Shown here: piece after piece, positions 1 to 64,000 of the stretch
How the letters are laid out: every line of letters starts with the position of its first letter
Position numbering within the stretch: the stretch's first letter is position 1
Source: Deltaproteobacteria bacterium
Lineage (GTDB): Bacteria; Desulfobacterota; Desulfuromonadia; Desulfuromonadales; Geopsychrobacteraceae
Reading direction: 5' to 3'
Length of the DNA: 64,000 nucleotides
NCBI GenBank assembly: GCA_024280335.1
Contig: JAJRQI010000012.1
Location: 62,001-126,000, forward strand
Notes under the pieces: model-generated
Database searches by the model: none
What the model saw: only the letters and a program-made list of their open reading frames with translations
What the model was told of the DNA's origin: nothing
Position numbers and translations under genes: made by a program

Positions 1-842
1 TCAGCGGCGGTGCCCGGATTGTCGTAAGCGACATTCGGCGCGCGCCGGACCCGGCGTTGACCCGGATTGTAAACCCAGGCGGCACGGAGTTCTTTGACCT
101 GATTGAGGGTTTCGTGCACCAGCAGAACATTACCGGCCAGCCGCGCCGGAGAAGTAACCTCTTGGCGGAACAGCAGAATCCGGTTCTTCAACTTTTCTTC
201 GGTCATGCCTGGCTGGGAATAGATCAGGCTGAATTCATCCTTGAACTTGACCAGGGTGTAATCGCCGCCGCGGGTCATCGGCGCTTGAGCAATTTTGCGT
301 GAGGCCGTGTCACCACGGTAGCGAAGCATGTGGTTCCAGAGAACTTCAATGCCGCTCTTGGGGATCGGAAAGGGAATCCCGTTGACCGTTCCGCGCACAC
401 CATCACCGTTATTGACCAGCTCGGCGGTCTGCGCCACCTGTTTGGTCATATCGTAGATCCGCTGCGGTGAGGAGGCACTGCGGTGGGTCGGATAGATGTT
501 CATTTTGAAGCTGTCATAGGTCTTGAGCAGCGCCTGGTAGCCGGGGGTCAATTTATCCTTGTACTGGTCCATGTTGGCCGCAGTGATGGTGACCTGAATC
601 TTGTCCGCTGCGTAGGGATCGGGATGGTGCATCCCCTTTTTATAGCCGGCTGGAGGAGTGGTGATACCGCCGTCCCAGACCGGGATGCTGCCGTCAGCGT
701 TGCCGGCTTTTTCAGCCCCGACCGGTGTCAGATCCTTGCCCAGCCGGGCGGCTTCATCGGCAGAAATAGCAGAAAAAGACTGCCCCGCCAGGCCCGTTAC
801 CAGCAGGATGGCAATTGTCCAAGTTAATGCGTTTTTCAGCAT
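1..842 (-). CDS. DUF1329 family envelope protein (partial, C-terminus outside window)
   Basis: The reverse frame is open from the ATG at 842 to the window edge, giving about 280 residues. It starts with a hydrophobic signal peptide ending near SFSAISA, followed by a mature start like PVGAEKAGNADGSIPVWDGG. Further on it contains PFPIPKSGIEVLWNH and, at the edge, RRAPNVAYDNPGT, which I recognise as typical DUF1329 sequence. DUF1329 proteins have a LolA-like fold and are usually encoded beside a DUF1302 outer-membrane protein, as here (17 bases downstream of it). The exact biochemical role of the pair is not settled; an exported lipid or envelope function is inferred. AGGGAG precedes the start. 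Confidence 0.85.
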   Translation of the reverse strand, partial: MLKNALTWTIAILLVTGLAGQSFSAISADEAARLGKDLTPVGAEKAGNADGSIPVWDGGITTPPAGYKKGMHHPDPYAADKIQVTITAANMDQYKDKLTPGYQALLKTYDSFKMNIYPTHRSASSPQRIYDMTKQVAQTAELVNNGDGVRGTVNGIPFPIPKSGIEVLWNHMLRYRGDTASRKIAQAPMTRGGDYTLVKFKDEFSLIYSQPGMTEEKLKNRILLFRQEVTSPARLAGNVLLVHETLNQVKELRAAWVYNPGQRRVRRAPNVAYDNPGTAA

Positions 843-859
843 AATGTTACTCCCTGTAA

Positions 860-2875
860 TTAGAATGAATACTTGATATTCATAGCCAGAAAATCACGAT
901 CGTTGGCCAGATTGTAGCGCCCGGCGCCGAAGAAATCGGTGTAGCTCAGATCGGCGGTCCATGAGTTCAGATAGTTGGCTTCCAGCCCCAAGGTGACGGC
1001 CATGCGATCCTCAATGAAGTTGCCGCCCGGTCCCGGCGTGGTCCCGGAAACATCGTGTGCCCAGGCAACCCGTGGCGACAGGGTTACCGCGCCGACGGCA
1101 TTATTGAAATCCAGCCTGCTGACAATCCGGTAGCCCCAGGAGGTGGCATCGGCAAAAGCGCTGGCAGGCTCAAAATAGCCGGCGGCGGCGCTGCCGTGGA
1201 CACCGGCCGCAGCCAGGGCTTGATTACCGCTGACATAGGTTCCCGGCGCATCCAGGCGTAAATCGTCCTTGTCGGGCATGTCGAGGATATGCGTGATCCC
1301 GACTTCGCCGAGCAACACAAACTGGTCGGCGCCGAAGGTGGGGCCGAACACTTGCGTCGCCGTCAGCTGCGCCTGGGTGACATCCCTGAGGATATAGCCA
1401 CGGATATCGGTTGCGAATTGACCGCTAAAGTTACCGACCTGATTTAAGGCAGCAAGCCCGGGATTGATCGGGCCGAGCGCGGCAAACAGCAGTTCGATAT
1501 CATCAACCTGGAGAGGCGAATCGATCCGATAAGAGACCTCCCCCTGGATGGCGGTTTCGGTGCTTTCGATCTGGGTATTGAAGCTGACGCCGAACAGCTG
1601 GATATCTTCCGGATATTCAGTCTGGTAGCGGGCGGTTCTGGCATAGGCATCGGTAGCGGCTTGTCCTATCGCGTCAGCAACGTTCCCACCTGTAACTGTG
1701 GTCTTCGCTATCAACCCTGCCTGGGTTTGGGTCATGCCCAAGCCCAACCCTGCAATCACACCCGCTGTAATGGCCGCATTCGGGTCGGTCGGATCAGCGG
1801 CAAAGGCAGCGCCAGCAGTACCGGCAACGGTTATGCCTCCACCATTCACAGCGATTGTCTCAAAGCCATCAAACCCCTGCTGGGTACCGGTAACCGCACT
1901 GATAAGCGGCAAGCGGCTATGGTAGTTCATATAGTAGAAACCGAATTCCGTATTATTCAGCGCGGGGGCGAAGACCCGAAAAGCGAGACCGTACTGGCCG
2001 GCATCGTCAGCCGCCCGGCTGTTGGTTCGCGGCACGGCAAGAAAGGTATCGAGCGCGGCAGCATTGCCGGAATCCGGTGCAGCGCCGAAACCGAGCATGA
2101 CCTTATTGCCACCCTCTCCGGCAAAATCGTTGGTGCTCCAATAAGAGCCGGGTGGGTCGATAACGGTCTCTACCCAGGTGTATTGGTAGAAGCCTTCAAT
2201 GCTGATATTATCGGTCGGCGAGATTGATGCCGAAACGATTCCAACCGGAATCAAGGCCTCTTTCAGTTCCGCACCGGGAACGCGAAGCTTGCTGACCTCA
2301 ACCGGATTGATCGAATTGATACTGTTTTGAATAAAGGTACTCTCCCCCCAACTGATGACTTGATCGCCGACCCGGATCTGCGCCGGCATTTCAGCAACAT
2401 CAAAGTCCCAGGAAGCGTAGGCATCAAGTAGTCTGATGTCGGTCCCCACCAGATCAAGGGCTTCTTCCCGCAATGCGGTTCTTCTCCGTTCGCCGTCATT
2501 GTTCTCAAAATCGTAAAAGGACAGCCCGCGGACAAAGAGCCCGAAATTATTGTACTGCAGGGCCATTTCACTGGTGATCTTGGCGGCACTGCTGATCAGA
2601 TCGCCCTTGTCGTAATTGAGGTTGCCGTCATCGCCATTCACCGAAAAGGCATTTCCGCCATTGTTATCTCCGATTAAAGCAGGATCCTGGCCATCAACCC
2701 GCCAGGCGGCACCGTAAGAGAGTGTCGTATCGATACTCCCCTCCAGGTCTCCAGCTTCAAACTCAAAAGCAAGGGTTGTCATCGGCATCAGCAGAATAAC
2801 CGTTATCGCCGCTGCCAGCCGCCAGAACGTTCCTGGCCTGTTCGTGAATAGCTTACTGGTCTGATTGGTACTCAT
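860..2875 (-). CDS. DUF1302 family outer-membrane protein
   Basis: This 671-residue protein has an N-terminal signal peptide (hydrophobic stretch about residues 18-36, cleavage near TLAFE). The mature part is rich in beta-strand-like, aromatic-alternating segments and ends in aromatic residues (NIKYSF), as expected for an outer-membrane barrel. The early segment GSIDTTLSYGAAWRV and the later VGDQVISWGES are typical of DUF1302. The start is supported by AAGGAGG five bases upstream. It is co-directional with and just upstream of the DUF1329 gene, the standard pairing. A role in surface export or uptake of hydrophobic compounds is often assumed for such pairs, but the substrate cannot be read from sequence. 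Confidence 0.85.
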   Translation of the reverse strand: MSTNQTSKLFTNRPGTFWRLAAAITVILLMPMTTLAFEFEAGDLEGSIDTTLSYGAAWRVDGQDPALIGDNNGGNAFSVNGDDGNLNYDKGDLISSAAKITSEMALQYNNFGLFVRGLSFYDFENNDGERRRTALREEALDLVGTDIRLLDAYASWDFDVAEMPAQIRVGDQVISWGESTFIQNSINSINPVEVSKLRVPGAELKEALIPVGIVSASISPTDNISIEGFYQYTWVETVIDPPGSYWSTNDFAGEGGNKVMLGFGAAPDSGNAAALDTFLAVPRTNSRAADDAGQYGLAFRVFAPALNNTEFGFYYMNYHSRLPLISAVTGTQQGFDGFETIAVNGGGITVAGTAGAAFAADPTDPNAAITAGVIAGLGLGMTQTQAGLIAKTTVTGGNVADAIGQAATDAYARTARYQTEYPEDIQLFGVSFNTQIESTETAIQGEVSYRIDSPLQVDDIELLFAALGPINPGLAALNQVGNFSGQFATDIRGYILRDVTQAQLTATQVFGPTFGADQFVLLGEVGITHILDMPDKDDLRLDAPGTYVSGNQALAAAGVHGSAAAGYFEPASAFADATSWGYRIVSRLDFNNAVGAVTLSPRVAWAHDVSGTTPGPGGNFIEDRMAVTLGLEANYLNSWTADLSYTDFFGAGRYNLANDRDFLAMNIKYSF

Positions 2876-3325
2876 TGGGCCTCCTTGGTTTGTCGGTTAC
2901 TTGACTCATTGAAAGGACATCACTTCACAGTTGCGGATATATAACACTGAATTAAAACCTAATTTCCCCTGCTTGTCCATTCGGGATTGGCGGTGAAGAT
3001 CTGCCAGAAGTTGCCCGTTTGATCAGATTTGTCGATTTCGGTTGCGGCTTACGTGAACGTCAATGCCATGCTGCAGGCTAATTGCTGTACGGATAAAAAT
3101 CAAACGTTTTTTTATAACTTTAAGAATATTTCTCAAAATACCGGCATGACCATCAGATTTTACATGGAAAGGATGTTATATTTCGCGAATCATGTGTTTT
3201 TCTTGCGGGTCTGTGGTTCTTGACAGCTACCGATAGCTGTGCTACTGAGGCGATTCGAATTAACCACAGTATCACTGCGCTGGTAAAAGAATCGGAACTC
3301 CTTTCGGAAATCTTCAGGGGGCGTC
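2876..3325. other. 450-bp divergent intergenic region
   Basis: This stretch separates the reverse-strand DUF1302 gene from hemL. It is AT-rich in the middle (around 3100-3190). I see no convincing gene. It holds a TTGACA with an adjoining perfect 7-bp inverted repeat (3223-3240) about 85 bases before hemL. Confidence 0.6.
3220..3248 (+). promoter_or_regulatory. possible hemL promoter with overlapping inverted repeat
   Basis: TTGACA lies at 3220-3225, and a weak -10 candidate TACTGA follows after 17 bases at 3243-3248. The spacer contains ACAGCTA-CCGA-TAGCTGT (3223-3240), a perfect short palindrome that could be an operator. The -10 match is poor, so this is tentative. Confidence 0.35.
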
Positions 3326-4609
3326 ATGAACCATGAAAAATCAGAAGCTTTATTCAGTCGGGCCAAAACGGTTATCCCGGGGGGAGTCAACAGCCCGGTG
3401 CGGGCCTTCAAATCGGTCGGCTGCAACCCGATCTTCATCGAGAAGGCCGCCGGCAGCAAGATCTATGATGCTGACGGCAATGCCTATATCGATTATGTCG
3501 GCTCCTGGGGGCCGATGATTCTCGGCCATTGCCATCCGAAAGTGGTTGAGGCGATCCAGCAGACCGCTGCCGACGGCGCGTCTTTCGGTGCGCCGACCGC
3601 GCGTGAAACCGAGTTGGCGGAACTGGTCTGCCGAGCCTATCCGAATATTGAAAAGATCCGCATGGTCTCTTCCGGCACCGAGGCGACCATGAGCGCAATC
3701 CGCCTGGCGCGCGGCTACACCGGCCGCGACAAAATCCTCAAATTCGATGGTTGCTACCACGGCCATGCCGACAGTCTGCTGGTCAAGGCCGGCAGCGGAT
3801 TGGCAACCTTCGGCGTACCGACCTCGCCGGGAGTTCCGGCCGATTTCGCCAAATACACCCTGACAGCAACCTACAACGATTTAGAAGAAACCAAACAGCT
3901 GGTCGCTGCCAACAAGGATGAAATCGCCTGCATCATTCTCGAACCGATCGCCGGCAATATGGGCTGCGTGCCGCCGTGCCCTGGCTTTCTTGAGGGGCTG
4001 CGGACACTCTGCAGCGCTGAAGGAATCCTACTGATCATCGATGAAGTGATGACCGGGTTCCGGGTCGCTTTCGGCGGTGCCCAGGAACGCTTTAACGTAC
4101 GTGGCGATCTGGTTTGCCTGGGTAAAATTATCGGCGGCGGTTTGCCGGTCGGTGCCTTCGGCGGCAAAAAAGAGATCATGGATTCCCTCTCCCCGGAGGG
4201 TGGCGTTTACCAGGCGGGAACCCTGTCGGGAAACCCGTTGGCAATGAGCGCCGGGATCGCAACCTTGACGCTGCTTCAGGAAGAGGGCTTCTATCAGCAG
4301 CTCGAAGAGAAGAGTGCCTACCTCGAAAAAGGGCTACTGCAGGTTGCCGGCAACCGCTCACTTGACACCTGCTGGCAGCGGGTCGGCGGCATGTTCTGCA
4401 CCTATTTTCAGCAGGGACCGGTCAATTGCTTCGCCGATGCGGCAAACAGCGATACAGAAACCTTCGGCAAGTTCTTCCGCAGCATGCTCGACAATGGGAT
4501 CAATCTGGCGCCCTCGCAGTTTGAGGCCGGATTTATGAGCATCGCCCATTCGACTGAGGATCTTGACAGGACTATCGAGGCGGCCGACAAATCGTTTGCA
4601 GCGCTCTGA
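3326..4609 (+). CDS. hemL: glutamate-1-semialdehyde 2,1-aminomutase
   Basis: HemL is a PLP enzyme that converts glutamate-1-semialdehyde to 5-aminolevulinate in the C5 tetrapyrrole pathway. The 427-residue length is normal. The N-terminus carries the family signature [16 protein letters not shown]. Class-III aminotransferase motifs follow: [16 protein letters not shown], the DEVMTGFR segment, and the PLP lysine at about residue 267 in [17 protein letters not shown]. The start is preceded by CAGGGGGCG. It stands alone before the atp genes. Its presence suits a region that encodes roughly 25 covalent heme sites, though the link is only contextual. Confidence 0.95.
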
Positions 4610-4734
4610 AAAGATCCAGCCGGCGCAGCGCTAACCCTGCGGCAGAACATCGACAAAGCGGTTGACTTCAGCGGGGTGCTGTGGTACTTAAGGTCCGCTT
4701 TTATGGCCAGCTCCATGCTGAAGATACACAATCA

Positions 4735-5004
4735 ATGGCAGAAGACAAACGTCAATTATTCAGAACCCTCGGGTTCTTATCGACTGTCGGTATCTCCATG
4801 GTCGCCGCGACTTTCATCGGCTTGGCGATGGGGCACTATCTCGACAAATGGCTCGACACCACACCTTGGTTGACGCTGATTTTTCTGCTGCTGGGGATCG
4901 TTTCCGGATTCCGCAATATCTATATTCTGACCTCGCGGGAATTGCGCAGGCAACAGACTGACGAAGAGGCCGACGCGGACAAATCGAGCAATGGACAAGG
5001 ATGA
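4735..5004 (+). CDS. atpZ: AtpZ/AtpI-family F-ATPase accessory membrane protein
   Basis: This is a small protein of 89 residues from the ATG at 4735 (MAEDKRQLFRTLGFLST). Two hydrophobic segments, about residues 11-32 and 42-60, are separated by a GHYLDKWLDTTPW loop. That layout and the LGIVSGFRNIY motif are typical of the AtpZ (F0F1-ATPase subunit) family. These proteins precede atpI-atpB-atpE in many bacteria and help in c-ring or Mg2+ handling. An upstream in-frame GTG at 4681 would add 18 unconvincing residues. The 3' end overlaps atpI by 14 bases. A TTGACT at 4662 may belong to a promoter, but no good -10 is visible. Confidence 0.75.
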   Translation: MAEDKRQLFRTLGFLSTVGISMVAATFIGLAMGHYLDKWLDTTPWLTLIFLLLGIVSGFRNIYILTSRELRRQQTDEEADADKSSNGQG

Positions 5005-5353
5005 CCAACTGCTGGCGGTAATGGTCCGGCGTAACTGGTATATTCTGGCGCTACTGGTTCTGGCAAGTCTGCTCTGGCGTTCGGTTGCCGTGACCCAAGG
5101 GGTGCTGGCGGGCGGCTTGCTGGCGATTATCGCTTACGGCTGGCTTCATCGATCGCTATTGAAGGCACTGACTAACCCCGACCAATGTGCGGCACGGGGG
5201 TTTCAAAGAACCTATTTTTTACGGCTGGCGGCGTTGTCAGCAGCTATATTCCTGCTGATTGTAAAAGGTGGTGTTCATCCGGCGGCACTGTCAGCAGGTT
5301 TGTCGGTAGTGATTGTCAATATTTTCTGGACAACCTTTCGACGGATGCTTTAA
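4991..5353 (+). CDS. atpI: ATP synthase I-like chain
   Basis: The 120-residue protein has four hydrophobic stretches (about residues 15-30, 33-50, 73-91 and 96-115). Its position directly before atpB is that of the ATP synthase I chain. AtpI proteins assist assembly of the c-ring in the membrane. There is no catalytic motif to read; identification rests on topology, size, the GxLAGGLLAIIAYGWL segment and context. It overlaps atpZ and ends 16 bases before atpB, suggesting one transcript. Confidence 0.75.
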   Translation: MDKDDQLLAVMVRRNWYILALLVLASLLWRSVAVTQGVLAGGLLAIIAYGWLHRSLLKALTNPDQCAARGFQRTYFLRLAALSAAIFLLIVKGGVHPAALSAGLSVVIVNIFWTTFRRML

Positions 5354-5369
5354 CGAGGAGATCTAAGCA

Positions 5370-6044
5370 ATGGTTCATCCTTTTCTAATCCTTGAGTGGC
5401 TTGAACAGCAGCTCAACCTGCACGTGGGCCCACACATCACCTACACTTGGCTGGTGATGGGTATCCTGATTACAGTGGCTTTTCTGGCGTCACGCAGCAT
5501 CAGTATTGTGCCCTCCGGGATGCAGAACTTCATGGAAACCGTCGTGAGCGGCGTTGAAGGCCTCATTGAAGAAACCATGGGCGAAGAAGGCAAAGCATAT
5601 TTCCCGCTGATTGCTACTTTTGCGCTGTTCATTCTGGTCTCAAACCTGATTGCTCTGATACCCGGGTTTTATCCACCGACCGCCAACCTGAACACCAACG
5701 CAGCCCTGGCTCTGACTGTTTTTGCCACGACCCATGTGGTCGGGATAAAAAAACATGGCCTTGCCTACCTTAAGCACTTTATGGGACCGATCCTCTGGCT
5801 GGCACCGCTGATTTTCATCATTGAGATCATCGGTCACCTGGCCCGTCCCATGTCTCTGTCGCTGCGTCTTTTCGGCAACATGTACGGCCATGAGATCGTG
5901 CTGATGATATTTGTCGGTCTGGTGCCGTTTTTACTGCCGGTACCGATGATGCTGATGGGTGTTCTGGTCGCCTTCATCCAGACCTTTGTCTTTACTCTGC
6001 TGACGATGATCTACATCGCCGGCGCACTGGAAGAAGCCCACTAA
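5370..6044 (+). CDS. atpB: F0F1 ATP synthase subunit a
   Basis: Subunit a (224 residues) forms the ion half-channels against the c-ring. The essential arginine is visible at about R166 in [14 protein letters not shown]. Other family landmarks are [13 protein letters not shown] and the C-terminal [19 protein letters not shown]. Five to six membrane segments can be drawn. GAGGAGATC precedes the start. The genes for the b, b', delta, alpha, gamma, beta and epsilon subunits lie 45 kb away on the other strand, the split seen in Geobacter-type genomes. Confidence 0.95.
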
Positions 6045-6134
6045 AATCGCTGTTTTAGCTTTTCGCAAGGGCGAAAGCTTAAGTCCTATAGGATATAGGA
6101 ACAATACAAACCTCGAAAATGAAGGAGTAGTAAC

Positions 6135-6401
6135 ATGGAGTTTTTTGCATGGTGTGTGATGGCTGCCGGTATCGGCATGGGGCTTGGTTCTTTCGGTACC
6201 GGTATCGGTCAGGGTCTGGCGATTAAATCCGCCGTTGAGGGCGTTGCTCGCAACCCAGGTGCTTCCGGTAAAATCCTGACCACCATGATGATCGGTCTGG
6301 CAATGATCGAGTCACTGGCAATCTACGTTTTTGTTGTCGCCATGATCATTCTCTTCGCTAACCCGTTCACTGAGCAGGTGGTTCAACTGCTGGCGAAGTA
6401 A
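6135..6401 (+). CDS. atpE: F0F1 ATP synthase subunit c
   Basis: Subunit c is an 88-residue two-helix hairpin. The ion-binding carboxylate is E59 in [11 protein letters not shown]. The loop contains the conserved [11 protein letters not shown]26 (GIGQG) in helix 1 together with E59-S60 in helix 2 are three ligand positions also used by Na+-binding c-rings, but the threonine that follows the Glu-Ser pair in Na+ enzymes is leucine here, so ion specificity cannot be decided. A strong terminator follows directly. GAAGGAGTAG precedes the start. Confidence 0.95.
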
Positions 6402-6870
6402 TCGACCATTTGTGTTGATTGAAAAAAGGCGGGCCCGATCGGGCCCGCCTTTTTTATTTAATCTCGCTAAAATAGCCATGCCGGGAAGAAGTAGCTGCTT
6501 TATATTTATAAAACAGCATTTTGTTTGTCGACTGTATACACATCAATTCAAGCTAACCGACTTAAAACAATACTTATTTCAGGAATATCGTCCTTTGGTT
6601 TTTTAGTTGCGATGTTTGTGGGATATGGTATTCTCGCCTAAGGCTTTGTTAGTATTTTATATCATTCCTGTTTGCTGTGTGCGATATTTGGTCGTTTTTG
6701 TGAAATAGCCTAGGGTTCATTGCTTAAATATGTGGGTTTGTTCTGCTGTTTCAATGTTCTATTGGACCGCTTGGGCATTTTGTCGGATGGCCGCTCACCT
6801 CCTGCCCTGAACGGTTCTTCTATTGTTTGTGCGAAGTTTTTTCAGGCCTTTTCAACAAAGGAGATGTTTG
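6402..6870. other. 469-bp intergenic region before the CbcL-like gene
   Basis: After the atpE terminator the sequence is AT-rich and has no convincing open frame. No -24/-12 element and no strong -35/-10 pair was found by eye. The regulation of the cytochrome gene downstream is therefore not readable here. I looked for the c-di-GMP/cGAMP (GEMM) riboswitch core known upstream of Geobacter cytochrome genes and did not see it. Confidence 0.5.
6428..6460 (+). terminator. intrinsic terminator after atpE
   Basis: A perfect GC-rich hairpin (arms GGCGGGCCCGA and TCGGGCCCGCC, 6428-6449) is followed by TTTTTTATTT. It closes the atpZ-I-B-E unit. Confidence 0.92.
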
Positions 6871-8727
6871 ATGAGAACGACCCGGTTACTTCTCGCTGTA
6901 AGTTTGCTGTTTCTGCTGTTTGGCTCTCAGGCCCTTGCTAGCAGTCATCTGATCTCAGGGCCGGAAACCTGTCTCGAGTGTCACGATGATGTGATTTCTG
7001 CAGAAGAGTTTTCAGCTTCTGTGCATGGCATGAACGGCTGCGTCGCCTGCCACGTAGAACTGACGGACGTCGAACTTCACATGGAGGGCGAGTTAATGCC
7101 CGAACCTGTGAGGTGTGTCCGCTGTCACAAGAAAGAGACTGCGGAGCACTATTCGAGCGTACACAAGCTGAATGAGATCGATTGTGCCTCCTGCCACAGC
7201 AGCATCCACACGCAGATGGCCTGGAAGGGCGACAAGCGGATCGCGACCGACAAGTGTGCCGAATGCCACGATGAAGCTTATGAGATCTATCATCAATCGG
7301 TCCACGGCAAAGCGATCCAGGCGGGCAATATGGATTCAGCCGCTTGCCTTGATTGCCACAATCTCCACGAAATCAATGAGATCGGTGACCCGGCAGATCA
7401 TGATACGCGTGCTTTTCATAGCGATGTCTGCCAGAAGTGCCACGCCGATGCAGAGCTGATGGCCAAGAACGGTGTCTACAATATCGCCGTTGAAACCTAT
7501 CTGACCAGCTATCACGGTAAAAACTACGCGCTCGGCTTCCCTGAGCTGGTAGCCGGCTGTGCCGATTGCCACACCTCCCATTCGATTTTGCCGCATACCG
7601 ATCCCAAATCGAGCCTGCATCCGGACAACCTGGTTGCCACCTGTGCCCAATGCCACGAGAACTCATCGGCACAGTTCATCAAGTATTATGCTCACGGCAA
7701 GATGACCGACCGGGAAAACTACCCGATTCTTTACTACACCTACGTCAGCATGACCGGCCTGCTGCTGGGAACCTTTGCGATCTTCTGGATCCATACGCTG
7801 ATGTGGATGTTCCGCGGTTTCGTCGAGAACCGCGAAAAGAAGGCCGCACTGATCGCCGGCACCCATCATGCGATCCCTGACGCTCATAAAATTTATCGCC
7901 GTTTCAGTAAATTGCATATTGTCCTGCACCTGCTGGTGATCACCAGTTTCCTGCTGTTGTCACTGACCGGGATTCCATTGAAATTTGCCGAACAGGAATG
8001 GGCCGTGGTGCTGATGAATTTCTACGGCGGAGCTCCGGTTGCAGCATTTGTGCACCGAATCGGTGCGGTGATCACCTTTGTCTACTTCTCAGCAGCCCTG
8101 GCGATGAGTGCCAAATTCCTCTTCTACCGACTGCAGTCGCCGGCAGATTTTTTCCAGCGGCTGTTCGGTCCCGAGTCACTCTGTCCCAACCTGCGTGACG
8201 TCAGAGATGCCACCGCCATGGTTCGCTGGTTCCTGTTCCTCGGCCCCAAACCGAATTTCGATCGCTGGACCTATTGGGAAAAGTTCGACTTTCTCGCCGT
8301 CTTCTGGGGCATGTTTGCGATCGGCGGGTCAGGTCTGATGCTCTGGTTCCCGGAGATTTTCGGTGCCTTTCTGCCCGGTTGGGTTTTCAATGTGGCGACA
8401 ATCATCCATTCGGATGAGGCGCTGTTGGCAACCGGCTTCATCTTCACTGTTCATTTCTTCAATACCCATGGCCGGCCGGAGAAGTTCCCGATGGACTTTG
8501 TTATTTTTAACGGTGAGCTGCCGAAAGAAGAGTTTATCGAAGAGCGTGGTGACCAGTGGAAGCGTTACCAGGAAGAAGGAATCCTGGAAGACTATGTCAA
8601 AGAGAAGCCGAGCGGCGTTGCCTACGATTTCTTTATCAAGGGCTTCGGTTTCTTTGCCGTCTTCACCGGCATTGCCCTGCTGTTCCTGATGGTGTACGCG
8701 TTCACTGCCGGCGGACATCACCTCTAA
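6871..8727 (+). CDS. cbcL: CbcL-like fusion: nine-heme c-type cytochrome plus membrane cytochrome b
   Basis: This 618-residue protein joins a periplasmic cytochrome to a membrane quinol-oxidising domain. A signal peptide covers residues 1-23. Nine CXXCH motifs start at C34, C57, C82, C105, C129, C159, C187, C230 and C258. A membrane part follows (helices near 287-312, 345-365, 380-400, 440-465 and the C-terminus) with histidines placed as in HydC/FdnI-type diheme b subunits (for example KLHIVLHLL, FVHRIGAV, IHSDEAL, VHFF). Nine c-hemes followed by a b domain is the architecture of Geobacter CbcL, needed for respiration with low-potential Fe(III) acceptors. The ATG at 6871 follows AAAGGAGATG; an upstream in-frame start at 6823 lacks this. 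A terminator follows. Confidence 0.8.
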   Translation: MRTTRLLLAVSLLFLLFGSQALASSHLISGPETCLECHDDVISAEEFSASVHGMNGCVACHVELTDVELHMEGELMPEPVRCVRCHKKETAEHYSSVHKLNEIDCASCHSSIHTQMAWKGDKRIATDKCAECHDEAYEIYHQSVHGKAIQAGNMDSAACLDCHNLHEINEIGDPADHDTRAFHSDVCQKCHADAELMAKNGVYNIAVETYLTSYHGKNYALGFPELVAGCADCHTSHSILPHTDPKSSLHPDNLVATCAQCHENSSAQFIKYYAHGKMTDRENYPILYYTYVSMTGLLLGTFAIFWIHTLMWMFRGFVENREKKAALIAGTHHAIPDAHKIYRRFSKLHIVLHLLVITSFLLLSLTGIPLKFAEQEWAVVLMNFYGGAPVAAFVHRIGAVITFVYFSAALAMSAKFLFYRLQSPADFFQRLFGPESLCPNLRDVRDATAMVRWFLFLGPKPNFDRWTYWEKFDFLAVFWGMFAIGGSGLMLWFPEIFGAFLPGWVFNVATIIHSDEALLATGFIFTVHFFNTHGRPEKFPMDFVIFNGELPKEEFIEERGDQWKRYQEEGILEDYVKEKPSGVAYDFFIKGFGFFAVFTGIALLFLMVYAFTAGGHHL

Positions 8728-8753
8728 CGTGCTGCCGATAGAGTACTAATCCG

Positions 8754-8787
8754 AAAGGGGCTGCCGCGCGGCAGTCCCTTTCTTTTT
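8754..8787 (+). terminator. intrinsic terminator after the CbcL-like gene
   Basis: A hairpin with arms AAAGGG-CTGCCGC and GCGGCAG-CCCTTT (8754-8781) is followed by CTTTTT. It ends the cytochrome transcript just before the small membrane-protein gene. Confidence 0.85.
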
Positions 8788-8810
8788 CATTGTGCGGTTG
8801 TTGAGGTCGT

Positions 8811-9032
8811 ATGAAAGATAAACAGTTGGTCTTATCGATCGCTGCCATCGGTGTGTATATCGTCGGTGGCCTGGGGACCTTTGTCGGTGCGGGTTTGATT
8901 CTGTTGATGAAGGGTAAAGACCTGTGGGGCTGGGGAGAAGGGCACGCCATCGGCTACCTGCTGGTCTGTATCGGTCTGAGCCTGACGATCCTGGGGGTTT
9001 TAATCATGCGCATTCTCCGCAACAGAATTTAA
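8811..9032 (+). CDS. small two-helix membrane protein
   Basis: The 73-residue protein begins MKDKQLVLS and has two hydrophobic segments (about 7-32 and 47-66) separated by a charged KGKDLWGWGEGHA loop. It sits between the CbcL-like and ImcH-like cytochrome genes on the same strand, behind the CbcL terminator. TTGAGG precedes the ATG. I do not recognise the family. An accessory or assembly role for one of the cytochromes is possible from context only. Confidence 0.6.
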   Translation: MKDKQLVLSIAAIGVYIVGGLGTFVGAGLILLMKGKDLWGWGEGHAIGYLLVCIGLSLTILGVLIMRILRNRI

Positions 9033-9174
9033 CCGAGCGCTGCAAAGCCCGGCAAACAACTGGCAATTCTAGCGAAATGCGGCTAAATCACCACTTTTTC
9101 GTGGCCATATAACAAGGTCTGACGTAGCGGTAAATGCTTTCCTCCGGTTCTCAGTCAATTACCGACAAATGCTA

Positions 9175-9204
9175 TTGACAGGTCAGCTTTTATAGTGCTA
9201 GCAT
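9175..9204 (+). promoter_or_regulatory. probable sigma-70 promoter of the ImcH-like gene
   Basis: TTGACA at 9175-9180 is separated by 18 bases from TAGCAT at 9199-9204. It lies 107 bases upstream of the cytochrome start, which leaves a leader that contains a terminator-like hairpin. Confidence 0.55.
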
Positions 9205-9257
9205 CCCGACTTCATTTCTAAAAACCCTTATAAATTAGTTAATTGCGAAGGTTGTAT

Positions 9258-9290
9258 ACACCTTGCCGGTGCGGGGTGTTTCTTTTTGTT
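9258..9290 (+). promoter_or_regulatory. terminator-like hairpin in the leader (possible attenuator)
   Basis: Arms ACACCTTGC (9258-9266) and GCGGGGTGT (9271-9279) pair over nine positions, two of them G-U, around a CGGT loop. The U-rich tract TTTCTTTTTGTT follows. It lies between the probable promoter and the ribosome binding site (GAGGAG, 9295-9300), so it could terminate or attenuate transcription into the cytochrome gene. Alternatively it ends a transcript from the small membrane-protein gene. Confidence 0.5.
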
Positions 9291-9310
9291 AGATGAGGAG
9301 AAAGATATCG

Positions 9311-10771
9311 ATGGCGACAACACTCAGTGACATCCCAAAAGCGTTTCTCAAGGGCATTGCCCACAGTCGGATTGCTCTGCTCGGGGCGATGGCTGTAACC
9401 GTCATTTTCCCGTTTCTGTTAGGGGCAATCGCGTACGATCTGATCTTCCACATCCCTAACCCGTATGTTGCCGGCGCGGTCTACATGATCCTTGGCCCCG
9501 GCTTTATCGGCGGCCTGGTGTTGATCTTTGTCGGTCTGTTTTTTGCCAGAGGCAGAGAGGAAGTACGCCTGTTCACCCTGGCTTACTTTCGTGACAAACT
9601 GGCTGACGAATCCGGTTTCGACAAGATTCGCAAATTGGTCTTCCTTGGTGTTTTCCTGACCTGTATCAACCTGTTTGTCGTCAGTGTCATGGCCTACAGT
9701 GCCTACCACTACATGGAATCGAATGCCTTCTGCGGCGAGGTTTGTCACGTCCCTATGACTCCGGAATACACCGCCTACCAGAACTCGTCCCACTCCCGGG
9801 TAAACTGCGTTGAGTGTCATATCGGCGGCGGCGCCTCCTGGTTCGTAAAATCAAAAATCTCCGGTGCTCGTCAGCTCTATGCGGTGGTTGCGGATACCTT
9901 TACCCGCCCGATCGAAACCCCGGTCCACGGTTTGCGTCCGGCAAGAGACACCTGCGAGCAGTGCCATCGCCCGGAGAAGTTCCTTGGCGACAAGCTGGTG
10001 ATTAAAGACAAGTTTCTTGACGACGAGCAGAACACCCACGTCAAAACTGTACTGCTGTTGAAAATCGGCAGTGCCGGAGACAAGGCGGCCGACTCACACG
10101 GAATCCACTGGCACGTGGCGCCGGAAAATCAGATTACCTACAAGGCTGCCGACTGGAAGCGGACCATCATCCCCGAGGTCTCGCAGAGGACTGCCGATGG
10201 CCAGGTGATCGTTTATCGATCCGGTGAAGCCGATGAGCAACTGGCTGAAGCAAGTCATCTGCAGGAGCGGGTGATGGACTGCATGGATTGTCACAACCGT
10301 CCGAGCCACGTCTATCTGTCTGCTGACAAGGCAGTTGACGGCAAGCTGCTGACCAATGAAATCCCCAGAGATCTGCCCTATATCAAAAAGCAGGCGATGG
10401 CTGTTGTCACTGAGTCGGAGTACACAACCGGTGAAGAAGCGCGAACCGCAATCGCGAACGGTCTGACCGAGTTCTACAAGCAGAACTATGCGGATATCTA
10501 TGACAATGATCGCCCCAAAGTTGCTCAAGTAATCGAAGGTGTGCAGGCCGCCTACCAGGAGAACGTCTTCCCGGAGATGGGCGTACAGTGGGACACCTAC
10601 GCCAGCCACTTGGGCCATGCCAACGAAATGGGCTGCTTCCGTTGCCACAACGAAGAACATGAAGCTGAGAACGGCGATGTGATCTCGATGGATTGCGACA
10701 CCTGTCACACCATTCTGGCCGAAGAAGAGGAAGATCCGGAGATCCTCAAAACCTTGCTGGGTGATGATTAA
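9311..10771 (+). CDS. ImcH/NapC-like inner-membrane multiheme cytochrome c
   Basis: This 486-residue protein has three N-terminal membrane helices (about 21-44, 52-79, 107-133), then a periplasmic cytochrome domain. Five standard CXXCH motifs start at C166, C215, C324, C442 and C462. A sixth, at C141-C145-H146, is CX3CH. The NapC/NirT-like part is CGEVCHVPMTPEYTAY followed by SHSRVNCVECH. Three helices plus a NapC/NirT multiheme domain resembles Geobacter ImcH, which oxidises menaquinol for high-potential acceptors, but ImcH is described with seven hemes and I find six. The C-terminus is acidic (EEEEDPEILK). ATG 9311 is chosen because GAGGAG lies ten bases upstream; an AUG-less extension to 9293 would include the Shine-Dalgarno itself. 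Confidence 0.75.
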   Translation: MATTLSDIPKAFLKGIAHSRIALLGAMAVTVIFPFLLGAIAYDLIFHIPNPYVAGAVYMILGPGFIGGLVLIFVGLFFARGREEVRLFTLAYFRDKLADESGFDKIRKLVFLGVFLTCINLFVVSVMAYSAYHYMESNAFCGEVCHVPMTPEYTAYQNSSHSRVNCVECHIGGGASWFVKSKISGARQLYAVVADTFTRPIETPVHGLRPARDTCEQCHRPEKFLGDKLVIKDKFLDDEQNTHVKTVLLLKIGSAGDKAADSHGIHWHVAPENQITYKAADWKRTIIPEVSQRTADGQVIVYRSGEADEQLAEASHLQERVMDCMDCHNRPSHVYLSADKAVDGKLLTNEIPRDLPYIKKQAMAVVTESEYTTGEEARTAIANGLTEFYKQNYADIYDNDRPKVAQVIEGVQAAYQENVFPEMGVQWDTYASHLGHANEMGCFRCHNEEHEAENGDVISMDCDTCHTILAEEEEDPEILKTLLGDD

Positions 10772-10810
10772 TCAATCCAGTCTCCCGGTGATGTTTCCGG
10801 GATCGCGTTA

Positions 10811-10850
10811 AAAAAAGCCCTGCTGTCAAATCTGACTGCAGGGCTTTTTT
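10811..10850. terminator. bidirectional intrinsic terminator
   Basis: Arms AAAAAAGCCCTGC (10811-10823) and GCAGGGCTTTTTT (10838-10850) form a strong hairpin with A and T tracts on both sides. It lies between convergent genes and can serve both strands. Confidence 0.9.
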
Positions 10851-10877
10851 GCGTTCACCGTAATTGAAGCTGGCGGC

Positions 10878-12677
10878 TCATGTCGCCTCCTGACTATCTA
10901 TTTCCTTTTCACCAATCGGTTGTTTGTGCTCAGTCGGATCGGTTTTCCAGCGGGCCAAAACCAGTGACTGCAGCGCTGCAGCAATGCCGAATGCAAAAAT
11001 TCCGGCAACCAGCCAGGTCCCGCTGATCCGGAACAGATCGATAATAAAAACCTTGCTGCCGCCGATAATCATCAACAGGATGGCGACATTCCGCAACTCT
11101 TTGTTATGGCGGTAAATCGCCAGAAAGATGAGTAGGATCGCGGCTAAATTGATCGTCACTGACTGTGCACCACTAAGCGCCGTAGCAATATCCCCTCGAT
11201 AATAATTCTGCAGAAAATAATAAACGATCGCCATGGTCATAAAAAAACCGTTGGTCAAGCCGGCAAACAAGGGCAGAAGCGCGCTCAGGTCATGCTTGTC
11301 AAAGCGTTCAAATGCCTGTGAATGCTCAGGCGGCTTATGTTGACGGCAGTAGCGATACTGATACAGCGAAATCAGCGTACAGGTAGTCGCCACCAGAAAG
11401 GTTACAATCGGCGGATGGATGCTGCTATCGCTGATCAGTTCAACGGCTAGGATCAGGCTGACATAAGCCTGCATCAGATAGGCAGTCATGCGCATTCCGC
11501 CGCTGACCCATTTCTTGGAATAGTAGCAGCAGATAAATGCCAGAATCGACAACACCGGCAGAGGCAACAGCATGTCGCCGAACATTGCCGGCAGTGAAAG
11601 CCCTGTCAGAATGAATCCACCAGCAGTAAAGGTGTTGGTGCCTGGCGCATTGCGGCGCTGCCGATCCGAAAGCCTGAAGGCAATAGCAAAGTGGATAATG
11701 GCTGCGGCTGCGGCCGGCGCACCGAACAGGGTCGGATTTTTCAGCGCGTAGATGCCGGCCACATAGCACCAGCCCGCATTAAGCACCGGCAGGGAGAAGT
11801 CAAACCGAGAAATCTTTTCATCGCCGCTGCGGATAATGCCCATGAGTGAAAGCATCATGAAGGTCCCGCCGATTAAAATGACGATCGGGATAAACCAGTC
11901 GGGCGATAAATGCTCAGCGGCGTCACCGCGACTCAAGAAGCCGCTCAATTTCAAGCCCCAGATCTGCAGCATGAAGTGGGTAATGAACAACAGCAGCCAG
12001 CGCAGCCAGGAACAACGCTTCAGACGAGTGGCAAAAAAACCGAGGATATTAGAGATCCAGAGCAGCAACCCCAGATAGGGGAAATAGGGGTTTGGATAGT
12101 CAATGGCTACGGCCGCGATACACATCCCCAAGGTGCCGATAATAATCGGCAGGGCAGTCTTATTGATATAACTGATGGCCGCCATACTGATTCCCGTCAC
12201 GGCCAGCATGATATAGACCAGTTCAACAGGGGTAGAAGAGAAGCGAGTATAGGTTTCAACCAGAACGCTGAACATCAATAGGCCACCGGTGGTAATGAAA
12301 ATCGGCGCCATGCTCTTGCTTTTGCGATAGAGCAAATATCCGATCGAGATCAGAACCGCGGCATAACCCATACCGAGAGCGGTACCGATCTGCAGATCGA
12401 GCATTTGATTGTCGGTCAGGGCACGCAACCCGAGCGCCGCAACCAGCAGAAAACAGACCGCCGAAATATGCTGTAAAAGAGAGCTGCTGCCGACCAGAAG
12501 CGTAGCTTCATTCGGCATGGTTTCTTCTTTGGATTCCTGCTTTTTGGCTAGCGGGGTACTGGTTGGGACTCTGCTCAGGTCGTTTTGCGTACATTCGGCA
12601 ACCTGCTTGCTGAGTTGCTGAACCTGCGTTTCAAGCTGAGCTACACGTTCTTCTAGAGGGGGTTGCTCTGTGCTCAT
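10878..12677 (-). CDS. large multispanning membrane protein with N-terminal coiled coil (DUF2339-like)
   Basis: The 599-residue protein begins MSTEQPPLEERVAQ and carries a short heptad-like coiled coil (LEERVAQLETQVQQLSKQV), a polar linker with TPLAKKQESKEE, and then about eighteen hydrophobic helices to the end. A coiled coil before many helices is the usual look of DUF2339 membrane proteins, but I cannot confirm the family. GGGAGGATTT precedes the ATG at 12677; a further 43-residue upstream extension is unlikely. It converges on the ImcH-like gene and is oriented away from the cytochrome modules. No functional motif was identified. Confidence 0.6.
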   Translation of the reverse strand: MSTEQPPLEERVAQLETQVQQLSKQVAECTQNDLSRVPTSTPLAKKQESKEETMPNEATLLVGSSSLLQHISAVCFLLVAALGLRALTDNQMLDLQIGTALGMGYAAVLISIGYLLYRKSKSMAPIFITTGGLLMFSVLVETYTRFSSTPVELVYIMLAVTGISMAAISYINKTALPIIIGTLGMCIAAVAIDYPNPYFPYLGLLLWISNILGFFATRLKRCSWLRWLLLFITHFMLQIWGLKLSGFLSRGDAAEHLSPDWFIPIVILIGGTFMMLSLMGIIRSGDEKISRFDFSLPVLNAGWCYVAGIYALKNPTLFGAPAAAAAIIHFAIAFRLSDRQRRNAPGTNTFTAGGFILTGLSLPAMFGDMLLPLPVLSILAFICCYYSKKWVSGGMRMTAYLMQAYVSLILAVELISDSSIHPPIVTFLVATTCTLISLYQYRYCRQHKPPEHSQAFERFDKHDLSALLPLFAGLTNGFFMTMAIVYYFLQNYYRGDIATALSGAQSVTINLAAILLIFLAIYRHNKELRNVAILLMIIGGSKVFIIDLFRISGTWLVAGIFAFGIAAALQSLVLARWKTDPTEHKQPIGEKEIDSQEAT

Positions 12678-13142
12678 AAATCCTCCCAAGGACTGAATCT
12701 GCTCCGGTTTCAGTCTGCTGTGGCTTTCGTAGGCGGCGCTGCGCAACTGGCGATGCAAATAGAGCCGACAGGAGGTTGTCCGACAGCTTCCTGGGAAAAT
12801 CTGCAAATAACCGATTCGTTTAGCTGTCAGTCATACTGACCAAAATGGCATACCTGTATCGTGGGAATATAACACTATTTGAAAAAATTATCATAGCAAT
12901 TTCGGGACTTTGAAAATAATATCCGAAAGCGGTGTTGATATGCAAAACACTTTTCTATATATTGACTATTCTCTAGCTATGTCAATATTTTTTGAAGTTG
13001 TTCAGTCTTTTGCTCTTGGACAGGAGAAGCGGTCGGACAGATCAGATTAAAACATGAAACGCTGTGATCGATAGTCGACGATATTCTAGCTCTGTTCGTT
13101 CATTGATATGGCTGTTGCCCCCTTTCTTGTGGCGAGGATACG
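12678..13142. other. 465-bp divergent region before the first cyt/FeS/NrfD module
   Basis: The region is AT-rich around 12850-13000 and has no convincing gene. It contains an 8-bp inverted repeat ATATTGAC/GTCAATAT (12959-12966 and 12981-12988) with a 14-base spacer. A TTGACT within the left arm could be a -35 element, so the repeat may be an operator over the promoter. Confidence 0.45.
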
Positions 13143-13754
13143 ATGAATAGAAAATCACTGATGTTTGCCTTGATGGTTGCCGGGCTACTCACTGCTATCG
13201 GACTCGGCATTCTCGGGCCGGTACAGGCGGCGAAAGAGAAGTACTTTGATCGATCGGGGCGACTGATTGTCGAAGAAAAGCAGGCCGCCGAGCTGTTACG
13301 AGCCTACGATACGAAAAATCGGGAGCCGGAAAAAACCTTCCCGGTCCCTCCCCCGCCATTTTCCGAGGACATCTTCCCGTGCAGTGACTGTCATGCGGAT
13401 ATGGAACCGAACCTGCAGCGGCGCGAGCTGGAAGACATGCATACCGATATCGTGCTGCATCATGCGGAAGGACAGCGCTGGTGTCTCGACTGTCACAACC
13501 CCAACGATAGGGATGTCCTGCGTCTGGTCAGCGGTGAAACCATCCCCTTCTCAGAATCATATCGACTTTGCGGCCAGTGTCATGGCATTAAGCTGCGCGA
13601 CTGGAAGGTAGGGGTTCACGGCAAGCGAACCGGCTACTGGAATGGCGACAAGCAGTATCTGCTCTGTGCCCACTGCCACAACCCGCACGATCCTAAATTT
13701 AAAGCAATGAAACCTCTCCCGCCGCCGGTGCGGCCCGGAGAAGCCCGGCACTAA
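13143..13754 (+). CDS. periplasmic tetraheme cytochrome c, module 1
   Basis: This 203-residue cytochrome has an N-terminal signal or anchor helix (about 6-29, ending PVQAA) and four CXXCH motifs at C80, C114, C143 and C175. Its proline-rich segment FPVPPPPFSED precedes the first heme. It is followed after 32 bases by a Tat-type ferredoxin and then an NrfD-like subunit. Such cytochrome/FeS/NrfD sets (Cbc4 CbcSTU of Geobacter, DsrJ-O-P) transfer electrons between the quinone pool and periplasmic carriers. The cytochrome is the likely electron exit to the periplasm. GGCGAGG is upstream of the start. Confidence 0.8.
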   Translation: MNRKSLMFALMVAGLLTAIGLGILGPVQAAKEKYFDRSGRLIVEEKQAAELLRAYDTKNREPEKTFPVPPPPFSEDIFPCSDCHADMEPNLQRRELEDMHTDIVLHHAEGQRWCLDCHNPNDRDVLRLVSGETIPFSESYRLCGQCHGIKLRDWKVGVHGKRTGYWNGDKQYLLCAHCHNPHDPKFKAMKPLPPPVRPGEARH

Positions 13755-13786
13755 TTTACCCTCTGGACTTTAGGGAGACAGACCTC

Positions 13787-14713
13787 ATGTCGGACCATTC
13801 AAATTGTAAAAAAAATCCACTGGCAATAGATCGTCGCACCGCCTTAAAGGGACTGGCGACAGGAGTTGCTGCCTTGGCGTTGCCGGCCAGCGATGCCTCG
13901 GCTTCGGTCTGGGAGGCTTTTTTTCAGAAGCATTTTCGTGAGTTGAGTAAGGTCGAGCTGAAACAGGTCCTGGCACGCTTGAGTAAAGAATACAGCGAAG
14001 AATATGGCAAAGAGGTCACGGTCAAGGCTACCCCGGCGATCGAGGGGGTCAAATACGGTTACGGCCTTGACCTGTCACGCTGCATCGGTTGCCGCCGCTG
14101 CGTTTACGCCTGTGTCAGCGAAAACAATCAATCACGCGACCCGCAGATCCACTGGATCCGGGTCATGCAACTGGACAAGGAGAAAGGTGTCGACCTGAGT
14201 CGTGCCGAGCACTACTACAACCCGAAAAGCGTTCCGGAGGATGGGCATTTTTATATGCCGGTTCAATGCCAGCAATGCGAAAGACCCCCCTGCACCAAGG
14301 TCTGCCCGGTACAGGCAACCTGGAAGGAAAAGGACGGCATTATCGTAGTCGACTACAACTGGTGTATCGGTTGCCGCTACTGTATGGCCGCCTGCCCCTA
14401 CGGAGCCCGCCATTTCAACTGGGGCCAAGCACAGCTCCCTGCGGAGGAGCTGAACACCGACACCCACTATCTGGGCAACCGCCCGCGGCCGATCGGCGTA
14501 GTCGAAAAGTGCACCTTCTGCATTCAGCGAACCCGGGAGCAGCCAGGGCGCTATCCTGCCTGCGAAGAAATCTGTCCTGTCGGCGCAAGAAAATTCGGCG
14601 ACCTGAACGATCCGAACAGCGAAATACGCTACCTGATTGAAAATAAGCGAGTTTTTATCTTTAAAGAAGATTTGAATACGCAGCCGAAATTTCTCTATTT
14701 CTATGCGACCTAA
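13787..14713 (+). CDS. Tat-exported ferredoxin-like subunit with four 4Fe-4S clusters, module 1
   Basis: The 308-residue protein carries a twin-arginine signal (DRRTALKGLATGVAALALP, arginines at 16-17). Four cysteine groups follow: CIGCRRCVYAC, CQQCERPPCTKVCP, CIGCRYCMAACP and CTFC with CEEICPVG. This is the DmsB/PsrB/DsrO pattern for four [4Fe-4S] clusters. It would sit on the periplasmic face and wire the NrfD subunit to the cytochrome. An additional helical stretch (residues about 45-75) separates the signal from the first cluster. It is followed after 18 bases by the nrfD-like gene. Confidence 0.88.
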   Translation: MSDHSNCKKNPLAIDRRTALKGLATGVAALALPASDASASVWEAFFQKHFRELSKVELKQVLARLSKEYSEEYGKEVTVKATPAIEGVKYGYGLDLSRCIGCRRCVYACVSENNQSRDPQIHWIRVMQLDKEKGVDLSRAEHYYNPKSVPEDGHFYMPVQCQQCERPPCTKVCPVQATWKEKDGIIVVDYNWCIGCRYCMAACPYGARHFNWGQAQLPAEELNTDTHYLGNRPRPIGVVEKCTFCIQRTREQPGRYPACEEICPVGARKFGDLNDPNSEIRYLIENKRVFIFKEDLNTQPKFLYFYAT

Positions 14714-14731
14714 CCAAATTGGAGTGAGCTG

Positions 14732-16030
14732 ATGAAAAATATCTGGTCATTTTTTATGGGAACTCTGGTTTTGGTCAGCAAGGGGAGCAAAGCCTACTAT
14801 ATCTGGGTCGGCGCCCTGTTGACGATTGCCGGCTTCGGAGTGATGGGCTATCTCCATCAACTGAACAGCGGTCTGGCTGTGACTGCGATGAAGGATCAGG
14901 TTTCCTGGGGATTTTATATCTCCAACTTTACCTTCCTGGTCGGTGTGGCTGCGGCCGCAGTCCTGCTGGTGATTCCGGCCTACATCTACCACTGGAAACC
15001 GATTAAGGAGATTGCGGTTCTCGGTGAACTGCTGGCCATTTCAGCGATCTGCATGTGCCTGATGTTCGTCACGGTCGATATCGGCCGTCCCGATCGTTTC
15101 TGGCATCTGATTCCAAAGGTCGGCCTGTTGAACTTTCCGCAATCGCTGCTGGCCTGGGACGTGGTGGTGCTGAACCTCTACCTGACCCTGAACCTGGTGA
15201 TTGCCGTCTATATCCTTTACGAGACCTACTACAAGCGGGTGCCGAACAAGTCCTTTACCACGCCGCTGCTGCTGCTTTCGATTCCAGCCGCGATCGCTAT
15301 CCACACCGTCACTGCTTTTCTTTACAATGGTCTCGGCGCGCGTCCCTTCTGGAATGCTTCAATTCTGGCGCCACGTTTTCTGGCTTCGGCTTTCTGCGCC
15401 GGGCCGGCCTTTATGATCATCCTCTTTCTGCTGATCCGCAAATATACCAAGTTCAAGATCCAGGACGCAGCAATTCACAAGGTTGCCGAGCTGATAGCCT
15501 ATGCTATGGCAGTCAACCTCTTCCTGTTCGGCGCAGAAGTCTTCAAGGAGTATTATACCGGAAGCGTCCACCTGGCGCCGCTGAAGTACCTGCTCCAGGG
15601 TCTGCATGGTTACAGCGCTCTGGTGCCCTGGATTTGGACGGCACTAATCTTTAATATGTCGGCTTTTTTAATCTTTCTGATCCCTGAGACCCGTAAAAAT
15701 CACGTTACCCTGGTACTGGGCTGCCTGATGGTTTTTACCGGCGTCTACATAGAGAAGGGGATGGGCTTGGTTGTTCCGGGGTTTGTGCCGGATGTGCTGC
15801 ATGAGATTTACGAATACACCCCGACCGGGATCGAGATAATCATCAGTATGGGAATCTGGGCGACCGGCCTGTTTATCTTGACCATGCTGTTGAGGGTTGC
15901 TATCCCCATCCTTAATGGTGACTTCCATGTCGCCGCTGACGGTGTCAGTTCACACATCGGCGACCAGATGTTTTTTATCGGCAAACGGCAAAAAGAGCGT
16001 GAAAAGGAAAAAGCTGAATCGCTGGAATGA
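14732..16030 (+). CDS. NrfD/PsrC-like membrane subunit, module 1
   Basis: The 432-residue protein has about ten membrane helices. It matches the NrfD/polysulfide reductase membrane family by length and by its partner genes, and includes VDIGRPDRFWHLI, a family-type motif near helix 3. NrfD subunits bind menaquinol and have no cofactor of their own. The tail is highly charged (GKRQKEREKEKAESLE). TTGGAGTGAGCTG precedes the start. No hydrolase or molybdopterin subunit accompanies it, so a quinol/cytochrome oxidoreductase role is inferred. Confidence 0.85.
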   Translation: MKNIWSFFMGTLVLVSKGSKAYYIWVGALLTIAGFGVMGYLHQLNSGLAVTAMKDQVSWGFYISNFTFLVGVAAAAVLLVIPAYIYHWKPIKEIAVLGELLAISAICMCLMFVTVDIGRPDRFWHLIPKVGLLNFPQSLLAWDVVVLNLYLTLNLVIAVYILYETYYKRVPNKSFTTPLLLLSIPAAIAIHTVTAFLYNGLGARPFWNASILAPRFLASAFCAGPAFMIILFLLIRKYTKFKIQDAAIHKVAELIAYAMAVNLFLFGAEVFKEYYTGSVHLAPLKYLLQGLHGYSALVPWIWTALIFNMSAFLIFLIPETRKNHVTLVLGCLMVFTGVYIEKGMGLVVPGFVPDVLHEIYEYTPTGIEIIISMGIWATGLFILTMLLRVAIPILNGDFHVAADGVSSHIGDQMFFIGKRQKEREKEKAESLE

Positions 16031-16239
16031 GTTAAGCCGGTTCTTCCCGGCGCAAATAAGTTCAGGACGAGCCGGCACCCTTGACTTGGCCGCTTCAGGC
16101 AAAAAGCTGAACCATTAAAGCCTGAAGTTTAATAAATGTCGACAAACTATAACTTCATTAGGAACTGCGAATTTCAAGATTCCGTCTATTTAATCAATGT
16201 TTAGCATTTGGGATTTTTTAACCGTAAAAGTTTTTAGTA

Positions 16240-16269
16240 TTGACAAGCGTGAAAATAAAATACTATTTT
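16240..16269 (+). promoter_or_regulatory. possible sigma-70 promoter of module 2
   Basis: TTGACA at 16240-16245 is followed by an AT-rich stretch, with TATTTT at 16264-16269 (18-base spacing) or TACTAT at 16261 as -10 candidates. It lies about 200 bases before the cytochrome gene. Confidence 0.45.
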
Positions 16270-16287
16270 ACAGCGCCCTAGGTCTTT

Positions 16288-16341
16288 GGCGGACCAGCGA
16301 ACAGTGTAATGACCGGACAAACCCTTACACTGTTCGCCGCC
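16288..16341 (+). promoter_or_regulatory. long hairpin in the leader of module 2
   Basis: GCGAACAGTGTAA (16297-16309) and TTACACTGTTCGC (16325-16337) are exact complements with a 15-base loop. GGCG (16288-16291) and CGCC (16338-16341) extend the stem past a bulge. No T-tract follows, so this is not an ordinary terminator; an operator pair or a structured leader RNA is more likely. Confidence 0.5.
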
Positions 16342-16470
16342 CCTAACTAGCTAGGCGACAGTGTAGTTGTGTGTCTGAGACCTACATGCCGGCAGGAGCT
16401 GGTTAGATTGTCAGCATTTATAGACATTGAATTATGTTTTTTTTAGCCATTTAGCAGGAAGGAAAAAACA

Positions 16471-16959
16471 GTGAAAAGTCATGTTTGGCGGACGCTCTTT
16501 GTGGTCATCTTACTGGTTGTCGGAATCATGGTATTTCGACTCTTCTATGTTCCCAGCGACTTCGGTTCGGGTAAACGTGGTTTCATGTATTCTTACCATC
16601 GCTTCTCCAATGAAGGTGAGTGGAAAGCGCAACCGATCAAATATCGTGATACCGGCAAGCAGAAGATGCACGAATACTGCGGTGAGTGCCACGATGACGT
16701 GGTTGAAGTTCGTACCGAAGATCTGCACGGCACCATCGCCTGTGAAAACTGCCATGGCCCGGCCTTCGATCATCCGGAGGACCCGGAAGAACTGGTGATC
16801 GATCGCAGCCGCGCGCTCTGCCTGCGTTGCCACACCGATCTGCCCTACACCACCAGTGAGCGACACCGGATTCCCGGCATCGACCCCAAAGAGCACAACG
16901 TCGACGAGATGTGCGTCGATTGTCACGATCCGCACAACCCGCGATTGGAGGATATGTAA
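16471..16959 (+). CDS. membrane-anchored tetraheme cytochrome c, module 2
   Basis: The 162-residue protein starts at GTG 16471, eight bases after AGGAAGG. It has one N-terminal helix (about 7-26) without an obvious cleavage site, so it is probably anchored. Four CXXCH motifs lie at C70, C91, C117 and C148. It is shorter than the module 1 cytochrome and only distantly similar. It is followed after one base by the Tat-type FeS gene, whose ribosome binding site (TTGGAGGATATG) is inside this gene's 3' end, pointing to tight coupling. Confidence 0.82.
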   Translation: MKSHVWRTLFVVILLVVGIMVFRLFYVPSDFGSGKRGFMYSYHRFSNEGEWKAQPIKYRDTGKQKMHEYCGECHDDVVEVRTEDLHGTIACENCHGPAFDHPEDPEELVIDRSRALCLRCHTDLPYTTSERHRIPGIDPKEHNVDEMCVDCHDPHNPRLEDM

Positions 16960-16960
16960 C

Positions 16961-17734
16961 ATGGAGAGGCGTGATTTTCTAAAAAAGTCGATTATAGTTG
17001 TAGCCGGCGCCTCGGTTCCCCTCTCGGCCCTCGAGTTGGTTGATCCGAAAGAAGTGCTGGCGGCAAACCCTGACATTCACTGGGCATTTTTGCTCGACAC
17101 CCACAAATGTGTCGGTTGCGGCTTCTGTGTCAAAGCCTGCAAGACCGAAAATGACATTCCCTTTAATGCCAAAGTCACTCGGACCTGGGTTGAGCGGTAT
17201 GTCTACACCAAGGACGATCGTCGTTACATCGACAGCCCGAACGGAGCGCAGGACGGATATACCGAGTCACGGATCGACCTCGGCCAGGGGAACTTCAAGG
17301 AGATCGATCCGGAGAACGTCGGCAAGGCCTTTTTCGTTCCCAAACTCTGCAACCACTGCGAAACTCCACCCTGCACCCAGGTCTGCCCGGTCGGCGCCAC
17401 CTACAAGACCGATGATGGTGTGGTGCTGGTCGACCGTACCTGGTGTATCGGCTGCGGTTACTGCATCATGGCCTGCCCCTATGGCGCCCGCTTCTTCCAC
17501 CCGGTGGAGAAGGTCGCCGACAAGTGCACCTTCTGCTATCACCGCATCACCAAGGGAATGGAGACCGCTTGCGTCAACGCCTGTCCGTTCGGTGCACGGA
17601 AGATGTGCAACATCAATGATATTAATGACCCGGTCACGCAGATCATCATGAATCAGCGGGTCGGAGTTCTTAAAGATGAATTTGGAACCAAGCCGCAGGC
17701 CTTCTACATCGGCCTGGCACAGGAGGTGCGTTAG
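16961..17734 (+). CDS. Tat-exported ferredoxin-like subunit with four 4Fe-4S clusters, module 2
   Basis: The 257-residue protein starts MERRDFLKKSIIVVAGA, a short twin-arginine signal. Cysteine groups are CVGCGFCVKAC, CNHCETPPCTQVCP, CIGCGYCIMACP and CTFC with CVNACPFGARK, giving four [4Fe-4S] sites of the DsrO/PsrB type. ATG 16961 is chosen over upstream in-frame starts because it follows a good ribosome binding site and begins the Tat signal. It lies two bases before the NrfD-like gene. It resembles its module 1 counterpart in cluster layout but lacks that protein's N-terminal helical insert. Confidence 0.88.
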   Translation: MERRDFLKKSIIVVAGASVPLSALELVDPKEVLAANPDIHWAFLLDTHKCVGCGFCVKACKTENDIPFNAKVTRTWVERYVYTKDDRRYIDSPNGAQDGYTESRIDLGQGNFKEIDPENVGKAFFVPKLCNHCETPPCTQVCPVGATYKTDDGVVLVDRTWCIGCGYCIMACPYGARFFHPVEKVADKCTFCYHRITKGMETACVNACPFGARKMCNINDINDPVTQIIMNQRVGVLKDEFGTKPQAFYIGLAQEVR

Positions 17735-17736
17735 TC

Positions 17737-19026
17737 ATGGTTGAACAAGTCGCACAGATGGTTGTCCACGGCGAAGCTTGGACGGTAAAAGAGTTGTTCG
17801 TTCTGCCGAATGAGTACATCTACTGGTCGATCCAGATCGTCATGTATCCCTTCATGACCGGCCTGGTTGCCGGAGCCTTCGTGCTCTCCTCGCTCTATCA
17901 CGTCTTTCACGTGGAAAAGCTCAAAGAGATCGCCAAGTTCTCGCTGGTCTTCTCTTTTGCCCTGCTACCGGTAGCGATGATGCCGCTGATGTTGCATCTG
18001 CAACAGCCGTTTCGAGGGATCAACGTCATGATGACGCCGCATTTCACCTCGGCGATCGCGGCCTTCGGTATCGTCTTCATGACCTACTCATGTATCGTCG
18101 GAACCGAAATCTGGTTTGTTTATCGGCAATACTTCGTGAGCACAGCTCTGGACCTGCGTGCCAAACAGAATCGCAGCCTGGTCGATAGCTTCCGCCTGAC
18201 GCTCTTCACCGCACTGACCCTGGGTGCTTGGGACATCAGTAAAGAAGCGCTCGAAACAGATCACAAGGCCTGCTCGAAAATGGCTGCGATCGGTATTCCG
18301 GTAGCCTGCTTTCTACACGGCTATGCCGGTTTCATCTTCGGGTCAGTCAAGGCCAACGCCCTCTGGATGACTCCGCTGATGCCGGTTATCTTCATCTGCT
18401 CGGCAATTGTCTCCGGGATCGCCCTCTGTATCCTTTGCTACGTCGTCACCCAGGAAATTCGCAAGTTCATGGCCCGTCGCCATCTGGCTCGCTGGGCTGA
18501 TGACCCGAACGCTCCGACCGTGGAACAGCTTGAAGGTGCTAAGCAGGAAGAAGTTGAAATGACCTCTCGCTACCTGGTCTACTTCATGGTTGCCGCGATC
18601 ACCCTGGAAATTCTTGATTTGATTTTCCGTGGCTATACCCAGGTCAAGTCCTGGGATATCCTGCGCGAAGTTATCCTAGAGCGTGACTTCAACAAAATCT
18701 TCATCCTTCAGTATGGTTTCGGCAATGCCCTGCCATTTTTTATGATGCTCCTGCCGGGGCGCAACGTCCGACGTACCACCATCGCCTGTGCCTTGGTGCT
18801 GTTCGGCGTATTCATGATGCGCTGGAATGTCGTCATCGGCGGCCAGGCATTCTCGCTCAGTTTTGCCGGCTTCATGCACTACCATATGCCGTTCATTCCG
18901 CATGATGCCGAAACCTTCAAAGAAGGCTTTTTCGGTGCCTTGACAGTAATGGTGACCCCGTTTGTGCTCTTCTACTTCATCAACAAGGTCACCCCGGCAT
19001 TCCACAAGGAGAAGGATTGCCATTAA
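17737..19026 (+). CDS. NrfD/PsrC-like membrane subunit, module 2
   Basis: The 429-residue integral membrane protein has about ten helices. It starts with an amphipathic segment (VEQVAQMVVHGEAWTVKELFVLPNEYIYW) before helix 1, typical of the DsrP/PsrC group. Its position after the cytochrome and FeS genes identifies it as the quinone-binding subunit. A charged loop at about 235-275 (ARRHLARWADDPNAPTVEQ) is exposed. It ends at a strong terminator, closing a three-gene unit. The sequence is clearly diverged from the module 1 NrfD, so the two are not a recent duplication. Confidence 0.85.
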   Translation: MVEQVAQMVVHGEAWTVKELFVLPNEYIYWSIQIVMYPFMTGLVAGAFVLSSLYHVFHVEKLKEIAKFSLVFSFALLPVAMMPLMLHLQQPFRGINVMMTPHFTSAIAAFGIVFMTYSCIVGTEIWFVYRQYFVSTALDLRAKQNRSLVDSFRLTLFTALTLGAWDISKEALETDHKACSKMAAIGIPVACFLHGYAGFIFGSVKANALWMTPLMPVIFICSAIVSGIALCILCYVVTQEIRKFMARRHLARWADDPNAPTVEQLEGAKQEEVEMTSRYLVYFMVAAITLEILDLIFRGYTQVKSWDILREVILERDFNKIFILQYGFGNALPFFMMLLPGRNVRRTTIACALVLFGVFMMRWNVVIGGQAFSLSFAGFMHYHMPFIPHDAETFKEGFFGALTVMVTPFVLFYFINKVTPAFHKEKDCH

Positions 19027-19048
19027 AATTTGATCTGTCACAAAAACG

Positions 19049-19081
19049 AAAAAAGCCGCCCCGTTACGGGGCGGCTTTTTT
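19049..19081 (+). terminator. intrinsic terminator after module 2
   Basis: GCCGCCCCG-TTA-CGGGGCGGC (19055-19075) is flanked by A6 and T6 tracts. It is a very strong hairpin and probably works on both strands. Confidence 0.95.
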
Positions 19082-19166
19082 CGTTGGCAAGCTGCCGAGT
19101 CAGAACCTATACTGATATAATTCACTGTAACTTTTATAACAACTCACAAGCTGGAGGTGATCGCAG

Positions 19167-19745
19167 ATGGCAGAAATCAAAGACAGATTCTGGCTTGATC
19201 GGGAAAAAACGCTGCTGCTGGTGGTCGATGTGCAGGAAAGGCTGGTCCCGGCGATGGATCAGCGGATCTGCGGCCAGGTGGTGAGCCACATCAATATGTT
19301 GCTCGAAGGCTGCAAGGCGATGGGGCTGCCGGTGATCGCCACCGAACAGTATTCGCGCGGTCTCGGCCATACTATCGAGGAATTGACCGGCGCGACGGAG
19401 CAGCAATGTATCGAGAAAATTGCTTTCAGTTGTTGCGGCGAGCCGAACTTTATCGATGCGCTGGAAAAGTCCGGTGCCAGGCAACTGCTGCTGGTCGGTA
19501 TGGAATCTCACGTCTGTGTATTGCAGACGCTGCTCGATCTGCTCGACCGAGGCTATATTGTCCATCTGGTTCGTGATGCGATCTGTTCCCGCTTCAAAAG
19601 TGATTATCAGAACGCTGTCAGTACTGCCGCACGGGCTGGTGCGGTTATCACAACCACGGAAACGGCGCTGTTCCAACTGTTGAACGTGGCTGGAACCGAC
19701 GAATTCAAGCTAGTTTCAAAGTTGGCCCGCAGGCGGACGGCCTGA
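19167..19745 (+). CDS. isochorismatase-family cysteine hydrolase
   Basis: The 192-residue protein has the cysteine hydrolase triad: D21 in LLLVVDVQERL, K84 in CIEKIAFSCC, and C117 in GMESHVCVLQT. This group resembles YcaC-like hydrolases, whose substrates are mostly unknown; a nicotinamidase metal site is not evident. GGAGGTGATC precedes the ATG. The stop codon overlaps the next start (TGATG), so it is translationally coupled to a DksA-like gene and is followed directly by a DUF606 transporter, a three-gene unit. Confidence 0.85.
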   Translation: MAEIKDRFWLDREKTLLLVVDVQERLVPAMDQRICGQVVSHINMLLEGCKAMGLPVIATEQYSRGLGHTIEELTGATEQQCIEKIAFSCCGEPNFIDALEKSGARQLLLVGMESHVCVLQTLLDLLDRGYIVHLVRDAICSRFKSDYQNAVSTAARAGAVITTTETALFQLLNVAGTDEFKLVSKLARRRTA

Positions 19746-20104
19746 TGGAGGAGCTGACCGTCGTGCAGCTTGCGGAATTACGGCAGGACCTGCTGACCTT
19801 GCAGGTCGAGTTACAACAGTTGCTGGAGGGGTCGGTGCAGAGCAGCAAAGCCGTCCAGCTCGACCAGCCGATCGGTCGGCTGTCGCGGATGGACGCCATG
19901 CAACAGCAGCAAATGGCCAAAGCCAACCGTCAGGGCCATCAGCAACGCTTGCAGCTGACAGAATCGGCCCTGAAACTGATCGAGCAGGATCGTTACGGTG
20001 AGTGTCGAGATTGTGAAGAGCCGGTCGGTTATCCACGCCTCAAAGCACGTCCCGAGACACCCTTCTGTCTGTCCTGCCAAGCTCGGTTTGAGGGAGGCGG
20101 GTAA
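19745..20104 (+). CDS. DksA/TraR-type zinc-finger protein
   Basis: This is a 119-residue protein. The N-terminal two-thirds is a Gln-rich helical region that can form a coiled coil. The C-terminus carries a four-cysteine zinc finger, C87-C90 and C108-C111, in GECRDCEEPVGYPRLKARPETPFCLSC, which is the TraR/DksA pattern. DksA-type proteins bind RNA polymerase through the secondary channel or act as ribosome-associated factors. The usual acidic Asp pair at the coiled-coil tip is not obvious (DAMQQQQMAKAN), so transcriptional activity is uncertain. Confidence 0.8.
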   Translation: MEELTVVQLAELRQDLLTLQVELQQLLEGSVQSSKAVQLDQPIGRLSRMDAMQQQQMAKANRQGHQQRLQLTESALKLIEQDRYGECRDCEEPVGYPRLKARPETPFCLSCQARFEGGG

Positions 20105-20542
20105 ATGTCGAACCCGTGGTTGATCCTCCTGATGGTTATTGGCGGCGTGGCCGTAGCGGTGCAGCCATCAATAAATTCCCGGCTGGCAGAAAAAACCGGC
20201 TTTCTGCAGGCGGCAACCATCTCTTTCGCGGTCGGCACGCTGGTCTTGCTGCTTATTTCACTTTCGACCAATCAAGGCAGTTTTCGGCGCGTAACCGAGT
20301 CCGACTGGTGGCAACTCAGCGGCGGACTTTTCGGCGCCTTTTTTGTTACCATGACCATCATCGGTGTTCCCCGGATCGGCACTACGGCAGTCCTGGCGCT
20401 GACCATTGCTTCCCAGCTGGTTGCCGGTCTGTTGCTGGACCACTACGGCATGTTTGGTATGCGTGGAATTCCAATGGACTTCAAGCGATTGCTGGGAGTC
20501 GCCCTGCTGCTGATCGGGGTAACCCTGATCTGTCGACGATAG
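20105..20542 (+). CDS. DUF606 (YdcZ-like) DMT-superfamily membrane protein
   Basis: The 145-residue protein has five hydrophobic helices. The opening WLILLMVIGGVAVAVQPSINSRLAEKTG and the later GTTAVLALTIASQLVAGLLLDHYG are characteristic of the DUF606 half-size transporters. The ATG follows the preceding stop codon directly. The transport substrate is unknown for most members. A convergent hairpin follows. Confidence 0.8.
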   Translation: MSNPWLILLMVIGGVAVAVQPSINSRLAEKTGFLQAATISFAVGTLVLLLISLSTNQGSFRRVTESDWWQLSGGLFGAFFVTMTIIGVPRIGTTAVLALTIASQLVAGLLLDHYGMFGMRGIPMDFKRLLGVALLLIGVTLICRR

Positions 20543-20564
20543 ACGCTGGAAAATATACCAACAA

Positions 20565-20609
20565 ACAACGAAAGGGTACGCAGGATAGAATGCATAGCCC
20601 TTTCGTTGT
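20565..20609. terminator. hairpin between convergent genes
   Basis: ACAACGAAAGGG (20565-20576) and CCCTTTCGTTGT (20598-20609) are exact complements with a 21-base loop. It lies between two convergent genes and probably serves as a terminator for both, although the T-tract is weak. Confidence 0.6.
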
Positions 20610-20623
20610 GTTGTTCTGTCAGC

Positions 20624-21097
20624 TTAGGGGTAAATCCCTGCGCCGACGATCAGATCGGTTTGGCCGACCCGACGGATGAAGGTAAATTTGTCCACGGCCT
20701 TTCTTGAGTTCGGCTTCGGCCACATGTAACTGATCCAGCCCTCGCCGTTTTTTTGGGCGATTTCGACAAATTCAACAAAAATCATCTTCGGTTCGGCTTT
20801 ATTTTTATCTGTAACGTGGAACAGGGGGCCCTTTTGGGTCAACTGGGGGATAAAAGGATGGGCGAGCATGTTTCCTTTCATCTCCATCAAAAATACGTAG
20901 GTATCCTTCCAGACAAACTTGCCATCTTTTTTCGCGATTTCGACAATTCCTGCGTCTCTGTCTTCCAGCAATAGATTTGCTGCTGCTTTGGTCATTTCCA
21001 CGCACTCAGCCCTGGTCGCGCTATCTTCGGCAAGGGCGTTACTACTGAGCAGCAGTGCGACAAGCAGAAAAGTAAGAAAAAAGGACCATTTCTTCAT
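20624..21097 (-). CDS. secreted single-Cache-domain protein
   Basis: The 157-residue protein has a signal peptide (MKKWSFFLTFLLVALLLSSNALA) and a mature domain with features of the Cache_2 family: DAGIVEIAKKDGKFVWKDTYVFLME, NMLAHPFIPQLTQKG, and a C-terminal GEGWISYMWPKPNS and VGAGIY. Cache domains bind small ligands as extracytoplasmic sensors; standing alone, this one may be a soluble binding protein. GGAGGAAACT precedes the ATG at 21097. It is monocistronic. Confidence 0.8.
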   Translation of the reverse strand: MKKWSFFLTFLLVALLLSSNALAEDSATRAECVEMTKAAANLLLEDRDAGIVEIAKKDGKFVWKDTYVFLMEMKGNMLAHPFIPQLTQKGPLFHVTDKNKAEPKMIFVEFVEIAQKNGEGWISYMWPKPNSRKAVDKFTFIRRVGQTDLIVGAGIYP

Positions 21098-21444
21098 AGT
21101 TTCCTCCGTTATAGATTGTTGTTCTACTGATGGCAAAAATCAGCTGATTTACTAGCAATACATTACAGCAGCAGATAAGCAGAACTTATAGATGACAGAA
21201 AAGCAAAATGAAAACAAGAGTCTGTATAAGTCACACGCTTCGCGTTACGCCAAAGCACCGTATAACGGTGTTTTAAATATATACCATAAATAGACAAGCC
21301 GCCAGTTAAAAGTTGAATTTTAGAAGATGGGTTAATTAGCTAAGATAGAATTCGCATTTGTCAGGTTTTTGTCAGGCGATCTGAGTACGCTCTGGTCAGA
21401 TTCTTAATATTTCGCCGATTATCACCCTGTCCAGAGAGAATTTT
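21098..21444. other. 347-bp divergent region, nothing recognised
   Basis: An AT-rich stretch between the Cache gene and the receiver gene. No convincing promoter, repeat or small gene was found by eye. Confidence 0.5.
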
Positions 21445-21846
21445 ATGACTCATAAATTTAAAGCTGTCGTTATCGATGATGTAGATTTGTGTCGCGACTT
21501 TCTTACTGATGTCCTGGAAGATCGGGGTTACGAGGTCGATAGTTATTCCTTTGCACAGACGTTTCCTTTTTGTTCCAAACATGGTGCCCAGTGCCAGAGG
21601 GAACAGGCTTGTGCCGACCTGCTGCTGACAGACAATCGGATGCCGGTTCTCACGGGACTTGAATTGATCGAAAAACAGCAGGCCAGAGGCTGCAAGATGG
21701 CGGCCGGAAGTCGAGCGGTAGTTTCCGGTTGCTGGACGAAGGAGGATCGGCAGAAGGCGAAAGAGCTCGGGTGTCAAACCTTTGAAAAACCGTATGATTT
21801 AAAAGGAATTTACGCTTGGCTGAATGTCTGTGAGAAGCGTCTTTGA
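21445..21846 (+). CDS. single-domain response regulator, cysteine-rich
   Basis: This 133-residue protein is a lone CheY-like receiver. The acidic pair is D11-D12 (VVIDDVD), the phospho-acceptor Asp lies in LLLTDNRMPVLTG, and the conserved lysine is in FEKPYDL. No output domain follows. Unusually it has eight cysteines, three of them in an insert just before the phospho-acceptor (FCSKHGAQCQREQACADL). This could be a metal or thiol redox site, but that is inference. No kinase gene adjoins it. Confidence 0.82.
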   Translation: MTHKFKAVVIDDVDLCRDFLTDVLEDRGYEVDSYSFAQTFPFCSKHGAQCQREQACADLLLTDNRMPVLTGLELIEKQQARGCKMAAGSRAVVSGCWTKEDRQKAKELGCQTFEKPYDLKGIYAWLNVCEKRL

Positions 21847-21889
21847 TAAAATCAAACGGCTAAGAACTGATGCTCTCGCAAAAAAATTA

Positions 21890-22016
21890 GATGGCTAAGC
21901 AAAAATTTCGCACCACAAGGCGTAGTGATTTTTCAGGGGCGAAAGCCTACATATTGTAGGTCGAGGTCCTGAAAAAGCGCTGCAACGCAGTCGGGCGGAC
22001 TTTTTGCGACGCCATC
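21890..22016. repeat. 127-bp imperfect palindromic element
   Basis: The outer ends GATGGC...GCAAAAA and TTTTTGC...GCCATC pair with few mismatches. Inside, GATTTTTCAGG pairs with CCTGAAAAAGC and CCTACA pairs with TGTAGG. The whole folds as one long hairpin. It resembles dispersed palindromic repeats that I recall from Geobacter-type genomes, but no second copy exists in this window. Confidence 0.6.
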
Positions 22017-22063
22017 AAGACCTCGCTCAATGCTTTAAAAAGCCTCATATTTCATGGGGTCTT

Positions 22064-22408
22064 TTATTTTTTAAGCCAGAAACAGCCCAGCGGATCCTGA
22101 TGGATGGCCGTCAGCAGTTTACCGAGGTCAAGGGATGGATTGACGTTGAGATAGAGTTGCCAGTGTTGGCCGTTCTGATGGTGCAGAGTCCACTGATTCA
22201 ATTGCGGACTGTAGCGTAATTGGGCCATCGGCAGGCTCTGCGGTTGACTCGACTGGTGAAACTTAGATCGCACCTCGAACAGCTGGATCTGCTGCCCTTC
22301 AATCCGATAATGCAGCTGGCGTGAATGCGGCCGATGAGTTGCCGCTTCGGCGCAGAAGCGGTCGAGTAATTTGATCGCCTGACGTTGCAAAAGTTCCGGA
22401 AGCTTCAT
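22064..22408 (-). CDS. DUF3024 domain protein
   Basis: The 114-residue protein matches the DUF3024 pattern: HSRQLHYRIEGQQIQLFEVRSKF, a PMAQLRYSPQLNQW strand pair, and a C-terminal WQLYLNVNPSLDLGKLL. Function is unknown. No Shine-Dalgarno is visible, but its ATG overlaps the stop codon of a 44-codon upstream frame (TGATG), so translation is probably coupled. It is last in a ubiD-small ORF-DUF3024 unit. Confidence 0.75.
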   Translation of the reverse strand: MKLPELLQRQAIKLLDRFCAEAATHRPHSRQLHYRIEGQQIQLFEVRSKFHQSSQPQSLPMAQLRYSPQLNQWTLHHQNGQHWQLYLNVNPSLDLGKLLTAIHQDPLGCFWLKK

Positions 22409-22542
22409 CAGGACAGGCGGTCTGCACGCTGGGAGCAGAACCGATCAGCACCGAGATGGCGATTTCCGCAGTCGGGCAGGAGAGTGTCGATAATTCCGGC
22501 CAAGGCAGGAGCCTGGATCGATTCCTTTTTTGTTTTCAGCAT
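22408..22542 (-). CDS. small 44-residue protein coupled to DUF3024
   Basis: The frame runs from ATG 22542 (MLKTKKESIQAPALAG) to a TGA that overlaps the DUF3024 start. GGAG lies about nine bases upstream of the ATG. It begins 19 bases after ubiD ends. It has two cysteines and a basic C-terminus (DRFCSQRADRLS). I recognise no family. It may be a real small protein or a leader that couples translation. Confidence 0.5.
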   Translation of the reverse strand: MLKTKKESIQAPALAGIIDTLLPDCGNRHLGADRFCSQRADRLS

Positions 22543-22561
22543 AGGGACAGCTCCATTGTTC

Positions 22562-24403
22562 TTAAATAATGCCGCGCAGCGGGCCGCCTTTGGCCGCTAA
22601 CTGGTCAACCTGTTTTTCAATCTGCGGATCCTCAATCAGCGCCGGGGCATGGTGCGGTTTGCTGCGCGCATCGATCAGCAGAGCGCCACTGCAGCCCCAA
22701 TGTTTGGCGGAAACCGCCCAGTCTATGCCGTAAATATCGCCAGCCGGATTGGAGCGGGTGAAGGCCACCCAGAGCCAGTTGTTCAGGGTAGCCGCGCAGA
22801 ACTCACAGTCATCAACGACCAGAATCAACGGAAAGCGGTTGATCGGATCTGCTGCAGAATATTTTTTACAGAAACGCAGCAGGTCGCGATCTTCACCCGG
22901 CTGATAGTTCTTGCAGGCCGGGCCCTCGATCAACACAATCCCCGGCAGAGCAATCCGCGGATTCTTGAAACTGCGCGGCAGTTGCAACTCAGGCGGAATT
23001 TCGTTCGGCAGCTCGCGTTGTTTCACCCCTGCCGCCGCCATTACCACTTTCGAGCCCTGATTCAGGCCATGCCCGGAATAATCAAGGGTATCGATGGTGG
23101 TACAGGTATGAAAATGCAGATCGCGTTTCCAATCGACCCGTTCCAGCAGATGTTGAAAAAAGGCCGGAATATCCTGGATATCGAGTTGGGGATTGTCATT
23201 TTCCGCGACAATCAGCAGGTATTTTGCCAGCGAAAGCTGCCCCTGGCCGAGAACCGCGTTGGCCTGGGTGAGGATCTCCTGCGGCTGCTGCAGATCCCTG
23301 TAGGGGGTGTAACGCTCGCTGCCGATCGCCAGCAACAGTGGATGAACCCCGGCGGCATCGACTGCGTGAACTCCCTTGATACCGGGCAGCACAGCGGGAA
23401 TCAGTTCGCCGGTCAAATCATGGATAAAGGCTCCGAAACTGGTGTCTTCCTGCGGTGGTCGGCCGACGCTCGTGAACGGCCAGATGGCGTCGGGACGGTG
23501 AAAAACCCGGTCAACCTTCACCAGCGGAAAATCGTGAGCAAGGCTGTAATAGCCGAGATGGTCACCAAAAGGACCTTCCGGTTTCTGCTGACCGGGGTCG
23601 ACTGTCCCACAGATAACGAAATCCGCTTCCGCCGGCATCGGCAGATGCCCATGCGGCTGCACCAGCGGAATTCGCTGACCGGCCAGCAACCCGGCAAAAG
23701 CCAGTTCCGGCATCCCTTCCGGCAGCGGCATGACCGCTGCAACGGTCATGCTTGGTGGGCCGCCGACAAAGATATTGACCCGGAACGGCCGCCCCAACTG
23801 CATCGCCTCCTGATGATGAACACCGATGCCGCGGTGAATCTGATAGTGCAGACCGACCTCTTGGTCCTGCCGGTAATCGTTGCCCGCCAGTTGCACCCGA
23901 TACATCCCCAGATTGGAGGCACGCACCCCCGGCTTTAAGCAGCTTTCAGAATAAACCTGCGGCAGGGTGACAAAAGCGCCGCCATCATCCGGCCAACTTT
24001 TAATCTGCGGCAGGCTGGAGAGTGTAGTCTGCCCCAGCAAGATCGGCCCGCTTTTGACCTTTTTCGGCAACAGATGAAAGGCGGCTTTCGGTGCACTGAG
24101 CAGGGCGGAAGGATTACGCAGCAGCTCTTTCGGGTCGAGCTTCAATTTCACCAGCGTTTCAACCTGGCGCAGGCTGTCGCGGAACAGGTATCGGGTTCGC
24201 TCCAAGGTACCAAACAGGTTGGCAACAGCCGGAAAACGGCAGCCGGTCAGGTTGTTGAAGAGCAACGCCGGACCTTGCGCCTGGTAGACGCGGCGCTGAA
24301 TCGCTCCGGCCAGCAGATTCGGCTCGATCGGCTGCTCAATGCGGAGCAGTTGTCCGTTTGCTTGAAGATCGTCAATCGCCTGGCGAAGGTTCTGGTAGCC
24401 CAT
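22562..24403 (-). CDS. ubiD: UbiD-family decarboxylase
   Basis: This 613-residue protein belongs to the UbiD (3-octaprenyl-4-hydroxybenzoate decarboxylase-like) family, which uses prenylated FMN to decarboxylate aromatic acids. Family segments include GMYRVQLAGND, GGPPSMTVAAVMPLPEGMPELAFAG, EGPFGDHLGYYS and FTRSNPAGDIYG. The longer-than-E. coli length is typical of menaquinone-pathway members. It starts MGYQNLRQAIDDLQ. A place in menaquinone synthesis would suit the quinone-linked complexes here, but another aromatic substrate is possible. No ubiX is adjacent. Confidence 0.88.
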   Translation of the reverse strand: MGYQNLRQAIDDLQANGQLLRIEQPIEPNLLAGAIQRRVYQAQGPALLFNNLTGCRFPAVANLFGTLERTRYLFRDSLRQVETLVKLKLDPKELLRNPSALLSAPKAAFHLLPKKVKSGPILLGQTTLSSLPQIKSWPDDGGAFVTLPQVYSESCLKPGVRASNLGMYRVQLAGNDYRQDQEVGLHYQIHRGIGVHHQEAMQLGRPFRVNIFVGGPPSMTVAAVMPLPEGMPELAFAGLLAGQRIPLVQPHGHLPMPAEADFVICGTVDPGQQKPEGPFGDHLGYYSLAHDFPLVKVDRVFHRPDAIWPFTSVGRPPQEDTSFGAFIHDLTGELIPAVLPGIKGVHAVDAAGVHPLLLAIGSERYTPYRDLQQPQEILTQANAVLGQGQLSLAKYLLIVAENDNPQLDIQDIPAFFQHLLERVDWKRDLHFHTCTTIDTLDYSGHGLNQGSKVVMAAAGVKQRELPNEIPPELQLPRSFKNPRIALPGIVLIEGPACKNYQPGEDRDLLRFCKKYSAADPINRFPLILVVDDCEFCAATLNNWLWVAFTRSNPAGDIYGIDWAVSAKHWGCSGALLIDARSKPHHAPALIEDPQIEKQVDQLAAKGGPLRGII

Positions 24404-24604
24404 TTAATAAACTCACCGCTGAAGTTAGTTGCCATCACAATCAAATTTTTATACTCCAGCAGCCTGGGAAAGGCAAACAAACACAGATTATTCCAGGAGA
24501 AAAGGCCGGGTAGTGAGATTAATTAGTCCGAAAGACACTATTCGGCGCTGTCTTGGTTATACTTTCGTGGAATTTTATAGCTGTCATGGTACGGGGAGGG
24601 ATCG

Positions 24605-26185
24605 ATGCACCTCAAACTGGCCAGTAAGTACACAAGCTTTTCCTGTTGTGTTTTGCTCATAACCATGTTTGTTTTCGCTTTTTTTCATGTCGAAAAGCTG
24701 AATAGGACCTTTTTCGACGAGGCGGTTTACGAAGCGGACGCCTTGGGCGAGATGCTGCTGCGCACCACCTACCACCAGATGCTGGAAGATGACCGTGAAC
24801 GCCTGCAGCAAGTTATCGACGAAGCCGGTCGGATGGAGCGGATCGAGCGGATCCGGGTGTTCGGTCGCGAAGGGGTGGTCAATTTTTCCACCCGGCACGA
24901 AGAGATCGGTACTGCCCTGAACAACAAGGATGACGGCTGCATCTTTTGCCACTTCAATGAGGACACCGTGCTGCTGGAGGTTTCGGCTGCAAAACGCAGT
25001 CGGGTTTTTCTCGACACCTCCGGCGCCGAAGTGCTGGGGATGACCAAAGGAATCTACAACGAAGAGAGTTGTTACACCGCTGAATGTCATTTCCACTCCC
25101 CGGAAGAGAAGAAACTTGGGGTTCTCGATGTGGTTGTCTCCCTCGATAAGATGAGTACCCTGACCCTTGAGCACAACGCCGATATTTTTATCTCGGCACT
25201 GGTGATGCTGCTGATTCTGTCGGCCTTCCAGTACCTTTTCACCCAGCGGTATGTCTGCGCTCCGCTCAATACGTTGCTTGAACATACCCAGCAACTGGCC
25301 GGCGGCAATCTTGATGCCCGGATTGAAAAATGGCCCCGGGATGAATTCGGCGAGCTCTGTCAATCATTCAACCACATGGCCAACAACCTGTCCCAGGCTC
25401 AGCTTGAACTGCGCGAATGGGGAAGTACGCTGGAAAATAAAGTCGAAAAACGTACCGAAGCGATGCAAGAGATGCAAAACCAGCTGGTGCAGTCCGCCAA
25501 GCTGGCATCGATGGGAAAACTGGTTGCCGGGATTGCCCACGAAATCAACAACCCGCTCGGCGGGATCCTGATGTTCTCCTCTTTAGCGGCCAAGTCGCCT
25601 GATGTCCCGCCACAGGTCAAAGAAAATCTGCAGGTGGTGGTCTCCGAAACCAGACGTTGCGCGAAGATCGTGCGCGGCCTGCTGGAGTTCGCGCGTGAAT
25701 CGATCCCTGAAAAACGGATCGATTCGATCAATCGGATTCTCAAACAAACCCTGCGGCTGATTTCCCAGCAGTCGCTGTTTCAGGATATCGAGGTCCAAAG
25801 TCGCTTTTATGGCCAGCTGCCGGAGATTTCTGTCGATGCGGATCAGCTGCAGCAGGTATTTTTCAACATGATCATCAACGCCGGCCAGGCAATGCAAGAT
25901 GGTGGGGTTCTGCAACTGTCAACTGAACTCGACTCAGCAAAAGAGCTGGTCGTTATCAGGATAGCCGACAACGGGGTCGGCATCCGCAAGGAACATCTGG
26001 ATAAGATTTTCGATCCGTTCTTTTCGACAAAAACCAAAAAAGGCTTCGGCCTGGGCCTGTCGGTCTCTTATGGAATCATCGAAAATCATGGCGGGCAGAT
26101 TGTCGTTCAGAGCAAACCCGGAGTTGGAACCCGGTTCACCATCACCCTGCCGATAGACAAGACTGTGCCGGCAAAACGGGCATAG
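24605..26185 (+). CDS. sensor histidine kinase with periplasmic heme-attachment motifs
   Basis: This 526-residue kinase has TM1 (about 12-29), a periplasmic sensor (30-193), TM2 (194-212), HAMP (213-268), a coiled coil, HisKA with H312 in AGIAHEINNPLGG, and an HATPase (NMIINAGQA, IADNGVGI, GFGLGLSVSYG). The periplasmic domain holds CIFCH (C112-C115-H116), a standard c-heme site, and C156-YTAE-C161-H162, a CX4CH site as known from some c3 cytochromes. Redox or gas sensing through covalent heme is inferred. It is followed by copAB and, beyond that on the other strand, an NtrC-type regulator that is its likely partner. Confidence 0.85.
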   Translation: MHLKLASKYTSFSCCVLLITMFVFAFFHVEKLNRTFFDEAVYEADALGEMLLRTTYHQMLEDDRERLQQVIDEAGRMERIERIRVFGREGVVNFSTRHEEIGTALNNKDDGCIFCHFNEDTVLLEVSAAKRSRVFLDTSGAEVLGMTKGIYNEESCYTAECHFHSPEEKKLGVLDVVVSLDKMSTLTLEHNADIFISALVMLLILSAFQYLFTQRYVCAPLNTLLEHTQQLAGGNLDARIEKWPRDEFGELCQSFNHMANNLSQAQLELREWGSTLENKVEKRTEAMQEMQNQLVQSAKLASMGKLVAGIAHEINNPLGGILMFSSLAAKSPDVPPQVKENLQVVVSETRRCAKIVRGLLEFARESIPEKRIDSINRILKQTLRLISQQSLFQDIEVQSRFYGQLPEISVDADQLQQVFFNMIINAGQAMQDGGVLQLSTELDSAKELVVIRIADNGVGIRKEHLDKIFDPFFSTKTKKGFGLGLSVSYGIIENHGGQIVVQSKPGVGTRFTITLPIDKTVPAKRA

Positions 26186-26432
26186 ACAGCCGGGCTCGAT
26201 TGAGGGAATGATTCTGCTAACGGAGAGAACCGGCCGGGGGCAACTGCAGGTTAATGGATTATCGATTGACAGATAGCCAGCCCTTTTAATAAGTTGATCA
26301 CTTCTCTCATGAAATTCGTTCCTTTTTCACTCGAAACAAAAGTGACTTTTCTACCACAGACATGAAGTGCCCTTGATCGGGGGCTGGGATACCGGTTCTA
26401 CGGTTACACTAATCAATGATCGGAACAACACG

Positions 26433-28214
26433 ATGAAACAAAGATCCCTTTTGAATATCGATGAGATCTGCCTGCCGCGGCGCCAATTTGTCAAAGGGGT
26501 AGCAATGGGCGGCGCACTGCTCGGGATGGGGCTCTCCCCAGCGGCGCTGTTGGCGGCCGGCGATTCCGCCACACCGCAAGCGACCCTGCGCGGAAAAAAA
26601 TTCAACCTGAGTATCGCTCCGCAGGCGGTCAACTTTACCGGTCAGCAACGGATCGCCACGGCGGTCAACGGTTCCGTTCCAGGACCGATTCTACGCTGGC
26701 GCGAAGGGGATCGGGTCAGCCTGAAGGTCAGCAATCGGTTGGCGGAGTCGAGCTCGATCCACTGGCACGGCATGATCCTGCCCGCCGGAATGGACGGTGT
26801 CCCCGATATCAGCTTCAGCGGGATCGCCCCCGGAGAAAGCTTCCACTATCAATTCGATGTCAAGCAGAGCGGAACCTACTGGTATCACAGCCACTCCGGC
26901 TTTCAGGAACAGACCGGGCTGTACGGCGCGCTCATCATCGATCCATTGGAGCCGGAACCGTTCAGTTACGATCGCGACTATGTGATCCTGTTGTCCGACT
27001 GGTCGGATGAAGATCCGACCGATATCTACGCCAAGCTGAAAAAAAGCAGCGGCTATTACAACTTTGCCGAACGGACTGCCAGCGACCTGCTGCGCGACAT
27101 CCAGCAGAAAGGGCCGGCCCGCACCTGGTCGGAACGCAGCATGTGGAACCGGATGCGGATGAGCGACCGGGATCTGTCCGACGTGACCGGTTACACCTAC
27201 ACCTTTTTGATGAACGGTCAGACCCCGGCCGACGGCTGGACCGGCCTGTTCAAAGCAGGAGAAAAGATCCGGCTGCGGATTATCAACGGTTCAGCGATGA
27301 GCTTTTTCGATCTGCGCATCCCCGGTTTGAAGATGAAAGTCGTCGCTGCCGACGGGCAAAATATCGAACCGATCAGCGTCGATGAATTTAGAATCGGTGT
27401 GGCCGAAACCTATGACGTGATCGTTGAACCGAAAACGGATCGGGCCTACGCGATCTTCGCCCAGGCTCTCGACCGGACTGGCTACGCCCGCGGCACCCTG
27501 ACCCCCGACCCGGCCTTAACCGCAGCGGTGCCGGAACTGGACCCCTACCCGATCCTGAGTCATCAGGATATGGGGATGGCGATGAGCGATATGGCGGGAA
27601 AACAAACGATGCCGGGCATGGCCACCGCCCAACCGAAAACGGGCGAAACGATGGCCGGGATGCCGATGCGCGGTGCCGCAGGACAGGGCAGCAATGCCGA
27701 AATCGTCCATGCCGCCAGCGAGTTCGGCCCGCATGTCGACGCCCGCGCCCAAAGTCCGCAGTACCGGCTGGATGACCCCGGGGTCGGCTTGCGCGATAAC
27801 GGCCGGCGGGTGCTGCGCTATGCCGATCTGCGCAGCCTCTACCCGACCGCCGATCCGCGCGAACCGGAGCGGGAAATCCAGCTCCACCTGACCGGCAGTA
27901 TGGCCCGCTACATGTGGTCGATCAACGGGGTCAAATATGCCGATTCTGAACCCTTGCAATTCAAATATGGTGAACGATTGCGGATCACCTTTGTCAACGA
28001 CAGCATGATGAATCATCCGATGCACCTGCACGGCATGTGGAGCGATCTGGAAACCGGTGACGGGCGACAGATCCCACGCAAGCATACGGTAATCGTACAA
28101 CCGGGCGCCAAAATCAGCTACCTGGTCACTGCTGATGCAATGGGCGGCTGGGCTTACCATTGCCACCTGCTCTATCACATGCTGGGAATGTTCCGTAAAG
28201 TTGTCGTCAGTTAA
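26433..28214 (+). CDS. copA: CopA-type multicopper oxidase (copper resistance)
   Basis: The 593-residue protein has a Tat signal (LPRRQFVKGVAMGGALLG). Copper-ligand motifs are SSIHWHGMILP, GTYWYHSHSGFQEQ, NHPMHLHGMW and AYHCHLLYHMLGMF, giving T1, T2 and T3 sites. A Met-rich stretch (DMGMAMSDMAGKQTMPGM and following, about residues 380-415) is typical of CopA proteins. It oxidises or sequesters Cu(I) in the periplasm. ATG 26433 is chosen because it directly precedes the Tat region; an in-frame GTG lies at 26367. copB follows after 15 bases. A TTGACA near 26268 could be part of its promoter. Confidence 0.92.
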   Translation: MKQRSLLNIDEICLPRRQFVKGVAMGGALLGMGLSPAALLAAGDSATPQATLRGKKFNLSIAPQAVNFTGQQRIATAVNGSVPGPILRWREGDRVSLKVSNRLAESSSIHWHGMILPAGMDGVPDISFSGIAPGESFHYQFDVKQSGTYWYHSHSGFQEQTGLYGALIIDPLEPEPFSYDRDYVILLSDWSDEDPTDIYAKLKKSSGYYNFAERTASDLLRDIQQKGPARTWSERSMWNRMRMSDRDLSDVTGYTYTFLMNGQTPADGWTGLFKAGEKIRLRIINGSAMSFFDLRIPGLKMKVVAADGQNIEPISVDEFRIGVAETYDVIVEPKTDRAYAIFAQALDRTGYARGTLTPDPALTAAVPELDPYPILSHQDMGMAMSDMAGKQTMPGMATAQPKTGETMAGMPMRGAAGQGSNAEIVHAASEFGPHVDARAQSPQYRLDDPGVGLRDNGRRVLRYADLRSLYPTADPREPEREIQLHLTGSMARYMWSINGVKYADSEPLQFKYGERLRITFVNDSMMNHPMHLHGMWSDLETGDGRQIPRKHTVIVQPGAKISYLVTADAMGGWAYHCHLLYHMLGMFRKVVVS

Positions 28215-28229
28215 GGAGCGAATCTGATC

Positions 28230-28934
28230 ATGAAATTATATCTACTGCTGCTGGTTTCAGCGCTGCTCATCCCGACCTACAGTTTTGCCGGCGGCAAAAC
28301 CGACGATCCACTGCTGACGCTGCTGCTCGTCGATCAACTGGAAATCCGCACCGGCGATGGGGATAATTCACTGGTCCTGGATGCTGAGGGCTGGCTCGGC
28401 AAGGATCTGCATAAACTCTGGGTCAAAGCCGAAGGGGAATATCTGGATGATGCGGTTTCTGAAGCGGAACTGCAGCTGCTCTACAGTCGCGCCATCGCCC
28501 CCTTCTGGGATCTGCAACTCGGCTGGCGGGGCGATCTGCGCCCGACACCCAATCGTGACTGGTTGGCGTTCGGCTTGAAGGGGCTGGCACCTTACTTCTT
28601 CGATATCGATGCCGCCCTGTTCATCGGTGAAAACGGTCGCAGCGCAGCTCGGCTGCAGGCAGAATATGAAATATTGCTGACCCAGCGACTGATTCTGGTT
28701 CCCGATATTGAATTCAACCTGTACGGCAAGGATGACCCAGCCACCGGGATCGGTTCAGGGCTGACCAATATTGAAGCCGGGCTGCGGCTGCGCTATGAAA
28801 TCCGCCGAGAGTTCGCCCCCTACCTTGGGATTAACTGGAACCGGGCCTATGGCCAAACGGCCGATTATGCCCGTGCCGAAGGCGAAGAGGTAGATAATCT
28901 GCAATTGGTTTTCGGCCTTCGCACCTGGTTCTAA
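28230..28934 (+). CDS. copB: copper resistance protein B (outer membrane)
   Basis: The 234-residue protein has a signal peptide (ending YSFAGG) and a barrel with alternating aromatic strands. Segments LVLDAEGWLGKDLHKLWVKAEGE, AIAPFWDLQLGWRGD, and the terminal YLGINWNRAYGQTADYAR...LVFGLRTWF are the CopB family signature. CopB proteins lie in the outer membrane and work with CopA. It is shorter than many CopB proteins because it lacks their Met-rich N-terminal extension. AAGGAGCGA precedes the start. Confidence 0.92.
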   Translation: MKLYLLLLVSALLIPTYSFAGGKTDDPLLTLLLVDQLEIRTGDGDNSLVLDAEGWLGKDLHKLWVKAEGEYLDDAVSEAELQLLYSRAIAPFWDLQLGWRGDLRPTPNRDWLAFGLKGLAPYFFDIDAALFIGENGRSAARLQAEYEILLTQRLILVPDIEFNLYGKDDPATGIGSGLTNIEAGLRLRYEIRREFAPYLGINWNRAYGQTADYARAEGEEVDNLQLVFGLRTWF

Positions 28935-28986
28935 CCCCCTCGGGTTACTATTCAGCACCTCGGCACAGAAGGGAGATAACACCCGA

Positions 28987-30399
28987 TCAAGAGGCGCTGT
29001 GATTCTTCACCGAAACTCCGAGTTTTTTCAGCATCGCCTGAAAATTCGGTCGCAGCATACCGGTCTCTTCGGCGGCCTTGGTGACATTCCAGTTGTTTCT
29101 TTCCAGCGCGGCGAAAACAAACGCTTTCTCCACCGGCTCGACGGCCCGTTCGCGGGCCAGACGTTTCTTCTCTTTCAACTCTTCGCTATTCAGCGGAATA
29201 TTGATTTCCTCCTCGTCGTCATCCGCTGCGCCGGGCAATTCCAGGTCGCCTCGACAAATCTGCTCTCCCTGGGCAAGAACCACCGCCCGTTCGATGATAT
29301 TTTCCAGTTCACGCACATTACCGGGAAAGCTGTAGTTTTCGAGTGATATTCGCGCTTCAGGGGTTATCCCTTTGATCTCCTTGCCGATCTCCTCAGAAAA
29401 CTTGCGCACAAAATGGTTGATCAGCACGGCCGCATCCCCCGGCCGCTCACGAAGCGGGGGCAGCTCGACCGGGATGATGTTGAGACGGAAATAGAGATCA
29501 TCACGGAAGGTTCCTGCTTCGACCATGATTTCGAGACTTCTGTTGGTCGCTGCGATCAAGCGGATATCGATGGCGGTAGCTTTGGTGCCGCCGATCGGCG
29601 TAACTTCGCGCTGCTGCAGCACACGTAACAGCTTGGCCTGCGTGGTCATGCTGAGATTGGAAATTTCATCGAGGAACAGGGTGCCGCCGCTAGCCACCGA
29701 AAAAAGGCCCGGCTTGGTCTGGGTGGCGCCGGTAAAGGAGCCTTTGACATGGCCGAACAGTTCGCTCTCCAGCAGGTTTTCCGCAAGTGCGTTGCAATCG
29801 ACGGCGACGAACGGTTGCTCTTTACGCTGACTGTGATTATGAATGGCGCGGGCCGCCAACTCTTTACCGGTCCCGCTTTCTCCGGTGATCAGTACGGTGC
29901 TGTTGGTCGGCGCAACCTGCAACAATCGCTGGAAAACCTTCTGCATCGGCTTGCTGCGGCCGACGAAGGAACCACAGGCAGGGATTTCAACCTTATCGAT
30001 GCCCTGGGGAAGTTCCGTCAAGCGTGCCGCGCGATGTTTTTCTGCGGCTTGAATTTTTTCAACGATCTGTTCCGGCAAAAAGGGTTTGGTCAGGTAGTCA
30101 AAGGCACCGTTTTTCATCGCGTCGACTGCGGAATCGACGGTTGCATAACCGGTGATAATAATGACCGGAATCTCGGGCTGCAGAATTCGGATGGTTTTTA
30201 GCACCTCAATGCCGTGCATGGTCGGCATTTTCAGGTCGGAAATGACGATATCGAAACTATCTTTCTGCAACTTGTCCAGGCCGATTTTACCATTGGCGGC
30301 AAGCTCTACCCGGTAGCCCTCCTGAACAAGGGTTTGACGAAGGCCTTCACGAATCACTGCTTCATCATCGATCACCAAAACGTTACAGGTCTCGTCCAT
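28987..30399 (-). CDS. NtrC-type sigma-54-dependent response regulator
   Basis: The protein has 470 residues. The receiver has D11-D12 and phospho-acceptor D55 (IVISDLKMP). The AAA+ domain has Walker A GESGTGKE, the sigma-54 contact loop as GSFTGA, and Walker B GGTLFLDE. A Fis-type helix-turn-helix ends it (NVTKAAEETGMLRPNFQAMLKKL). ATG 30399 opens the receiver; 51 residues of upstream extension are not protein-like. Divergent from it, 524 bases beyond its start, is a strong -24/-12 promoter driving the third cytochrome module, its probable target. Its kinase is probably the heme-motif kinase upstream of copA, on the far side of copAB. Confidence 0.9.
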   Translation of the reverse strand: MDETCNVLVIDDEAVIREGLRQTLVQEGYRVELAANGKIGLDKLQKDSFDIVISDLKMPTMHGIEVLKTIRILQPEIPVIIITGYATVDSAVDAMKNGAFDYLTKPFLPEQIVEKIQAAEKHRAARLTELPQGIDKVEIPACGSFVGRSKPMQKVFQRLLQVAPTNSTVLITGESGTGKELAARAIHNHSQRKEQPFVAVDCNALAENLLESELFGHVKGSFTGATQTKPGLFSVASGGTLFLDEISNLSMTTQAKLLRVLQQREVTPIGGTKATAIDIRLIAATNRSLEIMVEAGTFRDDLYFRLNIIPVELPPLRERPGDAAVLINHFVRKFSEEIGKEIKGITPEARISLENYSFPGNVRELENIIERAVVLAQGEQICRGDLELPGAADDDEEEINIPLNSEELKEKKRLARERAVEPVEKAFVFAALERNNWNVTKAAEETGMLRPNFQAMLKKLGVSVKNHSAS

Positions 30400-30714
30400 A
30401 ACCGCAGTTCCCACCCCTTCTTTCGAGTTGCAGAATCGTTCTATGGCATAAACGGATTTTGACGGGCAGTTGTCCAGGCTGTCGGGCGATTTTTCAGGCA
30501 AAAACAATTTACAGAAAACAGATAAAGTAAGCGCCGCAACGCATGATATCACAGCAAATGATAGTTATGGGAAACGGCAGAGTCAAGCGCAAAGGCCGAT
30601 AACATAAATTCTAGCAGAGATTATCGTAACATCTTGCCGTACGGATATCGCCATCACCTGACCAATCGGCCCGAGCGCAAAACAGATAAAAAAAATATTC
30701 TCCGCACATTTATT

Positions 30715-30732
30715 TTGTGCACCGGCGCACAA
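30715..30732. promoter_or_regulatory. possible activator (UAS) site
   Basis: TTGTGC-ACCGGC-GCACAA is an interrupted palindrome about 190 bases upstream of the -24 element, a usual distance for sigma-54 enhancers. Only one copy was seen, whereas many NtrC-type sites are paired. Confidence 0.4.
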
Positions 30733-30922
30733 GATAGCAACCTCTTTGATTTCAATGACTTAGATCGTAATATCTGGCCTGACAAGGTTCTTTCAGGATC
30801 AAGCTGTGTATATCCATTTTATACATTTCGCAGCGTTCCGCCTCCCCCAAGACCACCCTTTTTACAAAAAATTCCCTTCAATAACAAACAGTTAAGATTT
30901 GTCCCCGACATGGAACTTTTTC

Positions 30923-30937
30923 TGGCACGGCTACTGC
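30923..30937 (+). promoter_or_regulatory. sigma-54 (-24/-12) promoter
   Basis: The sequence TGGCACGGCTACTGC has GG and GC at the exact sigma-54 spacing and matches TGGCACG-N4-YTGC. It lies 49 bases before the first gene of the third module, leaving a short leader that ends in AAGGAGG. The NtrC-type activator gene is divergent. Confidence 0.8.
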
Positions 30938-30985
30938 TCTATTAGATAGACAGGAAGACAAAAACAGCACCGCAAGGAGGTCGTC

Positions 30986-31213
30986 ATGAAAAACGCCATT
31001 CGCAACAGCTTGATTGTCCTGATCAGCGTTTCAACCAGCGCCTATGCCGCCGCGGAAGCAGGAAGCGGGGGTGGGAGTTTTCTGCTGACCCTGTTTATCG
31101 GATTTTTTGCCCTGCTCATCGTTTTTCAGTTGATCCCGGCGGTACTGCTCTTTGCCGGATTACTGAAGGGGTTGTTTGTTCGTGATCATAAGGCGGAAAA
31201 ACATCTCAACTAG
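30986..31213 (+). CDS. small exported membrane protein, first gene of the sigma-54 operon
   Basis: The 75-residue protein starts MKNAIRNSLIVLISVSTSAYA, which looks like a signal peptide, followed by a Gly/Ser stretch and one long helix (about 32-62, FLLTLFIGFFALLIVFQLIPAVLLFAGLL). It has a short charged tail. A similar signal-plus-helix arrangement with a (V/F)(A/Q)QL(L/I)PA motif recurs in the next gene's C-terminus. CAAGGAGGTCGTC precedes the ATG. The function is unknown; a subunit of the third quinone module is plausible. Confidence 0.75.
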   Translation: MKNAIRNSLIVLISVSTSAYAAAEAGSGGGSFLLTLFIGFFALLIVFQLIPAVLLFAGLLKGLFVRDHKAEKHLN

Positions 31214-31245
31214 GTCCATCTGTTTATGCGCGGAAAGGGGTGGTC

Positions 31246-31911
31246 ATGCAAGGGCTGCTTATCGCAAATGAGGATCGTCAATCGCGGGATCAGTTAGCCG
31301 ATCTTTTTGTCGGTGATGGTTATCAGGTGACAAAGGCCGATTCGGTGGTCAATGCCCTGGAGGGGATCCTCAATAAAACAATTCAGGTGGTGGTTCTGGG
31401 CGGAAATTTTGATGAGCTGCACGTTGCCAAGTTGGTCCCGCTGCTGAAGAAATGCAACCAGTACCTCTCGATTATTCTCATCTCGGACGAGATGCCGCTC
31501 AATCTGCTGCGCAGAATCCGTAAGGAAGGAATCTTTTATCACGCGTTAAAGCCGGCCGGAGAAGAGGGCCGGGAGGAGATATCCCAGGCGGTTCACTGTG
31601 CCTTCAACACCTATCAGGCGCGACGCAATACGCAGAAAGCAACTCAATTAAAGGAGGTTTCGATGCGAAGAGTCAAAACATTTCTGGCCAGTTTTTCCAT
31701 TGTGATGATGGCGGTTGCTCCGGCCCTGGCAGCGGACACCGCTACAACCTACACCAGCGGCATCCTGATTCTCGCTTTCATCGCCGTTTGCGCTCTGCTG
31801 GTGGTCGCACAGCTGCTGCCGGCGCTCCGCTCCCTGTTCGGCATAACCAAGGATGCGGCCCAAAAGAGCACTGCCAGCAAATACAGTCAGGTCATTTCAA
31901 AAAAGAATTAA
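31246..31911 (+). CDS. degenerate receiver domain fused in frame to a small membrane protein
   Basis: The frame from ATG 31246 (behind GGAAAGGGG) encodes 221 residues. Residues 1-125 look like a CheY-type receiver: E9-D10 acidic pair, S80 in IILIS, K102 in ALKPAG. The phospho-acceptor position is Gly (VVVLGGN), so it is probably not phosphorylated in the usual way. Residues 140-221 are a signal-like helix plus a second helix. A strong internal ribosome binding site and ATG precede that second part, so two products are likely. Either the receiver gene has lost its stop codon or the fusion is genuine. Confidence 0.6.
   Translation: MQGLLIANEDRQSRDQLADLFVGDGYQVTKADSVVNALEGILNKTIQVVVLGGNFDELHVAKLVPLLKKCNQYLSIILISDEMPLNLLRRIRKEGIFYHALKPAGEEGREEISQAVHCAFNTYQARRNTQKATQLKEVSMRRVKTFLASFSIVMMAVAPALAADTATTYTSGILILAFIAVCALLVVAQLLPALRSLFGITKDAAQKSTASKYSQVISKKN
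31663..31911 (+). CDS. small membrane protein from an internal start
   Basis: AAAGGAGG at 31651 lies five bases before ATG 31663, in frame with the receiver-like ORF. The 82-residue product begins MRRVKTFLASFSIVMMAVAPALAAD, a good signal peptide, then has one helix (about 33-57, ending VVAQLLPALRSLFG) and a basic tail. It parallels the 75-residue protein encoded just upstream. A signal peptide would not normally sit after a cytoplasmic receiver, which supports separate initiation here. Confidence 0.65.
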   Translation: MRRVKTFLASFSIVMMAVAPALAADTATTYTSGILILAFIAVCALLVVAQLLPALRSLFGITKDAAQKSTASKYSQVISKKN

Positions 31912-31935
31912 CCGGATAGCAAAAAGGGGAGCGCT

Positions 31936-32088
31936 ATGTTGGAGCTATTAACAACTATCGGCAAAGTCACAGAGGTCTTCACCCTGGTCGACTATTACAC
32001 CTATGTCAAAGGGGTGGAGTATCTGATCTGTGTGGCATTTTTTGTCACCTTTCCCATTTTCTACCGCTACATCAACCATGAGGACTAA
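31936..32088 (+). CDS. 50-residue single-helix membrane protein
   Basis: An open frame from ATG 31936 to TAA 32088 encodes MLELLTTIGKVTEVFTLVDY and then one hydrophobic helix (about 26-44, GVEYLICVAFFVTFPIFY) ending YRYINHED. AGGGGAGCG is upstream. It lies 24 bases after the previous gene on the same strand, inside the operon. No family was recognised. A CTAACGC/GCGTTAG hairpin begins just at its stop codon (32085-32104). Confidence 0.6.
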   Translation: MLELLTTIGKVTEVFTLVDYYTYVKGVEYLICVAFFVTFPIFYRYINHED

Positions 32089-32207
32089 CGCTTTATTGCG
32101 TTAGCGTTCAAAAGAACCCTGGGAAGACAATTCAATATTCTCGGACTGCCCGGCCGGGTGGCAAAACGCCCGGCCAGCCCGAAACTTGTAAAGGAGATGT
32201 GAGCGCT

Positions 32208-32729
32208 ATGTTTGTTGCTTCAAGTTGGCATTTGCGGGGAGTTCTGCTGATCTTGATCTCCCTTCTGCTTGCCGTGACCAGCTATGCCATGGATGCCCCG
32301 GAAACCATCGAAATCGATGCCCTGACCCAATATTACCAGCGGGTTGAGTTCAACCATCAACTGCATGTCGAAGTCGCGGAGGATTGTTCTGTCTGCCACC
32401 ACCATACCACCGGAACCGGCACAACCGATCCCTACTGCGGCAAGTGTCACGGGCAATTTGAAGAGCTGGACGTCGTCTCCTGCGCCGATTGCCATTCAGC
32501 AGAACCCTTCTCCGCCGAGTCGATCCACCGACAAAGTCAGCAGGATCTGTTTCACGTCGATATGAACGGTCTAAAAGGAGCCTATCATCAGAACTGTCTC
32601 GGTTGTCACCAGGAGATGGATGGGCCGACCGGCTGTCAGGATTGCCACGCCAGGACCGAGTTGGGCGATGAGCTTTACCATAGCGGAAAGTTTGCGCCAA
32701 AATCAACCGGACAGGCTGCCAGTCACTGA
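32208..32729 (+). CDS. periplasmic pentaheme cytochrome c, module 3
   Basis: The 173-residue cytochrome has a signal peptide (residues 1-27, ending TSYA) and five CXXCH motifs at C60 (CSVCHHH), C77, C92, C130 and C143. Spacing and the FNHQLHVEVAEDCSVCHHH start suggest a class III (c3/c7-like) fold. ATG 32208 is ten bases after GGAGAT; an in-frame GTG at 32199 is too close to it. It is followed by the FeS and NrfD-like genes, so it is the periplasmic electron-transfer partner of module 3. Confidence 0.82.
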   Translation: MFVASSWHLRGVLLILISLLLAVTSYAMDAPETIEIDALTQYYQRVEFNHQLHVEVAEDCSVCHHHTTGTGTTDPYCGKCHGQFEELDVVSCADCHSAEPFSAESIHRQSQQDLFHVDMNGLKGAYHQNCLGCHQEMDGPTGCQDCHARTELGDELYHSGKFAPKSTGQAASH

Positions 32730-32774
32730 CCGAGAAGTTTGTTGCCTGAGGTTATTTAGCAAGGAGATATCGCC

Positions 32775-33713
32775 ATGAGTAAAGTAAGTCGCAGAAAATT
32801 CCTGGCCGGCGGTCTGGCAGGAGGAGCGGCAGTGATGCTGGCTCCAGCCGAAAAAGTGCTTGCCGCCGGCTCCTTTTCCGGATTCCCGGACGGCATGGGT
32901 GTACTCGTCGATCTGACCCGCTGTGTCGGTTGTCGCAGTTGCGAAGCCGCCTGCAACAAAGAGCAGCAGCTGCCTGCCCCCGACCTGCCGTTTGATGATC
33001 TGTCGGTTTTTGATCAGACCTTCCACCAGGGCACCCAGAAGCGTCGTCCCACCGAAAAAGCCTACACGGTGGTCAACCGCTACCGGCCGGAAGAGCTGGA
33101 CAAGCCGGTCTATCGAAAAATTCAGTGTAATCATTGCAACGAGCCGGCCTGTCTGACCTCCTGCTTCGTCAACGCTTACACCAAAACCAAAGAAGGCGCG
33201 GTGATTTACGATTCGAGCGTCTGCGTCGGTTGTCGTAACTGCATGATCGCCTGTCCGTTCAATGTGCCCGCCTACAGCTATTCCGAGGTTCTCAGTCCGG
33301 TGGTCAAAAAATGCATCTTCTGCTACGACAGCCGCGTGAAACATGGCCAGCCACCGGCATGTGTTGAGATCTGTCCAGCACAGGCGTTGACCTTCGGTAA
33401 GCGCAAGGATCTGCTGAAGATTGCCCGGATGCGGCTGAAAAAATCACCCGACAAGTACCAGCAGGAGATCTATGGCGAAAAGCAGGTTGGCGGCACCGGC
33501 TGGCTGTATATTGCCGAAACGCCATTCGAGGAGCTCGGTTTCGACACCAGCCTGCAGCAAGAGCCGATCATCGATAATGTCAAAGGCTTCCTCGGCATGG
33601 TACCGATGGTTCTGGCGATCTGGCCGGCCCTGTTTACCGGGTTCCATCTGCTGGCGACCAAACACAAGGACCATGCGCATGACGACAGTCGGGTCGAGGA
33701 GGAAAAACGATGA
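32775..33713 (+). CDS. Tat-exported, membrane-anchored ferredoxin-like subunit (HybA-like), module 3
   Basis: The 312-residue protein has a Tat signal (SRRKFLAGGLAGGAAVML). Cysteine groups are CVGCRSCEAAC, CNHCNEPACLTSC, CVGCRNCMIACPF and CIFC with CVEICPAQ, giving four [4Fe-4S] clusters. Unlike the module 1 and 2 proteins it has a C-terminal helix (about 273-293, GFLGMVPMVLAIWPALFTGF), as in HybA/FdnH-type subunits, then a His/Asp-rich tail. AAGGAGATATCGCC precedes the start. Its stop codon overlaps an ATG (ATGA) that starts the interrupted NrfD frame. Confidence 0.88.
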   Translation: MSKVSRRKFLAGGLAGGAAVMLAPAEKVLAAGSFSGFPDGMGVLVDLTRCVGCRSCEAACNKEQQLPAPDLPFDDLSVFDQTFHQGTQKRRPTEKAYTVVNRYRPEELDKPVYRKIQCNHCNEPACLTSCFVNAYTKTKEGAVIYDSSVCVGCRNCMIACPFNVPAYSYSEVLSPVVKKCIFCYDSRVKHGQPPACVEICPAQALTFGKRKDLLKIARMRLKKSPDKYQQEIYGEKQVGGTGWLYIAETPFEELGFDTSLQQEPIIDNVKGFLGMVPMVLAIWPALFTGFHLLATKHKDHAHDDSRVEEEKR

Positions 33714-33727
33714 AATTATTAGCGTAA
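33710..33727 (+). other. strong start site with in-frame TAA at codon 6 (5' end of module 3 NrfD frame)
   Basis: GAGGAGG lies directly before ATG 33710, which overlaps the FeS stop codon. The frame reads MKLLA then TAA (33725-33727). Past the TAA the same frame continues without a break through HGIKALDGSDKTDGKKWNL into the NrfD-like protein at 33785. It is either a nonsense mutation or base error in the true start region, or a five-codon leader. Confidence 0.65.
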
Positions 33728-33784
33728 CATGGCATCAAGGCCCTCGACGGCAGCGATAAAACAGATGGGAAAAAGTGGAACCTG

Positions 33785-35032
33785 ATGGAGAAACTGTTCC
33801 TCGGCCTGCCGCTCGATCAATATATCGGTCAACTGCTGCGCAACAAGTTCAACTGGCTGCTCGGCATCATCTTCGCGATCGGCATCCCGCTGATTATCTA
33901 CCGCTTTATCTTCGGTCTGGGCTCAGTGACTCACTCCTCCTATGACTACCCATGGGGGCTGTTTCTGAGCTTCGGTCTCTTCTGTATGGTGCCGCTCTCC
34001 GCCTCCGGCTTTATGCTCGGCACCACCGTCGAGATCTTCGGTCGCCACGATTTCGAACCGATCGAACGGTTGGCGCTGCTCAACGGTCTGCTCGGCTACC
34101 TGTTTGCCGTGGTCTACCTGCTGGTCGATCTGGGCCAACCCTGGCGGCTCTCCTATCCGATGATCTACGCCTGGGGACCGGCGGCCGTGCTGTTCCTGGT
34201 CGGCTGGCACGTTGCCATCTATCTGTCGGTGCAGGTGGCGGAAGTTTCGACCTCATTTTTCGAGTGGATCGGCTGGCCGAACGCGAAAAAATTCATCCGC
34301 AAAGGGACCATCGGCCTGACCGTTTCCGGGATCATCCTCTCGACCCTGCACCAGGGAGCGCTGGGTGCTTTATTCAGCTACGCTCCGGGGAAGATTCACC
34401 CCTTGTGGTACTCAGCCGAGTTCATGTGGATTCACTTCTTTGTCTCCTCGATCCCCGGCGGTCTCTGTATGGTGATCGCCGTCAGCACCATCGTCATCAA
34501 AACCATGGCCTGGCGCTGTGATGATACTTTCAAGGATAATCTGAACCAGTTAACCCTGAAGCTGGCCAAGGGTGCCGCCATGGGGCTGATTACCTACCTG
34601 GTGATCAAGCTGATCGCGGTGGCCCACGACAATGAGTGGATGTATCTGGCGACCGGCTGGGGCGCCTGGTACCTGCTGGAAATGCTGGCCGGGGTGGTTC
34701 TGCCGCTGATCCTGTTCGCCTACGGCATCCGGCATAAATTGGTCGGCGTGGTTCGCTTCGGGGCCTTTTTGACCATTGCCGGGATTATTTTGAACCGGCT
34801 GAACACCGCACTGGTGGTCTTTAACTGGAAGCTCTATCAAGAGGTTCCGCATCTTTATGAAGTCATCATCAGCATCACCATCTTCGCCATCTACATCGCC
34901 CTCTATCGCTTCATTCTCAACCGTCTGCCGATCCTCTATGCCTGGCAAGCGCAACCCTCCGAAGTGATCGTAACGGCAGCAGTCCCCGTGCCTGCCCGCG
35001 AGCAAGAGCAGGAGATTCCTGCTCGGGCATGA
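33785..35032 (+). CDS. HybB/NrfD-like membrane subunit, module 3
   Basis: From ATG 33785 the protein has 415 residues and about ten helices. SYDYPWGLFLSFGLFCMVPLSASGF and LVDLGQPWRLSYPMIYAWGP are typical of HybB/NrfD quinone-binding subunits. The C-terminal tail is Val/Pro/Glu-rich. This ATG has only a weak ribosome binding site. A much better start at 33710 is in the same frame but blocked by a TAA at codon 6, so current translation may depend on re-initiation. A terminator follows 12 bases after the stop. Confidence 0.82.
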   Translation: MEKLFLGLPLDQYIGQLLRNKFNWLLGIIFAIGIPLIIYRFIFGLGSVTHSSYDYPWGLFLSFGLFCMVPLSASGFMLGTTVEIFGRHDFEPIERLALLNGLLGYLFAVVYLLVDLGQPWRLSYPMIYAWGPAAVLFLVGWHVAIYLSVQVAEVSTSFFEWIGWPNAKKFIRKGTIGLTVSGIILSTLHQGALGALFSYAPGKIHPLWYSAEFMWIHFFVSSIPGGLCMVIAVSTIVIKTMAWRCDDTFKDNLNQLTLKLAKGAAMGLITYLVIKLIAVAHDNEWMYLATGWGAWYLLEMLAGVVLPLILFAYGIRHKLVGVVRFGAFLTIAGIILNRLNTALVVFNWKLYQEVPHLYEVIISITIFAIYIALYRFILNRLPILYAWQAQPSEVIVTAAVPVPAREQEQEIPARA

Positions 35033-35044
35033 GGTCACGGCGTT

Positions 35045-35090
35045 CATGGCCGATCGGGGAACCGGGTTCCTGATCGGCCATGGTTTTTTT
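35045..35090 (+). terminator. intrinsic terminator after module 3
   Basis: CATGGCCGATC (35045-35055) and GATCGGCCATG (35072-35082) pair, with an inner GGAACC/GGTTCC pair, and are followed by GTTTTTTT. It separates the NrfD operon from the kinase-less sensor. Confidence 0.9.
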
Positions 35091-35134
35091 ATCGCCGTCA
35101 GAGCTGAAAACAACCGTCACAAGGTGAGGAGAGC

Positions 35135-36049
35135 ATGTTCAATCATCTGATCGTCAGGGCCATCGTGCCGATCACCATCGCCGTTACCGGATTTGTGGTG
35201 TTCGGTTGTCTTCTACTCTACAGCTTTATCAAGGCGGACATGATCGACGAAGCGGTCCTGCATGTCGACAGTCTGGCGGAAACGGTGGTCAAATCGACCC
35301 GCTATGCCATGCTCGAAGGCGATCGAGAATCTTTGGCGAATATCGTCGACAATGTCGGCACCCTCGTCGAGGTCGGTCAGATCCGCATCTATGACGAAGC
35401 CGGAGAAGTCCGTTTTTCCGGCTTCGATCAAGCAGCCGAAACAATAACAACGACCATAGAGATCGACGCCTGGTCAAAGCAAATCATGCAGGCCGATTCC
35501 CCGCAAAGAACCGACACCCACCACAATGTCACTAACACCGATGGCTTGATCGCGGTGTCGATTCCGATTCTCAACGAAATCAGCTGCTCTACCGCCGCTT
35601 GTCACTTTCATGCCGAAGAGGAGCCGCTGCTCGGCTTTTTAAGTATCGGCATCTCCCGTGAACCACTGGAGAAAACCCTTGCGTTGCTCAGAAGCCGGAT
35701 GATAATTTTCAGCCTGATGGTGCTGTTCTTGACCATCGGCGGCGTTGCCGCGCTGCTGCAAATGAACCTGTTTCTGCCGATCCAGCATTTAGCTTGGTGT
35801 GCCGAACAAGCGGCGGGCGGAGTCCCGGTCAAGGATCTGCCGAAAGCAGATCGCAAACTCGGACAGTTGGAGAAGGATTTTCGCCTGCTGATTCAGCAGC
35901 GGGATCAGGCCTGGCAGGAGCAGAAAAGTGTCGATATTTTACTGAGAAAAGCAGATCATGGTTCCGACAGAAACTCCAGAAACAGAAACCGGGATGCCGG
36001 ACATCAAGCCGCTGCGACTACAGGTTCAGGCCAGAATCCGCAAGCTTGA
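35135..36049 (+). CDS. kinase-less membrane sensor with a CX4CH heme motif
   Basis: The 304-residue protein has TM1 (about 9-31), a periplasmic domain, TM2 (about 188-207) and a HAMP-like segment to about 262. It then stops resembling protein and its last 30 or so residues overlap the next gene. The periplasmic domain matches the kinase at 24605: similar MLEGDRESLANIVD start and C151-STAA-C156-H157-F-H, equivalent to that protein's CX4CHFH site. The first CXXCH of the kinase is absent. No HisKA or ATPase domain follows. It could be a truncated kinase or a regulator of the intact paralogue. GAGGAGAGC precedes the ATG. Confidence 0.72.
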   Translation: MFNHLIVRAIVPITIAVTGFVVFGCLLLYSFIKADMIDEAVLHVDSLAETVVKSTRYAMLEGDRESLANIVDNVGTLVEVGQIRIYDEAGEVRFSGFDQAAETITTTIEIDAWSKQIMQADSPQRTDTHHNVTNTDGLIAVSIPILNEISCSTAACHFHAEEEPLLGFLSIGISREPLEKTLALLRSRMIIFSLMVLFLTIGGVAALLQMNLFLPIQHLAWCAEQAAGGVPVKDLPKADRKLGQLEKDFRLLIQQRDQAWQEQKSVDILLRKADHGSDRNSRNRNRDAGHQAAATTGSGQNPQA

Positions 36050-36476
36050 GCTGCTCAGCAGCAGCGGCCTGTGGATTCTGGCCCTGTTTACCGCCTTAAG
36101 CATCGGGGCCTACCGAAAGTTTGCCTTTTTGCCGACCTTGAACGACGCAATCCGCTCGCTGCTCGGCTCCGGGCCGCCGGTAAACTTCATTAACTGGGCA
36201 CTGGTCCTCTACGCCTTCTCCGCCATCATCATGGTTCTGACCCAGATGACCGGCAGTAAGCGCCCGCGCGGTGCTCTGAGCCATTTCGGCTATCTCAGCG
36301 TTTTTTACACCTTCTATCACTTCTCCGACGGCCTGACGGAAAACTTCTGGGCGGTCTTCACCATCGGCATGACGATCCTCAGTCTGCAGAGCTACCACGT
36401 CTGGAATTACTACAAGGAAAAAGTTCGTGAAGAAGAAGAGATTCTCGCCGAATTGAACAAGCTGGCCGAAGAATAG
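35958..36476 (+). CDS. three-helix membrane protein of unknown function
   Basis: The 172-residue frame (160 if it starts at ATG 35994, MPDIKPLRLQVQAR) has three or four hydrophobic segments (about 35-53, 76-96, 112-140) and a charged coiled-coil-like tail (YYKEKVREEEEILAELNKLAEE). It overlaps the upstream sensor by 92 bases, or 56 with the later start. Neither start has a strong ribosome binding site. The family was not recognised. Co-transcription with the sensor suggests a related membrane role. Confidence 0.65.
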   Translation: MVPTETPETETGMPDIKPLRLQVQARIRKLELLSSSGLWILALFTALSIGAYRKFAFLPTLNDAIRSLLGSGPPVNFINWALVLYAFSAIIMVLTQMTGSKRPRGALSHFGYLSVFYTFYHFSDGLTENFWAVFTIGMTILSLQSYHVWNYYKEKVREEEEILAELNKLAEE

Positions 36477-36499
36477 TCGACTATCCAGGACCTCAGAAA

Positions 36500-36603
36500 A
36501 TGGCCTCGCGCTGCCCATTTCAAGGGTGTTTGGCGCCAGGATGGCGTCAGCAAGCCCCAGGGATGGGTTCATGCGTCCCTGGGAATGGGCAGCGCGAGGC
36601 CAT
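36500..36603. repeat. 104-bp structured element with 20-bp perfect inverted ends
   Basis: Positions 36500-36519 and 36584-36603 are exact reverse complements over 20 bases (ATGGCCTCGCGCTGCCCATT). Inside, CCCAGGGA (36556-36563) pairs with TCCCTGGG (36576-36583), stacked directly on the outer stem, and TGGCGCCA occurs at about 36531. It sits between convergent genes with no T-tract. It may be a bidirectional terminator, a small palindromic mobile repeat, or a structured RNA. Confidence 0.75.
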
Positions 36604-36637
36604 CCGGCTGAATCGTTACGAATAATCTTGCCTTGAT

Positions 36638-39040
36638 CTAGAGCTGCCCCTCCAGATCGAGGCGGAAGAAATCGCGCGGTTTGAGCCGTTCCTCTTCGCT
36701 GTGTCGGGTCGGAGCGGTGCCGGGGGCAAAAACTTCGAAACGGGCCTTGTCATTGTCTGCCGCCAGTAACAGACCGTTTTCCGGATCGATCGGGTAGAAT
36801 TCGATGCTGTCCGGCACCCGAAAATCGACCGCTGGAAACTGCTTGATCGCTTCCTTCATGAAGTTGACCCAGGCCGGAGCTGCGGCTTTTGAGCCGGTTT
36901 CACTCTTGCCCAGCGGACGCTCCTGATCGTAACCGACCCAGGAGATGGTCGCCAGCTGCGGAATATAGCCGACGTACCAGGCATCCTTGAGATCGTTGGT
37001 AGTACCGGTTTTGCCCGCTGAAGGGCGACCCAGCGCCTTGGCCCGCCAACCGGTCCCTTCCTGCACCACGCTCTCCAGAACATTGGTGATCAGATAGGCG
37101 GTCTCCGGCGAAATCACCCGCCGCGGCGGTTTGCGGATCAGCCGTTGGTCCGCAGCCATCCCGGTGGAAAAATCGGCGGGATCGACCGATTCGAGAATCC
37201 GCCCATCCCGATCGCGGATCCGGGTAATATAGGTCGGCGGCACCAGAATCCCGCCGTTAGCAAAGACCGAATAAGCGACCAGCAGCTCCAGCGGGGTGAC
37301 CGCCGTCGAACCGAGTCCCATGGTCAGGTCACGGGTCAACGGGGTTTCGATGCCGAGCTTGCGAGCGTAGTTGGCCGCATAATTCAGACCGATATCCTCG
37401 AGAATCTTGATCGTCACCACGTTGCGCGATTTGGCCAGCGCCTTGCGGAAGCTGGTCGGCCCGTAGAACTTCTCTTCGTAGTTCTGCGGTTTCCACTCCT
37501 CCAGCTTGCCGCTTTCACGCGCCTCGTTTTCGTAGATCAACGGCGTATCCAGAATGACGCTGGCCGGGGTGTAACCCTTGTCGAGCGCGGCGGCATAGAT
37601 GATCGGCTTGATCGCCGAGCCGGGCAGCCGCTTGGCCTGAATAGCACGGTTAAACTGACTTTCAGCAAAATCATAGCCGCCGACCATCGCTTTGATTTCA
37701 CCGCTGAAGGGATCGATGGCGATCAGCGCGCCCTGCCCCCGCGGATGCTGCTCCAGACTGAGCCGCCAGGGCTCGGTCCGATTGTCAACCAGCCGCACCT
37801 CAATGACAGAGCCGATCGGCAGACGGCTCACTTTTTCTTCGCCCCGGTTGCCGCTCGGCAGCGATTCGGCCGGTGTCACCTGCAACGGCGCCGCCCATTT
37901 GCTTTCGGCAATCGGGATGACGCCGGTCCGGTCGCCGATCCGGCAGAGGATCTGGCCCTCAGCCTGGCCGATCACCAGCGCCTGACTGAAACTGCCGATC
38001 TGCAACGGTTCTTCGGCCTGCTGTTCGCTCTGTTTACCGAGAAATTCGGCCTGCTCATCGGCACTGATCAGCTGCTGTGGACCGCGATAGCCCTGTCGCT
38101 TGTCATGGGCACGCAGGTTTGCTTTTACCGCCTGACGAGCCACCTGCTGCATGGCGATATTGATGCTGGTTTCCACCTGCAGCCCGCCGGTGTACAACAA
38201 TTCTCTGCCGAAACGTTGTTCCAGATAGCGACGCACCTGCTCATTGAAGTAAGCGGTAACATCGAGCAGATTATTCAGCCGCGGCTTGATCGCCACCTCT
38301 TCGTCGCTGGCCGCCCTCGCTTCGCCGGGCGAGATGAAGCCCTCTTCGACCATCCGCTTGAGGACATATTTCTGCCGCGCCAGCGCCCGCCGGTAGTGAC
38401 GATAGGGAGAATAACGACTTGGCGCCTGCGGCAGACCGGCAAGAATTGCGCATTCGGCCAGGCTCAGCTGCTCGACATTTTTGTCGAAATAGTTCTGCGC
38501 CGCCGCTTCGACCCCGTAGGCACGATGGCCCAGATAGATCTGGTTCAGGTAGAGGTAGATGATCTCCTCTTTCGACAGCGCCTGCTCCATCCGCCAGGCA
38601 AGTATCGCCTCTTTGAATTTTCGCGAAAAGGTTCGCTCCGAGGTCAACAGCAGTTTCTTCGCCACCTGCTGGGTAATGGTGCTGCCCCCTTGCGAAATCC
38701 CACCAGCGTTGACGTTTTTCAGTGCCGCGCGCAGGATCGACTGAAAATCGATCCCCTGATGCTTTAAGAAGCTGGAATCCTCGGCGGCAACAAAGGCCTG
38801 CACCAGTTGCCGGGGGATTTTATCAAACGGCACCAAAATCCGCCGTTCTTCAGAATATTCGGCGATGATACTGCCGTCGTCGGCATAGATCTGGGTAATC
38901 AGCGGCGGTCGATAGTCGGCCAGCGTCTCAACCTTCGGCAGGGTCGCCGACACATAAAAGTAGGCGCTGACCAGACCGATCACGCCGAGCAACGGCAGGC
39001 CGAACAGGGCGTAGAGAAAATATTTGAGAAACGGTTTCAT
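36638..39040 (-). CDS. mrcA: penicillin-binding protein 1A (bifunctional class A PBP)
   Basis: The 800-residue protein has one N-terminal helix (about 8-30). The glycosyltransferase domain has AAEDSSFLKHQGID, GGSTITQQVAKKLLL and LYLNQIYLGHRAYG. An OB-like insert follows. The transpeptidase has the active serine in GSAIKP, SRN in AKSRNVVT, and KTG in AGKTGTTND. It polymerises and cross-links peptidoglycan in the periplasm. Length and domain order fit PBP1A. It is monocistronic and convergent with the preceding gene. Confidence 0.95.
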   Translation of the reverse strand: MKPFLKYFLYALFGLPLLGVIGLVSAYFYVSATLPKVETLADYRPPLITQIYADDGSIIAEYSEERRILVPFDKIPRQLVQAFVAAEDSSFLKHQGIDFQSILRAALKNVNAGGISQGGSTITQQVAKKLLLTSERTFSRKFKEAILAWRMEQALSKEEIIYLYLNQIYLGHRAYGVEAAAQNYFDKNVEQLSLAECAILAGLPQAPSRYSPYRHYRRALARQKYVLKRMVEEGFISPGEARAASDEEVAIKPRLNNLLDVTAYFNEQVRRYLEQRFGRELLYTGGLQVETSINIAMQQVARQAVKANLRAHDKRQGYRGPQQLISADEQAEFLGKQSEQQAEEPLQIGSFSQALVIGQAEGQILCRIGDRTGVIPIAESKWAAPLQVTPAESLPSGNRGEEKVSRLPIGSVIEVRLVDNRTEPWRLSLEQHPRGQGALIAIDPFSGEIKAMVGGYDFAESQFNRAIQAKRLPGSAIKPIIYAAALDKGYTPASVILDTPLIYENEARESGKLEEWKPQNYEEKFYGPTSFRKALAKSRNVVTIKILEDIGLNYAANYARKLGIETPLTRDLTMGLGSTAVTPLELLVAYSVFANGGILVPPTYITRIRDRDGRILESVDPADFSTGMAADQRLIRKPPRRVISPETAYLITNVLESVVQEGTGWRAKALGRPSAGKTGTTNDLKDAWYVGYIPQLATISWVGYDQERPLGKSETGSKAAAPAWVNFMKEAIKQFPAVDFRVPDSIEFYPIDPENGLLLAADNDKARFEVFAPGTAPTRHSEEERLKPRDFFRLDLEGQL

Positions 39041-39264
39041 GGTTTGAATGATCCGGAAAATTCAATCTCGCAGAAGGAAATAAAGGGGCTTGTTCCTTCA
39101 CCGCAAACAAAAACTGACAAAGATCGATTATATAGCACGTAGATCGAAGCAGGAGCAACCGTCTGCTATGCTAGGATATTGATATTCCGCTGGAAAATTC
39201 GGGTATTTTACTCTATTCTGCGGCGCTCTACACAAGCAGGACTATCTATATTGGAGAAACTACA

Positions 39265-40731
39265 ATGTATCGACGCACGAAAATTGTCGCCACGGTCGGA
39301 CCGGCCTGTGACAAAAAAAACGAATTGGAAGCGCTGATGAAGGCCGGAGTCAACGTCTTCAGACTCAATTTTTCCCACGGCGAGCTACAGCAGAAAGCCC
39401 GCTGGATAGCGGATATCCGTGAGCTCTCCATCCAGCAGAAGCAGGCGGTGTCGATCCTCGGTGATCTGCAGGGGCCGAAAATCCGTACCGGTCTGATGCG
39501 CGGAGGTTCACAACGGTTGCACGAGGGGCAGGAAGTGCTGATCACCACCGCAGCGATTGAGGGCGCAGATGGACTGATCCCGACCAGCTATCAGGCCCTG
39601 CCGCAGGATGTAGTGCCGGGCGATCAAATTCTGCTTGATGATGGCCAACTCGAACTGCAGGTGCTTGCTGTCGAGGCCGAAAAGGTCCGCTGCCGGGTCA
39701 AGGTGGGTGGCGAACTCAAGGATCGCAAGGGGATCAACCTGCCGGGGGTCAAGGTTTCGGCTCCGGCGCTGACCGAAAAAGATCTGACCGATCTGCAGTT
39801 CTGTATCGCCCAGGAAGTCGACTGGGTGGCCCTCTCCTTTGTCCGCACCGGCAAAGAGGTCTGCCGTCTCAAGGATCTGATCTCTCAGCAGAACTCGCCG
39901 CTGAAGGTGATCGCCAAAATCGAAAAACCGGAAGCGGTGGAAAATTTTACCGCCATTCTCGAGGCGGCCGACGGCATCATGGTCGCCCGGGGCGATCTGG
40001 GCGTGGAGGTGCCTTCAGAGAAGGTACCGCTGATCCAGAAGATGATCATCCGCAACTGCAACGCGCAGGGCAAACCGGTCATCACCGCCACCCAGATGCT
40101 GGAAAGCATGATTCACAACCCACGCCCGACCCGGGCCGAAACCTCGGATGTTGCCAATGCCATCCTTGACGGCACCGATGCGGTGATGCTCTCCGGAGAA
40201 ACGGCCGCCGGTAAATACCCGCTGGAAGCGGTTCAGGTGATGGATCGGGTCGCCCGCGATGTCGAGGGGGATCCGCAACTGCTCGCCCGCTGTTGCCAAC
40301 CGACCCCGCTGACCGACGGCAGCCACAGCCTGCCTGAAGCGATCGGTCAGGCGGCCTGCCGGGTTGCCGAGGCGGTCGGCGCGACGGCGATCCTTGCCTT
40401 TACCCAGACCGGCAGCACGGCGGCACTGGTTGCCAAGCATCGCCCGTTGTTACCGATTCTGGCAGTCACCCCGACCACTCTGGTACGCCGCCGACTGGCC
40501 CTTTACGGTGGCATCCGCTCACTGAAAGTGCCGATTCAGGGGAGTACCGAAGCACAGATCAGCTCAGTCGAGGCGGCGGTCCTCGACTCCGGCCTGCTCA
40601 AGCGCGGCGATGTGGTCGTCATCACTATGGGCAGCCCGGTCTCGGACCCCGGTACCACCAATCTGCTCAAGGTTCATCGTTTGGGAATATCTGACCCGAA
40701 AGGGGTTGACGATCCACCTAGCGGGGCTTGA
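39265..40731 (+). CDS. pyk: pyruvate kinase
   Basis: The 488-residue enzyme transfers phosphate from PEP to ADP in glycolysis. It starts YRRTKIVATVGPAC and has NVFRLNFSHG, the active-site segment VIAKIEKPEAVEN, GIMVARGDLGVEVP, and TATQMLESMIHNPRPTRAE, all canonical. A complete C-terminal domain is present. TTGGAGAAACTACA precedes the start. It appears monocistronic. A dispersed palindromic repeat follows before queC. Confidence 0.95.
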   Translation: MYRRTKIVATVGPACDKKNELEALMKAGVNVFRLNFSHGELQQKARWIADIRELSIQQKQAVSILGDLQGPKIRTGLMRGGSQRLHEGQEVLITTAAIEGADGLIPTSYQALPQDVVPGDQILLDDGQLELQVLAVEAEKVRCRVKVGGELKDRKGINLPGVKVSAPALTEKDLTDLQFCIAQEVDWVALSFVRTGKEVCRLKDLISQQNSPLKVIAKIEKPEAVENFTAILEAADGIMVARGDLGVEVPSEKVPLIQKMIIRNCNAQGKPVITATQMLESMIHNPRPTRAETSDVANAILDGTDAVMLSGETAAGKYPLEAVQVMDRVARDVEGDPQLLARCCQPTPLTDGSHSLPEAIGQAACRVAEAVGATAILAFTQTGSTAALVAKHRPLLPILAVTPTTLVRRRLALYGGIRSLKVPIQGSTEAQISSVEAAVLDSGLLKRGDVVVITMGSPVSDPGTTNLLKVHRLGISDPKGVDDPPSGA

Positions 40732-40827
40732 CCCTTGTCAGCGATCAGCCTATGCTCCGCTGAGAAGGTTCAATGAAAGAATCGCTTACGAGTGAGCCTC
40801 TTGAAAAAGTCCGAAAATTCAATCACT

Positions 40828-40907
40828 CGTCATTCCCGCGCAGGCGGGAATCCAGAAGTTCTCCGGGACAGTCTGAAAGCTGGATCCCCGTTTTCACGGG
40901 GATGACG
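40828..40907. repeat. dispersed palindromic repeat (CGTCATTCCCGC type)
   Basis: Two hairpins, 40828-40855 (CATTCCCGC/GCGGGAAT) and 40880-40907 (GGATCCCCG/CGGGGAT), form an 80-bp inverted element whose ends are CGTCATTCCCG and CGGGGATGACG. Its translation reads FPRRRES...[10 protein letters not shown], the familiar false peptide produced by this class of repeat, and appears as a spurious N-terminal extension of QueC. Confidence 0.85.
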
Positions 40908-40949
40908 ACTTATGCAAGAGCCTCGATTAACAGGATAAAGGCTTCCCCG

Positions 40950-41630
40950 ATGAAAAAAGCCGTAGTTCTTTACAGCGGCGGTCTCGATTCGACCACCTGC
41001 ATGGCGATCGCCCGCGAGCAGGGCTTTGCCGCCTACGCGCTCAGTTTTGCTTATGGCCAGCGACATAGCGTCGAACTGGACAAGGCCCGCGAGTACGCAG
41101 CACAGATCGGCGCCAAGGAGCACATGGTCATCGATATCAACCTGCGCCAGATGGGCGGCAGCGCCCTGACCGCAGAGATCGAAGTCCCCAAGGATGGTGC
41201 CGCTGAAGAGGCGATTCCGATCACCTATGTACCGGCGCGCAACACCATCTTCCTCTCCTTCGCCCTCGGCTGGGCCGAGGTGCTTGGCGCCTCCGATATC
41301 TTCATCGGCGTCAACGCGCTCGATTATTCCGGCTATCCCGACTGTCGTCCCGAATTTGTCGCCGCCTTTCAGCAGATGGCCAACTTAGCGACCAAAGCAG
41401 GGGTCGAAGGAACTCCCTACCGGATTCAGGCACCCTTGATCGACCTGAGCAAGGCCCAGATTATTCAACAGGGGCTGGCGCTGGGGGTTGACTACCGCCT
41501 GACTCACTCCTGTTATGATCCGACCGCCGCCGGGCTCTCCTGCGGACACTGCGATTCCTGCCTGCTGCGCCTCAAAGGCTTTGCCGAGGCCGGCTGCGAA
41601 GATCCGATCGCCTACGCCGAGCGCGACTAA
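40950..41630 (+). CDS. queC: 7-cyano-7-deazaguanine synthase
   Basis: QueC (226 residues) makes preQ0 from 7-carboxy-7-deazaguanine using ATP and ammonia. It has the PP-loop SGGLDSTT near the N-terminus, [18 protein letters not shown], and a C-terminal zinc site with C-x8-CGHCDSC. ATG 40950 is chosen because upstream codons come from a palindromic repeat. It is followed after 13 bases by folE2, which supplies the first step of the same pathway. Confidence 0.95.
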
Positions 41631-41643
41631 AAGGGGCTGACAA

Positions 41644-42414
41644 ATGTCAAAAATGCCTGACATGCAGAAAAGTCCTGATACCCGCAAGATTGCCATCGAC
41701 AAGGTCGGGGTCAAGGATATCCGCTACCCGATCGTGGTGCAGGACAAACAGCGCGAGCAGCAGCATACGGTGGCGCGGGTCAATATGTTCGTCGATCTGC
41801 CGGAACAGTTCAAAGGCACTCACATGAGTCGCTTTATCGAGGTGCTCAATCTCTATCACGGCGAGATCAGTGTCGTAAATATGGAGACGATCCTGCTTGA
41901 GATGAAACAGCGCCTCGAAGCGGACCGCGCCCACCTGGAACTTGACTTCCCCTATTTTATTGAAAAAACCGCGCCGGTCTCCGGTGCCCGCAGCCTGTTG
42001 GAATATCAGTGCCGGATGCTCGGCACGCTGGCGGATGAGTTTGATTTTATCCTTGAGGCGAGTGTCCCGGTCACCTCACTCTGCCCCTGCTCGAAAGAGA
42101 TCAGCGAGCGCGGCGCCCACAATCAGCGCAGCATCGTCACGGTACAGATCCGTTACAGCGAACATATCTGGCTCGAAGATCTGATCGCCTGGGTCGAAGA
42201 CTGTGCCAGTTGCCAGGTCTATTCCCTGCTCAAACGTGAGGATGAAAAGGCTGTGACCGAGCAGGCGTTCGACAATCCGATGTTCGTCGAGGATATGGTC
42301 CGCGCAGTCACGGAAAAACTGCGCAGCATCCAGACCGTCAACTGGTTCAAAATCCAGTGCGAAAACTTCGAATCGATCCACAACCACTCGGCTTACGCGA
42401 TGGTTGAGGGATAA
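41644..42414 (+). CDS. folE2: GTP cyclohydrolase FolE2 (type IB)
   Basis: The 256-residue metal-dependent enzyme converts GTP to 7,8-dihydroneopterin triphosphate, the entry to folate and 7-deazaguanine synthesis. The signature SLCPCSKEISERGAHNQRS, with the catalytic cysteine, is present, together with KGTHMSRFIEVLN. Length is normal. Pairing with queC points to queuosine precursor supply. AGGGGCTGACAA precedes the start. Confidence 0.95.
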   Translation: MSKMPDMQKSPDTRKIAIDKVGVKDIRYPIVVQDKQREQQHTVARVNMFVDLPEQFKGTHMSRFIEVLNLYHGEISVVNMETILLEMKQRLEADRAHLELDFPYFIEKTAPVSGARSLLEYQCRMLGTLADEFDFILEASVPVTSLCPCSKEISERGAHNQRSIVTVQIRYSEHIWLEDLIAWVEDCASCQVYSLLKREDEKAVTEQAFDNPMFVEDMVRAVTEKLRSIQTVNWFKIQCENFESIHNHSAYAMVEG

Positions 42415-42426
42415 ACAACCGACATC

Positions 42427-42456
42427 TGTGGATAACCCTGTGGAAGCTGTGGACAA
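42427..42456. promoter_or_regulatory. cluster of DnaA-box-like 9-mers
   Basis: TGTGGATAA (42427-42435) is an exact reverse DnaA box. TGTGGAAGC (42439) and TGTGGACAA (42448-42456) are close variants in the same orientation. They lie at the folE2/DUF2064 junction. Whether DnaA binds is unknown; they also fall near the start of the next gene. Confidence 0.35.
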
Positions 42457-43135
42457 TCCGGACTGTAAAACCCAAAAAACTGCCGTTTTAGGCATTTATG
42501 CCAAACAACCGCTCCCCGGACTGGTGAAAACCCGCCTCTGCCCGCCGCTGACCAAAACGGAAGCTGCCGAGCTTTATCTCTGCTCGCTGCGGGAGACGGT
42601 GCAGCGGATGCAGCGCGGCAGTTTCGAGCTGGTGATCTGTTACGCCGGAGAACGGCAATGGTTCACCGAGACCTTTCCCGGGATCACCCTGTCAGCACAA
42701 CGCGGTGTCGATCTGGGCGCGCGGATGGCCGACTCACTCAACTCTTTTCTGCACCAGGGTTACCGCCAGGCGGTGCTGATCGGCAGTGACTCTCCCGACC
42801 TGCCGCTGGAACTGGTTGAACAGGCGTTTGTCAAATTGCAGCAGTTCGAGGTGGTCTTGGCCCCGGCCCGTGACGGCGGTTACGTCCTGATCGGTGAAGC
42901 AATCCATCGCCCGGAACTTTTCGCCACGATTCAGTGGAGCACTGCTGAGGTTTTGCCGGAAACCCTGAGGCGGATCGAAGCACAGGGCATCGCTGCCAAA
43001 CAACTGCCGGGCTGGGAAGATCTGGATGATCTGGAAGCCTTGCAGCGCTTTCTGCAGCGCTCTCCGGAAACCTCAACCGCCAGCTATCTCCGGCAACAGT
43101 TAGCGCACTGTTTTCACGCCGGGACAAGCAGCTGA
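42428..43135 (+). CDS. DUF2064 / TIGR04282-type glycosyltransferase-like protein
   Basis: The protein of about 235 residues has the nucleotide-sugar-transferase-like fold seen in DUF2064. Recognisable segments are LGIYAKQPLPGLVKTRLCPPLT, QRGVDLGARMADSL, AVLIGSDSPDLP and LAPARDGGYVLIG. Related proteins are annotated as involved in arsenosugar synthesis, but the true substrate here is unknown. The start is unclear: TTG 42404 and GTGs at 42428, 42440 and 42449 are in frame and none has a clear ribosome binding site. It is followed by a hairpin before tolQ. Confidence 0.75.
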   Translation: MDNPVEAVDNPDCKTQKTAVLGIYAKQPLPGLVKTRLCPPLTKTEAAELYLCSLRETVQRMQRGSFELVICYAGERQWFTETFPGITLSAQRGVDLGARMADSLNSFLHQGYRQAVLIGSDSPDLPLELVEQAFVKLQQFEVVLAPARDGGYVLIGEAIHRPELFATIQWSTAEVLPETLRRIEAQGIAAKQLPGWEDLDDLEALQRFLQRSPETSTASYLRQQLAHCFHAGTSS

Positions 43136-43156
43136 AGCCTCACTTGACTTGCCATT

Positions 43157-43183
43157 ACAGCTGCCCGATAATCGGGCAGCTGT
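43157..43183 (+). terminator. hairpin between DUF2064 gene and tolQ
   Basis: ACAGCTGCCCGAT (43157-43169) and ATCGGGCAGCTGT (43171-43183) are exact complements. The following CGATTTAAC is only weakly T-rich, so termination efficiency is uncertain. Confidence 0.6.
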
Positions 43184-43242
43184 CGATTTAACTTCATGGA
43201 GTGATGGCTGTATTTTTCACTCTGGGGAAAAGGAGAACGATC

Positions 43243-43920
43243 TTGTTCGATCTGGTACTTCAGGCTGGGCCGGTAGTCAAACTGGTCCTGCTGATTCTGG
43301 TCTACTTCTCGCTGGTTTCCTGGGCAATCATTTTCTACAAATTTTCCGTCGTCCAAAAGGCGATCAAGGAATCGGATCGGTTCCTTGATTTTTTCTGGAG
43401 TAAAAAGCGTTTTGACCTGATCGGTCAGGGGATCAAGGATTTCGGTAACTCGCCGCTGGCGACGCTGTTCCGCGAGGGTTACCACGAGATGTTGCAGGTA
43501 AAAAAGCAACCGGCCGATCAGAGTGACGGCGGAGATTTCTCCTCAAGGATGGATACCACCGAAATCGTCGGCCGGGCTCTGCGCCGCGCCACCACCCAGG
43601 AAACCCACCGGCTGGAGAAATATCTGACCTTCCTCGCCACCACCGGTTCCACCGCGCCCTTTATCGGCCTGTTCGGCACCGTCTGGGGGATCATGGATGC
43701 CTTTCACGGCATCGGCCAGACCGGCAGCGCCTCGTTGGCGGTTGTGGCTCCGGGAATCTCCGAAGCGCTGATCGCCACAGCCATCGGTCTTGCCGCAGCG
43801 ATCCCGGCAGTTATGGGCTACAACCATTTTCTCAACAAGGTCAACGTGCTGATCGGCGAGATGGATAATTTCAGTCAGGAGTTTCTCAATATCGTCGAGC
43901 GCATGGAGCGGGGGAACTAG
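43243..43920 (+). CDS. tolQ: TolQ proton-channel subunit
   Basis: TolQ (225 residues) is the MotA/ExbB-type subunit that uses proton flow to energise TolA. It has TM1 near 15-35 and the pair of helices around TTGSTAPFIGLFGTVWGIMDAF and GISEALIATAIGLAAAIPAVMGYN. The start is taken as TTG 43243 because AGGAG (43231-43235) lies seven bases upstream and the product then begins MFDLVLQAGPVVK as family members do; an in-frame upstream start would add 14 residues. The next gene begins right after the stop codon. Confidence 0.92.
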   Translation: MFDLVLQAGPVVKLVLLILVYFSLVSWAIIFYKFSVVQKAIKESDRFLDFFWSKKRFDLIGQGIKDFGNSPLATLFREGYHEMLQVKKQPADQSDGGDFSSRMDTTEIVGRALRRATTQETHRLEKYLTFLATTGSTAPFIGLFGTVWGIMDAFHGIGQTGSASLAVVAPGISEALIATAIGLAAAIPAVMGYNHFLNKVNVLIGEMDNFSQEFLNIVERMERGN

Positions 43921-44343
43921 ATGGAGATCGGCAGCCCTTCGCGCGGACGGCGCAGCAGCCTGTCGCAGATCAACGTGACCCCCTTTGTCGATGTCATGTT
44001 GGTGCTGTTGATCATCTTCATGGTCACTGCACCGATGCTTGATCAGGGGGTAGAGGTCGATCTGCCGGAGGTGGCCGAAGCTCCCGGCCTGCCCTCGCAG
44101 CAGACACCGCTGGTGATCACCCTGGAAAAGAACGGCAAGATCTCCATCGGCAAAGCCCAGGTCGACCGGGTGAGCAAACTCGGCCCGGTATTAAAACAGG
44201 CGCTGAAGGACAAACCTGATCGCGAGGTGTTTCTCGAGGCGGATCAAAATGTTCCCTACGGCCGGGTGGTGCAGGTGATGGCGGCGGTCAAGCGGGCCGG
44301 GGTGGAAAAGCTGGGAATGGTAACCCGCCTCCCCGAGGAGTAG
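43921..44343 (+). CDS. tolR: TolR
   Basis: The 140-residue ExbD/TolR protein has one N-terminal helix. The proton-relay aspartate lies in INVTPFVDVMLVLLIIFMVTAP (D23 region). A periplasmic domain follows (VEVDLPEV..., QTPLVITLEKNGKISIG). It starts directly after the tolQ TAG stop and lies in the tolQRAB-pal-cpoB operon. TolQR harvest the proton-motive force for outer-membrane constriction at division. Confidence 0.95.
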   Translation: MEIGSPSRGRRSSLSQINVTPFVDVMLVLLIIFMVTAPMLDQGVEVDLPEVAEAPGLPSQQTPLVITLEKNGKISIGKAQVDRVSKLGPVLKQALKDKPDREVFLEADQNVPYGRVVQVMAAVKRAGVEKLGMVTRLPEE

Positions 44344-44352
44344 CGCAGCCCC

Positions 44353-45228
44353 ATGGAATCCCCCCGAAAGCAGCGTTGGCGACAGCTGCAGTCCCTGTTT
44401 GAACCGGGCCTCCGAAGGATGTTAGTGATCTCCGCACTGCTGCACCTGCTGTTGCCGACCCTCTACAATGCCTCTTTTCTATTTAAAAGTGATCCGGTCA
44501 AGCCACCCGTCTACCGGGTGAATCTGGTCAACAAGCCGGTCAAAAATCCGCAGGCCGGACGACCCGAAGCAGTTCGGGTAACAAAGCCGCGGCCGAAACC
44601 AAAACCAAAAGTGAAGCCGAAACCACTGCCGCCCAAACCCAAACCGGTGAAACCGATACCGCCTAAGCCCAAGCCGAAAGCGGAGCCGGTCAAACCGAAA
44701 CCGGCCCCGAAGGTCAAATCGAAGCCAAAACCGGAACCGAAGCCTTCCGTCAGTAAAGCGCAGGAGGATATACGGATGGCCGCAATGGAAAAGTTTCGGG
44801 CAAAAATTGACAAAGAAAAGGCGAAAAAGGCCATTCAGGACAGATTTGCTGATCTGAAAGCTGCTGTTTCCGCAGAAAATCAACAGCTAGAATCTCCGAT
44901 TACTGATGCACCCCCTGGCTCTGTCACAGGAAAAGGAGACAAAGTCGGTATTGAGGCAATTGAAACTATTCGGACGACAATTAAATCTAACTGGAGGTAC
45001 TCTCAATACCTTTCTTCAAATCGTAATCCTGAGGCAGAATTCAGATTGAAATATAACTCAGGCGGAAAATTGGTCGACTATACAGCCATTAAATTATCTG
45101 GCATTTCTGCCTTTGATGAGTCTTTAAAGCGCGCCATTCTCAAATCCAAAGATTTAGGACAAACACTGCCAGAATCTGTCGATATAAATGTAATTTTCAA
45201 CCTCAAGGAGATGCTGGACCAGCGATGA
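44353..45228 (+). CDS. tolA: TolA/TonB-type energy transducer with compositionally distinct C-terminus
   Basis: The 291-residue protein has one N-terminal helix (about 23-42), a long Lys/Pro-rich spacer of KPKPKP repeats (about 77-130) and a C-terminal TonB-like domain (TIKSNWRYSQYL, AEFRLKYNSGGKLVDYTAIKLSG, FDESLKRAI). TolA spans the periplasm to Pal and TolB. The DNA of the last third is markedly AT-rich: by hand count 93 of 240 bases are G or C at 44941-45180, against 40 of 60 in the tolB bases 45301-45360. The start overlaps nothing; its end overlaps tolB by ATGA. Confidence 0.85.
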   Translation: MESPRKQRWRQLQSLFEPGLRRMLVISALLHLLLPTLYNASFLFKSDPVKPPVYRVNLVNKPVKNPQAGRPEAVRVTKPRPKPKPKVKPKPLPPKPKPVKPIPPKPKPKAEPVKPKPAPKVKSKPKPEPKPSVSKAQEDIRMAAMEKFRAKIDKEKAKKAIQDRFADLKAAVSAENQQLESPITDAPPGSVTGKGDKVGIEAIETIRTTIKSNWRYSQYLSSNRNPEAEFRLKYNSGGKLVDYTAIKLSGISAFDESLKRAILKSKDLGQTLPESVDINVIFNLKEMLDQR

Positions 45229-46523
45229 ACAAAATCAAGTTCAGTCTATTTTTTATTGTGCTCTGCCTGCTGTTCAGTACCCCGGCGCTGGCCGTCAAAA
45301 TCGAGATCAGCGCCCCAGGCGAGCAGACGATTCCGCTGGCGATCACCCGGTTGCTGCCGATTGAGGAACCTCTGCAAGGGCTGGCGGAGGAGTTTCAGCA
45401 GGTCCTGGAAGCCGATCTCGACCTGTCCGGACTGTTCGCTCAGGTCGATCCGGCAGCATTTCTCGATGATGCCGCTAAGCTGACCCTGCTCAGCACCATG
45501 GTCGATTTTGCCCAATGGCGGATGCTCGGCGCCGAAGCGGTCATCAAGGGCGGCTATCGCCTGCAGGGAGAAAAGCTGACGATCGAACTGCGGCTCTACG
45601 ATGTGATCTCCCGGCGACTGTTGACCGGTCGTCGCTACATCGGCAAAATGAACGATGTTCGCAAAATCGCTCACGCCTTTGCCGATCAGGTGCTGCTCGG
45701 CCTGACCGATGAACTCGGCCCCTTCTCCAGCCGCATCGCCTATATTTCCAAGCGTACCGGTCACAAGGAACTCTACTTGATGGATGTCGACGGCTACAAG
45801 CCGCAGCGGCTGACCGATCATCGCACGATTGTCCTCAATCCCGATTTTTCCCCGACCCGGAAAGAGATTACCTTCACCTCCTACAAGGCAGGGAATCCCG
45901 ATCTCTACCGCAAAGAGATCTACACCGGTCGGGAATCACGCCTGTCGCTTAAGCAGGGTCTGAATATCGGCGGACGCTACAGCCCCGACGGCAGAGAAGT
46001 GGCGCTGACACTGTCCAAAGATAAAAACTCGGAACTCTATCTGATCGGTACCGACGGCACCATCCACAAACGCTTGACCAATCACTACGGCATCGACGTA
46101 GATCCCTCCTGGAGTCCTGAAGGAACCCGGATCGCCTTTGTCTCCGACCGACGCGGCAACCCGAATGTTTTCATTGTTGATGTCCACAGCCTCGAGGTGG
46201 AACGACTGACCTTTGCCGGCAAGTACAACGCAACCCCGGCCTGGAGTCCAAAAGGGAAACGGATCGCCTTTGCCCGGCTGGCGGATCGTAAATTTGATAT
46301 TTTCAGCATCAATGCTGATGGCAGCGACGAGCGCCAGTTGACCTTCGGAGCGGGCAGCAAGGAGCACCCGCGCTGGAGTCCGGATGGCCGCTTTCTGGTC
46401 TATTCCCTTGATCGTGACGGCGAAAAATCGATCTGGGTGATGCGTGCCGATGGCACCGGGGCCCGGCGCATTTCAGCTGCCGGTGCTGCGGATAGCCATC
46501 CGGCATGGTCGGGCCGCTGGTAA
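45225..46523 (+). CDS. tolB: TolB periplasmic protein
   Basis: TolB (432 residues) has a signal peptide ending PALAVK, an N-terminal TolB domain (LDLSGLFAQVDPAAF) and a C-terminal WD40-like beta-propeller with repeated blades (YISKRTGHKELYLMDVDG, FVSDRRGNPNVFIVDV, WSPKGKRIAF, WSPDGRFLVYS). It works in the Tol-Pal system with Pal. It overlaps tolA by four bases. Confidence 0.95.
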   Translation: MNKIKFSLFFIVLCLLFSTPALAVKIEISAPGEQTIPLAITRLLPIEEPLQGLAEEFQQVLEADLDLSGLFAQVDPAAFLDDAAKLTLLSTMVDFAQWRMLGAEAVIKGGYRLQGEKLTIELRLYDVISRRLLTGRRYIGKMNDVRKIAHAFADQVLLGLTDELGPFSSRIAYISKRTGHKELYLMDVDGYKPQRLTDHRTIVLNPDFSPTRKEITFTSYKAGNPDLYRKEIYTGRESRLSLKQGLNIGGRYSPDGREVALTLSKDKNSELYLIGTDGTIHKRLTNHYGIDVDPSWSPEGTRIAFVSDRRGNPNVFIVDVHSLEVERLTFAGKYNATPAWSPKGKRIAFARLADRKFDIFSINADGSDERQLTFGAGSKEHPRWSPDGRFLVYSLDRDGEKSIWVMRADGTGARRISAAGAADSHPAWSGRW

Positions 46524-46653
46524 ATTACTGAATTCAGGTCGAAAGGGGTGTTGTTTTTGTCCGAAGCTTCTGTATAATGGGCGCAGTTTTAATGATCAGA
46601 ATTATCCTTTGTCAATTATCTTTTTATTCGCATATGCGAAAGGAGTGGCTGTT

Positions 46654-47217
46654 ATGCAAAAATTCAACATTACCCGCCTGCTGGTGATGCTTTTCGTACT
46701 GACCCTGTTCGCTGCCGGTTGTGCCAAGAAACCGGTTGCTGATGATGCTGCCGTTACCGAACAGCCGACCGAGGTTGCCGTTATCGAACAACAGCCTGCT
46801 GCGGTGGTCGAGCAACAAGTTGACGAAGCTGCTGCGGCCAGACGTGCTGCTAAAGCGGCCGCCAGCGCCGCTAAGCGCGCCGCCAACAACCTGGTGCGGG
46901 TCTATTTCGATTTTGACCAGTACACCCTGACTGCCAGTGCCAAGGACCAGTTGATGAGCAACGCCATGCTGCTGAAATCAGCTCCGGCGGTCAAGATCCA
47001 GATCGAAGGCCACTGTGATGAGCGCGGCTCCGACGAGTACAACTTGGCTCTCGGCGAAAAACGTGCACTGGCAACCAAGAATTACCTGGTGTCACTCGGC
47101 ATTTCCGCAAACCGGATGAGCGTCATCTCCTACGGTGAAGAAGTGCCCCTCGACTCGGCCAACACGGAAGCTGCTTGGGCGAAAAACCGTCGTGCGGAAT
47201 TTAAGGCTCAACGTTAG
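46654..47217 (+). CDS. pal: Pal, peptidoglycan-associated lipoprotein
   Basis: The 187-residue lipoprotein has a lipobox LFAAGC, an Ala/Gln/Val-rich linker with AARRAAKAAASAAKRAA, and an OmpA-like domain (VYFDFDQYTLT, IQIEGHCDERGSDEYNLALGEKRA, ISYGEEVP). It anchors the outer membrane to peptidoglycan. ATG 46654 follows AAAGGAGTGGCTGTT. Much longer in-frame extensions upstream run back into tolB and are not real. A strong terminator follows. Confidence 0.95.
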   Translation: MQKFNITRLLVMLFVLTLFAAGCAKKPVADDAAVTEQPTEVAVIEQQPAAVVEQQVDEAAAARRAAKAAASAAKRAANNLVRVYFDFDQYTLTASAKDQLMSNAMLLKSAPAVKIQIEGHCDERGSDEYNLALGEKRALATKNYLVSLGISANRMSVISYGEEVPLDSANTEAAWAKNRRAEFKAQR

Positions 47218-47237
47218 TCAGCAAGCCTAATTACTCT

Positions 47238-47268
47238 GGGCCGCACAGATACTGTGCGGCCCTTTTTT
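47238..47268 (+). terminator. intrinsic terminator after pal
   Basis: GGGCCGCACAG and CTGTGCGGCCC (47238-47262) form a perfect hairpin followed by TTTTTTGTTT. cpoB starts only 18 bases later, so it depends on read-through or its own promoter. Confidence 0.92.
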
Positions 47269-47285
47269 GTTTCAGGAGGAGTCTG

Positions 47286-48098
47286 ATGCGTTTACTACTA
47301 CCGCTTTTCACGCTACTGCTGCTTACCGGATGCATGCCGCCAAGTCAGAATCAGCTGCGGATGGAGATGGACCTCGAAGAGATGAAGCGCCGCTTGGGCC
47401 AATTAGAGATTCAACAGGCGGAGACAAAATCAAGCGGCTCCGCAAGCGGCGACAGCCAACTGCGACAGGTTGCGGAACTGATGGCCGGGTTGGACAACCT
47501 GCGGGTCGAGTTCCAGTCGATCAACGGCCGGCTGGATGACATCGGACGAGAAAATCAACAGTTGGTCGACGAAGTACAGTTGATCAAAGAGGATATCGGC
47601 TTGCAGCTCGGTTCCTTGAGCGGGCGGATCGATCAACTTGACCAGCGCACTGACACCCTGGCCGAAAAGGCCGCAGCCAGAGCCGTCCCGGCGTCACCAG
47701 CCCCGCCGGAAGCGGATAAGCCGGCCCTGACACCCGAGCAAACCTATCAGCAGGCCCTCGACTTGATCCGTAAAGAAAGCCGCTTCGTCGAAGGTCGTGA
47801 GCAGTTGGAACAGTTTGTCAAAACCTATCCACACCACGATCTGGTGGTCAACGCCCTCTACTGGAGCGGTGAAGCACTTTACGGTGAAAAAAAGTATGAG
47901 CTGGCTATTTTGCAGCTGCAGGATGTCATCAGCAAGTACGCTGACCACCCCAAGGCGGCTGCCGCCATGTTCAAACAGGCGCTGGCCTTCAACGCCCTGG
48001 GCGATCCGCAGAATGCCAGAACCACCATGCAAAAGCTGATTGAAGAATATCCGGGTGCTGATCAGGTTGAAAACGCGAAAAAGTTTCTGCAACAGTAG
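47286..48098 (+). CDS. cpoB: CpoB/YbgF-type Tol-Pal coordinator
   Basis: The 270-residue protein has a lipoprotein signal (LLLLTGC), where E. coli CpoB has a normal signal peptide. A coiled coil follows (residues about 25-125, with LEEMKRRLGQLEIQQ and repeated heptads), then a linker and three TPR repeats (TPEQTYQQALDLIRKES, VVNALYWSGEALYGEKKYELAI, AAAMFKQALAFNALGDPQNA). It coordinates peptidoglycan synthesis with outer-membrane constriction. CAGGAGGAGTCTG precedes the start. Confidence 0.9.
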   Translation: MRLLLPLFTLLLLTGCMPPSQNQLRMEMDLEEMKRRLGQLEIQQAETKSSGSASGDSQLRQVAELMAGLDNLRVEFQSINGRLDDIGRENQQLVDEVQLIKEDIGLQLGSLSGRIDQLDQRTDTLAEKAAARAVPASPAPPEADKPALTPEQTYQQALDLIRKESRFVEGREQLEQFVKTYPHHDLVVNALYWSGEALYGEKKYELAILQLQDVISKYADHPKAAAAMFKQALAFNALGDPQNARTTMQKLIEEYPGADQVENAKKFLQQ

Positions 48099-48119
48099 GT
48101 CACCTGAAATCGCTTGAAG

Positions 48120-48151
48120 AAAAAGGCGTTCCGTGTGGGGCGCCTTTTTTT
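48120..48151 (+). terminator. intrinsic terminator after cpoB
   Basis: AAAAGGCG-TTCC and GGGG-CGCCTTTT (within 48120-48150) pair with two G-U pairs and end in a seven-base T-tract. Confidence 0.85.
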
Positions 48152-48320
48152 GTCGATAAGCGGCCATCCATATTTTCCGGATGGTCACTAGATAGATGGA
48201 CTTGCGTAGAGGCGATCCGCTGGATCGCCCTTATCATTTGGCTCTGTTAGCGAGTTTAGTTGATTTCTACAAAATGATGTTAATGACTGTGATTTTCTCA
48301 AAACTTACTATTTTTGAAAC

Positions 48321-48349
48321 AAAAAAGCGGAGCCATTGTTGGCCCCGCT
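48321..48349 (-). terminator. terminator of the PEP-CTERM gene
   Basis: On the reverse strand AGCGGGGCC-AACAAT-GGCTCCGCT forms a hairpin with one mismatch, followed by TTTTTGTTTC. Confidence 0.8.
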
Positions 48350-48374
48350 TCGATGTATCGGAATTCTTTGAGTG

Positions 48375-48920
48375 CTATGCTTTCTTACGCTTCCGACCGT
48401 ACCAGCCAAGGCCTAAAAGGCCACTGCCGAGAAGAAGAATGGTGGAGGGTTCGGGGACGGGTGCTGGTGCTGTATCAACCCTAAAGGTGGAGGAAAAGAG
48501 ATCACCAGGGTTTGTATTAGTCATCGGAACGTCAATCTGAATAGAGTCTGCGTTAAAAAATGTGGCGAATGACCCCTGGTCAGGAAAATCATTGACAAGT
48601 TCAGTCAGACCAGTAATTTCATCAGGCAAGTTAAAGTCAAAGAAAAAGAAACTGAGTGCTCCAACTGTAATATTTGGCCATTGTGATGTGTTCTCGTAAC
48701 TCAAGGTAACTGTATCGGTATCTGCCGAAAAATCAGCTAGCATGGTCAGATTGGTAAAGACTGCAGAAAATTCAACTTCCGCACTGACAGTGGCCACCGT
48801 ACTAGACCAGTTGTAGCTAGTGTTGGAAATTGTTCCCTGGATGGTGTCGCCGATAACAATGGCATTTGCGCTGGTGTTTGCCAGCATAAGAATGATTACA
48901 AGAAATAAGAGTTTTTTCAT
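48375..48920 (-). CDS. PEP-CTERM sorting-signal protein
   Basis: The 181-residue exported protein has a signal peptide (MKKLLFLVIILMLANTSANA) and a C-terminal PEP-CTERM signal: VPEPSTILLLGSGLLGLGWYGRKRKKA, that is VPEP, a helix and a basic tail. Such proteins are processed by exosortase, usually in bacteria making an exopolysaccharide. No exosortase gene is in the window. The mature part is Thr/Ser/Asn-rich and has no recognised domain. GAGGAGGGTGAA precedes the ATG. The gene lies inside inverted repeats. Confidence 0.9.
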   Translation of the reverse strand: MKKLLFLVIILMLANTSANAIVIGDTIQGTISNTSYNWSSTVATVSAEVEFSAVFTNLTMLADFSADTDTVTLSYENTSQWPNITVGALSFFFFDFNLPDEITGLTELVNDFPDQGSFATFFNADSIQIDVPMTNTNPGDLFSSTFRVDTAPAPVPEPSTILLLGSGLLGLGWYGRKRKKA

Positions 48921-49352
48921 TTCACCCTCCTCTAAAATTCAATATGTTTTGTGTCGGTTGGGCAGACTCTCATTATATGCAATCCCCGTGCCCCTTCTTA
49001 GCTGGCTGAAATTATTAAGATTTATATCTTTGTTTGCTGAAGCGTCCTCTTTTGTAAAAAAATCCGACTATTTTCCAGGAAGTTTAAATGGTTTCCTTTT
49101 AATGTTCAATCAACACATTTGCACGGGCCCCAGCACACTTCGACTGGCCTTTTTCTCGAAACTCAGAACATGTGAAGGGCTGATCGTCTCAAAACTATGG
49201 AATTCACCCAAGTGCCGTGAACCCTAAGTTCTCCTGTCTCAAAAAATCGTGTCAAAAGTCATTCTCACATATCCTAAGGACTTTTGAGAGGACATGCTCC
49301 CGTGCTGGGGAGAATTGTCAAATCAACTTAATTCGCTAACAGAGCCTTAGCT
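48921..49352. other. 432-bp non-coding right part of the inverted-repeat segment
   Basis: AT-rich sequence between the PEP-CTERM start and the right inverted repeat. A forward frame from 48820 to 49227 overlaps the PEP-CTERM gene antisense and is not convincing. On the reverse strand a short frame begins MSSQKSLGYVRMTFDTIF near 49294 and stops after 18 codons; it may be the remnant of a lost gene. Confidence 0.45.
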
Positions 49353-51089
49353 TCAACTATCCAGATCCAGGCGGCGAAAGGCGGCAAGCACATCGTTTTG
49401 GCTGAGGATGCCGAGCAGTTTTTGCGGCTGTTGCGGATCGATGACCGGAAAATAACTGATATTGCGTTTTTTCTGCAAAGTCTTCAACGCCTCGCGGAGC
49501 GGGGTGTCCGGTGGTATCGAATGATGGACCGAAGAGACCAGATCTCGCGCCACTAACAGGTCGGAGAGTGAGCTATCGAATAACAGGTTGCGGATTTCCG
49601 TATAATTGATGATGCCGACAAAGTTATGCGCGTCATCAACCACCGGAAAACGATCGTAGCGGCTATGAGCGATCACCCGCAACAGTTCCTGAAAATGCAC
49701 CCCATGATGGATGGTTTCGACGTTGTGACGCATGACATGCCGCACCAGAATGTCCCCGGGATCCTCCATATTGTGTCCGGCCGGCAGACCCAGGTTGGTC
49801 CTGAAGTGATTGGCAACACTATGCAGCCCCTCCATCGCGCCCTGCGGGGCACGTTTGCGCAGTACCGTGAGGATCGGGACTTCGCCCGCCTGTACCAATC
49901 CATGGCGCACCGCCAATGGCCCGATCAGCTCAAAGATCACCACCGAGCCAAGCACCACCGTCTGAATCATAGCGCCGCCTTCCGGCCAGAGATTGGCCAG
50001 GGTTGCCGCCAGACCGATCGCCATTCCGGCCTGAGCCAGCAGGGTCATACCGATCCAGCTGCGCTCTCTGCCGCCAAACTGCCCTAGTCGCGCGCCCAGC
50101 CAGCCGCCAAACAGCTTCCCGACCGTCCGGGCCAGAACATAGGCAATTCCGAGCAGGCCGATATGGCTGAGGGTTTCGATATGCAAATTCGCTCCGGCCA
50201 AGACAAAGAAGATCACATAGAGCGGGTAATCAATTTCGTTGAGCGATTTGACCAAGCGGTGCCAGCGCGGCGAACTGTTGGCCAGGACAATCCCCAACGC
50301 CATACAGCTTAACAAGGGTTCCAGCCCCAACGCCCGGCTGACGGCAACCACCAGCGTTACACCGCCAAGCAGCAGAATCTTGTGCTCGCTGGCCAGATCC
50401 AGCCGCTGTGCCCAGACCGACATGCCGAAGCCGAACAGGCCGCCGAGCAGCAACGGCAAAACAATCTGATAGGCGACATCGCTGAGGTTCCCGTCGGGGA
50501 CAACCAGCAACTGAGCGGCAATGGTAAAGGCAAACACCGAGATCAGGTTGTTCAGGCCAACCAGTGTCAACAGGCAGCTGGTCACCGGTCCCTCGGCTTC
50601 GTACTCGCGGATCACCATCAAGGTTGCCGCCGGGGCCGTAGCAATGCCGATAATGCCGCTAAAGGTACCGAACAAGACCGAGGTCTGCAACAGACTCAGT
50701 GAACCGACCAGGGTGTGCAGCACGAGAAAATTTACCGAAAAGACCGCCTAGCCGACCAGCAGCCCGGTGGTCAGCGCTTCGCAGATGGAAAAAATAAAGA
50801 TCCGCTGTTTCCAGCGACGCAGATTTTTGGTACAGAGTCGGCCACCGATATTCATCAGGATCAACGCCAGAGCGACATCGGTAATCAGTCGTAACTCATT
50901 TAATGCATAGCGTGAAACCAGCTGCGGCAATGCAAAAATATCGGCAAATGACGGACCGATCAGCAGACCGGCCAGCAGATATCCCGTGACTCTGGGAATC
51001 CGGCAAAACACCGCCAATCGACCGCCTAGCAGAGCACCGATGAAAATAATCGCGAGAGCGACAATGATTTGAAAATAGTTATCTGGCAT
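49353..51089 (-). pseudogene. CPA2 cation/proton antiporter with CBS domains, interrupted by TAG
   Basis: Read through, the gene encodes 578 residues: a Kef/CPA2 antiporter (FIGALLGGRLAVFCRIPRVTGYLLAGLLIGPS, then about a dozen helices) and a C-terminal pair of CBS domains (VRHVMRHNVETIHHGVHFQELLRVI, LVARDLVSSVHHSIPPDTPLREAL). Codon 114 is TAG (50748-50750), in frame, in the middle of a helix (TTGLLVG-stop-AVFSVNFL). A second start near 50723 could make only the C-terminal part. The likely start is ATG 51089 (MPDNYFQII). No frameshift is present. Either a pseudogene or a base-call error. Confidence 0.8.
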
Positions 51090-51350
51090 TTTGCTAGAGA
51101 CTCTTGCCGCTGAAGAAAAATGAGCTGCCACGACCTGAAAACCGGTCGTGCCGATAACCGGTGGATCCCATCAGGAGCAGAAACGGACCGCCCGCTTAAG
51201 AAGACCCATTATCCAGTGCAACGTCGGTCTTTTCAACCGTAAACCGATTTAACGGCGACAGAGCGGATGGTGTTTGTGAATTACAGCAGAATTTGCAGAA
51301 GCTGAGGAGCAAAGGAAAGAGTTAGTGGAGCAAGAACATCACCTTCCGAA

Positions 51351-51423
51351 CAACGCAACGCAACGCAACGCAACGCAACGCAACGCAACGCAACGCAACG
51401 CAACGCAACGCAACGCAACGCAA
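51351..51423. repeat. pentanucleotide tandem repeat, (CAACG)14
   Basis: Fourteen perfect head-to-tail copies of CAACG (51351-51420) are followed by a partial CAA. The array lies directly beyond the atp operon terminator and upstream of the antiporter gene on the same strand. Such perfect arrays are prone to slipped-strand length change. Confidence 0.97.
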
Positions 51424-51449
51424 AAGGGCACCCAGATAGGATGCCCTTT
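51423..51449 (-). terminator. terminator of the atp operon
   Basis: AAAGGGCA (51423-51430) and TGCCCTTT (51442-51449) form the stem. On the reverse strand it lies just after atpC. The tract after it is short (TTTTG) and runs into the CGTTG repeats. Confidence 0.65.
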
Positions 51450-51474
51450 GTTTATTCATTTTTTATATGCCATT

Positions 51475-51888
51475 TTAATGCGTTTTACGACCGGCAACCT
51501 GAATCCGGATCAAGGCCCGCGACAATGCTGCTTCCATGACCACAAATTTCTTGTCTTCATGAGACAAGGTTTTCAATGCTTCTTCAGCGCGACCGAGAGC
51601 TGCCTTGGCTCGTTCCAGATCGATTTCATCTGCCTTTTCCGCGGTATCGACCAGCACAGTGACCCGGTTATCAGCAACTTCAAGATAACCCCAGTTTACG
51701 GCCACATGAAATTGCTCACTGCCCTTTTTATAGATCAGATCGCCGACCTTCAGGGTTGTTAAAAGCGGGGTGTGATCTGGTAACAGGCCCAACTCACCGA
51801 TAAAACCGGGAGCGGTGATCTCGTCAACCTCCTCAGAGAGGACCCGTTTATACGGGGTGACCATTTCAAGTTTAAGTTTATCAGCCAT
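51475..51888 (-). CDS. atpC: F0F1 ATP synthase epsilon subunit
   Basis: Epsilon (137 residues) couples the rotor to the catalytic head and can inhibit ATP hydrolysis. The N-terminal beta-domain has KLKLEMVTPYKRVLSEEVDEITAPGFIGELGLLPDHTPLLT. The C-terminal two helices include ERAKAALGRAEEALKTL. It is last in atpF'-F-H-A-G-D-C and is followed by a hairpin and the tandem repeat. Confidence 0.93.
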   Translation of the reverse strand: MADKLKLEMVTPYKRVLSEEVDEITAPGFIGELGLLPDHTPLLTTLKVGDLIYKKGSEQFHVAVNWGYLEVADNRVTVLVDTAEKADEIDLERAKAALGRAEEALKTLSHEDKKFVVMEAALSRALIRIQVAGRKTH

Positions 51889-51930
51889 TGCGACAGTCCT
51901 TTACGTTTGAAGCCGGTCTTTTTCGACCAA

Positions 51931-53373
<1,443 letters not shown>

Positions 53374-53394
53374 TCATGTATGTCTGAAATCTTG

Positions 53395-54264
53395 TTATTT
53401 AATCGATTCAGCACCGGAGATGATTTCCATCAACTCCTTGGTGATCGCTGCCTGTCGCGCACGGTTGTACTGCAAGGTCAATTTGGCGATCATATCGGTA
53501 GCGTTGCGGCTGGCACTGTCCATTGAAGACATCCGCGCACCCTGCTCCGATGCGTTTGACTCAAGCAGCGCACGAAAGAACTGAACCTCGACCATCTTCG
53601 GCAGTAACTGGGAAAGGACCTCTCCCCGGTTCGGCTCATAGAGATAATCGATGCAGTCCTCCTGAATCGCTTCAGTTTCATCCGGCTGAATCGGTAGTAC
53701 TTTTTCGACCGTCACGATCTGCACGATAGCGCTTTGGAATGCGTTGTAGATGACGTAAACAGCGTCATACTTCTCTTCGCTGTAGGCATCGACAACTTAT
53801 TGGCCGATCAATTGAGCCGTCTTATAAGTCGCGCCGGTGGTGATATTCTCGTGGACCTTGGTGATATGGTCACCAACCCGATTTTTGAGAAAGTCACGCC
53901 CCTTACGACCGATGATCATCAGATCAATATCGGCAAAACCATGTTCATTGGCGCGGATAAACCGCTCGGCCTCTTTTGAGACATTTGCATTAAAACCGCC
54001 GCAGAGACCGCGATCAGCTGTCATCAGTACGATTAACGCTCGACCGGTGCCCCGCTGACTGAGCAGCGGATGCGCATCAGCTTCCTCGCGCTGAGCCAGA
54101 TTCGACAATACCGAATGTAGCTTTTCCGCATAGGGGCGCGCAGAAACGGCAGCCTCTTGGGCTCGGCGCAATTTGGCCGCAGCGACCATCTTCATCGCCT
54201 TAGTGATCTGCTGGGTATTCTTTACCGAGCCGATCCGTTTTTTTATGTCCTTCAGACTTGGCAT
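53395..54264 (-). pseudogene. atpG: F0F1 ATP synthase gamma subunit, interrupted by an in-frame TAA
   Basis: The frame starts [35 protein letters not shown] and ends with [27 protein letters not shown], both hallmarks of gamma, which is the rotor shaft. Codon 156 is TAA (53797-53799), splitting it into 155 residues and a downstream part that continues in the same frame ([22 protein letters not shown]). Everything else is intact and the total of 290 codons is normal. Homologues usually have a Glu near this place, so GAA to TAA is a simple explanation. Because gamma is essential for ATP synthase, a sequencing or assembly error should be considered first. Confidence 0.85.
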
Positions 54265-54284
54265 CTGTCCAAACCTTTATCGAA

Positions 54285-55802
<1,518 letters not shown>

Positions 55803-56345
55803 TCACCCCTTTGCTAAGGTCTCTGCAATCCGTTTCAGCTGGGTTTTCACACTGCCGTCAAAAAGTTTTCCGCCCAACTCTGCCTGCAGTCCGCCGATCA
55901 GTGATGGGTCAATTTCCACACTCAACACCACCTGCTTGCCGGTCTGTTTTTCCAGACCTTGCTTGATGGCTTCGGCACGTTCACTGCCCAGTTCGCTGGC
56001 CGAGGTAATTTTGGCCCGGACGACACCGGACAGATCATCGGCAAACTTGCGATAATTCTGGTTGATCTGCGGGATGTAGCCGATCCGGTCTTTCTCAAGA
56101 AGCAGACTGAGGAAGTTTTTCATCCCGTCGCTCAACTTGAGCAGGCCGCAAAGGTCATTCATAATTGCGTGCTTCTTTTCCAATGGGAAAGTCGGGCTGT
56201 CGAGCAACAGACGCAGCATGTCTTCGCTCTTCATAACCGACGCAACATTCGCCAACTCTTCAGCATAGGGCTCAATCTGCTTCTGTTCCGAAGCAATATT
56301 GAGCAGAGCCTTGGCGTACCTTATTGAAATCGCACTGGTGCTCAA
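55803..56345 (-). CDS. atpH: F0F1 ATP synthase delta subunit
   Basis: Delta (180 residues, OSCP-type) links the peripheral stalk to the head. It begins STSAISIRYAKALLNIASEQ and ends with EIDPSLIGGLQAELGGKLFDGSVKTQLKRIAETL, the family C-terminal motif. It overlaps the end of atpF by four bases (ATGA). Confidence 0.93.
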   Translation of the reverse strand: MSTSAISIRYAKALLNIASEQKQIEPYAEELANVASVMKSEDMLRLLLDSPTFPLEKKHAIMNDLCGLLKLSDGMKNFLSLLLEKDRIGYIPQINQNYRKFADDLSGVVRAKITSASELGSERAEAIKQGLEKQTGKQVVLSVEIDPSLIGGLQAELGGKLFDGSVKTQLKRIAETLAKG

Positions 56346-56923
56346 TGTAAATCTCCCACCTTCTGCATATACTCGTCGATCAGACGGGTATCATCTTCTT
56401 TGGTGAAGTTCTTCTCTAACAATTCCTCGGCAACCCCAACGGCCAACTGCACCGCTTCGCGCTGCAGTTCGGTACGCGCTTTGGCTATTTCCAGCTCGGC
56501 CGTCTTTTCGGCATCCTGCTCAATCTTGATCGCCATCTCTTGGGCGTTGGCAATAATCTTCTGTTTCTCAAGTTCACCTTCGCGGCGGATGGCGTCACTG
56601 ATTCCGGCAATCTCTTCTGTGGCCTGGGCCAGCTTGCGATCATACTCGGCAAACTTGGCTTCCGCATCTTCTTTGGCCTGTTTGGCCTCCGCCAGGGCCT
56701 TCTCAATCTCTTCGCGACGACCGGCCAAACCTTTTTTCATCGGCTTGGCAAGGTAGTAGACCAGAATCGCCATGGCGACACTGAAGCTGAGAACCCGGTA
56801 GAGAAAATCCTTCAGCAGGACGCCGCTGTCAGCATGACCGGCCTCCGCAGAGGCAAAAGCGATGCCACTGAACAGGGTAACCAGCAGTACTGCGAGGACA
56901 ATTGTTAAGGTTTTGCTGCGCAT
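56342..56923 (-). CDS. atpF: F0F1 ATP synthase b subunit
   Basis: The b subunit (193 residues) forms the peripheral stalk. From ATG 56923 (MRSKTLTIVLAVLLV) it has an N-terminal hydrophobic stretch that looks like a signal helix, a second helix (about 38-58), then a long charged coiled coil (LAGRREEIEKALAEAKQAKEDAEAKF onward). An upstream extension into atpF' is not supported. Two hydrophobic segments, one signal-like, are typical of b subunits in this bacterial group. Confidence 0.9.
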   Translation of the reverse strand: MRSKTLTIVLAVLLVTLFSGIAFASAEAGHADSGVLLKDFLYRVLSFSVAMAILVYYLAKPMKKGLAGRREEIEKALAEAKQAKEDAEAKFAEYDRKLAQATEEIAGISDAIRREGELEKQKIIANAQEMAIKIEQDAEKTAELEIAKARTELQREAVQLAVGVAEELLEKNFTKEDDTRLIDEYMQKVGDLH

Positions 56924-56945
56924 ATTTATTAAACCCTTCCTGAAC

Positions 56946-57374
56946 TTAAACCAGCTCGCGGCCAAGAACCTTGGCGGCAATCCGTTCGGCCAGAGTTTCG
57001 GCTTCACTCTTGAGAGTTTTACTGGCTTCAGCAGCTTCCTCTGCAACCTTGCTTTTAATCGTCTGAAGACGAGTCGAGGCCTTGCTGTGTGCCTCCGCAA
57101 GCAGAACCGACTCCTCTTCGCCGGCCGCCTTCTTCAGCTTGCCGCGCTCTTCGTTAGCGACCTTCTTGGCCTCGCGGAGCTGCTGTTGATAACGCTGCAT
57201 CCTGTCTTCTATGTCAGCTTCCAGATCTTTGGCCCGCGCGTGGGAACCATCGATCGCTTCACGCCGCTCGGCGAGCACCTTTTGCAGCGGCCGATAAAGC
57301 ATTTTATTGAGGACTATCAGCAGGATAATAAAATGGAAAAACTGCAGACCAAGGGTCCAGTCGAGACTGATCAC
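56946..57374 (-). CDS. atpF': F0F1 ATP synthase b' subunit
   Basis: The 142-residue protein has a single N-terminal helix (LQFFHFIILLIVLNKMLYRPLQKVLAERREAI) and a helical stalk. It is shorter than atpF and pairs with it as a b/b' heterodimeric stalk, as in photosynthetic and delta-proteobacterial enzymes. It is the first gene of the second atp cluster. Confidence 0.88.
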   Translation of the reverse strand: MISLDWTLGLQFFHFIILLIVLNKMLYRPLQKVLAERREAIDGSHARAKDLEADIEDRMQRYQQQLREAKKVANEERGKLKKAAGEEESVLLAEAHSKASTRLQTIKSKVAEEAAEASKTLKSEAETLAERIAAKVLGRELV

Positions 57375-57548
57375 CTAATTCACCTCTTCTTTAATTCTGG
57401 TTAGTACAACCTAGGTATACTGTATACAAACTCAGCGCGTAAAAGTGGGCTTGAGCCCAAAGCAGCGCATTGACTATCATACCGATTGATAGCTGTCAAG
57501 AAGTTTGCGCCGAACGGTAACATTATTATATTTTCAACAAGCCAAAAA

Positions 57549-57980
57549 TCAGCTCGATGCTTTTGGATTTTTCGCTTCTTTGCTTCGCTCCAGCTTACCG
57601 ACAACCTGGCCCATGACAATATCGCCATTAAAGATGACCTTTTCTTCAACTTTCAGATTCGGCGTTTCAATAGAACCTTCTACCTGTGCGGGAGCCAGCA
57701 GCTCGACCCGATCGGTGGCGACGATTTTCCCGGTAAAACGGCCGCTGAGAATCAGCGCACCGACCTGGATGTCCCCTTGCATCACAGCGGTTTCACCAAC
57801 AATCAGGGTATCACTTGACTTGATTTCGCCACTGAAATGGCCGTCCAGACGAACCATTTCATCAAAACCGAGTTTCCCCTCGAAACGGCTTCCCGGCCCG
57901 AGAAATGCTTTAATATCTGCCTTATCGATCGCTACTGGTTTTTTCATCCTGGCCTGCTCCTGCTTTTTTCCACCAAACAT
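57549..57980 (-). CDS. bactofilin (polymer-forming cytoskeletal protein)
   Basis: The 143-residue protein has the right-handed beta-helical bactofilin core: FLGPGSRFEGKLGFDEMVRLDGHFSGEIKSSDTLIVGETAVMQGDIQVG followed by similar rungs. Short flexible tails flank it. Bactofilins form filaments at the membrane; next to parAB they often help chromosome segregation or cell shape. It lies 41 bases after parB on the same strand, and atpF' follows. Confidence 0.92.
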   Translation of the reverse strand: MFGGKKQEQARMKKPVAIDKADIKAFLGPGSRFEGKLGFDEMVRLDGHFSGEIKSSDTLIVGETAVMQGDIQVGALILSGRFTGKIVATDRVELLAPAQVEGSIETPNLKVEEKVIFNGDIVMGQVVGKLERSKEAKNPKASS

Positions 57981-58021
57981 AGAATCACCATTTCAGCAAA
58001 GTGCGACATCATCACCGGGCG

Positions 58022-58882
58022 CTAACCTTTGACCCCGAAAAGGTCGAGCAGCCGCTCCAATTCATCCTGGCTGTGATAACTGATCTCGATCCGCCCCCCT
58101 TTTCCCCTGGGCGCCAATTTCACCTGGGTTCCAAGCGTCTGCTTTAAGCAGCTCTCCAGTTCAACCAGATTCGGATCAACCTCCTTAACCGGTGATGCTG
58201 CGGTGGGACGTGTATGACCAAAGGCCTTGATCTTTTTCACCAGTTTTTCTGTATCACGAACCGAAAGCTTTTTTCGGATAACCTCGTCGCTGGCCTCGGC
58301 AATATCCTCTTCATCCTCCAGCGAAAGCAGCGCCCGGGCATGCCCCATGGAGAGGCGCCTGGCCAGCATATCATCCTTGACCTTATCGGGCAGGCGCAGC
58401 AACCGGAGCGCATTGGCGACCGTGGAACGGTCTTTGCCGACCCGCTTGGCAATTTCCTCTTGCGACAGATCAAAATTGTCCATCAGGTGCCGGTAGGCAC
58501 TCGCCTCCTCCAACGGATTGAGATCCTCACGTTGGATATTTTCGATCAGGGCGATCTCCAGGGCCCAATCTTCGGAGACATCCTGAATGACCACCGGCAA
58601 TCGATCAAGCCCGGCACTCTGTGCCGCACGCCAGCGCCGTTCACCGGCGATAATCTGATAATGATCGGGGAGTTGGCGCACGACCAGCGGTTGAATAATT
58701 CCTTTTTCCTTGATCGACGCAACCAGTTCAGCCATCTTGGCGTCATCAAAGTATTTTCGCGGTTGCTGACTGTGCGGTTTCAGTTCTTCAATCGGGCAGG
58801 AAAAATATTTCTTGCCGCCCTCTTGGGCAGCAGAACTCAGCAGGGCTCCGATCCCCATCCCCAGCGCCGGACGCTTAGCCAT
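58022..58882 (-). CDS. parB: chromosome partitioning protein ParB
   Basis: ParB (286 residues) loads at parS and spreads as a CTP-dependent clamp. The CTPase/N-terminal domain has IEELKPHSQQPRKYFDDAKMAELVASIKEKGIIQPL, GERRWRAAQ and ENIQREDLNPLEEASAY; a helix-turn-helix (LSQEEIAKRVGKDRSTVANALRLLRLP) follows, and a C-terminal dimer domain. ATG 58882 follows GGGAGG at eight bases and overlaps parA by eight bases. A perfect parS site is at 62295. Confidence 0.96.
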   Translation of the reverse strand: MAKRPALGMGIGALLSSAAQEGGKKYFSCPIEELKPHSQQPRKYFDDAKMAELVASIKEKGIIQPLVVRQLPDHYQIIAGERRWRAAQSAGLDRLPVVIQDVSEDWALEIALIENIQREDLNPLEEASAYRHLMDNFDLSQEEIAKRVGKDRSTVANALRLLRLPDKVKDDMLARRLSMGHARALLSLEDEEDIAEASDEVIRKKLSVRDTEKLVKKIKAFGHTRPTAASPVKEVDPNLVELESCLKQTLGTQVKLAPRGKGGRIEISYHSQDELERLLDLFGVKG

Positions 58883-59648
58883 GCGCAACACCTCCCTGCA
58901 AAACCTCTTGTGCTAACTCCATATAGGCCTGTGCTCCGCGCGAGGATATATCGTACAACAGTGCCGGCTGCCCATAACTGGGGGCTTCCGACAGGCGCAC
59001 GTTTCTCGGCACCACCGCAGTAAAGACCTTATTGCCGAAATGTTCGCGAATTTCGCTGCTGACCTGGCGGCAGAGATTGTTCCGACCATCGAACATGGTC
59101 AGCAGAATCCCGCTGATTTTTAATTTTGGATTCAGTTCCTGCTGAACCAGGCGGATGGTTTGCATCAACTGACCCAAGCCCTCCATAGCATAAAACTCAC
59201 ATTGCAGCGGCACCAGAACCGAATCGGCGGCACAGAGGGAGTTAACCGTCAACAAGCTCAGCGAGGGGGGACAATCGATGATGATATATTCGTAATTATC
59301 GCTGACCGTCGCCAACACCTGCTTGAGTCGCTGATCGCGATCTGCGGTTTCGATCAGTTCAATCTCTGCGCCGATCAGGTTTGTGTTTGACGGCAGCACA
59401 TCCAGCTGCTCCAGTTCAGTCCTACGGATCACTTGATTGACCTCTGCCTCCCCCAGCAGAACGTCATAAACCGTTGATATCACTTCTGTTTTATCAACTC
59501 CAAGGCCGCTACAGGCGTTCGCCTGAGGATCCATATCGACGAGCAGGGTTTTGTGCTCCGCCGCCGCCAGAGAGGCGGACAGGTTAACAGCTGTAGTGGT
59601 TTTGCCAACTCCGCCTTTCTGGTTGACAACGGCGATAATATTAGCCAT
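58875..59648 (-). CDS. parA: chromosome partitioning ATPase ParA (Soj)
   Basis: ParA (257 residues) is a deviant Walker ATPase. The motif is NQKGGVGKTTTAVNLSASLA, with LVDMDPQANACSGLG and IIIDCPPSLSLLTVNSL following. It is short and lacks an N-terminal DNA-binding domain, as expected of the chromosomal type. ATG 59648 is chosen because AAGGAG lies eight bases upstream. Confidence 0.96.
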   Translation of the reverse strand: MANIIAVVNQKGGVGKTTTAVNLSASLAAAEHKTLLVDMDPQANACSGLGVDKTEVISTVYDVLLGEAEVNQVIRRTELEQLDVLPSNTNLIGAEIELIETADRDQRLKQVLATVSDNYEYIIIDCPPSLSLLTVNSLCAADSVLVPLQCEFYAMEGLGQLMQTIRLVQQELNPKLKISGILLTMFDGRNNLCRQVSSEIREHFGNKVFTAVVPRNVRLSEAPSYGQPALLYDISSRGAQAYMELAQEVLQGGVAHG

Positions 59649-59759
59649 TATGATCACTCCTTATTCGCAGATGAGCCACACAGACTAACACAGGCCGTTA
59701 TGAAATTCAGCCCCATTTCTTGCTCTGTCACGACAGTAGACCGGAGGATATACCGACTA

Positions 59760-60410
59760 TCAGGTCGGCTGTTTTCGCAAAACGATCAGCTGCCTTTCTG
59801 AACCACTAAACGGAAGCCGATACCGGCAAGTTTTCTCATGGGCAAAACCTGAAGTTGCCAGCCCCTCCCCCAGAGCCCTTAACTCTTTCGGCCCTTCCGG
59901 TCCCTTCAGCACCAGTAAACGGCCGGCATCTGCCAGCCACGGCAGAGCAAGCAAACAGATCCTTTCCAAAGAGGAAAAGGCCCTGGCAACAATACAACTG
60001 AAGCGGCGGTCTGCTGCAAAATACTGCTCCAAATTTTCCAGGCGGGCCTGAAGCGGGTGCAGATTTTCCAGTTGCAATTTTCGCTTGATATGTTTTTGAA
60101 AGTTGATTTTTTTGCCGACACTGTCGACAGAGGTCACGATCAGTTCCGGCCGGGCGATCGCCAACGGGATTCCGGGCAATCCGCCACCTGAGCCCATGTC
60201 GAGCAGTGTATCAACATCGGCAACATGGGGCAACAAGACCAGAGAATCGAGCAGATGCTTCTCGATCGCCTCATCCCGAACACGGATTGAGGTCAGATTG
60301 ACACGCCGATTCCAGCGCAACAGCTCATCCAGAAAAAGGATTTCCTGCCGAGTAACGGCTGCGGAGATAGCGACCCCAAGCAAGTCAAGTCCCGATAAAA
60401 AATCAGCCAT
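59760..60410 (-). CDS. rsmG: 16S rRNA (guanine-527-N7)-methyltransferase RsmG
   Basis: RsmG (216 residues) uses SAM to methylate G527 of 16S rRNA. The SAM site is LLDMGSGGGLPGIPLAI, then VTSVDSVGKKINFQKH and the later CIVARAFSSLERI. It overlaps mnmG by eight bases, the usual gidA-gidB arrangement. Confidence 0.95.
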   Translation of the reverse strand: MADFLSGLDLLGVAISAAVTRQEILFLDELLRWNRRVNLTSIRVRDEAIEKHLLDSLVLLPHVADVDTLLDMGSGGGLPGIPLAIARPELIVTSVDSVGKKINFQKHIKRKLQLENLHPLQARLENLEQYFAADRRFSCIVARAFSSLERICLLALPWLADAGRLLVLKGPEGPKELRALGEGLATSGFAHEKTCRYRLPFSGSERQLIVLRKQPT

Positions 60411-62271
60411 GACGGAACTTGCGCAGATAAACTTGCAGCACGGCGATTGCCGCCGGAGTTACCCCCGCTATTCTGCTCGCCTGGCCGAGGGTAGCCGGTC
60501 GAACCCGGGTGAGCTTTTCCCGCACCTCGGTCGACAGGCTTTCTAGCCCGGAAAAGTTGATCGATTCGGGGATCACGACCCCCTCCTGCTCGCGGGAGCG
60601 CTCAACCTGCTCAATCTGACGCTTGATATAACCTTCGTACTTCACGGCAATTTCCAGCTGCTCCAGGGCCTGGTCGGACAATTCTCGTAATGCCGGGCAG
60701 CGGGAAGCCAGCAAATCAATGGTAATCTGCGGTCGCCTCAGCAACTGCTCAAAACTGGCACCATTTTTCAACTCGCCCAAAGAGAGCGCTTTAAGCGCCT
60801 CGCTATCCGAGGGCCTGAGCGTCTCCTGCCGTATTATCTGCAAGCCCGCTTCTACCTGTCGTTGTTTTTCCAAGTATTTCTGCCAACGTTCATCGCAGAC
60901 CAGGCCAAGATTACGGCCCAGTTCCGTGAGTCGCTGATCGGCATTGTCCTCACGCAGGATCAAGCGATACTCAGAGCGAGAGGTAAACATCCGGTACGGT
61001 TCCAGTGTTGGCTGGGTTACCAGATCATCCACCATAACCCCGAGGTAGCCCTGCTCACGCCCGACTATGAGCGGCTTTTTGCCGCGACAATATTGTGCGG
61101 CATTGATCCCGGCCAGTAGCCCCTGTGCAGCGGCTTCCTCATAACCGGAGGTTCCATTGATCTGCCCGGCATGGAAAAGTCCCGGCAAAACTCGCGTCTC
61201 TAACGTCGCTCTCAGTTGGGTCGGTTCGACAAAATCATATTCAATAGCATAGCCGGGGCGCATAATTTCCACATCTGCAAAACCGACCATCGTTCGAAAA
61301 TATTGCAACTGAACATCTGGCGGCAAAGAGGTGGAAAGGCCGCTGGGGTACATCTCTGTGCTGTCGAGCCCTTCCGGCTCGAGGAAGGATTGATGGGAGT
61401 CCTTCTCCGGAAAACGCATCACCTTATCTTCAATCGACGGGCAATAGCGCGGACCGACCCCCTCAATGACTCCGGCAAACAGCGCCGACTTTTCAATGTT
61501 CGCGCGAATAATCTGATGGGTTTTCTTATTGGTATGAGCAATATAGCAGTCGACCTGCTCCCGTTCGATAGCATCGGTCAGAAAGGAGAACGGTTTGATT
61601 TTGCAGTCGCCTGACTGCTTCTCTAAAAGATTGAAATTTATCGATCGTGCCGCCAGCCGTGCCGGGGTTCCGGTTTTAAGTCGGCCGACCGTTAAACCCA
61701 ACCCCCTCAGAACCTCAGACAGCCCCTCCGAGGCCGGCTCCCCGGCTCGACCACCGGGATAATTGTTCAAGCCGACATGAATCAGCCCGCGCATAAAGGT
61801 GCCGGTCGTCAAAACCACCGAACGTCCTCTGAAATCCAACCCGTCCCTGGTTTTCACCCCGGCAACCCTGCCCTGCTCAGTCAGCAGATCAACAACGACG
61901 CCCTGCTTCAGATCCAGGCAGGTCTGCTGTTCTATCACCTTTTTCATCCGGGCACTATAGGCCATCCGGTCTGCTTGAGCCCGTGCCGCCCGAACCGCTG
62001 GACCCTTTTTAATATTCAAGCGTCGAAACTGAATACCGGTCGCATCAATATTGACCCCCATTTCACCACCGAGGGCATCAACCTCATGGACCAAGTGCCC
62101 CTTGGCCAAACCACCAATGGCTGGGTTGCAGGACATCTGCGCAACCGTATCCAAACCCATAGTCAACAGCAGGGTCTTACAGCCGATCCGTGCTGCGGCA
62201 AGCGCCGCTTCACAGCCCGCATGACCGGCGCCAACAACAATAACGGCGTACTCTTTTCCGTAATCCGACAT
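60403..62271 (-). CDS. mnmG: tRNA uridine 5-carboxymethylaminomethyl modification enzyme MnmG
   Basis: MnmG (622 residues, GidA) is an FAD protein acting with MnmE on wobble uridine. FAD motif VIVVGAGHAGCEAALAAAR; signatures MSCNPAIGGLAKGHLVHEVDALGG and GQINGTSGYEEAAAQGLLAG are present. Length is normal. It lies next to a parS site and mnmE. Confidence 0.97.
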   Translation of the reverse strand: MSDYGKEYAVIVVGAGHAGCEAALAAARIGCKTLLLTMGLDTVAQMSCNPAIGGLAKGHLVHEVDALGGEMGVNIDATGIQFRRLNIKKGPAVRAARAQADRMAYSARMKKVIEQQTCLDLKQGVVVDLLTEQGRVAGVKTRDGLDFRGRSVVLTTGTFMRGLIHVGLNNYPGGRAGEPASEGLSEVLRGLGLTVGRLKTGTPARLAARSINFNLLEKQSGDCKIKPFSFLTDAIEREQVDCYIAHTNKKTHQIIRANIEKSALFAGVIEGVGPRYCPSIEDKVMRFPEKDSHQSFLEPEGLDSTEMYPSGLSTSLPPDVQLQYFRTMVGFADVEIMRPGYAIEYDFVEPTQLRATLETRVLPGLFHAGQINGTSGYEEAAAQGLLAGINAAQYCRGKKPLIVGREQGYLGVMVDDLVTQPTLEPYRMFTSRSEYRLILREDNADQRLTELGRNLGLVCDERWQKYLEKQRQVEAGLQIIRQETLRPSDSEALKALSLGELKNGASFEQLLRRPQITIDLLASRCPALRELSDQALEQLEIAVKYEGYIKRQIEQVERSREQEGVVIPESINFSGLESLSTEVREKLTRVRPATLGQASRIAGVTPAAIAVLQVYLRKFRHG

Positions 62272-62287
62272 CTATTCCTCAAATCTC

Positions 62288-62317
62288 AAGTAATTGTTTC
62301 ACGTGAAACAATTACTT
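62288..62317. promoter_or_regulatory. parS centromere site within a 30-bp perfect palindrome
   Basis: TGTTTCACGTGAAACA (62295-62310) is the exact consensus parS. The palindrome continues perfectly for seven more bases on each side (AAGTAAT / ATTACTT). It lies between mnmG and mnmE and touches the mnmE stop codon. It is the expected binding site of the ParB encoded 3.4 kb away and marks proximity to the origin. Confidence 0.97.
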
Positions 62318-63673
62318 ACCGACGCAGAACTGCGAAAAAATCCCGTCCAAAACTGATTCACTGGTCGTCTCGCCAGAAATCTGACCCAGAGAATGGAGGG
62401 CCTCACGCAATTCGAAAACCAGAAATTCTAAAGGCTGGTCAGCAGAAAAAGCCTCCTGAAACTTTTCCAGATTGCGTTGTGCCGCTAACAAGGCATCATA
62501 ATGGCGCTGTTCGGTGATAAACACCGATTCACTGGTAGGCAAGTGCTCGCCGAGTAAAAAACCGGCAATCGCGGCCCGCAACTCGCTGAGTCCTATATCA
62601 GCCTTGGTCGATATGCCGTATTCAGGGAAGTTGCAAAAAGAAGTGTCGGCCATCTGGGGAAGGTCCTGCTTGGTACGCACCAGAAAAGCCGGGTAGTCCC
62701 GACAGGCTCGATAGGCATACCGGTCCTGCTCATCTGCGATCATTGAACCATCGACAAGATATAAAACCAGGTCAGCATACTGTAACTTTTGCTTCGCCCG
62801 ACGAACACCCTCCATTTCCACCGGGTCCTCTGATTTACGCAGGCCGGCGCTGTCGACCAAACGAACCGGCACCCCGGAAATGGTTATCCCCTCTTCAAGC
62901 AGATCGCGAGTCGTTCCGGGAACCTCGGTAACGATCGCTCGCTCCTCCCCGAGGAGCGAATTAAGTAATGAACTCTTGCCGACATTGGGTCGCCCGACCA
63001 GGAGAATAGAAGCGCCCTCCAGCAACAGCTTGCCGGAACTATAAGTATCAGTAATTTCAACTACTTGGATAATGGATGAGTTGATATTCCTCTGTATTTC
63101 CTGTAGATCCGCTGCCGGCAGATCTTCTTCCGGGAAATCGATCCACGCTTCAAGTAAGATCTGGATATCTCTAAGTTTTTCGGTGATGTTATAGATAGTG
63201 CGACTCAACCGGCCCTCAACCTGAGAAAGAGCCAATTTGCGCGATGAATCGGATTTGGCGTGTATCAGCTGGGCAACAGCCTCAGACTGGGTCAAATCAA
63301 GCCGACCATTGACGAAAGCTCGATAAGTAAACTCCCCCGCCTGCGCCAGGCGCAAACCAAATTTGAGATACAGATCAAGGATTGCCTTGACCACCTGTTG
63401 ACTTCCGTGGCAATGGATTTCCACCACATCATCACGGGTATAGGTGTGTGGCGCGGCCATATAAACTGCCATAACCTCATCAATGTGCTGTTTTTGCTGA
63501 TCGATCAGGATGCCATGATATAGCTGATGGGAACGATAAGTTAAAACCTGTGCTGACGGGCGGAAAAAAAATTGCAGCGCTGAAAGCGATTGTGGCCCGG
63601 AAATCCGGACCACAGCAATACCACCCTCTCCAACAGCTGTTGCAGGCGCAATTATCGTATCGGTTGTAATCAC
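62312..63673 (-). CDS. mnmE: tRNA modification GTPase MnmE
   Basis: MnmE (453 residues, TrmE) works with MnmG. It has the N-terminal formyl-THF-binding domain (TIIAPATAVGEGGIAVVRISG), a G domain with GRPNVGKSSLLN, VPGTTRD and the C-terminal CVGK motif. The start is GTG 63673 with GAGGCG upstream. It lies 19 bases downstream of yidC. Confidence 0.96.
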   Translation of the reverse strand: MITTDTIIAPATAVGEGGIAVVRISGPQSLSALQFFFRPSAQVLTYRSHQLYHGILIDQQKQHIDEVMAVYMAAPHTYTRDDVVEIHCHGSQQVVKAILDLYLKFGLRLAQAGEFTYRAFVNGRLDLTQSEAVAQLIHAKSDSSRKLALSQVEGRLSRTIYNITEKLRDIQILLEAWIDFPEEDLPAADLQEIQRNINSSIIQVVEITDTYSSGKLLLEGASILLVGRPNVGKSSLLNSLLGEERAIVTEVPGTTRDLLEEGITISGVPVRLVDSAGLRKSEDPVEMEGVRRAKQKLQYADLVLYLVDGSMIADEQDRYAYRACRDYPAFLVRTKQDLPQMADTSFCNFPEYGISTKADIGLSELRAAIAGFLLGEHLPTSESVFITEQRHYDALLAAQRNLEKFQEAFSADQPLEFLVFELREALHSLGQISGETTSESVLDGIFSQFCVGK

Positions 63674-63692
63674 ATACGCCTCACAGCTTAAA

Positions 63693-64000
63693 TCAGTTGG
63701 GCTGACGCTTAATAAGGTACTGTTGCAAAATGGTTAGCAGGTTGTTAACCATCCAGTAAACAACCAGACCAGCCGGAAAATTCAAAAACATAAAAGTGAA
63801 AACCACCGGCATCATCAACATGATCTTGGCCTGGGTCGGATCCATGTTGGTCGGCGTCATTTTCTGCTGGACAAACATCGTCGCCCCCATAATAAGCGGG
63901 GTAATGTAGTATGGGTCCTTCACCGAGAGGTCGGTAATCCAGAAAATAAAAGGTGCATGACGTAATTCAATGGCGCCGAGCAGTACTTGATAAAGGGCAA
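63693..64000 (-). CDS. yidC: membrane protein insertase YidC (partial, N-terminus outside window)
   Basis: The reverse frame is open from the window edge to TGA 63693 and gives about 101 C-terminal residues: [31 protein letters not shown], then [35 protein letters not shown] and [17 protein letters not shown]. These are the final helices of the 60KD/YidC family. It inserts proteins such as subunit c into the membrane. rnpA-rpmH-dnaA are expected further right. Confidence 0.95.

Follow-up and report, generated by a model that had tools for sequence, protein, structure and literature searches.

The locus between cpoB and a Na+/H+ antiporter gene raised the question of whether a gene for a putative surface protein reached its present place inside a mobile cassette that lacks a transposase of its own. 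All coordinates below are positions in the window, i.e., the whole stretch of 64,000 nt that was analysed. A first-pass annotation of this DNA had described 27-bp inverted ends with 25 matches around an AT-rich segment. The ends were found exactly at the positions given there: the two arms were 27 nt each and matched at 25 of 27 positions (93% complementary). The GC content was approximately 39-47% within the cassette vs 52-64% for most of the flanking segments, in agreement with the AT-rich character that had been described. The structural features of the segment were as follows.

48240..49346, no strand assigned: whole cassette, 1107 bp, inserted between cpoB and the antiporter gene
48240..48266, plus strand: left terminal inverted repeat GGCTCTGTTAGCGAGTTTAGTTGATTT
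49320..49346, minus strand: right terminal inverted repeat GGCTCTGTTAGCGAATTAAGTTGATTT
49247..49292, no strand assigned: subterminal inverted repeat
48296..48306, plus strand: subterminal TCTCAAAACTT, adjoining the left end

To judge the arms against chance, base-shuffled windows were used. Among six of them, no inverted pair with at least 25 of 27 matches was found within 3 kb, compared with two in the real window (the cassette pair and a hairpin near 36500), and the joint 27-mer pattern, which occurred twice in the window, was absent from 100 shuffles. As no comparable pair was present in the six shuffled windows, the arms are not accounted for by chance. The second 27-bp inverted pair of the window, with at least 25 matches, formed a hairpin at 36500-36603.

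The surroundings of the segment were then compared with those in relatives. The neighbouring features were as follows.

47286..48098, plus strand: cpoB (ybgF), left neighbour
48211..48229, plus strand: terminator-like hairpin directly outside the left end
49353..50723, minus strand: right neighbour, a CBS-domain Na+/H+ antiporter whose ORF stops 6 bp short of the cassette

All 44 family genomes searched, the own genome included, contained CpoB. Of the 30 loci that were fetched, 29 came from relatives, and 23 of these covered both cpoB and the antiporter gene. When the site between these genes was inspected, as had been proposed in the first-pass annotation, the gap between the aligned protein ends did not exceed 110 bp in 18 relatives and measured 154, 170, 242, 558 and 647 bp in the remaining five of the 23. 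Here, the gap was about 1.25 kb (1,260 bp between the aligned protein ends). Ends within three mismatches were present in none of the 23 genomes used for the gap comparison, and one looser end was detected in G036 on another contig. Judging from this comparison of sequences, the cassette segment is an insertion between cpoB and the antiporter gene. A base-exact empty site was out of reach because the relatives were too diverged; CpoB identity among those fetched was 54-69%. A target-site duplication was not found at the cassette, whose flanks agreed at 3 of 8 bases.

Several further observations were made around this site. Among the longer gaps were those of L062 (G029, 170 bp), L069 (G016, 647 bp) and L076 (G002, 558 bp), and the L062 gap contained an apparent inverted repeat, as judged by eye. 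The antiporter gene itself (49353-51131, minus strand) was interrupted by an in-frame stop near 50748, which divided it into two same-frame ORFs. Copies of the hairpin region at 48205-48230, outside the left end, were present on contigs C12 and C13 of this genome (26 bp, 96%). At about 51340, a short tandem repeat (NATQR repeated in translation) was seen beside an apparent ATP synthase epsilon gene, which was recognised by eye.

The cargo of the cassette was a single gene, the features of which were as follows.

48375..48920, minus strand: cargo gene, encoding a 181-aa PEP-CTERM protein whose N-terminus is hydrophobic as judged by eye
48390..48461, minus strand: codons of the PEP-CTERM sorting motif
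48925..48932, minus strand: ribosome binding site GAGGAGGG, 4 nt upstream of the ATG, read directly from the sequence
48324..48351, minus strand: intrinsic terminator of the cargo gene, a 12-pair stem with a T tail

The product matched the PEP-CTERM family PF07589 with 33.5 bits (cut-off 20.7) and TIGR02595 with 28.4 (cut-off 16). Hence, the earlier description of one surface-protein gene with its own ribosome binding site and terminator was corroborated in each of its parts. The C-terminal 27 residues differed at one position from those of a resident protein on contig C13 of the same genome. Residues 1-152 had no homologue at E 0.001 among 135 other genomes of the order and none in viral contigs, and no similarity to plasmids was found for either the whole protein or the cassette DNA. 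Structure prediction yielded a mean pLDDT of 42. A search of six loci against Rfam gave no match above the gathering score; the four sub-threshold matches in the window stretch (E 0.045 to 0.87) were taken as chance.

It had also been noted in the first-pass annotation that the segment carried no transposase, and this was confirmed. None of the three other listed ORFs of at least 50 aa that overlapped the cassette had a Pfam match at E 0.01, and no part of the cassette was matched when five IS1595 transposase sequences were used as tblastn queries.

Upstream of the cargo gene, two motifs of a predicted control region were located.

48978..48993, minus strand: sigma-54-type -24/-12 element GGGCACGGGGATTGCA (PEP-CTERM box motif 2), 57 nt before the ATG
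49053..49069, minus strand: 17-mer ending in TTTACA, separated by 58 nt from the downstream motif 2 (motif 1 of the PEP-CTERM box, a predicted site for PrsR)

Read in the sense of the gene, the order was thus the TTTACA-ending 17-mer, 58 nt, GGGCACGGGGATTGCA, 57 nt and the ATG. According to the available part of Haft et al. 2006 (PMC1569441), proteobacterial PEP-CTERM genes are preceded by a motif 1 that has TTTACA at its end, then by a spacer of 62.8 nt (SD 10.6) and a sigma-54 motif that lies 71 nt (SD 38.5) from the start codon, and PrsR is the predicted activator of genes with this box. The spacings of 58 and 57 nt in the cassette fit these published values; for motif 1, the comparison with the published motif was made on TTTACA and the spacing alone. 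By motif order and spacing, the box of the cargo gene is predicted to belong to the PrsR/sigma-54 regulon pattern. The strict joint box pattern occurred once in the 64 kb, at the cassette; a looser pattern matched the cassette and one more window site, and the sigma-54 pattern alone had one further occurrence in the window. No sigma-70 promoter was found by a scan upstream of the cargo gene. For a PEP-CTERM gene of Aquincola, RpoN dependence has been demonstrated, as reported in the portion of PMC9850573 that was available.

The genome was also found to encode the machinery that such a gene would need. PrsK (TIGR02916, 492.6; cut-off 300) and PrsR (TIGR02915, 626.6; cut-off 502.6) were present, one exosortase was matched on contig C34 (TIGR02602, 220.4 bits; cut-off 105.55), and EpsI was likewise above its NCBIfam cut-off. 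The genes for PrsR, PrsK, EpsI and the exosortase were clustered on contig C34. Considering that the predicted box, PrsK, PrsR and one exosortase occur in the same genome, it may be concluded that the host could express and sort the cargo as soon as it arrived. Seven PEP-CTERM matches were obtained in the genome, the cassette cargo counted. The box was detected at one of the seven, the cassette cargo, and at none of the other six within the DNA covered, which in the case of L124 did not include the gene start.

The ends were then sought in other DNA. In the own genome, there was one end pair and a single copy of the cassette. A search for the 14-bp core elsewhere in this genome, with two mismatches allowed, gave 21 matches compared with 41 for the reversed control; because the control gave more, the matches outside the window pair were regarded as noise. 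Within the family, an end was found in 4 of 44 genomes, the own included (reversed control, 0/44): six ends with up to three mismatches were carried by three further genomes, which belong to a single other genus. The numbers were 7 of 136 genomes in the order (control, 0) and, with a looser 27-bp pattern, 16 of 277 in the class (reversed control, 1/277), the own genome being included in both. The strict pattern was present at six loci of the genome_contigs collection. Five of these were in Deltaproteobacteria/Desulfuromonadales MAGs at positions that match ends in G023, G024, G047 and G120, and the sixth was a new contig titled Neptunomonas (L112), in which a gene for a DUF4410 lipoprotein adjoined a solo end. 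Therefore, when the search for ends elsewhere that had been suggested beforehand was performed, a recurring type was recovered from other genomes, with no identical copy of the window ends; the closest was that of L112, which matched the right end at 26 of 27 positions. Such recurrence, together with the reversed controls of 0/44 and 1/277 and the shuffled windows without a pair of 25/27, argues against a chance inverted repeat that flanks an ordinary resident gene; this possibility, in favour of which there is the single pair in the genome, can be considered practically negligible.

Similarity between the ends extended inwards in some cases. A 32-nt stretch around 49247-49292 was 81% identical to subterminal DNA of the ends L045 and L127, and sequences resembling TCTCAAAACTT were found near the right end of the cassette as well as in the ends L036, L037 and L040. 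The 8 bases outside 29 non-window ends were 84% A+T, compared with 46% for the window. Most of the ends in relatives were solo, with no partner within the DNA covered. The DNA just inside the ends L035, L039 and L112 was alike over 45-54 bp (78% in two matching pairs); it was predicted to fold, had ATGCAGG in common and matched no Rfam family.

The association of these ends with transposase genes was studied next. At L046 (G120), an end with 23 of 27 matches to the left window end was followed by a decayed ISXO2-like transposase gene, the recognisable part of which began approximately 0.3 kb inside the end. The end at L116 (G057) had its first 14 bases in common with the window end (21/27 overall), and about 0.1 kb inside it lay a transposase gene that was split into two ORFs, contained the IS1595 zinc ribbon and had 41-43% identity to the transposase of L106. 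In L106 (G054), an uninterrupted ISXO2-like frame of 299 aa, cut by the contig end, abutted a GGCTCTATTCGCG end (17-18/27). Such ends were found at two of nine IS1595 loci in a first set, the other seven having other ends, and at three of five in a second set, two of the three being places already contained in the first. The majority of the IS1595 loci inspected thus lacked ends of this kind, which counts against the link. The L116 contig also carried a second similar end, 305 bp outside the IS1595 end with an HTH gene in between (L116:959-1317), and a nucleotidyltransferase gene beyond the transposase. The ISL3 family, considered because of a resemblance of its ends, was ruled out, as none of 21 ISL3 transposase loci of the family had such an end.

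An intact IS bounded on either side by these 27-bp ends was not found, and L046 and L116 had one recognisable end each. The search for full IS elements that had been suggested in the first-pass annotation thus yielded some ends at IS1595 transposase genes. The own genome (draft, 72 contigs, 99.51% complete) gave no match to the transposase family PF12762. Because no ISXO2-like DDE transposase is contained in it, the cassette itself is not an IS1595 insertion sequence and is at most a derivative with the ends of one.

Duplications of 8 bp and passenger genes are typical of IS1595. Complete elements with such duplications were found at other loci. A 315-bp end pair in L044 was flanked by a perfect 8-bp duplication (8/8), and no transposase was found there. 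The same was true of the duplication around a 7,884-bp end pair in G059 (L147:6743-14626), and an end pair of about 6.85 kb in G023 (L036:750-7597) had an 8/8 duplication after a 1-nt shift of one end. In L147 and L036, no transposase was present among the ORFs examined, and tblastn matches were at chance level; a resolvase-type gene was located inside L036. A 184-bp element with similar ends was found at L136 (G164) in a T run, in which a duplication is uninformative. The cargo of L147 included a DMSP lyase, an FRG-domain protein matching PADLOC PDC-S15 (a candidate defence protein) and a CXXCH cytochrome, and that of L036 a CNNM protein, a rhodanese and a ferredoxin-type protein. Hence, the idea of the first-pass annotation that surface proteins are spread by a cassette with an exosortase substrate as its cargo was upheld with regard to the PEP-CTERM tail and the one host exosortase but not with regard to the spread: the genome contains one such cassette, residues 1-152 lack a homologue in the 135 other genomes of the order, and the genes carried by further elements of this end type are unrelated.

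In L147, repeated terminator-like boundary sequences separated several genes, and an internal relic of an end was located at 8420. The ftsK-truD gap was occupied by one gene set of approximately 6.85 kb in G023 (L036) and by another of approximately 16 kb in G024 (L040/L144). The two loci had one end in common, together with about 260 bp behind it that were 79% identical; L040 (G024) had kept this one end, and no end was recognised on its truD side. The ftsK-truD and L147 elements may be either cassettes that are exchanged or the product of an old hot spot for insertion. Single-gene units with their own terminators and the repeated boundary sequences between several genes of the 7.9-kb L147 would also be expected if the ends were sites for an integron-like, site-specific recombination system rather than for a transposase. 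However, the ends are inverted and not direct, 8-bp duplications were found at L044, L147 and L036, and IS1595-type transposase genes stand behind such ends, all of which makes an origin by site-specific recombination very improbable.

The window segment could, on the other hand, be an old composite relic, in which two solo ends or MITEs came to flank a PEP-CTERM gene by chance or a larger element collapsed, so that the unit never moved as such and is immobile now. The missing target duplication, the many solo ends in relatives and the lack of a PF12762 match in the own genome are in line with this explanation. Nevertheless, the entire segment is absent from the relatives compared, its ends (25/27) are closer to each other than those of the L044 or L147 pairs (23/27 each, as counted by eye), and the gene, the box and the terminator fit tightly between them. 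A relic of this kind is therefore regarded as rather unlikely.

Taken together, the data make it probable that the window segment is a non-autonomous, transposase-less mobile insertion cassette of the IS1595 type that would be moved in trans. The claim of a mobile cassette thus gained support from the insertion, the recurring ends and the complete elements with 8-bp duplications elsewhere, but not from the site itself, which has no duplication and is the only copy. As there is only a single copy, mobility in the own genome is putative. Neither of two outcomes that had been named beforehand as unfavourable, i.e., the gene being fixed in relatives without the ends or the ends having no other copy, was observed.

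An IS1595-family transposase acting in trans is proposed because the 27-bp ends are of the IS1595 type. Supplied from elsewhere, it would recognise these ends, cut the cassette from another replicon, the presumed source, and insert it behind the stop codon of the antiporter gene. The cassette would thereby deliver one gene with a predicted PrsR site, a sigma-54 promoter, a ribosome binding site and a terminator. The PrsK-PrsR pair of the host, together with sigma-54, might then switch the cargo gene on, and the protein, recognised by the host exosortase through its PEP-CTERM tail, would be expected to be sorted to the envelope.

Similar arrangements have been described as mobile insertion cassettes (MICs), in which a gene lies between two IS-type inverted repeats with no transposase; MIC231 of Bacillus cereus, mic-qnrD and mic-qnrS2 are examples given in the available part of PMC3913671, and MICs are also named in that of PMC3129680. 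The window element resembles the MICs of the IS231/qnrD type in having a gene between inverted repeats, no transposase and its own expression signals (PMC3913671, available in part). In contrast to them, its ends are of the IS1595 type, its cargo is a predicted exosortase substrate, and the copy has no target duplication, which is "usually observed" for MICs (PMC3913671, same part), nor was a cognate transposase found in the same genome. Because the target duplication and the cognate IS are missing, the element is called MIC-like, and full membership is not claimed.

The cassette is linked to the IS1595 family in that ends of this type precede some of the IS1595 transposase genes of relatives, but it lacks the transposase gene. 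It is non-autonomous with inverted ends, as MITEs are (compare the 184-bp element of G164), but unlike these, it carries a full gene with regulatory signals. Single-gene PEP-CTERM operons with a PrsR/sigma-54 box, as presented in the accessible portion of PMC1569441, have TTTACA, the spacer, the sigma-54 motif and the start codon at matching distances; in contrast to them, the unit in the window is enclosed by transposon-type ends. Because IS copies with passenger genes ("transporter IS") are already a recognised kind according to the available text of PMC3129680, which cites Siguier 2009, the element is not new in kind; what is new is its cargo together with the regulatory box. Literature searches that combined PEP-CTERM with transposons and inverted repeats, or exosortases with insertion sequences and horizontal transfer, brought up no description of a PEP-CTERM gene in such a cassette.

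A broader interpretation is conceivable, although it should be taken as tentative and somewhat doubtful: the ends may mark a class-wide system in Desulfuromonadia of exchangeable transposase-less cassettes, ranging from a 184-bp MITE through single-gene units to multi-gene arrays of 7.9 kb in which boundary sequences are repeated; these cassettes would be moved in trans by rare IS1595 transposases. Such a system would be a functional parallel to integron cassettes, and the window cassette would then represent a self-contained surface-protein module whose box and sorting tag would suit any host equipped with PrsK-PrsR and an exosortase.

The finding bears on how new PEP-CTERM substrates enter genomes. 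PEP-CTERM proteins are highly diverse and have little homology to known proteins, as stated in the part of PMC1569441 that was available. On the reading preferred here, that of a cassette moved in trans, a substrate would arrive as a single-gene cassette together with its control region and sorting tag, and the cargo could be functional immediately wherever PrsK-PrsR and an exosortase are already present. In addition, the ends offer a search handle for other transposase-less cassettes in sediment and metal-reducing bacteria; a DMSP lyase and a candidate defence protein are among the cargo at the loci seen.
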